Shown here: positions 1-22,250 of the stretch, piece after piece
Layout: each line of letters begins with the position of its first letter
How positions within the stretch are numbered: position 1 is the first letter of the stretch
The notes under the pieces: model-generated
The model's input: the letters and a program-made list of their open reading frames with translations, nothing else
Database searches by the model: none
What the model was told of the DNA's origin: nothing
Program-made: the position numbers and the translations under genes
IMG/VR virus record: IMGVR_UViG_3300045003_000138
Coordinates: 1 to 22,250 of that record
Strand: one strand, 5' to 3'
DNA length: 22,250 bases
Source: a virus

Positions 1-1147
1 AGTAGTTCTCCGTCCGCTCCCGGGCCGTCGTGATAACGATCCCCTCCCTCCCCCTAAAGACTCCGGCCTTCTCCGCCGGACACAGGGTCGTCTCCCCACC
101 GACGAACTCCTCCACCTTAGCCCGGGAGAACGGCCCCCGGTAGAGGACCGGCACCCGGGAGACCAGGAACCGGGTGCAGGCATCCACATAGGCATCGTGG
201 TCCAGGTACTTACCGTTAACAGTAACGGCAAAGACCCGGAAGTCCCACTGGCCGTTCTGGAGCCCGTAGGCCATGTCCTGGACCCCGGAGCCGTAGACCT
301 CCCCGAAGACCATAACGTTGTTCTGGCCGTTACAGAGGGAGAGGAGCAGCTCCCGGATACCCGGCCGGTCCAGGACCTCAAAGAACTGGGACCTCTTCGT
401 GACCTCGAAGAACCACTCGACCTCCCGCTCCTTCTCCTCCCCGGTCCGCTCGTCCTTCCTCATTTCGGTCAGGGGCTTGCCGTCCGGGCCGTAGACGGGC
501 CTCCGCTTCCTCTGGGTCTGGAGTTCCTTCCTCCGCACGTCGTGGGAACCGGCCATGAACCTCCAGATCGGGGAGCCGTCCTCCCGGGTATCCCGGATCA
601 GGCCGACCCGGGCATTCTTCCCGTGGATCTTCTCGGTAAAGACCACCTCCTCCCCCTCCTTGAGGACGTCCGGGAAGTTGTTGATGTTCTCCAGGGTAAA
701 GAACGTGTGGAAGGCGGGGTGGTCCCGCTCGGAGTCCCCGTCCGTGCAGTCCAGGGGCGGCTCCCACTTACCCAGGCCGTAGTGGTCCACGACCGAGTAG
801 CCCACCGGCCAGTCCGGGTCCTCCGGGACCAGGACGAGGCCGTAGGAGGGTTCCCCGCGGAGCCGGGCTACCTTGATCCGACAGCCCGTCACCTGTCCCG
901 TCCGCTCGTCCCTGACCGGGGAGCCGTACTTGGCCACGTTGAGCTTATCAGCCAGAGTCGTGGGCAGGACGGTATCCGGGGGCAGGTAGACCACCTTATC
1001 CCCCTCCCGGAACTGGGCCTGGCCGGTCTTCTCGTCCCGGCCGATACAGGTCCGCCAGCCCTTGATGACAGCAATCGCCATGCGGTCAGCATTCGGGTGC
1101 TTTTCCACCCTATCCACCCGGCAGACCTCCGCGATCAGGCTCGACAT
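1..1147 (-). CDS. RNA ligase, DRB0094/Rnl5 type (partial, C-terminus beyond window)
   Basis: Translating the minus strand from the ATG at 1147 gives 382 residues with no stop before the window edge. Residues 1-110 resemble the OB-fold domain found at the N-terminus of DRB0094-family (TIGR02306) RNA ligases, with HPNADR at 17-22, GDKVVYLPPD at 49-58 and RLRGEPSYGLVL at 96-107. The nucleotidyltransferase domain follows. Its KxHG adenylation motif is EKIHGKN (probable catalytic Lys173), motif III is FGEVYG (281-286) and motif IV is EGIVI (368-372). The motif V lysines should lie beyond position 1. Such enzymes seal nicked RNA with ATP and may repair host tRNA or RNA during infection. The start follows AAAGGAGGAGAAC 16 nt after the stop of the preceding gene. 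The family call is confident; the substrate is unknown. Confidence 0.93.
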   Translation of the reverse strand, partial: MSSLIAEVCRVDRVEKHPNADRMAIAVIKGWRTCIGRDEKTGQAQFREGDKVVYLPPDTVLPTTLADKLNVAKYGSPVRDERTGQVTGCRIKVARLRGEPSYGLVLVPEDPDWPVGYSVVDHYGLGKWEPPLDCTDGDSERDHPAFHTFFTLENINNFPDVLKEGEEVVFTEKIHGKNARVGLIRDTREDGSPIWRFMAGSHDVRRKELQTQRKRRPVYGPDGKPLTEMRKDERTGEEKEREVEWFFEVTKRSQFFEVLDRPGIRELLLSLCNGQNNVMVFGEVYGSGVQDMAYGLQNGQWDFRVFAVTVNGKYLDHDAYVDACTRFLVSRVPVLYRGPFSRAKVEEFVGGETTLCPAEKAGVFRGREGIVITTARERTENY

Positions 1148-1163
1148 GTTCTCCTCCTTTCCT

Positions 1164-1388
1164 CTAGTCCCCAACTAGCTCGACCCGCAACACCTGGATG
1201 TTCTCGGCCGTATCCCGAAGCGACTCAAAGACGTCCTTCAGGTCTGCGTCCGACAGCCCGCTCCCCCGGGCCCCCTCCCAGCCGGCGATCCCGGGGTCCG
1301 TCTCCACCGGGACGTGGGGGAGCAGCTCCACCGTCTTGAACCGCCTCCCCTCCGGGTCGGTCCGCTCGGCCACGACCAGGATTCTCAC
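1164..1388 (-). CDS. Hypothetical protein, 74 aa
   Basis: GTG start at 1388 (MRILVVAERTDPEG...), preceded by GGAGG with an 8-nt spacer and 5 nt after the TAA of the upstream gene. The same frame stays open far upstream, but that extension overlaps two genes with their own good starts, so I use the short form. The protein begins with a probable beta strand (RILVVAER) and ends in an acidic helix (DADLKDVFESLRDTAENIQVLRVELVGD region). I recognise no family. It lies directly upstream of the RNA ligase and probably shares its transcript. It ends in TAG, and the next ribosome-binding site starts 3 nt later. Confidence 0.75.
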   Translation of the reverse strand: MRILVVAERTDPEGRRFKTVELLPHVPVETDPGIAGWEGARGSGLSDADLKDVFESLRDTAENIQVLRVELVGD

Positions 1389-1393
1389 GGGTC

Positions 1394-1615
1394 TTACCTC
1401 CTCTTCCGGTCCAGGTCCCGAGCCACCAAGATCCCCTTCTCCGTCAGGGAAGGGTAGCCGGACTCCCGAATGTAACCCCCCTCCAGCAAGGCCCGGAGGA
1501 CGGCCGTCTGGGAGGCCCCCCACAGGCCGGGGGTCGGGCACACGTAGTAGGGAAACCCCCGCAGGTAAGCCCGGAGGACCACTTTGGCCTGGGCCGGAGT
1601 CAAAACCGTTTCCAC
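1394..1615 (-). CDS. Hypothetical small protein, winged-helix-like, 73 aa
   Basis: GTG start at 1615 (METVLTPAQAK...), with GGAGG 6 nt upstream. The upstream gene stops at 1619, 3 nt before this start, so the two are probably coupled. Residues 26-65 read as an N-terminal helix, then GASQTAVLRALLEGGYIRESG and a hairpin-like segment ending LTEKGILVARDL. That pattern is typical of winged-helix proteins, where a recognition-helix region is followed by 'TEKG'. The DNA-binding role is inference from this pattern only. It ends in TAA, overlapping the ribosome-binding site of the next gene. Confidence 0.72.
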   Translation of the reverse strand: METVLTPAQAKVVLRAYLRGFPYYVCPTPGLWGASQTAVLRALLEGGYIRESGYPSLTEKGILVARDLDRKRR

Positions 1616-1618
1616 GGC

Positions 1619-1879
1619 TCACCTCCCTTCCCGGGGAACGGACACGGATTCCCTGGGGTAGACCACCACGTCGAGCCCCATGGAATCGTGCTGGCAGGGG
1701 ACCTTCGTGTTGGACAGGACGTCCTGGAGGCCGTGGCAGACCACGGCCGGGCCGGCCCAGAAGAACCGGCCCCGGTAGAACTCCATCTTCAGCCCGGCCC
1801 GCCTCATATCCCGCATGAACCGGCACACGTCCTGCCGGCCCTGCTCCTTCGCCAGTCGGTACAGCTCTTTGAGCTTCAT
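1619..1879 (-). CDS. Hypothetical protein, 86 aa
   Basis: Start chosen at the second ATG (MKLKELYRLAKEQGR...), because the first ATG lies inside the leader GGAGATGACTCCGATG; GGAG-to-ATG spacing is 9 nt for the chosen start. The N-terminal half is a basic helix (LYRLAKEQGRQDVCRFMRDM), followed by EFYRGRFFWAGPAVVC. No family is recognised. It is the first gene behind the promoter-like site at 1922-1950, and its leader begins with a T-rich run. The stop is TGA at 1619. Confidence 0.75.
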   Translation of the reverse strand: MKLKELYRLAKEQGRQDVCRFMRDMRRAGLKMEFYRGRFFWAGPAVVCHGLQDVLSNTKVPCQHDSMGLDVVVYPRESVSVPREGR

Positions 1880-1921
1880 CGGAGTCATCTCCAAAAAAAG
1901 GGGAAAGTCTCGTCTCCAAGG

Positions 1922-1950
1922 GGAATACGGGGTTGGGCAAGAAAAATTTA
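1922..1950 (-). promoter_or_regulatory. Promoter-like site P1 (TAAATT-17-TATTCC)
   Basis: On the minus strand, TAAATT (1945-1950) and TATTCC (1922-1927) are separated by 17 nt, and CCG directly precedes the -10. The -35 overlaps the TAA stop of the preceding gene. It shares the layout of five other sites in this window, including CCG before the -10 in three of them. It would drive the genes from 1879 leftward. Confidence 0.55.
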
Positions 1951-2529
1951 CTCTCCCCCGGCCCGGACGTAGGCCAGGGCCAGGTCAAACCGCTCCCGGA
2001 TGGTAGCTAGGCTGGTTCCCCGGCCGAAGATGTCATACATCTGGTCGTCATCAAAATCGGGAGGGGCCTGCTGCAAGGACGTCCGGACGTGGCCCACCAG
2101 CTCGTCCCACTCCGCCCAGGAGACCGGGCTAAAAATCCGGGAGACCCGGACCAGGGTATCCACCTCCCCCCTCTCTGCCTCATCCAACTGCCCGTAGATC
2201 CCGTCGGCCACGAAGGCCCCGAAGTGCTCCGGCCAGAGGTAGTCCGACAGGGGGAAATGATGGACATGCTCCTGCTCGTCCAGGTACATCACATCAAAGG
2301 CTGAGTAGGTACTACCCTTCGACTTGTTCCAGCAGTCCCCGTGCTTGGGGTTGGTGGTCTGGCTCACGAACCGGACCCGGCCCTTCTGAGAACCCTTGGT
2401 CGCCCTCTCCAGCCAGTAGCGGATCTTGCACCGGAGCCGGAAGCCGAACGGGTAGTCACCCACGAGGTAGGCCGTCTCCGGGGAAACGTGGCCCCGGATC
2501 ACGGTAAACTTCTTCGTCTCGGTCGCCAT
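1948..2529 (-). CDS. Conserved hypothetical phage protein, 193 aa
   Basis: ATG at 2529, preceded by GGGAGAAGACTTCC, a variant of the leader shared across the window. The protein starts MATETKKFTVIRGHVSPETA and contains GFRLRCKIRYWLE (29-41), RFVSQTTNPK (53-62) and an acidic C-terminal half with DDDQMYDIFGRG. From memory, the VIRGHVSPETA ... RLRCKIRYWLE ... SQTTNPK pattern recurs in phage genomes in a family of unknown function. No catalytic motif is visible. It lies behind promoter-like site P2, apparently as a single-gene unit, and is followed at once by P1. Confidence 0.88.
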   Translation of the reverse strand: MATETKKFTVIRGHVSPETAYLVGDYPFGFRLRCKIRYWLERATKGSQKGRVRFVSQTTNPKHGDCWNKSKGSTYSAFDVMYLDEQEHVHHFPLSDYLWPEHFGAFVADGIYGQLDEAERGEVDTLVRVSRIFSPVSWAEWDELVGHVRTSLQQAPPDFDDDQMYDIFGRGTSLATIRERFDLALAYVRAGGE

Positions 2530-2569
2530 GGAAGTCTTCTCCCGAAAAAGAAAGGTTTGTCCCCCATCT

Positions 2570-2598
2570 AGAATACGGAAGCCGGCCAGGAAAATTAA
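2570..2598 (-). promoter_or_regulatory. Promoter-like site P2 (TTAATT-17-TATTCT)
   Basis: Minus strand TTAATT (2593-2598), 17-nt spacer, then TATTCT (2570-2575) preceded by CCG. It sits 41 nt upstream of the ATG at 2529 and 1 nt after the TAG stop of the upstream ORF. The CCGTATTCTAGAT block is identical to that of site P3 at 5420. Confidence 0.65.
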
Positions 2599-2874
2599 CT
2601 AGGTCTCCGGGAAATCATGCTTCCGGAAGTCTGTAACGTGGGGCTTGTGGTACGGCCGGGGGCTGGGCTTCTGGGGCCGCTTGGCTGCCTCGTCAATCAG
2701 CCGGGCAATGACCACCGGGTCTCCCCCCGTCTCGGCGATCCGGTCGGCCAGCCACACCGGGTCCGGGGTCCAGGCGATCAGTACTGAGTCGTCCGGGGTA
2801 TGGGCCGGCCGACCCTTCTTCAGCTCCTCCAGGTTGGCCGTCTCCAGGACGATGATCTTGAATTCCCTTACCGC
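2599..2874 (-). CDS. Hypothetical protein with no normal start codon
   Basis: An open frame of 91 codons with gene-like composition: (A)VREFKIIVLETANLEEL, then HTPDDSVLIAWTPDPVWLADRIAETGGDPVVIARLIDEAAKRP, ending at TAG. No ATG, GTG or TTG occurs in the first 39 codons. The expected coupled start does exist: GTG at 2904 overlaps the TGA of the upstream gene (GTGA) and is in the same frame, but an in-frame TGA at 2875-2877 (codon 10) interrupts it. Possible explanations are a nonsense mutation, stop readthrough, an unusual start such as the GTA at 2871, or a sequence error. Function unknown; a mildly basic, proline-rich tail follows residue 64. Confidence 0.6.
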   Translation of the reverse strand, partial: AVREFKIIVLETANLEELKKGRPAHTPDDSVLIAWTPDPVWLADRIAETGGDPVVIARLIDEAAKRPQKPSPRPYHKPHVTDFRKHDFPET

Positions 2875-2900
2875 TCAGGTAGAGCGTGGGCCGATCCTCC

Positions 2901-3167
2901 TCACTTGATACCGAAGTCCTGATCGGTTACATCCCTGGTGTTCTCGTCTCCAGCCTTAGCGAGTAAAGCCTTAATCCCCTCCTGGGTCCGGCCCCCGAAC
3001 AGGATAATTTGAATCGGTAGGCCGAGCCCGGTTAGGTCTAAGGTGTGAGTCCTCCCATCCCTCATGTACTTCCAGGAGGCATCACTGACCCCAATGATGA
3101 CCGTCTTCGTCCCCTTGGCATCCTCTCCGATCCCGAAGACTACTTTTTCCGGCTTGCTAGGTTCCAT
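2901..3167 (-). CDS. Hypothetical protein, 88 aa
   Basis: ATG at 3167 (MEPSKPEKVVFGIGED...) with GGAGG ahead and only 2 nt after the TGA of the upstream gene. Strand-like segments KVVFGIG, KTVIIGVSDASWKYMRDG and LPIQIILFGG alternate with polar loops, suggesting a small beta-rich domain. No family recognised. Its TGA overlaps the GTG that looks like the intended start of the next, interrupted ORF. Confidence 0.8.
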   Translation of the reverse strand: MEPSKPEKVVFGIGEDAKGTKTVIIGVSDASWKYMRDGRTHTLDLTGLGLPIQIILFGGRTQEGIKALLAKAGDENTRDVTDQDFGIK

Positions 3168-3169
3168 AA

Positions 3170-3553
3170 TCACTCCTCCAACCCCTTGAACTCTTTCTTG
3201 ATCCTCTTCGCCGTCTTCGCCACCTCCTTCTCCGCCCGGGCACTGATGTCCTGGCTCCCGTCCTGCCGGTAGACGGTTAAAACCTCGAAGCCGTCGGCAT
3301 AGTCCCGGAGGAAATGGATCAGGTCGTCCCCATCCACCAGCCACCTCTGCCCGTCCTGGCCCAGCCCGGCCCCGTCCAGAAGAGCCTCCTCCAGATCCAT
3401 CCCGATGGCATCCTCCTCCCGGACCAGGACCAGGGCTAATTGGTTAAGGAGCCGGGCCTTGCCCGTGTCCAGGTCGGCCACGACCCAGCCGTTGTGCTGC
3501 CGGGAGTGGAAAAAATATGTGCCGCGATGGTCCGTCGAGCCTATGAAGAACAT
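3170..3553 (-). CDS. Hypothetical protein, 127 aa
   Basis: The start is placed at the ATG at 3553 (MFFIGSTDHRGTYFFHSRQ...), because it follows GGAGACGAGTTCC, the leader common to many genes here. The frame is open 28 codons further upstream, but that part crosses a strong hairpin (3585-3610). The protein has an acidic middle (REEDAIGMDLEEALLDGAG), a DGDDLIHFLRDYADGFEVLTVYRQ segment and a lysine-rich C-terminal helix (EKEVAKTAKRIKKEFKG). Function unknown. Confidence 0.8.
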   Translation of the reverse strand: MFFIGSTDHRGTYFFHSRQHNGWVVADLDTGKARLLNQLALVLVREEDAIGMDLEEALLDGAGLGQDGQRWLVDGDDLIHFLRDYADGFEVLTVYRQDGSQDISARAEKEVAKTAKRIKKEFKGLEE

Positions 3554-3584
3554 GGAACTCGTCTCCTGAAAGAGAAAGGAAAGA

Positions 3585-3610
3585 GGGGAAGGGAACCGAC
3601 TCCCCTCCCC
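3585..3610 (-). promoter_or_regulatory. G-rich/C-rich hairpin in the leader of the 127-aa gene
   Basis: In the minus-strand RNA, GGGGAGGGGA pairs with UCCCUUCCCC across a 6-nt loop: ten pairs including one G-U. It lies between the TAG of the upstream gene and the GGAGACGA leader. A T-rich run lies upstream and no T-run follows, so it does not look like a standard intrinsic terminator. It could be a leader stabiliser or an RNase III-type processing site (inference). Confidence 0.6.
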
Positions 3611-3626
3611 CCCCCGAGAAAATTTC

Positions 3627-3980
3627 CTAAATGTCATGGTGGTCGAGCATATCCCGGATAAGTGCCAGGATAACCAGGGACTCCTTCTCCAGCCCGGCTA
3701 CCTCAGCCTCGGTCAAGGTTGGCCGGACATAGGAGATGGTCTTGAGGGAGGGAGCCAGGGATCGGGAGACCAGGACGTTCCAACGGTCTCCATCGAACAG
3801 GGAGCCAATCTCCTCAGATTGGAAGTCATAGGCATTGCGGTTAATCTGGACCCGGACCACCCGGCCGTCCGCGGCGAAGATCATCTCATCGTGCCAGGTC
3901 TGGTCAGACAGCCAGGTCCGGTGGTCGAGAACCTTAACGGTAGTTTTGGTCCGGGTCTTTTCGGTCGAGCAGCTCTTCAT
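3627..3980 (-). CDS. Hypothetical protein, 117 aa
   Basis: Start at the ATG at 3980 (MKSCSTEKTRTKTTVKVLDHRTWL...), 9 nt after GGAG in GGAGATGAATCCGATG; the earlier in-frame ATG is part of that leader. Predicted beta-rich N-terminus with DGRVVRVQINRNAYDFQSEEIGSL, then a C-terminal helix (EAEVAGLEKESLVILALIRDMLDHH). The first codons and leader are nearly identical to those of the gene starting at 5122, but the proteins diverge after MKS. Function unknown. Confidence 0.8.
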   Translation of the reverse strand: MKSCSTEKTRTKTTVKVLDHRTWLSDQTWHDEMIFAADGRVVRVQINRNAYDFQSEEIGSLFDGDRWNVLVSRSLAPSLKTISYVRPTLTEAEVAGLEKESLVILALIRDMLDHHDI

Positions 3981-4031
3981 CGGATTCATCTCCAAAAAAG
4001 GTTAGCAGTAGATTTGAACCGCGAACCGGCC
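3971..4031 (-). repeat. 61-bp gene-junction repeat, copy 1
   Basis: This block matches 5113-5173 with about three differences. In the other copy the same bases encode the last residues of the 75-aa protein (FAVQIYC-stop), then its 3' spacer, the GGAGATGAATCCGATG leader and the first codons of the next gene. Here the FAVQIYC-coding tail is an orphan lying just after the TAG of the DUF932-like gene. This suggests a duplicated or recombined gene junction. Confidence 0.85.
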
Positions 4032-4032
4032 T

Positions 4033-4830
4033 CTAACCGGCCTGCCCCAGCATGATCTCAGCGTCCTCGCTCCGGTAGGAAGTCGGCACCACCAGCCCGC
4101 AGGCCGCGTCGAAGATCCCGTGGACGGCCTGGGTCCGCCGGGGCAGCTGGTCCAGGGAGCCCTTGAGGACCTCCGTGAGGCTGTTAAACAGCCGCCACAG
4201 AGTCTTGCCCCCCTCCCGGAACTCGGGGTGGGAGGGCTCCCGCCACTCCTTGAGCACGGCCGGCAGCCTCGTGACCGGGAGGGCCTGGGCGTCGATGGTC
4301 TGGACCAGGAGGTCGTGGGCCCGGCCGTCCGGGATCTCACTATTCCGGTAGGCCGCGAACCGCTCCTCCTGGGTCCGCCGGAGTCCCCCCAGCAGCCCCA
4401 CGGCCCGGTCCACCAGCAGGGGCAGGTCCCGCTCGATGTGGGCCGTGTGCCGCCGGGAGAGCCGGACCTCCCCGGAGAAGGACAGGTTGTCGCACACGAA
4501 CACCTGGGCCCCGAGGCAGAGCCCGGCCGGGAAGGTCTTGTCATGGGAATTCCTCACCCCAGCGATGAGGCCGAAGTCGCCGTCCTCGGCCCCGTCTTTG
4601 CCCGCGATCTGGAGCAGGCCGAAGTAACGGTTGCCGTCGTGGCTCAGGCCGTGGCTCTCCGCAACTACCGCGAGCCCCGACCGCTCCAGGGAGCCCCGGA
4701 CGCCGGCCAACAGGGTCGCGTGGGGGATCGGCACCCAGGTCCCGGTCCGCTCCGGGGTGGGGGCGTCGAGCACCTGGCCCAACTCCACGGCGTTCGCCCC
4801 GCAGTGGAGCATCAAGTTCGCCTTACGCAT
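4033..4830 (-). CDS. DUF932-like phage protein, 265 aa
   Basis: ATG at 4830 (MRKANLMLHCGANAVELGQV...), with leader GGAGACGACTTCC. Residues 33-140 carry the pattern remembered for DUF932 (PF06067) proteins of phages and plasmids: VPIPHATLL (33-41), AESHGLSHDGNRYFGLLQI (58-76), GLIAGVRNSHDKTF (87-100) and LGAQVFVCDNLSFSG (106-120). The rest is helical, with WREPSHPEFREGGKTLWRLFNSLTE. DUF932 has no established reaction; members often lie in early phage or mobile-element operons. The gene ends in TAG, followed by the orphan repeat tail at 4031-3971. Family call fairly confident, role unknown. Confidence 0.85.
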   Translation of the reverse strand: MRKANLMLHCGANAVELGQVLDAPTPERTGTWVPIPHATLLAGVRGSLERSGLAVVAESHGLSHDGNRYFGLLQIAGKDGAEDGDFGLIAGVRNSHDKTFPAGLCLGAQVFVCDNLSFSGEVRLSRRHTAHIERDLPLLVDRAVGLLGGLRRTQEERFAAYRNSEIPDGRAHDLLVQTIDAQALPVTRLPAVLKEWREPSHPEFREGGKTLWRLFNSLTEVLKGSLDQLPRRTQAVHGIFDAACGLVVPTSYRSEDAEIMLGQAG

Positions 4831-4876
4831 GGAAGTCGTCTCCTAAAAGTCTCTTCTCCGTTCCACATCCGAACTA

Positions 4877-4897
4877 GGGAGGGGAACGCCCCCTCCC
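4877..4897 (-). promoter_or_regulatory. G-rich/C-rich hairpin in the leader of the DUF932-like gene
   Basis: GGGAGGGG (minus 4897-4890) pairs with CCCCTCCC (4884-4877) around a 5-nt loop. It follows TAG and a TTTTT run and precedes the GGAGACGA leader of the gene starting at 4830. Layout and sequence match the hairpins at 3585-3610 and 22118-22137. Confidence 0.65.
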
Positions 4898-4909
4898 CCG
4901 AAAAACCTT

Positions 4910-5122
4910 CTAGGCCCAGTTGGGTAGATCGTAGTACCCCTCTTCCCGGGCGTAGGCGTTCCAGCCGGAATCAATGAGCCGGCCCTGCCGGTCCTCGGAA
5001 CTCTCCCGGGAAGGGGCCGGCACCCCCTCCGCACAGGACTTGCAGCAGCCCTTATGGGAAGAGGCATACTTCCGGTTCGTGGTCCGTCCACAGGAGTAGC
5101 ATTTGGTCAGGTAGCTCTTCAT
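4910..5122 (-). CDS. Small zinc-ribbon protein, 70 aa
   Basis: Start ATG at 5122 (MKSYLTKCYSCGRTTNRKYAS...), after the GGAGATGAATCCG leader. Residues 8-30 form CYSC-x15-CCKSC, a compact four-cysteine zinc-ribbon pattern. A polar linker and an aromatic/acidic tail (AREEGYYDLPNWA) follow. Small proteins like this in phages usually bind nucleic acid or a host protein; the actual role cannot be told. It shares a transcript with the 75-aa gene upstream, 21 nt away. Confidence 0.8.
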   Translation of the reverse strand: MKSYLTKCYSCGRTTNRKYASSHKGCCKSCAEGVPAPSRESSEDRQGRLIDSGWNAYAREEGYYDLPNWA

Positions 5123-5173
5123 CGGATTCATCTCCAAAAGAAGTTAGCAGTAGATTTGCACCGCGAACCGGCC
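5113..5173 (-). repeat. 61-bp gene-junction repeat, copy 2 (in genic context)
   Basis: The partner of 3971-4031. Here it spans the 3' end of the 75-aa gene, the 21-nt spacer and the first codons of the zinc-ribbon gene. This is the natural-looking context, so the other copy may be the derived one. Confidence 0.85.
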
Positions 5174-5371
5174 CTGGTACTCCACCACCCGGGCCGGCTT
5201 CCCGTCGGCTTCATACCGGGAGGCAATATCCTGGGCCAGCTCCCGGGTCGCCCAGGTAGTTACCTTGGACGCGTGGCCGTTCGTATTCCGGAGGAACATC
5301 CAGGAAGGGGGGATAGCCTCCATAGCCTTCAGAAGACCGTTCGCAAACCGGGAAAATTCTTTCGCGTTCAT
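5144..5371 (-). CDS. Hypothetical protein, 75 aa
   Basis: ATG at 5371 (MNAKEFSRFANGLLKAMEAIPPSW...), 9 nt after GGAG in GGAGATGAATCCGATG. The upstream in-frame ATGs belong to the leader. Features are an N-terminal helix, then TTWATRELAQDIASRYEADGKPARVVEYQGRFAVQIYC in two halves around residue 55, possibly a small alpha/beta fold. It is the first gene behind promoter-like site P3. The stop is TAA. The DNA encoding its last residues is duplicated at 4031-4012. Confidence 0.82.
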   Translation of the reverse strand: MNAKEFSRFANGLLKAMEAIPPSWMFLRNTNGHASKVTTWATRELAQDIASRYEADGKPARVVEYQGRFAVQIYC

Positions 5372-5419
5372 CGGATTCATCTCCCTTTTCAAGTTCCCCG
5401 TTTCTCATCCTCTCTATCT

Positions 5420-5448
5420 AGAATACGGTCGTTCCACGAAAAAGTAAA
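5420..5448 (-). promoter_or_regulatory. Promoter-like site P3 (TTTACT-17-TATTCT)
   Basis: Minus strand TTTACT (5443-5448), 17-nt spacer, TATTCT (5420-5425) preceded by CCG. It lies 49 nt upstream of the ATG at 5371. The bases ahead of the -35 (AATTTTTCGGAAAAGGTTA) closely match those ahead of site P6 at 18037, so the conserved block extends into an AT-rich upstream element. Good match to a housekeeping sigma-70-type promoter. Confidence 0.75.
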
Positions 5449-5531
5449 TAACCTTTTCCGAAAAATTCCCAAATAATCCTCCGATCCCCCGGCCGGAAGA
5501 CCCTACCTTAAATTTCTATTTATGGATAGAA

Positions 5532-5647
5532 CCCCTGGAAACCTATCCAGAATCGTCCAGGATCGACCCGGGGGCCTTCCTACCCCTATCCCCCTACTCG
5601 ACCTGTCCGGAAGCCTTCCAGGGGCCATTTTAGAGGGTTTCCAGGGG
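5532..5647 (-). ncRNA. Structured intergenic element, copy 1 (possible RNA element)
   Basis: The ends form a perfect 12-bp inverted repeat, CCCCTGGAAACC at 5532-5543 with GGTTTCCAGGGG at 5636-5647. Inside is a near-palindrome GGAAGCCTTCC (5609-5619). Copy 2 at 12334-12452 has the same GGAAACC/GGTTTCC pair at almost the same distance (99 versus 98 nt), the same internal GGAAnnnTTCC hairpin and shared stretches such as GTAGGGGG. This copy begins 5 nt after the TAG of the DnaB-like gene and upstream of P3, so it would be the 3' end of the replication transcript. A non-canonical terminator, processed 3' RNA or regulatory RNA are all possible. I know no named family that matches. The rest of 5372-5651 holds only P3. 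Confidence 0.5.
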
Positions 5648-5651
5648 AGCC

Positions 5652-7145
5652 CTACTCCTGGTCCCCCTCTCCTACCCTCCGGGGCAGCCCCCCCCGGGGC
5701 TCATAGGCTGAGACCACGGCCGGGTTGCCCACGTCGAAGCAGTGGGCCAGGTGGCAACAGCGGCCGGGCTCGAAGTACCGATCCCGCTGCTGAATCCAGT
5801 TCAAACGGATCAACCTCCTCCCCTTCTCCTCCCCCGAGGTATTGATCCCCACCTCCCCGGTAATATAGGCGTGTTTCCGCTTATCGTTCGAGAAGTTCCC
5901 CCGGTGGAGGGTCCACTGGGAGTAACTAGCCGCATCAGCCTGGGTCGCCGTCACCAGGAGGCAGTGCAGCTCCGTGTTCAGGGCCCGGAGCTGGGAAAAG
6001 TTCTCGTCGATCACCTGCCTGGGGTCCATCCGGGAGTTCGGGGGAGCCAGGATGTCGGCATAGTCAAGGATCAGGACGTCCGGGACCCAGCCGTCCTCCA
6101 TCTCCCAGGCTTTCAGGGTCGAGCGGATACCGGCCACCCCCAGGATCTTCTGGGGAGAGCAGTGCAGGCCGAAGTAGGAGTCCCGGGAGCGGACGTCCCA
6201 CTTCTGGATCTCCTGGCACGTCTCCCAGGCGATCTCCTCGGTCAGGGGACCGTCAAACACCAGGTCCTCCCCGTACTCCACGGTCGCCGGCTCCCGGGAG
6301 AACTTAGGGAGCGTCACCGCCTTGGGCCATGGGACCCGGCAGGGCCAGGTCCCGGTGGGGGAGTAGATCGGGTGCCGGGAGGCCCGGACGTAGAGCCGGA
6401 GCTTCAGCTGGTTCTTACTGTTGTCCCCCAGCTCGAAGAAGGCCACCCTCCTCCGCTGGCACATGGCCCGGAAGGCCAGGTCCACCAGGAACCAGGTCTT
6501 CCCGGCCTTCTCGGGGGCCAGGAAGAGTAGGAACTCGTCCCGCCGGAGCATCCCGGTAAAGAAGTCTCCCAGGGCTCCGGGGTACTCGAAGAGGGGCTCG
6601 AAGCGGTCCTCCCGGAAGGGCTCGACCACCTCGAAGCGGTCCGTGTAGGGCTTGATCCGGGCCGACGGTCCTAGCCGGAAGGGGACCAGGGCCGTGGACA
6701 GAGACTCTACCGCGGCCTCCGTCCGGTTCATGGCTAGGTGGCCGGAGGCAGCAGCGAGGGCCCGGTTCACCTTGACCCTCTGGAGGTGCCGGCCGGCGAT
6801 GTCCATCACGTGGTCGGTATTGTCCACCTGGAAGTGCTTGATCTCGATGTTCTGGCAGATCTCGGACAGGAGCCGGTCGTAGGCGTCCTGGGTAGCCTGG
6901 TCAGGCTGGCTCTCCTCGATCCAGACGGCGAAGAGGTTGTTGATGTCCTCCCCTGGAGCCCGGTTATGCTTCCGGTAGTAGGCCGCGCACCAGGAGCCGA
7001 TGACGTTCGCGTCACTGGCCTCAAAGGGACCGGGGCCGTACTCCGGCCAGACGGCTGCTAGGGGGCCGCAGACCCCGCTATTGTTGATCATGCCGGCCAG
7101 GATTAGCCGTTCCTGGTTCCCCTCCTTGTGCTCGTGGACCTTCAC
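5652..7145 (-). CDS. DnaB-like replicative helicase / RecA-fold ATPase, 497 aa
   Basis: GTG start at 7145, overlapping the TGA of the upstream gene by GTGA, with GGAGG 7 nt ahead. Residues 1-150 are helical, as in the DnaB N-terminal domain, with EDINNLFAVWIEES. The ATPase domain has a Walker A-like APEKAGKT (210-217), RVAFFELGDNSKNQLKLRLY (233-252) as in DnaB motif 1a, Walker B DVLILDYADIL (356-366) and LLVTATQAD (396-404) as the motif 3 region. This layout fits a phage replicative helicase that unwinds the fork. The Walker A is unusual (PEKAGKT rather than GxPGxGKT), as in some phage helicases and RepA-type ATPases. Operon partner of the replication-initiation-like gene just upstream. Confidence 0.85.
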   Translation of the reverse strand: MKVHEHKEGNQERLILAGMINNSGVCGPLAAVWPEYGPGPFEASDANVIGSWCAAYYRKHNRAPGEDINNLFAVWIEESQPDQATQDAYDRLLSEICQNIEIKHFQVDNTDHVMDIAGRHLQRVKVNRALAAASGHLAMNRTEAAVESLSTALVPFRLGPSARIKPYTDRFEVVEPFREDRFEPLFEYPGALGDFFTGMLRRDEFLLFLAPEKAGKTWFLVDLAFRAMCQRRRVAFFELGDNSKNQLKLRLYVRASRHPIYSPTGTWPCRVPWPKAVTLPKFSREPATVEYGEDLVFDGPLTEEIAWETCQEIQKWDVRSRDSYFGLHCSPQKILGVAGIRSTLKAWEMEDGWVPDVLILDYADILAPPNSRMDPRQVIDENFSQLRALNTELHCLLVTATQADAASYSQWTLHRGNFSNDKRKHAYITGEVGINTSGEEKGRRLIRLNWIQQRDRYFEPGRCCHLAHCFDVGNPAVVSAYEPRGGLPRRVGEGDQE

Positions 7146-8266
7146 GCGTAGCCCTCCCACTGCTCGTCCCCGGAGGGGAGGTCGTTGTCCGGAGGGGCCA
7201 TGAGGTCCCGGGACGGACAGCCCTTCTCCTTGCCGTAGGACTCGGAGAAGCGGCTTTTAGGACGAGACTTTTCCAAACGACGACGTTCTAGGGCTTGTAG
7301 GACCCGGGCTTTTTCCTTCCGGAGGGTTCTGGGGGTAAGTAACTGGGGCTGGTACGGATGTTTGATGTGTTTGAGGTGGTCCCGTACCAGATCCTCCATC
7401 AACTTTTCGGCCTCCTGCTGGGCCTTTCCGGAGGAAACGAAATCGGTGACTATCCCCAGGAGTTCCCTACTCCAGCCGGAAAGGTTTGGGGGCTTGGACT
7501 GATAGTACCTACCGGAGTTCTTGATTTCTTCGTAGAAGAGTTTGGCCAGCTGCTTCGCTCTTCCGGCCAAACCTTCCTCTTTCCCGTCCCCATTAGAACG
7601 ACCGTTCCCAGAGAAAAATCCGTTCCGTTCCTTACCCCCGGCCGGTAGGCCGGGGGGATCTTTCTTATTATTTCTTTCCCTATCATGTATAGGATCGGGG
7701 GGTTTCCCCCCCGGATAACCGGGGGGATTTCCCGGTGTTTCAATTACCGGGAAATCCCCCCCATTGGGTAATCGGGGGGATTTCCCCCCCTTTGAATTCC
7801 CGGAATCTTCCCCTCCTCCTCCGTCTACCCTATCAATAGCCTGCTCGATCATCTGGATATTTACCCGGACGTACCGTCTCGGGGGACAGCCGAACCTTTT
7901 CATCTCAATGAAAACTTTTTCCGGGAGGTAGACGGTTTGCTTCCCCTTCTTCTTTACCTTCCCCTGTAATTCATCTAGGATTCTAGACTGGGCATCCGGG
8001 GAGTAGCAGAGGACCTTCTCAGCCTTTTCCTCACTGAATTGGACCCAGCCCTGCTCTCGGAGGGCCTTCCTCCTGGAGTTTTTGGGGACGATCCCCCAGA
8101 GGTTCAAGATGTGCTGGATCAAGATAGCCGCATCGTGGGACATGATTTTGAGGTAGTCCCTGGAGAACGGGAACCAGTTTCCGGAATCCTTGTTTCTCCG
8201 GAGGTAGCGAACGAAGTCCTCCTCAGTAGGAACCGGATTTGTTGAGATGTCATTGCTTTCGGACAC
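7142..8266 (-). CDS. Replication-initiation-like protein with N-terminal winged helix, 374 aa
   Basis: GTG start at 8266, with GGAG 6 nt upstream. Residues 30-130 look like a winged-helix domain: DYLKIMSHDAAILIQHILNL, then GWVQFSEEKAEKVLCYSPDAQSRILDELQGKG-type segments and RRYVRVNIQMIEQAI. A low-complexity linker rich in Gly, Pro and Asn (about 150-225) follows, with repeated GGxPP/GGD units. The C-terminal half is basic and helical (LAKLFYEEIKNSGRYYQSK, RDHLKHIKHPYQPQLLTPRTL). This is the arrangement of phage replication-initiation or DnaD-like helicase-loader proteins, and the DnaB-like gene follows by a 4-nt overlap. Function is inferred from layout and neighbour. Base composition is noticeably more AT-rich than in flanking genes. 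Confidence 0.8.
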   Translation of the reverse strand: MSESNDISTNPVPTEEDFVRYLRRNKDSGNWFPFSRDYLKIMSHDAAILIQHILNLWGIVPKNSRRKALREQGWVQFSEEKAEKVLCYSPDAQSRILDELQGKVKKKGKQTVYLPEKVFIEMKRFGCPPRRYVRVNIQMIEQAIDRVDGGGGEDSGNSKGGKSPRLPNGGDFPVIETPGNPPGYPGGKPPDPIHDRERNNKKDPPGLPAGGKERNGFFSGNGRSNGDGKEEGLAGRAKQLAKLFYEEIKNSGRYYQSKPPNLSGWSRELLGIVTDFVSSGKAQQEAEKLMEDLVRDHLKHIKHPYQPQLLTPRTLRKEKARVLQALERRRLEKSRPKSRFSESYGKEKGCPSRDLMAPPDNDLPSGDEQWEGYA

Positions 8267-8317
8267 GGGAATCTCCTTCTCCTTTGAAGGTTTTGGGTAG
8301 AGGGATAGGGCCGGAAA

Positions 8318-8331
8318 ACCCGATATCGGGT
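8318..8331. promoter_or_regulatory. 14-bp perfect palindrome, possible operator
   Basis: ACCCGATATCGGGT, flanked on both sides by CCGGA. It lies 52-65 nt upstream of the GTG of the replication-initiation-like gene. A perfect palindrome here suits a dimeric repressor or initiator binding site; the binding protein is unknown. Confidence 0.5.
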
Positions 8332-8442
8332 CCGGATTCCTGAAGAAGTTTTCGGGAAGGGGGGTTTTCGCCTTTTGGAAAAACCCTTAGAATTGGGGTA
8401 GGCATACAGGCTCCTTCTTCACGGCGGGGGCACCAAGTTACC

Positions 8443-8475
8443 GGAGGGGGAAGGACTAACGAACCTTCCCCCTCC
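8443..8475. promoter_or_regulatory. Strong 12-bp stem-loop
   Basis: GGAGGGGGAAGG (8443-8454) is followed after 9 nt by its exact reverse complement (8464-8475). It has no trailing T-run on either strand, so it is not a typical intrinsic terminator. It lies downstream of the HNH gene and could end or protect its transcript, or belong to an origin. Confidence 0.6.
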
Positions 8476-8544
8476 CCATTTCTACGTCAACGGTTTACGA
8501 ATCCCGATTCGAGAAACCATGTCCGGCTACACTGCCTAACTGGT

Positions 8545-9045
8545 TCATTCGATCCCGTGGTGCCGGCGGTGGCACTCTTCGCAGAGGACAATTAGATCCT
8601 CTGGAATTTCCTGTCCACGGCGTTCGTAGGTTTTGTGATGGACATTTAGTTTGCAGCCCCTTTTGTTACAAAGTTGACACTGGAAGCTGGCATTTCTTAG
8701 CATCCAGTTCCGAATTTGTTTCCAGTGGTCTGTTTGAAGGTATTCCTTGTATGGCATAGTTTTGAGATGAAGTAATTCTTGCTGCTCTTCCTCCCTAGCT
8801 TTCTCTGCTTCCCGGTGGCAATCTTCCCTACTTTTTAAGCAGTCAGAGCACATAAAACGGTCGCTTAGTAGTCTTAACCCCTCGCTTCTTTGAGCTGCTT
8901 CCAACTGGAGAAAGAAGTGGATACGGTTCCTTCCATACACGTATGACAGGGGATCTCGAATTCTTTGGGCGGGGGAGTAAACGGCTTTTTGAGAATAGCA
9001 AAGAATGCTTTCCTCGCTGGGCCTGCTAGGAGTGGATGTAGCCAA
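8545..9045 (-). CDS. HNH endonuclease, C-terminal part (frame-shifted from upstream ORF)
   Basis: The C-terminal 65 residues are a clear HNH nuclease: YKEYLQTDHWKQIRNW, then CQLCNKRGCKLNVHHKTY, and LIVLCEECHRRHH. The two CxxC pairs and the HH/H catalytic triad region are intact. CSDC lies about 100 residues before the C-terminus. The frame opens only at a TTG (9045) with no good ribosome-binding site, and its first part overlaps a better-looking ORF in the neighbouring frame (9251-8874). The two probably form one protein split by a -1 frameshift near 8875-8900. HNH proteins of this kind are commonly homing or packaging-associated nucleases. AT-richer than its surroundings, as expected for a mobile gene. 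Confidence 0.8.
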   Translation of the reverse strand: MATSTPSRPSEESILCYSQKAVYSPAQRIRDPLSYVYGRNRIHFFLQLEAAQRSEGLRLLSDRFMCSDCLKSREDCHREAEKAREEEQQELLHLKTMPYKEYLQTDHWKQIRNWMLRNASFQCQLCNKRGCKLNVHHKTYERRGQEIPEDLIVLCEECHRRHHGIE

Positions 9046-9251
9046 TATAAACGATAGGACTCTTCTTCTATTTTTTTCATAGGCAATTCTGATAAATGAA
9101 CGAAGATGTCCTTTTCCAAAGATCTACGAAGTGAGGAAATTTCTGTTTGGTACAGGGAAATTTCCTCTTCTAAAGAAGCTACCCTCTGGATTTTTTGAAA
9201 GATGTGTTGTGGTTCCGGGTCATTGACAGGAACGGATTTTTTCACGGTCAT
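8874..9251 (-). CDS. N-terminal part of split HNH endonuclease gene, 125 aa
   Basis: ATG at 9251 (MTVKKSVPVNDPEPQHIFQKIQR...), with GGAGG 3-4 nt upstream. It contains a coiled-coil-like stretch (ASLEEEISLYQTEISSLRRSLE) and, near the C-terminus, a CHTC motif, then stops with TAA inside the HNH ORF. The CHTC here and CSDC early in the other frame would complete a four-cysteine zinc site if the frames were joined. That is the main argument for a single interrupted or programmed-frameshift gene. The sequence GAGGGGTTAAG just before the stop contains a run of four G, a likely place for a slip or an indel. Confidence 0.6.
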   Translation of the reverse strand: MTVKKSVPVNDPEPQHIFQKIQRVASLEEEISLYQTEISSLRRSLEKDIFVHLSELPMKKIEEESYRLYWLHPLLAGPARKAFFAILKKPFTPPPKEFEIPCHTCMEGTVSTSFSSWKQLKEARG

Positions 9252-9442
9252 TGCCTCCAGGCAACGTCCCCCAGCAAAGAAAAAAGGTAGGGGCGGGTCG
9301 GCTGGAGGACACAACCCATCAACCCCGGTTCCCGCAGCTAACAGGAGACCGGGATCTAGCCCCTGCCCCGATGATTCCTCTGTCCTGTCCGGCCCCTGGG
9401 CCGGAGGACGTGGGGGCTCCGTTGCCCCGGAATGATGGGACC
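9252..9442 (-). other. Intergenic segment upstream of the HNH gene
   Basis: About 190 nt with no supported gene. A GGGGCCGG-type inverted repeat lies around 9395-9415 (GGCCCCTGGGCC). No consensus promoter was found. The HNH gene may be read from the upstream RHH-gene transcript. Confidence 0.3.
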
Positions 9443-9625
9443 CTAGCCGGCGCTGGCCAGGGACTTTCGGAAGTCCTTGTGGGACAGGCGGCCCCTTGGA
9501 TAATGGCGGGCCGGCATCCCCAGTAATTTCCTCAGGACGGCGTTCCTGGACCCCGATTCCCGGGACCTCTTCTTCAGTTCAGTAAAGACCTCTTCGTCCA
9601 CGACGACGTGCTTGGTAGCCGACAT
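9443..9625 (-). CDS. Small ribbon-helix-helix-like protein, 60 aa
   Basis: ATG at 9625 with a strong GGAGGAGAACC leader. The sequence MSATKHVVVDEEVFTELKKR followed by SRESGSRNAVLRKLLGM has the pattern of a ribbon-helix-helix DNA-binding domain: one beta strand (HVVVDEE), helix 1 (VFTELKKRS) and helix 2 beginning with RNAVLRKLLG, as in SeqA-N-like and CopG-type domains. A basic tail follows. It is the first gene behind P4 and a plausible transcriptional regulator. A longer ORF covering this frame is an artefact running back through the SIMPL gene. Confidence 0.78.
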   Translation of the reverse strand: MSATKHVVVDEEVFTELKKRSRESGSRNAVLRKLLGMPARHYPRGRLSHKDFRKSLASAG

Positions 9626-9657
9626 GGTTCTCCTCCTTTCCTCTGGACCTACCAATA

Positions 9658-9686
9658 ACTTAACAAGTAAAGCCAGGTTTTGTAAA
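9658..9686 (-). promoter_or_regulatory. Promoter-like site P4 (TTTACA-17-TTAAGT)
   Basis: Minus strand TTTACA (9681-9686), 17-nt spacer, TTAAGT (9658-9663), about 32 nt upstream of the ATG at 9625. The preceding GGGAAAAGAGGTA resembles the element ahead of P3 and P6. The -10 is weaker than in the others. Confidence 0.5.
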
Positions 9687-9714
9687 TACCTCTTTTCCCG
9701 GCTCCCCTTAACCC

Positions 9715-10350
9715 CTACTTCTGCCCGTAGGTCACGGTCACGGTGACCAGGGTGGGGTCGGAGGCCGGGGGAGCCGTCTCCGTGACCCCGGTGATGCCGG
9801 CCAGCTGGAAGCCCCCCTGGGTGGCGTAGATCCCGGCCCGGGTGGCGGCATCCTGCATGGCGGCGGCCCGGGCCGCGTTCATGGGGGCATTCATGTCGCT
9901 GGCCGTGCTGGTGATGGAGAGGAGGGTGGCCCCGGCCATGGCCCCCTGGACGGCCCCGACCTTGGAGGCGTCCCTGACCGTGACCTTGACGGGGACCTGG
10001 ACCAGGTAGCCGGTCCGGGTGGTCGAGCTGGTCATGGTCGGCAGGGCCGTGGGGTCCGCGGGGGTGGAGGTCCCGGTCCAGGTGTAGGCCGCGTAGGTGG
10101 CCTGGGAGAAGACGACGTCCCCGGCCTGGACCCCCTGAGCGGCCAGGGCCGCCTGGAGGTTGGTTTCTTGAGTAGTGACCAGGGCCGTGGCGTCGGCCTG
10201 GGAGCCGATCACGGCCAGGTCCAGCCGGGCCGAGACCACGCGGAGGTCCAGGGTGGGGTTTGCGTGGGCCGTACCCTGGACGATGACGGCGGCCGGCAGT
10301 GGGGCTCCGGCCAGGAGACAGAGAGACAGGGAAAGCAGGAGTCGTTTCAC
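9715..10350 (-). CDS. Secreted SIMPL-domain (DUF541) protein, 211 aa
   Basis: GTG start at 10350, 9 nt after GGAGG. Residues 1-22 are a signal peptide: MKR, a leucine-rich core and an AGAPLPAA cleavage region. The mature part matches the SIMPL/DUF541 pattern: repeated strands (LDLRVVSARLDLAVIG, TGYLVQVPVKVTVRDASKVG), then a helix with ARAAAMQDAATRAGIYA and a final strand (TLVTVTVTYGQK). It is Ala/Thr/Val-rich and acts outside the cytoplasm. SIMPL proteins are cellular and of poorly known function, so a secreted one in a phage operon is unusual. It could be a host-derived cargo gene or an indication that the window is a prophage. It ends in TAG just ahead of P4. Confidence 0.88.
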   Translation of the reverse strand: MKRLLLSLSLCLLAGAPLPAAVIVQGTAHANPTLDLRVVSARLDLAVIGSQADATALVTTQETNLQAALAAQGVQAGDVVFSQATYAAYTWTGTSTPADPTALPTMTSSTTRTGYLVQVPVKVTVRDASKVGAVQGAMAGATLLSITSTASDMNAPMNAARAAAMQDAATRAGIYATQGGFQLAGITGVTETAPPASDPTLVTVTVTYGQK

Positions 10351-10378
10351 GGAAGCAGTCCTCCAAAAAGGGGTTCGC

Positions 10379-11428
10379 TCAGGATTTTTCCAGGATCATG
10401 TCAACAACATGGCAGCCCGGAACGTGGGTGGCTATCCCGGTCTTATGGCAGTCGGGGCAGTCCTCGGTGACGGTGGACCGGCCTACCCCGTCGTCTGAGG
10501 TCCTCCGGGAGATCCAGCCCCTCCCCTTGCACCGGCGGCACCGGGCCCGGAGGTGGGCCAGGAGGGGGTTCGGCCGGAGGACGAAGCCCGGCTTGTGGAA
10601 CCGGGACCCCCCGGAGTTGCACGTTTTGCAGTTGGTCCAGCCCCCCTCGTGCCTGCCGGAGGCCGGGTCCCTCTCGGGATAGTAGCCAGCCTTACCTCCG
10701 AACGGGTTGGGCTTACCACGATATTCGCCACAAACCGGGCAGGGGACCTCCTCCTCGACGTGGACCCCGGCCTCCTCCAGGGCGTCGGCCAGGAGGGAGA
10801 GGAGGTCGTGGCTGAGCCGGCCGTCTTCGGCCCTCTCCTCGTAGGCGGCCCGGGCCAGTTTGGGGACGGTCCCGTCGTGCCAGAGTAGACATGGATAGGG
10901 TTCCCCCATGCAGTTGGGGCAGGTTGCATGACGAGGTAGTGGGCCGTGCTCGATTACGTGCCGGACGTTCCCGTACTTCCGTCTCCGGTAGTCCTCCAGC
11001 TCTGCGAATGAGTAGGGGACCGGGACTTTCCCCTTACCACCGCACGTCTTACAGCCGGGTAGTTTCGTCGTTTGGAACGGGTCGAAGAGGTCCCGGAGGA
11101 GGGCGGCCTTCTCCGGCAGGTACTCCCGGACGTTGCACCAGGCGAAGGCCAGGGAGTAGGGGGTCTGGGCCCAGGGGTCCTCCCGGCCGTCAGAAGCCAG
11201 GACCGCGGAGTAGCTACAGCGGTCTCCGGCGTGAGTACAGGGGGTATAGCCAGGCTGGACCAGGTTGAGGTAGTGGCAGGCGCAGCAGAAGAGGCGGCAT
11301 TTCCGAGGGTCTGCTCTCCTCCGGGGAAGGTCGATGACCACAGAGTCCTGGATTCTGGACGATATTCCGTCCAGGAAATCCAACATTCTCCCCGGATCGG
11401 TACTGGCCAGCCACTCAGCCTCTGTCAT
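10379..11428 (-). CDS. Planctomycete-type protein with inserted DnaJ-like zinc fingers, 349 aa
   Basis: Start at the ATG at 11428 (MTEAEWLASTDPGRMLDFL...), 8 nt after GGAGG and 4 nt after the upstream TAA. The N-terminus, CRLFCCAC (44-51), AALLRDLFDPFQ (108-119) and LARAAYEERAEDGRLSHDLLSLLADALEEAG (191-221) follow a pattern I remember from a protein family expanded in Gemmataceae. Six CxxC pairs are visible, at 126-129, 170-173, 230-233, 267-270, 297-300 and 324-327. Several are of the CxxCxGxG type seen in the DnaJ zinc centre. Two sit between the conserved N-terminal and LADALEEAG blocks and four follow, so zinc modules appear inserted in and appended to that scaffold. Function unknown; protein or nucleic-acid binding is likely. 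Confidence 0.85.
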   Translation of the reverse strand: MTEAEWLASTDPGRMLDFLDGISSRIQDSVVIDLPRRRADPRKCRLFCCACHYLNLVQPGYTPCTHAGDRCSYSAVLASDGREDPWAQTPYSLAFAWCNVREYLPEKAALLRDLFDPFQTTKLPGCKTCGGKGKVPVPYSFAELEDYRRRKYGNVRHVIEHGPLPRHATCPNCMGEPYPCLLWHDGTVPKLARAAYEERAEDGRLSHDLLSLLADALEEAGVHVEEEVPCPVCGEYRGKPNPFGGKAGYYPERDPASGRHEGGWTNCKTCNSGGSRFHKPGFVLRPNPLLAHLRARCRRCKGRGWISRRTSDDGVGRSTVTEDCPDCHKTGIATHVPGCHVVDMILEKS

Positions 11429-11432
11429 CTCG

Positions 11433-12266
11433 TTACCCTCCTTCCACAGCCGGGCCTGTTTGATCCACTCCCGGGTCGTGACCAGCATGGCCCCCCTCCC
11501 CCGTACCCTCTTCCTGCGGCCGGTGCTGGTCCAGCCAGTCCCTCCACTGGCCGTCTAGGACGGCCAGAAGCTCGAAGACGGCCGACGCCGTGCCGGAGAA
11601 GACCAGGACGTTCTCCGGTGACCTCTCTGACCCTTCCGGAGCCGAAAAAACTGGTTCGGGAACGACTAGCCTCCCGGCCCAGGTCTGGATGTCCCCATCG
11701 TAGACCAGCCCCTCGAAGCGGCTCCCGTGGGGGAGCCGGGCCAGGTGCCCGTGGGCCGCGAGCTTCCACCCCCTCTGCCGGCCCTTCCTCCGCCTCTCCT
11801 CCTTCCGCCTCTTCCGGTCCTCCCTCTGCTGGGCCTCCAGCTCGGCGGCCCGTTTGAGCCGGCACTCTTTACAAGGGCTCTCTAGGGCCTTCTGCTTTCG
11901 TCGCTCCTTGAAGGGGTCCTTGGCCCAGAAACCGAAGGGTACTTCGTGGCCGCAGGCGGCCCTGATGGTCTCGGAGCCGACGAAGGGGGGCGGGGGGGCC
12001 TTGAAGCCGAACTTCGGGTTCTTCAGCTCCTCACCCAAAATCTTCCTCTGCTCCGGGGTCAGCCCGGCCTTCCGGAGCATCTGCCGCGCCTGGTTGAGCC
12101 GGTTAGTCGCCTCTACCGACTCGGGGAGCCCGGCCGGCTGCCCCAGAGCTTCGGGGAGCCGGGCGATGGGCTTCTGGACCCGGGGAGGGGGTTGCTGGGG
12201 CTGGGGGGCCGGGGTGGCGAGGCCCTGCTTCCTCCGCATCCGCTCCAGGTAGTCCTTGGCTGGCAT
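11433..12266 (-). CDS. Hypothetical zinc-binding, charged protein, 277 aa
   Basis: ATG at 12266, with GGAGGAAGACC ahead. Residues 1-50 are proline/glutamine-rich (PAPQPQQPPP). The middle holds a putative zinc site: CGHEVPFGFWAKDPFKERRK then CKEC, about 110-140. A strongly basic helix of Arg, Lys and Glu (about 145-170) follows, then a globular region with HGHLARLPHGSRFEGLVYDG. The ACGHE...PCxEC arrangement recalls planctomycete hypothetical proteins (from memory). No enzyme motif. First gene of the unit behind P5, and it ends in TAA inside the ribosome-binding region of the next gene. Confidence 0.82.
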   Translation of the reverse strand: MPAKDYLERMRRKQGLATPAPQPQQPPPRVQKPIARLPEALGQPAGLPESVEATNRLNQARQMLRKAGLTPEQRKILGEELKNPKFGFKAPPPPFVGSETIRAACGHEVPFGFWAKDPFKERRKQKALESPCKECRLKRAAELEAQQREDRKRRKEERRRKGRQRGWKLAAHGHLARLPHGSRFEGLVYDGDIQTWAGRLVVPEPVFSAPEGSERSPENVLVFSGTASAVFELLAVLDGQWRDWLDQHRPQEEGTGEGGHAGHDPGVDQTGPAVEGG

Positions 12267-12304
12267 GGTCTTCCTCCCTCCTATCTAGGGGGAAAAGTAA
12301 AGAA

Positions 12305-12333
12305 ATTATCGGTTAGTAGCTATCGAAAGTAAT
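12305..12333 (-). promoter_or_regulatory. Promoter-like site P5 (ATTACT-17-GATAAT)
   Basis: Minus strand ATTACT (12328-12333), 17-nt spacer, GATAAT (12305-12310). It lies about 38 nt upstream of the ATG at 12266 and directly after structured-element copy 2. The -10 is close to consensus; the preceding GGGAAACC resembles the GGAAAAGG of P3 and P6. Confidence 0.6.
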
Positions 12334-12452
12334 GGTTTCCCGTGGAAACCAGGTAAAAATCGTTTCTACGGGGTTTTGGGTAGTCCATACTACCTACCCC
12401 CTACCCGGGACCCCGGAACGCTTCCTGGGCCGTTTTTGAAGGGTTTCCGGGG
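12334..12452 (-). ncRNA. Structured intergenic element, copy 2 (possible RNA element)
   Basis: The partner of 5532-5647. GGAAACC (12344-12350) can pair with GGTTTCC (12442-12448), and an alternative GGTTTCC (12334-12340) forms a local 7-bp hairpin with the same GGAAACC across CGT. So two mutually exclusive folds exist at this end. Inside are GGAACGCTTCC (12415-12425) and CCCCTACCC-type runs shared with copy 1. It follows the end of the long operon (last stop TAG at 12506) and precedes P5. The remaining stretch 12453-12505 holds nothing recognised, although its frame continues open from the upstream gene if that TAG is ignored. Confidence 0.5.
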
Positions 12453-12505
12453 TTCTCCCGGATCTGGTACTGGGCCCCGTAGAAGTTCCAGACGGAGAGT
12501 TGAGA

Positions 12506-12817
12506 CTAGATTACCTCCTCCCAGGCGTCCCCGTAGGTACTGGAGATGACGAAGACCTTAACCCCCTCCCCCTTCCACCTCTGGTAAAAGGACCGGACCT
12601 CCGGGGAGTCGGGTTCGAGCCGGTCAATTCGCAGTCCCCATGAGGTAGGCGGGATGGAGCCGAATTCCCCCGGGGGAAAAGAGGCCGGCGGTAGCCACTC
12701 CAGGTTCTTCAGGGCCGGGCTCCGCCCGACGGTCTGCTCCAGGTCTTCTCGCAACTCTCTCCAGGTCTCGTCCTTCATCCGGTCGGTTAGCAGGAGCAGG
12801 TAGCCGGTGTTGGCCAC
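12506..12817 (-). CDS. Hypothetical protein, 103 aa
   Basis: The GTG at 12817 (MANTGYLLLLTDRMKDETWREL...) is chosen over two earlier in-frame starts because GGAGG lies 7 nt upstream of it. The earlier ATG (12835) overlaps the upstream stop and encodes MKGGRT, which is the ribosome-binding site itself. The protein looks like a small alpha/beta fold: LLLLTDR strand, LREDLEQTVG helix, and a C-terminal SPEVRSFYQRWKGEGVKVFVISST. Unknown function. It ends with TAG; the frame continues open for 34 codons of gene-like composition before the next TAG. Confidence 0.75.
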   Translation of the reverse strand: MANTGYLLLLTDRMKDETWRELREDLEQTVGRSPALKNLEWLPPASFPPGEFGSIPPTSWGLRIDRLEPDSPEVRSFYQRWKGEGVKVFVISSTYGDAWEEVI

Positions 12818-12834
12818 GGTGCGTCCTCCTTTCA

Positions 12835-13164
12835 TCAATCCTCAAATTCCTCGCTTCTAGTTGGTCTCTCCACGAAGACGTAGGGCCGCTCCATGAGCCA
12901 CTTCTGGTACTCCTCAGAAGCGTTCCCGACCCCTAGACAATCTTGGAGGCAGTCGGCGTCCAGGAAGAAGCTGCTGTTCCCCCTCCCCTCCCCCTGGTCC
13001 CAGTCGGAGACGCAGCGGCCCCCGTCAGGAGTGTAGAGGCTCCTCTTGGAGTTATTCCGCCGGTCCCTCCTCCACAGGTAGCCGGCCTCCAGCAGGGTCT
13101 TCTTGACCTCCTCCCACTCGGCCGGGGAAATCTCTACTAGGCCAGTATTCGGTAGGAGCCTCAC
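12835..13164 (-). CDS. Hypothetical protein, 109 aa
   Basis: The GTG at 13164 overlaps the TGA of the methyltransferase gene (GTGA), giving MRLLPNTGLVEISPAEWEEVKK. A longer frame begins at a GTG at 13194 but has no ribosome-binding site. The sequence has a helix (AEWEEVKKTLLEAGYLWR) and a central glycine-rich, cysteine-containing segment (DADCLQDCLG). No family recognised. Translationally coupled to both neighbours. Confidence 0.78.
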   Translation of the reverse strand: MRLLPNTGLVEISPAEWEEVKKTLLEAGYLWRRDRRNNSKRSLYTPDGGRCVSDWDQGEGRGNSSFFLDADCLQDCLGVGNASEEYQKWLMERPYVFVERPTRSEEFED

Positions 13165-13883
13165 GTCTCTACCCCCTTCCTTCTCAAAACCCACAGGTTA
13201 TCGTGGATGCCGAACCAGTGGGGGAGGGGCAGGCTTTCCACCTCCTCCCACTCCCGGTCCAGGAGGTCGAAGAAGGAGTCGTCGGCGCAGCAGCCGTTCC
13301 ACTCCCCGACGTAGACCAGCCGGTCTCCCCGGTAGGCCCCCAGGGTCTCCGCGGCCCAGGGCTCGTTGTAGGACGGCCAGCACAGGAGCAGGGTCCGGTC
13401 GGGGTGGAGCCGGACGGCCCTCCGGCCGGAGAGTTTGACTACCGAATGCCAGGGGTGGAAGAACCCGTACCTCTTCTGCACTCCCCCGGCCGGGATGGGC
13501 TTGGGGTCAGTGGCCAGGACGTCGGCCCCCTCCCGGGCCAGCTCGTGGGCCCAGTAGCCGCTGCCGGCCCCCACCTCCAATAAGGGGGAGAACCTGGCCA
13601 CGAGCTTCAGGGCCTCCCGGGAGGGGATGGTGAAGCCGAACTTCCGGACGAAGCCCCAGCGGGTGTAGAGCTTCCGGTGGGCCTCCTCCTCGGACCCGAC
13701 TTCCCCGGCCTCTAGCTTGTTTAGGAGGACCCGGACGTCGTAGTATTCCGGCCTCCCGAAGAGGTTCGTCAGGGGGATGCCCTGCTCTCGGATGGTCCTC
13801 TCATACAGGCTCAGGCCAGGCTCATGGGGGTCGGCCAGGACCTCCTTCCTGCCCCCGAAGAGTGCGTCGGTGAGACTACTCAC
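13161..13883 (-). CDS. SAM-dependent methyltransferase, 240 aa
   Basis: GTG at 13883, overlapping the upstream TGA by GTGA. SAM-binding motif I is LLEVGAGSGYWAHELA (101-116), and the acidic motif II end is DVLATD (121-126). A motif IV-like segment, LLLCWPSYNEPWA (165-177), is followed by DRLVYVGEWNGCCADDSFF. The WPSYNEPWA and LVYVGEW pattern, plus a final HDNLWVLRR, match a small class I methyltransferase family known from bacteria and eukaryotes whose substrate is not settled (from memory). In a phage it could modify nucleic acid or a small molecule. There is no target-recognition domain of the kind seen in DNA cytosine methyltransferases. Confidence 0.88.
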   Translation of the reverse strand: MSSLTDALFGGRKEVLADPHEPGLSLYERTIREQGIPLTNLFGRPEYYDVRVLLNKLEAGEVGSEEEAHRKLYTRWGFVRKFGFTIPSREALKLVARFSPLLEVGAGSGYWAHELAREGADVLATDPKPIPAGGVQKRYGFFHPWHSVVKLSGRRAVRLHPDRTLLLCWPSYNEPWAAETLGAYRGDRLVYVGEWNGCCADDSFFDLLDREWEEVESLPLPHWFGIHDNLWVLRRKGVET

Positions 13884-14404
13884 GTTTTCTTCCTCTTCTG
13901 ACAGCCGGCGTATTTCCCGGGGAGCCCGTGCTTCCTCCGGTACTTGAAGATCCTCTCCCCGACGTTGACCGTGGTCAGGCCATACTCCTCGGCCAGCTCC
14001 CTCAGCAGCTTCCCGGCCATGAACTCCCGGTACAGGAGGGCTGTCAGCTCCCGGTCCTGGTATTTCCTGGCCTCAATGAGCCCGTCCCGGAGGAACTGAA
14101 TCCGCACGGTCTGGGGGCTGCAGCCCAGCTCCTTCGCGATCTCTTTCATGGTCATTCGCTTCTCCTGGAACAGCTTCCGGAGGGACTCGGGGATCAGATA
14201 CCTCCTCCGGCTGCCGACCCGGAGGGAGGAGGAGCACCCCTCCGGCCCCCGGAGCCGATAGCCGTTCTGCCCGGCGATCTCCCGGACGATCTGTGAGATC
14301 CGCTGCCTCCGGAGGCCGAAGTCCCGGGCCAGGATGCCGGCCGACTCGCCCCGCTGGTACCTCTGGAAGATCTCCTCGTTCCGCTCCTGCTGTCTCTCGG
14401 CCAC
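13880..14404 (-). CDS. Triple helix-turn-helix DNA-binding protein, 174 aa
   Basis: GTG at 14404 after an AGGGGGTG ribosome-binding region. Three HTH-like segments follow each other: about 8-42 (EEIFQRYQRGESAGILARDF, then GLRRQRISQIVREI), about 70-112 (MTMKEIAKELGCSPQTVRIQFL) and about 120-162 (LLRELAEEYGLTTVNVGERIF). The C-terminus is basic (KYAGCQKRKKT). Tandem HTH repeats without a catalytic domain suggest a sequence-specific regulator or a sigma-region-4-like factor. It sits between primase and methyltransferase in the replication operon, overlapping the latter by 4 nt. Confidence 0.83.
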   Translation of the reverse strand: MAERQQERNEEIFQRYQRGESAGILARDFGLRRQRISQIVREIAGQNGYRLRGPEGCSSSLRVGSRRRYLIPESLRKLFQEKRMTMKEIAKELGCSPQTVRIQFLRDGLIEARKYQDRELTALLYREFMAGKLLRELAEEYGLTTVNVGERIFKYRRKHGLPGKYAGCQKRKKT

Positions 14405-14420
14405 GACTACACCCCCTCGA

Positions 14421-15320
14421 TCAATCCAGGAATGCTTTCCTCAGTTTCCGGACCTCCCCCGGGGAGGCCGATCCTGGGTCGGGGGCATCTAGCTCCACCC
14501 GTACCGTCTTCCCCGGGAACAGGGCCAGCTCGGAGGCCAGCCGCCCGGCCCGCCGCTGGGCCCCCGGCTCGGAGTCGAACACGATGACCCTTTGGGGGTA
14601 GCCGGCCAGACGGACCAGCTGGGCTCTGGAGTAGCCCGTACCCAGGGTAGCCACGGCCCCGGGGCCGATGCGGATGGCGTCCAGGGGACCCTCGACGACG
14701 ACCACGGAGGACCGGGCCAGGTCCCCCCCGTAGAGCAGGCTCTTACTCCCCACCTCCTCCTCATCCGGTCCGGCCGTGACGTAGCGGAGGACCCCCTCCC
14801 CGTCGGCTACGGCCCGGGTGGTCCAGGAGACCGGCCGGCCACCGGAGCAGATGGGCAGGAAGAGCCGCCACTGGAGCCGGGGGGCCAGGGCGATGCCCTC
14901 GATCCCCCACAGCCGGACCAGGCCCTCCAGGTCCCGGAAGCCCCTCCCCCGGAGGTAGTCCCGGTGGGGCCGGCACAGGGGGTGGTCCAGGGGCAGCCTC
15001 CCAACGGGTAGCTTCAAGGTCCCCTGGGGCTTCTCCTCTGGTCCCGGGACGTGGGCGGACCCATCCATGGAGCGGAGCAGGCTCCGGATCTCCCCCTCGG
15101 ACCTCCCGGAGAGGGTGGCCAGGGTCTCGGGGAGCCGCTGGTAGCCGCAGACCCAGCAGGACAGGTAGCCCCTCGAAAGGTTGTAGCCCAGCCGGAACCT
15201 CCCCGAGTTGGGGGAGCAGGAGGGGCAGTCCAGCCCTAGCCAGCCCCGGGAGACGTGGTGGTGGGAGCCCGCTTCCCGGAAGCTGATGTTCAATTCGGTC
15301 AGGAGGTCGGGAAAGGTCAT
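14421..15320 (-). CDS. DnaG-type DNA primase (zinc finger plus Toprim), 299 aa
   Basis: ATG at 15320, overlapping the helicase stop by ATGA; the long frame upstream of this ATG is a shadow of the helicase gene. CPSC (32-35) and CWVC (55-58) form a CHC2-like zinc-binding domain, with the WLGLDCPSC and GYLSCWVCG context typical of DnaG. After a linker, residues 118-200 form the N-terminal part of the catalytic core. The Toprim motifs are VVVVEGPLDAI (207-217; Glu210) and VIVFDSEPGAQ (245-255; Asp249). It is shorter than bacterial DnaG (about 600 aa) and lacks the helicase-interaction domain, as in many phages. It makes RNA primers at the fork, probably with the DnaB-like protein at 5652-7145. 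Confidence 0.92.
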   Translation of the reverse strand: MTFPDLLTELNISFREAGSHHHVSRGWLGLDCPSCSPNSGRFRLGYNLSRGYLSCWVCGYQRLPETLATLSGRSEGEIRSLLRSMDGSAHVPGPEEKPQGTLKLPVGRLPLDHPLCRPHRDYLRGRGFRDLEGLVRLWGIEGIALAPRLQWRLFLPICSGGRPVSWTTRAVADGEGVLRYVTAGPDEEEVGSKSLLYGGDLARSSVVVVEGPLDAIRIGPGAVATLGTGYSRAQLVRLAGYPQRVIVFDSEPGAQRRAGRLASELALFPGKTVRVELDAPDPGSASPGEVRKLRKAFLD

Positions 15321-16747
15321 TCTTCTTCCCCCTCCTCTAAAATCGTCTGGCACAGCAGGTCGAAGATGTCCAGGTCGCCCTGCTCCGGGGCCCCGTCCAG
15401 GACTCCTGCTAATAATCGGTCCTTCCGCTGGAGCAGCCCGCAGAGCTGCTCCTCCACCGTGTCCCGGGCCGTCAAGATCCAGGAGGTCGTGGGCACCCCG
15501 GCCTCCCCCCTCCCCACCCCCCTGACCCTCCCCTCCCCCTGCCTGAGCTTCCCCGGGCTCCAGGGCAGCTCCACGAAGGCCGCCCGGCTGACCCCGGGGG
15601 CCGACCAGCCGGCCCCGGCCGCGTCCAGGTTGCCGACCAGGAGCCGGCAACCTTTTGACCGGAGGAACTGGTCCACGTGGAGCCTACGTTGTTTATCGGG
15701 GGTGCTCCCGTCCACCACGACGGAGTAACTCGGGAAGCGGCCGTGGATGCTCTGGATTACCTTCCGGTGGATGGCGAAGACGATCAGCTTGTGGTCCCCC
15801 TCCTGGAGAAACACCTCCAGCCAGTCGAGGACCCCGGGGAGCTTCAGCTCGGCGGCCAGCCTGCGGAGGTAGCCCAGCTGGGTCAGCCGCTCGGCTCTTA
15901 GAGTTCGGTCCAGCCGCTCCGGCCGGTGCTCCAGCAGCCACTCCCGGAAGGTGTCTCTTGCCTTCTGGTACTGGTCCCGGTCGGTCAGGTCCAGGGGGAC
16001 TACCAGCCTCCGCTTGGGGGGCAGGAACGGCAGGATGTCCTCCTCCCGGTAGCGGATCATCATGCCCCTCCCATCCCCGTTGGCCCCCTGGGTGAGGAGC
16101 CTATGGAGCTGGGTCTCATTGGAGGAGCCGGACACGTCCCAGCCCCACCTGTTCCTCTTGGCGCCGCAGAACGTGAGGGCATAGGGCCAGAAGGCCGGGA
16201 ACAGGTCCGGGCGGAGGATGTTCAGGACCGGCCACAGCTCGGCCGGCCGGTTGACCATGGGGGTCCCGGTCAGGGCGATCACGTGGGGGACCCCGGAGCA
16301 CAGCTCCTTGACCCAGCGGGTCCGGGCGGCCTTCCTGCTGGAGCAAAAGTGGGCCTCATCAATTACTACTAATTGAGGATTTAATTCCTTCAGGAACCCC
16401 AGCCAGCCGGGTCCGGTGTTGGCCCTGTCGGCCCGCCTCCGCCCCAGGATGTCGTAGTTGACGATGGTAACGGGGGCCGCCTTCCGGAGACCCCGCTTCT
16501 TCCCCGGCCAGGTGGTCTCCAGGACCTCGGCCCGGAGCCCGGTGTGCTTCCTGACCTCTGACGCCCACTGGTACTTGATGAAGGCCGGGCAGACCACGAC
16601 GATTGGCCGGGCCTCCGGGTGCCTCATGGCCCAGAGTAGGCTAATGAACGACTTGCCGCTCCCGAGGGGCATGGCCAGCAGGCCCCGGCCCCCGAGGAGG
16701 TGGAGCTGCTTGGCGCAGCTCCGTTGGTAGGAGTAGGGGACGGTCAT
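15317..16747 (-). CDS. SNF2/DEAH-box superfamily 2 helicase, 476 aa
   Basis: ATG at 16747, overlapping the upstream stop by ATGA and 8 nt after GGAGG; five extra codons up to a GTG are rejected. Helicase motifs in order: Q-motif-like PYSYQRSCAKQL, Walker A MPLGSGKS (26-33), VVVCP (50-54), DEAH (130-133), TGTP (160-163) and a motif V/VI region GAGWSAPGVS ... RQGEGRVRGVGR (Q at 403). This is the SNF2-like layout common in phages, often with primase next door, as here. The arginine-finger motif QGEGRVRGVGR differs a little from the usual QxxGRxxR. Likely a DNA translocase or helicase for replication or recombination. Confidence 0.92.
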   Translation of the reverse strand: MTVPYSYQRSCAKQLHLLGGRGLLAMPLGSGKSFISLLWAMRHPEARPIVVVCPAFIKYQWASEVRKHTGLRAEVLETTWPGKKRGLRKAAPVTIVNYDILGRRRADRANTGPGWLGFLKELNPQLVVIDEAHFCSSRKAARTRWVKELCSGVPHVIALTGTPMVNRPAELWPVLNILRPDLFPAFWPYALTFCGAKRNRWGWDVSGSSNETQLHRLLTQGANGDGRGMMIRYREEDILPFLPPKRRLVVPLDLTDRDQYQKARDTFREWLLEHRPERLDRTLRAERLTQLGYLRRLAAELKLPGVLDWLEVFLQEGDHKLIVFAIHRKVIQSIHGRFPSYSVVVDGSTPDKQRRLHVDQFLRSKGCRLLVGNLDAAGAGWSAPGVSRAAFVELPWSPGKLRQGEGRVRGVGRGEAGVPTTSWILTARDTVEEQLCGLLQRKDRLLAGVLDGAPEQGDLDIFDLLCQTILEEGEEE

Positions 16748-16974
16748 CCCCGGTCCCTCCACTGGGTCCCCAGCCCCACGTCCCGGTACTTGGGGACGGT
16801 GGAGTCCGAGTAGTCGTCTACCACGGAGTAGTTGTAAGGTCCGTCCGGGGTCAGGGCCTCCAGGACCTCGGAGAGTCGGTCGTTGGTAACGTCGTTGGGG
16901 TACTGCCCCAGGACGTTGAGGATAATGTGGAGGGCTTCGGCCCGGGTGATCTCGATGGTACTCTTCCAGCCCAT
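16744..16974 (-). CDS. Hypothetical protein, 76 aa
   Basis: Start at the ATG at 16974 (MGWKSTIEITRAEALHIILNVLGQ...), 7 nt after GAGG; an earlier in-frame ATG (17001) lies inside the upstream gene. The protein is a helix (RAEALHIILNVLGQYPND), a second helix (NDRLSEVLEALT) and an acidic/aromatic tail with VVDDYSDST. Unknown function, coupled to the helicase by ATGA. Confidence 0.78.
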   Translation of the reverse strand: MGWKSTIEITRAEALHIILNVLGQYPNDVTNDRLSEVLEALTPDGPYNYSVVDDYSDSTVPKYRDVGLGTQWRDRG

Positions 16975-16978
16975 GTTC

Positions 16979-17134
16979 TCACCTCTCGCTGGGGAGGGCA
17001 TATTTCTCGGGGACCGTTAGGAGTTCGTAGCGGCGGTAGAGGAGGAGGAAGCCGAACAGATACCAGGACCGAATCCGGTAGAGGCTTCCCAGACAGTTCG
17101 GGTAGCGGTCTCGCCTCTCGTGGTAGGTGATCAT
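16979..17134 (-). CDS. Small basic/aromatic protein, 51 aa, possibly membrane-associated
   Basis: A short ORF filling exactly the gap between its neighbours. ATG at 17134 after AGAGGAGACC, TGA at 16979, and the next ATG starts 4 nt later. The protein begins MITYHERRDRYPNCLGSLYR, then SWYLFGFLLLYRRYELL. The central aromatic/leucine stretch is too short for a confident transmembrane helix but suggests membrane contact. Codon use and spacing support a real gene; function unknown. Confidence 0.65.
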   Translation of the reverse strand: MITYHERRDRYPNCLGSLYRIRSWYLFGFLLLYRRYELLTVPEKYALPSER

Positions 17135-17142
17135 GGTCTCCT

Positions 17143-17775
17143 CTACAGGTCTGAGAGCAGGTCACGGATCTCGCTGAAGCTCTCCAGGATGCGCTCCACG
17201 GCCCAGCCTAGGTCGATCAAATAGCTGACCAGGAGGGAGCGGTGGGCGTTCGGCTTGGGCTCCTCCCCGGCCCCCGGGGCCAGCTCGTCAGGGTGGTCCA
17301 GGGCCAGCCGGATCACGGTGGCCGCGTCGGGGGAGACCTCGAACAGGATGCGGTCCAGGTCGAAGGCCGGGGGCTCCCGGTACAGCTGCCAGCGGTTCCC
17401 GGTGTAGGACAGGGTGTGGTTAGGCTCCCAGTCGGGGGGCAGGTCCGGGCTCTTCCCCTGGGTCGTGACGGCCCGGACGACCCCGGCCCGCTCCCCCCAC
17501 CTCCGGGCCGTGGGCTTGAGGAACCTCCTCCGGGCCTCCTCCTGGAGTTCCCGCCAGACCACGATCCCCACCCAGGCGGCGTAGTCCCCGGAGTTGGGGT
17601 CGTAGGACAGGTGGGCCCGGACCCAGGCGGCGTGGGCGTCGCTCCGGAGGTCGTCCTCCGGCCTCCCGGACCTGCGGGCGAAGTTCCGGACGCACTTCTC
17701 GATCCGGTCTCGGGCCAGGGCGTAACCCTCCTCGGGCGAGGGTTTCTCTCGTTGCTGGAGAGCGGCGGTGCTCAT
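17143..17775 (-). CDS. Sigma-70-like region 2 protein, 210 aa
   Basis: ATG at 17775, overlapping the upstream stop by ATGA. Residues 25-80 (CVRNFARRSGRPEDDLRSDA, then HAAWVRAHLSYDPNSGDYAAWVGIVVWRELQEEARRR) follow the region 2 pattern of sigma factors. There, DDLxxxAxxAxxxAxxxYDP...GxxxxW precedes the helix that melts the promoter. The C-terminal half (LDRILFEVSPDAATVIRLAL, LIDLGWAVERILESFSEIRDLL) may act like region 4, in the position of an HTH. It could be a phage sigma factor that redirects host RNA polymerase; remote similarity only. It lies directly behind P6 and its small first gene. Confidence 0.7.
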   Translation of the reverse strand: MSTAALQQREKPSPEEGYALARDRIEKCVRNFARRSGRPEDDLRSDAHAAWVRAHLSYDPNSGDYAAWVGIVVWRELQEEARRRFLKPTARRWGERAGVVRAVTTQGKSPDLPPDWEPNHTLSYTGNRWQLYREPPAFDLDRILFEVSPDAATVIRLALDHPDELAPGAGEEPKPNAHRSLLVSYLIDLGWAVERILESFSEIRDLLSDL

Positions 17776-17969
17776 GAGTTCGGCTCCTGTGTAGTTGGCC
17801 TATAGATCCGGGTGGCTTCCCGGTCCAGTTTCTCGAGGGTCTTCCGGACGGAGTCATTTCCTCGGACCTCCTCCCGTAGCTCTTTGGTCAGGGATAGGAG
17901 CTGGTCGGTGGAGAGGTATCGGTAGACGATACCGAGGATCTGGACAACGGTATCGTTGGAAGCGGCCAT
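17772..17969 (-). CDS. Hypothetical small helical protein, 65 aa
   Basis: ATG at 17969 with leader GGGAGATGATATCCC. The sequence MAASNDTVVQILGIVYRYLS is followed by DQLLSLTKELREEVRGNDSVRKTLEKL, nearly all helix. It is the first gene behind P6 and overlaps the sigma-like gene by ATGA, so the two are probably made together. Unknown function. Confidence 0.8.
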   Translation of the reverse strand: MAASNDTVVQILGIVYRYLSTDQLLSLTKELREEVRGNDSVRKTLEKLDREATRIYRPTTQEPNS

Positions 17970-18013
17970 GGGATATCATCTCCCGAAGAAAAGGTTTTCG
18001 TTCTTCCCTATCC

Positions 18014-18042
18014 GTTATACGGATGCCCGCCCGAAAAGTAAA
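18014..18042 (-). promoter_or_regulatory. Promoter-like site P6 (TTTACT-17-TATAAC)
   Basis: Minus strand TTTACT (18037-18042), 17-nt spacer, TATAAC (18014-18019) preceded by CCG. The upstream block GGAAATTTTCCGGAAAAGGT strongly matches P3. It starts the long sigma/helicase/primase operon and is the best promoter match in the window. Confidence 0.75.
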
Positions 18043-18067
18043 CTACCTTTTCCGGAAAATTTCCCCC

Positions 18068-18475
18068 CTACCCGGCCCGGCTCTTCCGGACCTCCTTCCA
18101 ACGGTCCCCCAGCTCCCTGTGGAGGATGGCATAGACCCGCTGCCGTGACAGGTGGAACCTGCGGGCCAGCTCCAGGACGGGGAGCCTCTGCCCCCACGCT
18201 TTGAGGAGCCTCCGGTCCCGGTCCCGGTAGGGCCGGTGCATCCGGCCGGCGTTGTCCCGGAGCAGGCAGCCGCACGACCGGACCTTCCCGGAGAGTAGGT
18301 CCCCGGCCGCAACGACCTTGCTCCCCCCGCATTTGCAGGAGCACTCCCATAGCCGGCCCCCGTTATTTGGCCCGGCATTGGGGAGCAGCCGGACGGCCCG
18401 GAGCCGGCCGAAGGGGGGGTGGTGGGTGAGGTCGGCCGGGGGCCGTCCCACGGGTCGGACGGTAGGTAGTTCCAT
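18068..18475 (-). CDS. CxC-CG/CGC-type zinc and HTH DNA-binding protein, 135 aa
   Basis: ATG at 18475 (MELPTVRPVGRPPADL...). Residues 43-72 read WECSCKCGGSKVVAAGDLLS followed by GKVRSCGCL. This is the W-C-x-C-x-CG ... SCGC-L pattern of small phage and host DNA-binding proteins, often linked to AP2 or HNH nucleases; no nuclease follows here. A C-terminal HTH is present in LPVLELARRFHLSRQRVYAI (98-117). The ATG has only a weak ribosome-binding site (AGAG). A much better leader (GGAGACGACTCCC) lies 35 nt upstream in front of a GTG (18510) in another frame, which is unexplained. It ends in TAG just before P6. Confidence 0.78.
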   Translation of the reverse strand: MELPTVRPVGRPPADLTHHPPFGRLRAVRLLPNAGPNNGGRLWECSCKCGGSKVVAAGDLLSGKVRSCGCLLRDNAGRMHRPYRDRDRRLLKAWGQRLPVLELARRFHLSRQRVYAILHRELGDRWKEVRKSRAG

Positions 18476-18546
18476 GGTTCTCTTGGGTTCTCGGTTCCGT
18501 TGGGGTTCACGGGAGTCGTCTCCGGGTAAGGTTCCTGGGACTACCT

Positions 18547-18789
18547 CTAGCCCCCCTGGTCCCGGTCAGGAGCCCACGCGGCCTGGCCCACGTACTCCAT
18601 GTCCTCCCACTTGCAGCGGAAGAAGGCCTGCCCGGGCATCTTGTCCCGGGACTCCGGGATGGAGACGAATCCCTGGCAACCCCAGGACTTCGGCTCCGTC
18701 ACCATGAGGAAGCAGCCGCGAAAGAAACAGCTCTCCAGGTCCGGGGAGATCTGTACTACGTCTCCCACTTGTAAATCCATCGGTTTCAT
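18547..18789 (-). CDS. Hypothetical protein, 80 aa
   Basis: Start at the ATG encoding MKPMDLQVGDVVQI, 8 nt after GGAG and just past the stop of the upstream gene; MRGERT- would add six residues from an ATG that overlaps that stop. LQVGDVVQISPDLESCFFRG is the start of an SH3-like beta barrel, often seen in small phage proteins, followed by CFLMVTEPKSWGCQGFV. It ends in TAG (a second in-frame TAG follows one codon later). Unknown function. Confidence 0.78.
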   Translation of the reverse strand: MKPMDLQVGDVVQISPDLESCFFRGCFLMVTEPKSWGCQGFVSIPESRDKMPGQAFFRCKWEDMEYVGQAAWAPDRDQGG

Positions 18790-18803
18790 CGTCCTCTCTC
18801 CTC

Positions 18804-19097
18804 TCATAGATGCTGGCCCGGGAACTCCCCCTTGCGGATGACCCGGGTCTTCCGGCCCCTGACCCGGCTTTTGCCCTTCCCCCTCTTCCGGGGAGGGGGG
18901 ATCGGGACGAATTCTCCCTCGGTAGGGGTATGGTCTACGCAGCAGGAAAACCAGTTCCTCCCGGACCGGAGCCTCCCCACCCCCACGGCCCTCGCTTTGC
19001 AGCCGGGGAAGCGGCAGCAGGTAGAAATCTGCTGGTTGCTCCACCTCCGGGAGCACTGGGGGCAGTAGTAGCCGTTGCGGCCGTCGCTCCGGAGCAC
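18804..19097 (-). CDS. Zinc-finger protein; true start probably upstream of an in-frame TAG
   Basis: The frame from the GTG at 19097 encodes 97 aa: YYCPQC (11-16), CCRFPGC, a basic region with RKRGKGKSRVRGRKTRVIRK and a short end. The GTG has no ribosome-binding site. The same frame runs upstream through CPECSTGNSPAHLRTTLDY to an in-frame TAG at 19158-19160. Just before it an ATG (19166) overlaps the upstream TGA (ATGA). That gives M-R-TAG-P-CPEC, so the first half of a CPEC...CPQC zinc site lies in the part beyond the usual start. Either the TAG is read through, or it is a mutation or sequence error. The 97-aa form alone would lack half its zinc site. Confidence 0.68.
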   Translation of the reverse strand: MLRSDGRNGYYCPQCSRRWSNQQISTCCRFPGCKARAVGVGRLRSGRNWFSCCVDHTPTEGEFVPIPPPRKRGKGKSRVRGRKTRVIRKGEFPGQHL

Positions 19098-19162
19098 GTA
19101 GTCCAGGGTGGTCCGGAGGTGGGCCGGGGAGTTCCCCGTCGAGCACTCCGGGCAGGGCTACC

Positions 19163-19558
19163 TCATACTCCTCGGCATTGGGTCTCCCCTCTCCTCTTGG
19201 TACTCAGTTCCCCGGCTACCGATACGGCCTCCCTCCGGGAGTCCTCCAGTACCTTCTGCTGGTTCTCCACATAGGCCAGGAGGTCCCGGAGGGCCTTGCG
19301 AACGGCTTCCCGGGGAGTCTCTCCCCAACCCCCTCCGGTCCTCGTCCACGGTCCCCCGGAGCCGGGAACGTCTGTGGGTACTTCCGAGATTAGACAGGAC
19401 CAGCGGTCTGATATGTCGTCTGGGGGGAGGAGCCGGACGTTCCCCTTGCTCAGGGAGTAGTGCCAGCCCAGGTTCTCCCAGACCCTCAGCTTCCAGCCCT
19501 TCGGCAACTGCCTCTGGGCCTGCTTCCCGGCCGCCGCGGCTTCTGCCCTCGTCTTCAT
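19163..19558 (-). CDS. Hypothetical phage protein, 131 aa
   Basis: The ATG at 19558 overlaps the nuclease stop by ATGA; the longer frame upstream is a shadow. Sequence MKTRAEAAAAGKQAQRQLPK, then GWKLRVWENLGWHYSLSKGNVRL, a tryptophan-rich segment I remember from phage proteins of unknown function, and TPREAVRKALRDLLAYVENQQKVLEDSR near the C-terminus, like the 'TPEEAVRAA' pattern of small substrate-sensing phage proteins. No catalytic residues visible. Confidence 0.8.
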   Translation of the reverse strand: MKTRAEAAAAGKQAQRQLPKGWKLRVWENLGWHYSLSKGNVRLLPPDDISDRWSCLISEVPTDVPGSGGPWTRTGGGWGETPREAVRKALRDLLAYVENQQKVLEDSRREAVSVAGELSTKRRGETQCRGV

Positions 19559-19848
19559 GGTTTCAGTCCCCTCCTCCGGGCTAAACAGATGGGGCAGAGC
19601 CGGGACCGGCCGCCCCTCCGCTTCAGCCTCCTCTCGAACTGCCGGTCCACGTCCCTCCACAGTCGTACCAGGGTCCAGGAGATGCCGGCCTGCTGGATTA
19701 CCTGGAGGAGCCGGGCCCCGTCCCCGGCCCGGTGCCTCCGGAGCCGCTCGGGGAGGTCCTCGGTCCAGCCGAGGTAGTGCGCTGCGTGCTTGAGCCTCCG
19801 GGAGAAATGGATGAGGTAGCAGACCCCCCTGGCTCCCGTCCGGCTCAC
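19555..19848 (-). CDS. GIY-YIG-like nuclease, 97 aa
   Basis: GTG at 19848, overlapping the upstream stop by GTGA. VCYLIHFSRRLKHAAHYLGW (9-28) is the GIY-YIG region (CYLIHF for GIY, HYLGW for YIG), followed by RLRRHRAGDGARLLQVIQQA and the end of the domain FERRLKRR with Glu and Arg in the expected places. It finishes SRLCPICL, a zinc-binding pair. This short form, the size of the catalytic domain only, is known in actinobacteria and their phages. Its target is unknown. It lies in a cluster of small coupled genes. Confidence 0.85.
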   Translation of the reverse strand: MSRTGARGVCYLIHFSRRLKHAAHYLGWTEDLPERLRRHRAGDGARLLQVIQQAGISWTLVRLWRDVDRQFERRLKRRGGRSRLCPICLARRRGLKP

Positions 19849-20258
19849 CCCGGCTCCCCCTTCTGGATGGCCCTCCGGGCCAGCTCCCGGTTGACCTCGG
19901 CCAGGAGCTTGGGCAGGACCTCCTCCCGGGGGCTCTCATCCCACCAGTTCAGCAGCCAGCGGACCCCGGCTGGCTCCTCCAGCCTCTCGTCGGTGGCGAA
20001 GCAGGTCCGAGCGAAGAATTCCTCGGTCTCCCCCACGGTCTTCAGGTCGTCCCCCTTCCAGCCGCAGTAACCCAGGAGGCAGGCCGCCTCGACCGGAAAC
20101 TTCTCCAGGGCATAGCAGGGAGGGGGGCTCGTCGTGGCCCCCTGGATCAGGGCCGGGTCGTCCCGGAGCAGGGCTGTCCTGAGGGCCTCCAGCCCCCGGG
20201 TAGGGAGCAGGGGGGCCGCCGCCCTCCAGACCCGCCGCCAGCTTTCCATGACTTCCAT
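19845..20258 (-). CDS. Conserved hypothetical protein, planctomycete-type, 137 aa
   Basis: ATG at 20258 (MEVMESWRRVWRAAAPLLPT...), 9 nt after GGAGG; the preceding stop lies 4 nt upstream. Conserved-looking blocks are WRRVWRAAAPLLPTRGLEAL (7-26), DDPALIQGATTSPPPC (34-49), VEAACLLGYCGWKG (56-69), TVGETEEFFARTCFATD (74-90) and PAGVRWLLNWWDESPREE. I remember this combination from Gemmataceae genomes, where it is of unknown function. Mainly helical, Cys at several points but no clear metal site. Supports a planctomycete host. Confidence 0.82.
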   Translation of the reverse strand: MEVMESWRRVWRAAAPLLPTRGLEALRTALLRDDPALIQGATTSPPPCYALEKFPVEAACLLGYCGWKGDDLKTVGETEEFFARTCFATDERLEEPAGVRWLLNWWDESPREEVLPKLLAEVNRELARRAIQKGEPG

Positions 20259-20262
20259 GGTC

Positions 20263-20571
20263 TCAATCCTCCTCTTTTTCGGCCTCGTCGATCTCAGCGT
20301 CGAACTGGTCCTGCCTGGCCAGGCAACTGGTGCAGATGTCGTCTCCGGGGACCGCCTCCTTCTCCTTGCACATCCAGTAGTAGCCCACGTGGCCGGCCAG
20401 TCCCTCGGCTAACGCCTTGGCCAGCTCCTCCGTGACCTCCCGGATGCCTACGAACTTGGCAACCCCGGGGATCAGGACCCGGACCAGGTGGTGGGCGGCC
20501 AGGAAGGGAGGGTAGTCCCCGGTGGCCAGCTTGCGGAAGTGGTCCAGGGCTTTCCGGTCCTCGGGCTTCAT
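20263..20571 (-). CDS. Hypothetical protein with small CxxC motif, 102 aa
   Basis: ATG at 20571 (MKPEDRKALDHFRKLATGDYPP...), 8 nt after GGAGG. Mostly helical: helix 1 KALDHFRKLATG, helix 2 EVTEELAKALAEGLAGHVGYYW. The tail WMCKEKEAVPGDDICTSCLA contains a single Cys then CTSC (about 67-83), which could bind a metal. It ends in a highly acidic stretch (DAEIDEAEKEED). Unknown function. Confidence 0.8.
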   Translation of the reverse strand: MKPEDRKALDHFRKLATGDYPPFLAAHHLVRVLIPGVAKFVGIREVTEELAKALAEGLAGHVGYYWMCKEKEAVPGDDICTSCLARQDQFDAEIDEAEKEED

Positions 20572-20584
20572 GGGACCAGCCTCC

Positions 20585-21505
20585 TCAGCTCAGGGCCGGT
20601 TCGGGGTAGAAGGTCTCGGGACACTCCCGGACCCTTAAATCCTCTGGCCACTCGGTCATGTCCCCCCCGTGGGAGTCCCGGAAGGATAACGGCCTCCCGT
20701 CCTCGAAGACCCGGCTCCCGAACTGCTTCACGAAGCAGGGGACGGCAGCCGCCCGGCACTGGGACAGGGTCTTCCGGGCCCACTCCAGGTGGAACGGGCG
20801 GGGGTCCTCCCTCCCCTGCCGGCTCTCCCCTCCCACGATCACCCAGTCCAGAAGCGGTTCCGGGAACAGGTACGGGGCCAGGTCGATGGGGCCGACCTGG
20901 GGTTCTTGGGACAGGAACAGGTAACGGCACAGGTGGCGGTGGGGCAGGAGCCGGTCGATGAAGTTGTCTGCGTCGCCCTGGTCGGCGATGCTGGTCCCCA
21001 GCCAGACGTTCTCCCGGGGCAGCTCCCCCTCCCACATCCGGCCGATGTTCTCCGGCCTCTTGGTCAGGAGCAGGAAGTTCAGGTTGGGACAGCGGTCGAT
21101 CAGGGCGAACAGCCGCCTCCGGAGGTCGTCCAGGGTGGCCATCCGGTAGGGGTCAAAGCCGGAAGCTTCCGCCTCGTCGAGCCTCCCCCGCCGGTCCACC
21201 CAGAGCAGTTTCTTGTTCAGGCCGACGGTGACCGGACCCTTGAAATCCTCGAACACGTCGGCCAGGGAAGCGCAGAAGACCTTCCGGGTTTCCCCGGCCT
21301 CCCCCGCCTCCCGGTTCCAGCGGGGCGGGTCCCCCCAGGTCTTCGTCATCATCCGGGTGCCCTGGGGACCCCAGCGGACCTTGTGGTAGCGGTTGGCCAT
21401 CATCTCCTCGGCGTAGCAGTGGACACAGCCCTTCGCCACGCGAGTGCAGCCGATCCAGGGATTGAACGTGTGGTGGCACCACTGGATCTTCGTCTTCTCG
21501 GCCAT
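20585..21505 (-). CDS. DUF5131 (phage Gp37/Gp68-type) protein, 306 aa
   Basis: ATG at 21505, after GGAGAACTGAAACC. The N-terminus MAEKTKIQWCHHTFNPWIGC followed by TRVAKGCVHCYAEEMMANRY is the mark of DUF5131 (PF07505), formerly Gp37_Gp68. Three cysteines (20, 27, 30) recall a radical-SAM-like iron-sulfur site. Other family blocks are VFCASLADVFED, PNLNFLLLTKRPENI, ENVWLGTSIADQGDADNFID, LFLSQEPQVGPIDL and DWVIVGGESRQGREDPRPF. The length is normal for the family. The reaction is not known. These proteins are frequent in phages and mobile elements. Confidence 0.95.
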   Translation of the reverse strand: MAEKTKIQWCHHTFNPWIGCTRVAKGCVHCYAEEMMANRYHKVRWGPQGTRMMTKTWGDPPRWNREAGEAGETRKVFCASLADVFEDFKGPVTVGLNKKLLWVDRRGRLDEAEASGFDPYRMATLDDLRRRLFALIDRCPNLNFLLLTKRPENIGRMWEGELPRENVWLGTSIADQGDADNFIDRLLPHRHLCRYLFLSQEPQVGPIDLAPYLFPEPLLDWVIVGGESRQGREDPRPFHLEWARKTLSQCRAAAVPCFVKQFGSRVFEDGRPLSFRDSHGGDMTEWPEDLRVRECPETFYPEPALS

Positions 21506-21545
21506 GGTTTCAGTTCTCCGAAAAAACCCTTCCCTGTTCCGGCTC

Positions 21546-21764
21546 TCAGTTGAAGCCCTCGATGAACTCCCTCATCTTCTGGGGGGTACTCAGGTTCCCC
21601 GTTATCAGGAGCATGGTCCCCAGCTCGACGGCCGAGTGGCCCCTCGTCTCCGGGTGCTTGCCCAGGTCGGAGGCCATGGAGGCAAAGGTATTGTTCAGGT
21701 CTCCCCTCTCCAGCTCGGCCAGGGCCCTCTGCTTGCACCAGGTCAAATGTTCCTGCCTTGTCAT
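21546..21764 (-). CDS. Conserved phage protein, 72 aa
   Basis: ATG at 21764 after GGAGAGATTTCC. MTRQEHLTWCKQRALAELER then GDLNNTFASMASDLGKHPET and a final STPQKMREFIEGFN is a phage protein I recognise by pattern: it is widespread in phages of many hosts with very little length variation and no known function. It follows the 44-bp tandem repeat and lies one gene upstream of DUF5131. Confidence 0.92.
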   Translation of the reverse strand: MTRQEHLTWCKQRALAELERGDLNNTFASMASDLGKHPETRGHSAVELGTMLLITGNLSTPQKMREFIEGFN

Positions 21765-21804
21765 GGAAATCTCTCCTTTTCGAGATAAGAGAACGCCTCT
21801 CCCC

Positions 21805-21898
21805 TGCCCCGGTCCCCCTCTCTCCCTAGGGGGGGACCTAGTTGCTCTTGCCCCGGTCCCCCTCTCTCCCTAGGGGGGGACCTAGTTGCTCTTGCCCC
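21805..21898 (-). repeat. 44-bp tandem repeat with internal hairpin (2 copies plus partial)
   Basis: Two exact 44-bp copies (21805-21848, 21849-21892), then the start of a third (21893-21898). Each contains GGTCCCCC...GGGGGACC, which forms a strong stem (arms 21811-21818 with 21830-21837, and the equivalent 44 nt on). The right-hand copy includes the TAG of the 65-aa gene, so the last codons of that gene and its 3' hairpin have been duplicated. 44 is not a multiple of three, so this is an RNA or DNA element rather than a protein repeat. Confidence 0.92.
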
Positions 21899-22079
21899 GA
21901 CCCTTCCGCTCCACCTTCTCCGGCTCCGGAGCCGGCAGGGGGACAAAGGGCTCCGGCCCGTCGTCCACGGCCAGCAGGACCTTGAGGCGGCTGTTGGCCA
22001 GGGAGAACAGGTCGGCCGACTCGTTGACGTTGGTGGTCAGGCGGGCCAGGGCGCTGAAGAAAGCCTTGAGTCCGAACAT
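21882..22079 (-). CDS. Hypothetical protein, 65 aa
   Basis: Start at MFGLKAFFSALARL (ATG 22079), 9 nt after GGAG in GGAGACGATTCCC; earlier in-frame starts precede this leader. Residues 1-14 are hydrophobic and basic, and the middle is helical (TTNVNESADLFSLANSRLKVLL), followed by a proline-rich linker (PFVPLPAPEPE) and a basic end (KVERKGRGKSN). Unknown function. Its last codons belong to the tandem repeat at 21805-21898. Confidence 0.78.
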   Translation of the reverse strand: MFGLKAFFSALARLTTNVNESADLFSLANSRLKVLLAVDDGPEPFVPLPAPEPEKVERKGRGKSN

Positions 22080-22093
22080 GGGAATCGTCTCCT

Positions 22094-22222
22094 TCATCGG
22101 GCGAGTCTCATGGAACCGGGAGGGAAACGCCCCTCCCAAAAACGAACCTCTTGGCAGCTTTCCGGCAGGGCCTTGGGTTTGCTGGCCCTGTATGCTATAG
22201 GTCCCTTATGATTTACCGGCAT
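22094..22222 (-). CDS. Possible short ORF, 42 aa (weak)
   Basis: ATG at 22222, 10 nt after GGAGG, runs to a TGA just ahead of the leader of the 65-aa gene. It encodes MPVNHKGPIAYRASKPKALP... and crosses the hairpin at 22118-22137, which in two other places is non-coding. That counts against it. A second frame ending in TAA at 22206 could be the tail of a gene cut by the right edge (...WRQLADAGKS). Neither is certain. Confidence 0.25.
   Translation of the reverse strand: MPVNHKGPIAYRASKPKALPESCQEVRFWEGRFPPGSMRLAR
22118..22137 (-). promoter_or_regulatory. G-rich/C-rich hairpin in the leader of the 65-aa gene
   Basis: GGGAGGG (minus 22137-22131) pairs with CCCTCCC (22124-22118) around a 6-nt loop, preceded by TTTTT. 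It has the same layout as 4877-4897 and 3585-3610. Upstream, 22166-22190 holds another hairpin (CAGGGCC/GGCCCTG). No consensus promoter is clear in 22080-22250. Confidence 0.6.
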
Positions 22223-22250
22223 CAGCCAGCTGCCTCCAGCTACCCCTCGG

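Follow-up and report, generated by a model that had tools for sequence, protein, structure and literature searches.

A diverged pair of operon-junction elements in a phage genome and their possible role as a folded operon-end RNA

Two intergenic segments of a virus genome, here called e1 and e2 (Table 1), raise two questions: are they copies of one element and, if so, does that element act as RNA or as DNA? They lie in the 22,250-base virus record IMGVR_UViG_3300045003_000138, the whole of which is referred to as the window. The likely genes of the window are all on the minus strand and include helicases, a primase, an RNA ligase and an HNH endonuclease; no tRNA or tmRNA was found in it. Two other products are possible phage sigma-like proteins, one encoded at 17143-17775 with a weak match to Sigma70 region 2 (E 0.016) and an HTH protein at 13880-14404 whose many HTH-model matches include Sigma70 region 4. 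A long minus-strand open frame at 2600-2890 (EFKIIVLETANLEELKKG...) has no obvious ATG, GTG or TTG near its 5' end. The preliminary description of this DNA placed both segments at operon ends, and this position was borne out: e1 starts 5 nt past the stop of the DnaB-like helicase gene and e2 starts 54 nt past the stop of the 12506-12838 gene.

Table 1. Coordinates of the features discussed, in window positions unless stated otherwise.
Feature	Position	Strand	Remark
DnaB-like replicative helicase gene	5652..7160	-	phrog_19, E 8.5e-17; precedes e1
Small gene, putative product without assigned function	12506..12838	-	precedes e2
Element e1	5532..5647	-	directly after DnaB-like helicase gene
Element e2	12334..12452	-	after last gene of upstream block
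Conserved core of e1, 40 nt	5607..5646	-	31/40 identical with e2
Conserved core of e2, 40 nt	12413..12452	-	31/40 identical with e1
P1 5' arm of e1, CCCCTGGAAACC	5636..5647	-	perfect 12-bp pairing with 5532-5543
P1 3' arm of e1, GGTTTCCAGGGG	5532..5543	-	pairs with 5636-5647
P1 5' arm of e2, GGAAACC	12442..12448	-	7 bp conserved
P1 3' arm of e2, GGTTTCC	12344..12350	-	local hairpin competes
GGAAGNNTTCC palindrome of e1	5609..5619		P2 tip
GGAAGNNTTCC palindrome of e2	12415..12425		P2 tip
P4 hairpin of e1, CGA triloop	5546..5562	-	4/6 pairs changed on both sides versus e2
P4 hairpin of e2, CGA triloop	12353..12369	-	counterpart of e1 P4
Promoter-like TTTACT-17-TATTCT	5420..5448	-	downstream of e1
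Five related junction cassettes of relative L021	3700-3793, 4172-4300, 8490-8581, 12235-12328, 12872-12966		positions in the L021 record

The two elements are a real, diverged pair of junction elements. Their ungapped 40-nt core has 31 identities, against a maximum of 28 in 1000 dinucleotide-shuffled pairs, and is the top-scoring pair among all intergenic regions of the window, with a close runner-up in the promoter pair 5393-5651/17970-18067 (30 of 40). When the full e1 and e2 regions were aligned permissively with gaps, the score was 132, only just above the shuffle maximum of 127.5. All of the sequence features said to be shared are present, on the minus strand, and the distance between the closing sequences GGAAACC and GGTTTCC was reproduced as 99 nt in e1 and 98 nt in e2. 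Measured from GGAAACC in e1 and e2, respectively, the palindrome lies at +23 and +23, GTAGGGGG at +45 and +44 and ACGATT at +86 and +85; no spacing among the five conserved blocks varies by more than one base. By manual count on the alignment, the intervening sequence (columns ~61 to 93, about the middle third) is at chance identity. The closing repeat of e1 is a perfect 12 bp, as found in 10 of 2000 shuffles, while e2 retains 7 bp and has a competing 8-bp hairpin, both in agreement with the preliminary description. A conserved protein frame was tested as the cause and does not account for the pair: the core mismatches are distributed 2/3/4 over codon positions 1/2/3, and each minus-strand frame of e2 carries stops inside the element.

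Duplication of gene junctions elsewhere in the phage genome would explain the existence of such a pair. A 72-nt junction occurs at 3960-4031 and again at 5102-5173 with 90% identity, spanning a gene end, the intergenic sequence and the next gene start with a common GGAGATGAATCCGATGAA start region, and 71% of 63 nt are identical between the minus-strand promoter regions 5408-5470 and 18002-18064. The whole e1/e2 junction is probably one old duplication, because aligning the full regions with gaps also puts the downstream sequences TTTACTTTT and CTAGATAG in the same order in both. Structured junctions of other sequence were also noted. A 44-nt unit, itself a G+C-rich hairpin, is perfectly repeated in tandem 2.2 times between two genes at 21805-21899, and a strong 12-bp hairpin (GGAGGGGGAAGG/CCTTCCCCCTCC) with no T-run follows the HNH endonuclease gene at 8443-8475, another operon-end structure whose sequence is unlike e1 and e2.

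Both elements had been described as lying just upstream of the next promoter. This holds for e1, where the downstream TTTACT-17-TATTCT is convincing, but not for e2, where TTTACTTTT and CTAGATAG are spaced too closely for a convincing promoter. The e1 promoter-like sequence recurs at 18042 (TTTACT-17-TATAAC) and at 2598 (TTAATT-17-TATTCT); the minus-strand region 2557-2598 is the third site of this recurrent sequence (TTTACT/TTAATT-17-TATTCT/TATAAC). An origin of replication was considered and rejected, the skew profile having no clean switch at e1 or e2.

The capacity of the pair to fold as RNA was assessed with RNAalifold, which gave P1, P2, a small middle helix and P4. In the three-helix consensus P1+P2+P4, all 19 pairs are standard in both copies, a sharp optimum relative to slid controls, and of 500 column-shuffled alignments, 494 gave a less stable consensus fold. 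The antisense consensus does equally well (1/500), and the sense-strand folding z-score is -1.44 for each copy, neither of which is notable. The optimal fold of e2 by itself is ~5 kcal/mol better than its consensus fold, and P1 has a probability of ~0.01 in e2. Covarying pairs, the check originally proposed, were found in one helix, P4, from two sequences only. This hairpin reads UCC-U-GGA-CGA-UUC-U-GGA in e1 and GUA-G-AAA-CGA-UUU-U-UAC in e2, so that four of its six pairs are changed on both sides and one on one side, with the CGA triloop unchanged. P1 and P2 do not vary between the copies, and the outer P1 pairs are broken in e2 and uncompensated. Four double changes are reached in 1.5% of column-shuffled alignments, and in 0.2% with six pairs, giving a P of ~0.002-0.015 for a test that is post hoc and based on two sequences only; when letters were shuffled across the three helices, a stricter test, 27 of 500 shuffles attained the observed value. 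Sense RNA is slightly favoured because the G-U pairs of P4, as read from the alignment (e1 columns 93-99; e2 columns 91-101), form on the sense strand only. Taken together, the folding results lend modest support to an RNA reading.

We tentatively take a folded operon-end RNA module to be the best explanation of the locus as a whole. The two elements would be copies, now diverged, of a single operon-junction module; all genes of this phage are on the minus strand, and the transcript of the upstream operon would end in a folded RNA of ~115 nt formed by that module. The closing helix P1 (GGAAACC/GGUUUCC) would enclose the palindromic hairpin P2 (GGAAGNNUUCC), a variable hairpin starting at GGGGG and then P4 with its CGA triloop. 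We infer that the elements are transcribed, that they fold in this way in vivo and that the folded domain may set or protect the 3' end of the message upstream of it, through factor-dependent termination or RNase processing. This role at the 3' end would separate that message from the next operon. Spacing kept to one base across a middle of unconserved sequence argues for the module, and a stop-to-element distance that is not fixed (5 versus 54 nt) argues against it. The more specific claim, that this is an undescribed phage RNA of ~115 nt, a P1-closed multi-hairpin acting as a U-tract-independent operon-end signal for termination or processing at two junctions of one genome, is rather doubtful. 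If the element does form 3' ends without a U-run, it would provide a testable case of how back-to-back operons on the same strand are separated in G+C-rich phages; the two copies, e1 and e2, make a clearly defined target with a putative function.

Searches of sequence collections bear on the novelty of the element. No Rfam family (release 15) reaches its gathering cut-off in the window and the matches at e1 and e2 are all sub-threshold (best E 0.88), confirming that the pair belongs to no family named there. No third copy was found in IMG/VR, GTDB genomes or phage and plasmid records, and the function of the element remains a lead for that reason. Further copies in related genomes had been proposed as a check; their absence is weak evidence, and is a limit and not a refutation because near relatives may be absent from these collections. 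The matches of a covariance model built on the two copies were limited to e1 and e2 themselves, their shadows on the antisense strand and weak ones considered spurious. One match (L028), a terminator-like hairpin in which P1 is largely broken, scored 21.5 bits; chance matches in other sequence scored up to 18 bits, and the antisense strand of the window 21.8. Four DNA-pattern matches (L007-L010) were rejected, none sharing genes with the window; L007 and L010 are the same sequence and L008 is an ordinary intrinsic terminator. Two GTDB matches (L030, L031) are about the number estimated by chance and fall in unrelated taxa, and at least three of the arm-pair matches L032-L035 lie within open coding frames. 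As a candidate new RNA family, the element amounts to two copies and one compensated helix, with no homologue found.

The SNF2-helicase and DnaB searches returned distant relatives (21-43% identity), none of which carries the element; 16 loci of distant relatives contained no copy, and a helicase-alignment search of genome contigs found no relative. In several relatives, as read from the sequence, a promoter-like -10 follows the DnaB helicase stop without the element. In the relative L021, a promoter-and-leader cassette with a palindrome-like CTGCCTAATATTATAGGC recurs at several junctions, and the motif, with up to three mismatches, is found in three of five related cassettes and once elsewhere in the record. 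Phage-specific repeated junction cassettes may be common in this group, because L021 repeats a cassette of its own; the repeated sequences themselves are not common to the different phages seen.

The same features can be read as DNA. A phage or host regulator could bind the inverted CCCNGGAAACC sites and the GGAANNNTTCC palindrome and so control the promoter of the next operon; inverted sites ~103 bp apart, nearly ten helical turns, would make DNA looping possible. The site centres lie 103 and 102 bp apart, and the only three exact copies of CCCNGGAAACC in the window are all inside e1 or e2. In both orientations CCCNGGAA occurs six times in the two regions (shuffles: mean 0.55, maximum 5), an enrichment that is not independent of the RNA reading because it partly restates the inverted repeats. 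The window has three exact copies of GGAANNNTTCC, each of them intergenic and one adjoining the promoter-like site at 18042, and the arms conserve letters and not just pairing. The window also encodes DNA-binding candidates (HTH proteins, among them those at 13880-14404 and 18068-18475, plus a product with weak VapB antitoxin similarity), and the cassette repeated in L021 is a promoter cassette bearing a palindrome. An operator array leaves the compensated P4 hairpin unexplained, however, and the distance from element to promoter differs between the copies, e2 having no clear promoter. We regard such an array as possible but on the unlikely side, with the RNA reading slightly ahead of it; if true, it would point to a new regulator of a replication operon.

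It is improbable that the pair is a functionless relic, an intergenic segment duplicated long ago whose copies are drifting apart. The other duplicated junctions (3960-4031/5102-5173 and 5408-5470/18002-18064) and the chance identity of the middle third are what such a history would leave, but drift would not keep near-intact blocks at one-base spacing while the middle was randomized, nor would it compensate four pairs. A MITE-like mobile element inserted twice would account for the 115 bp of e1 and its perfect 12-bp terminal inverted repeats. The outer repeat of e2 is broken, though, no target-site duplication is visible at either element and there are just two diverged copies, with none elsewhere in the collections searched, which makes this origin very improbable.

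Among known systems, an intrinsic terminator is a short G+C-rich hairpin with a U-run immediately after it. Like such terminators, e1 and e2 carry G+C-rich pairing past the last gene of a block, but their closing stem spans ~90 nt, which a terminator hairpin does not. No U-tract directly follows the closing stem of e1, which gave no match in a terminator scan, and e2 gave one weak match, a hairpin (TGGTTTCC-ACG-GGAAACCA followed by TTACTTTC) with a weak U-tract, in a scan whose total of 24 terminator-like hairpins is near the 18.1 expected by chance (s.d. 4.9). The view that neither is a standard terminator is upheld. In Cluster K mycobacteriophages, the Extended Start-Associated Sequences (ESAS) consist of imperfect inverted repeats of 17 bp, with spacers mostly 4-13 bp long, that directly precede a start sequence of 13 bp; they occur in many copies upstream of a subset of genes, their repeat consensus varies by subcluster and their function is unproven (PMC3203893). 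Like ESAS, e1 and e2 are intergenic elements of unproven function that recur within a phage genome, are built from imperfect inverted repeats and lie upstream of some of its genes. They differ in having two copies, arms of 7-12 bp that are ~90 nt apart and a start-codon distance that is not fixed, and a search of the phage collection matched the element DNA to no Cluster K record. Cluster A mycobacteriophages carry stoperators, single 13-bp asymmetric protein-binding sites in short intergenic spaces that number more than 20 per genome, are oriented with transcription and are proposed to halt it (PMC9283540). Stoperators resemble the operator-array reading of e1 and e2 as putative protein-binding sites in short intergenic spaces, whereas the sites in e1 and e2 are inverted and clustered in two places. 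Neither ESAS nor stoperators have the anatomy of e1 and e2, but these two, each a repeated intergenic element of a single phage group, are the nearest described elements.
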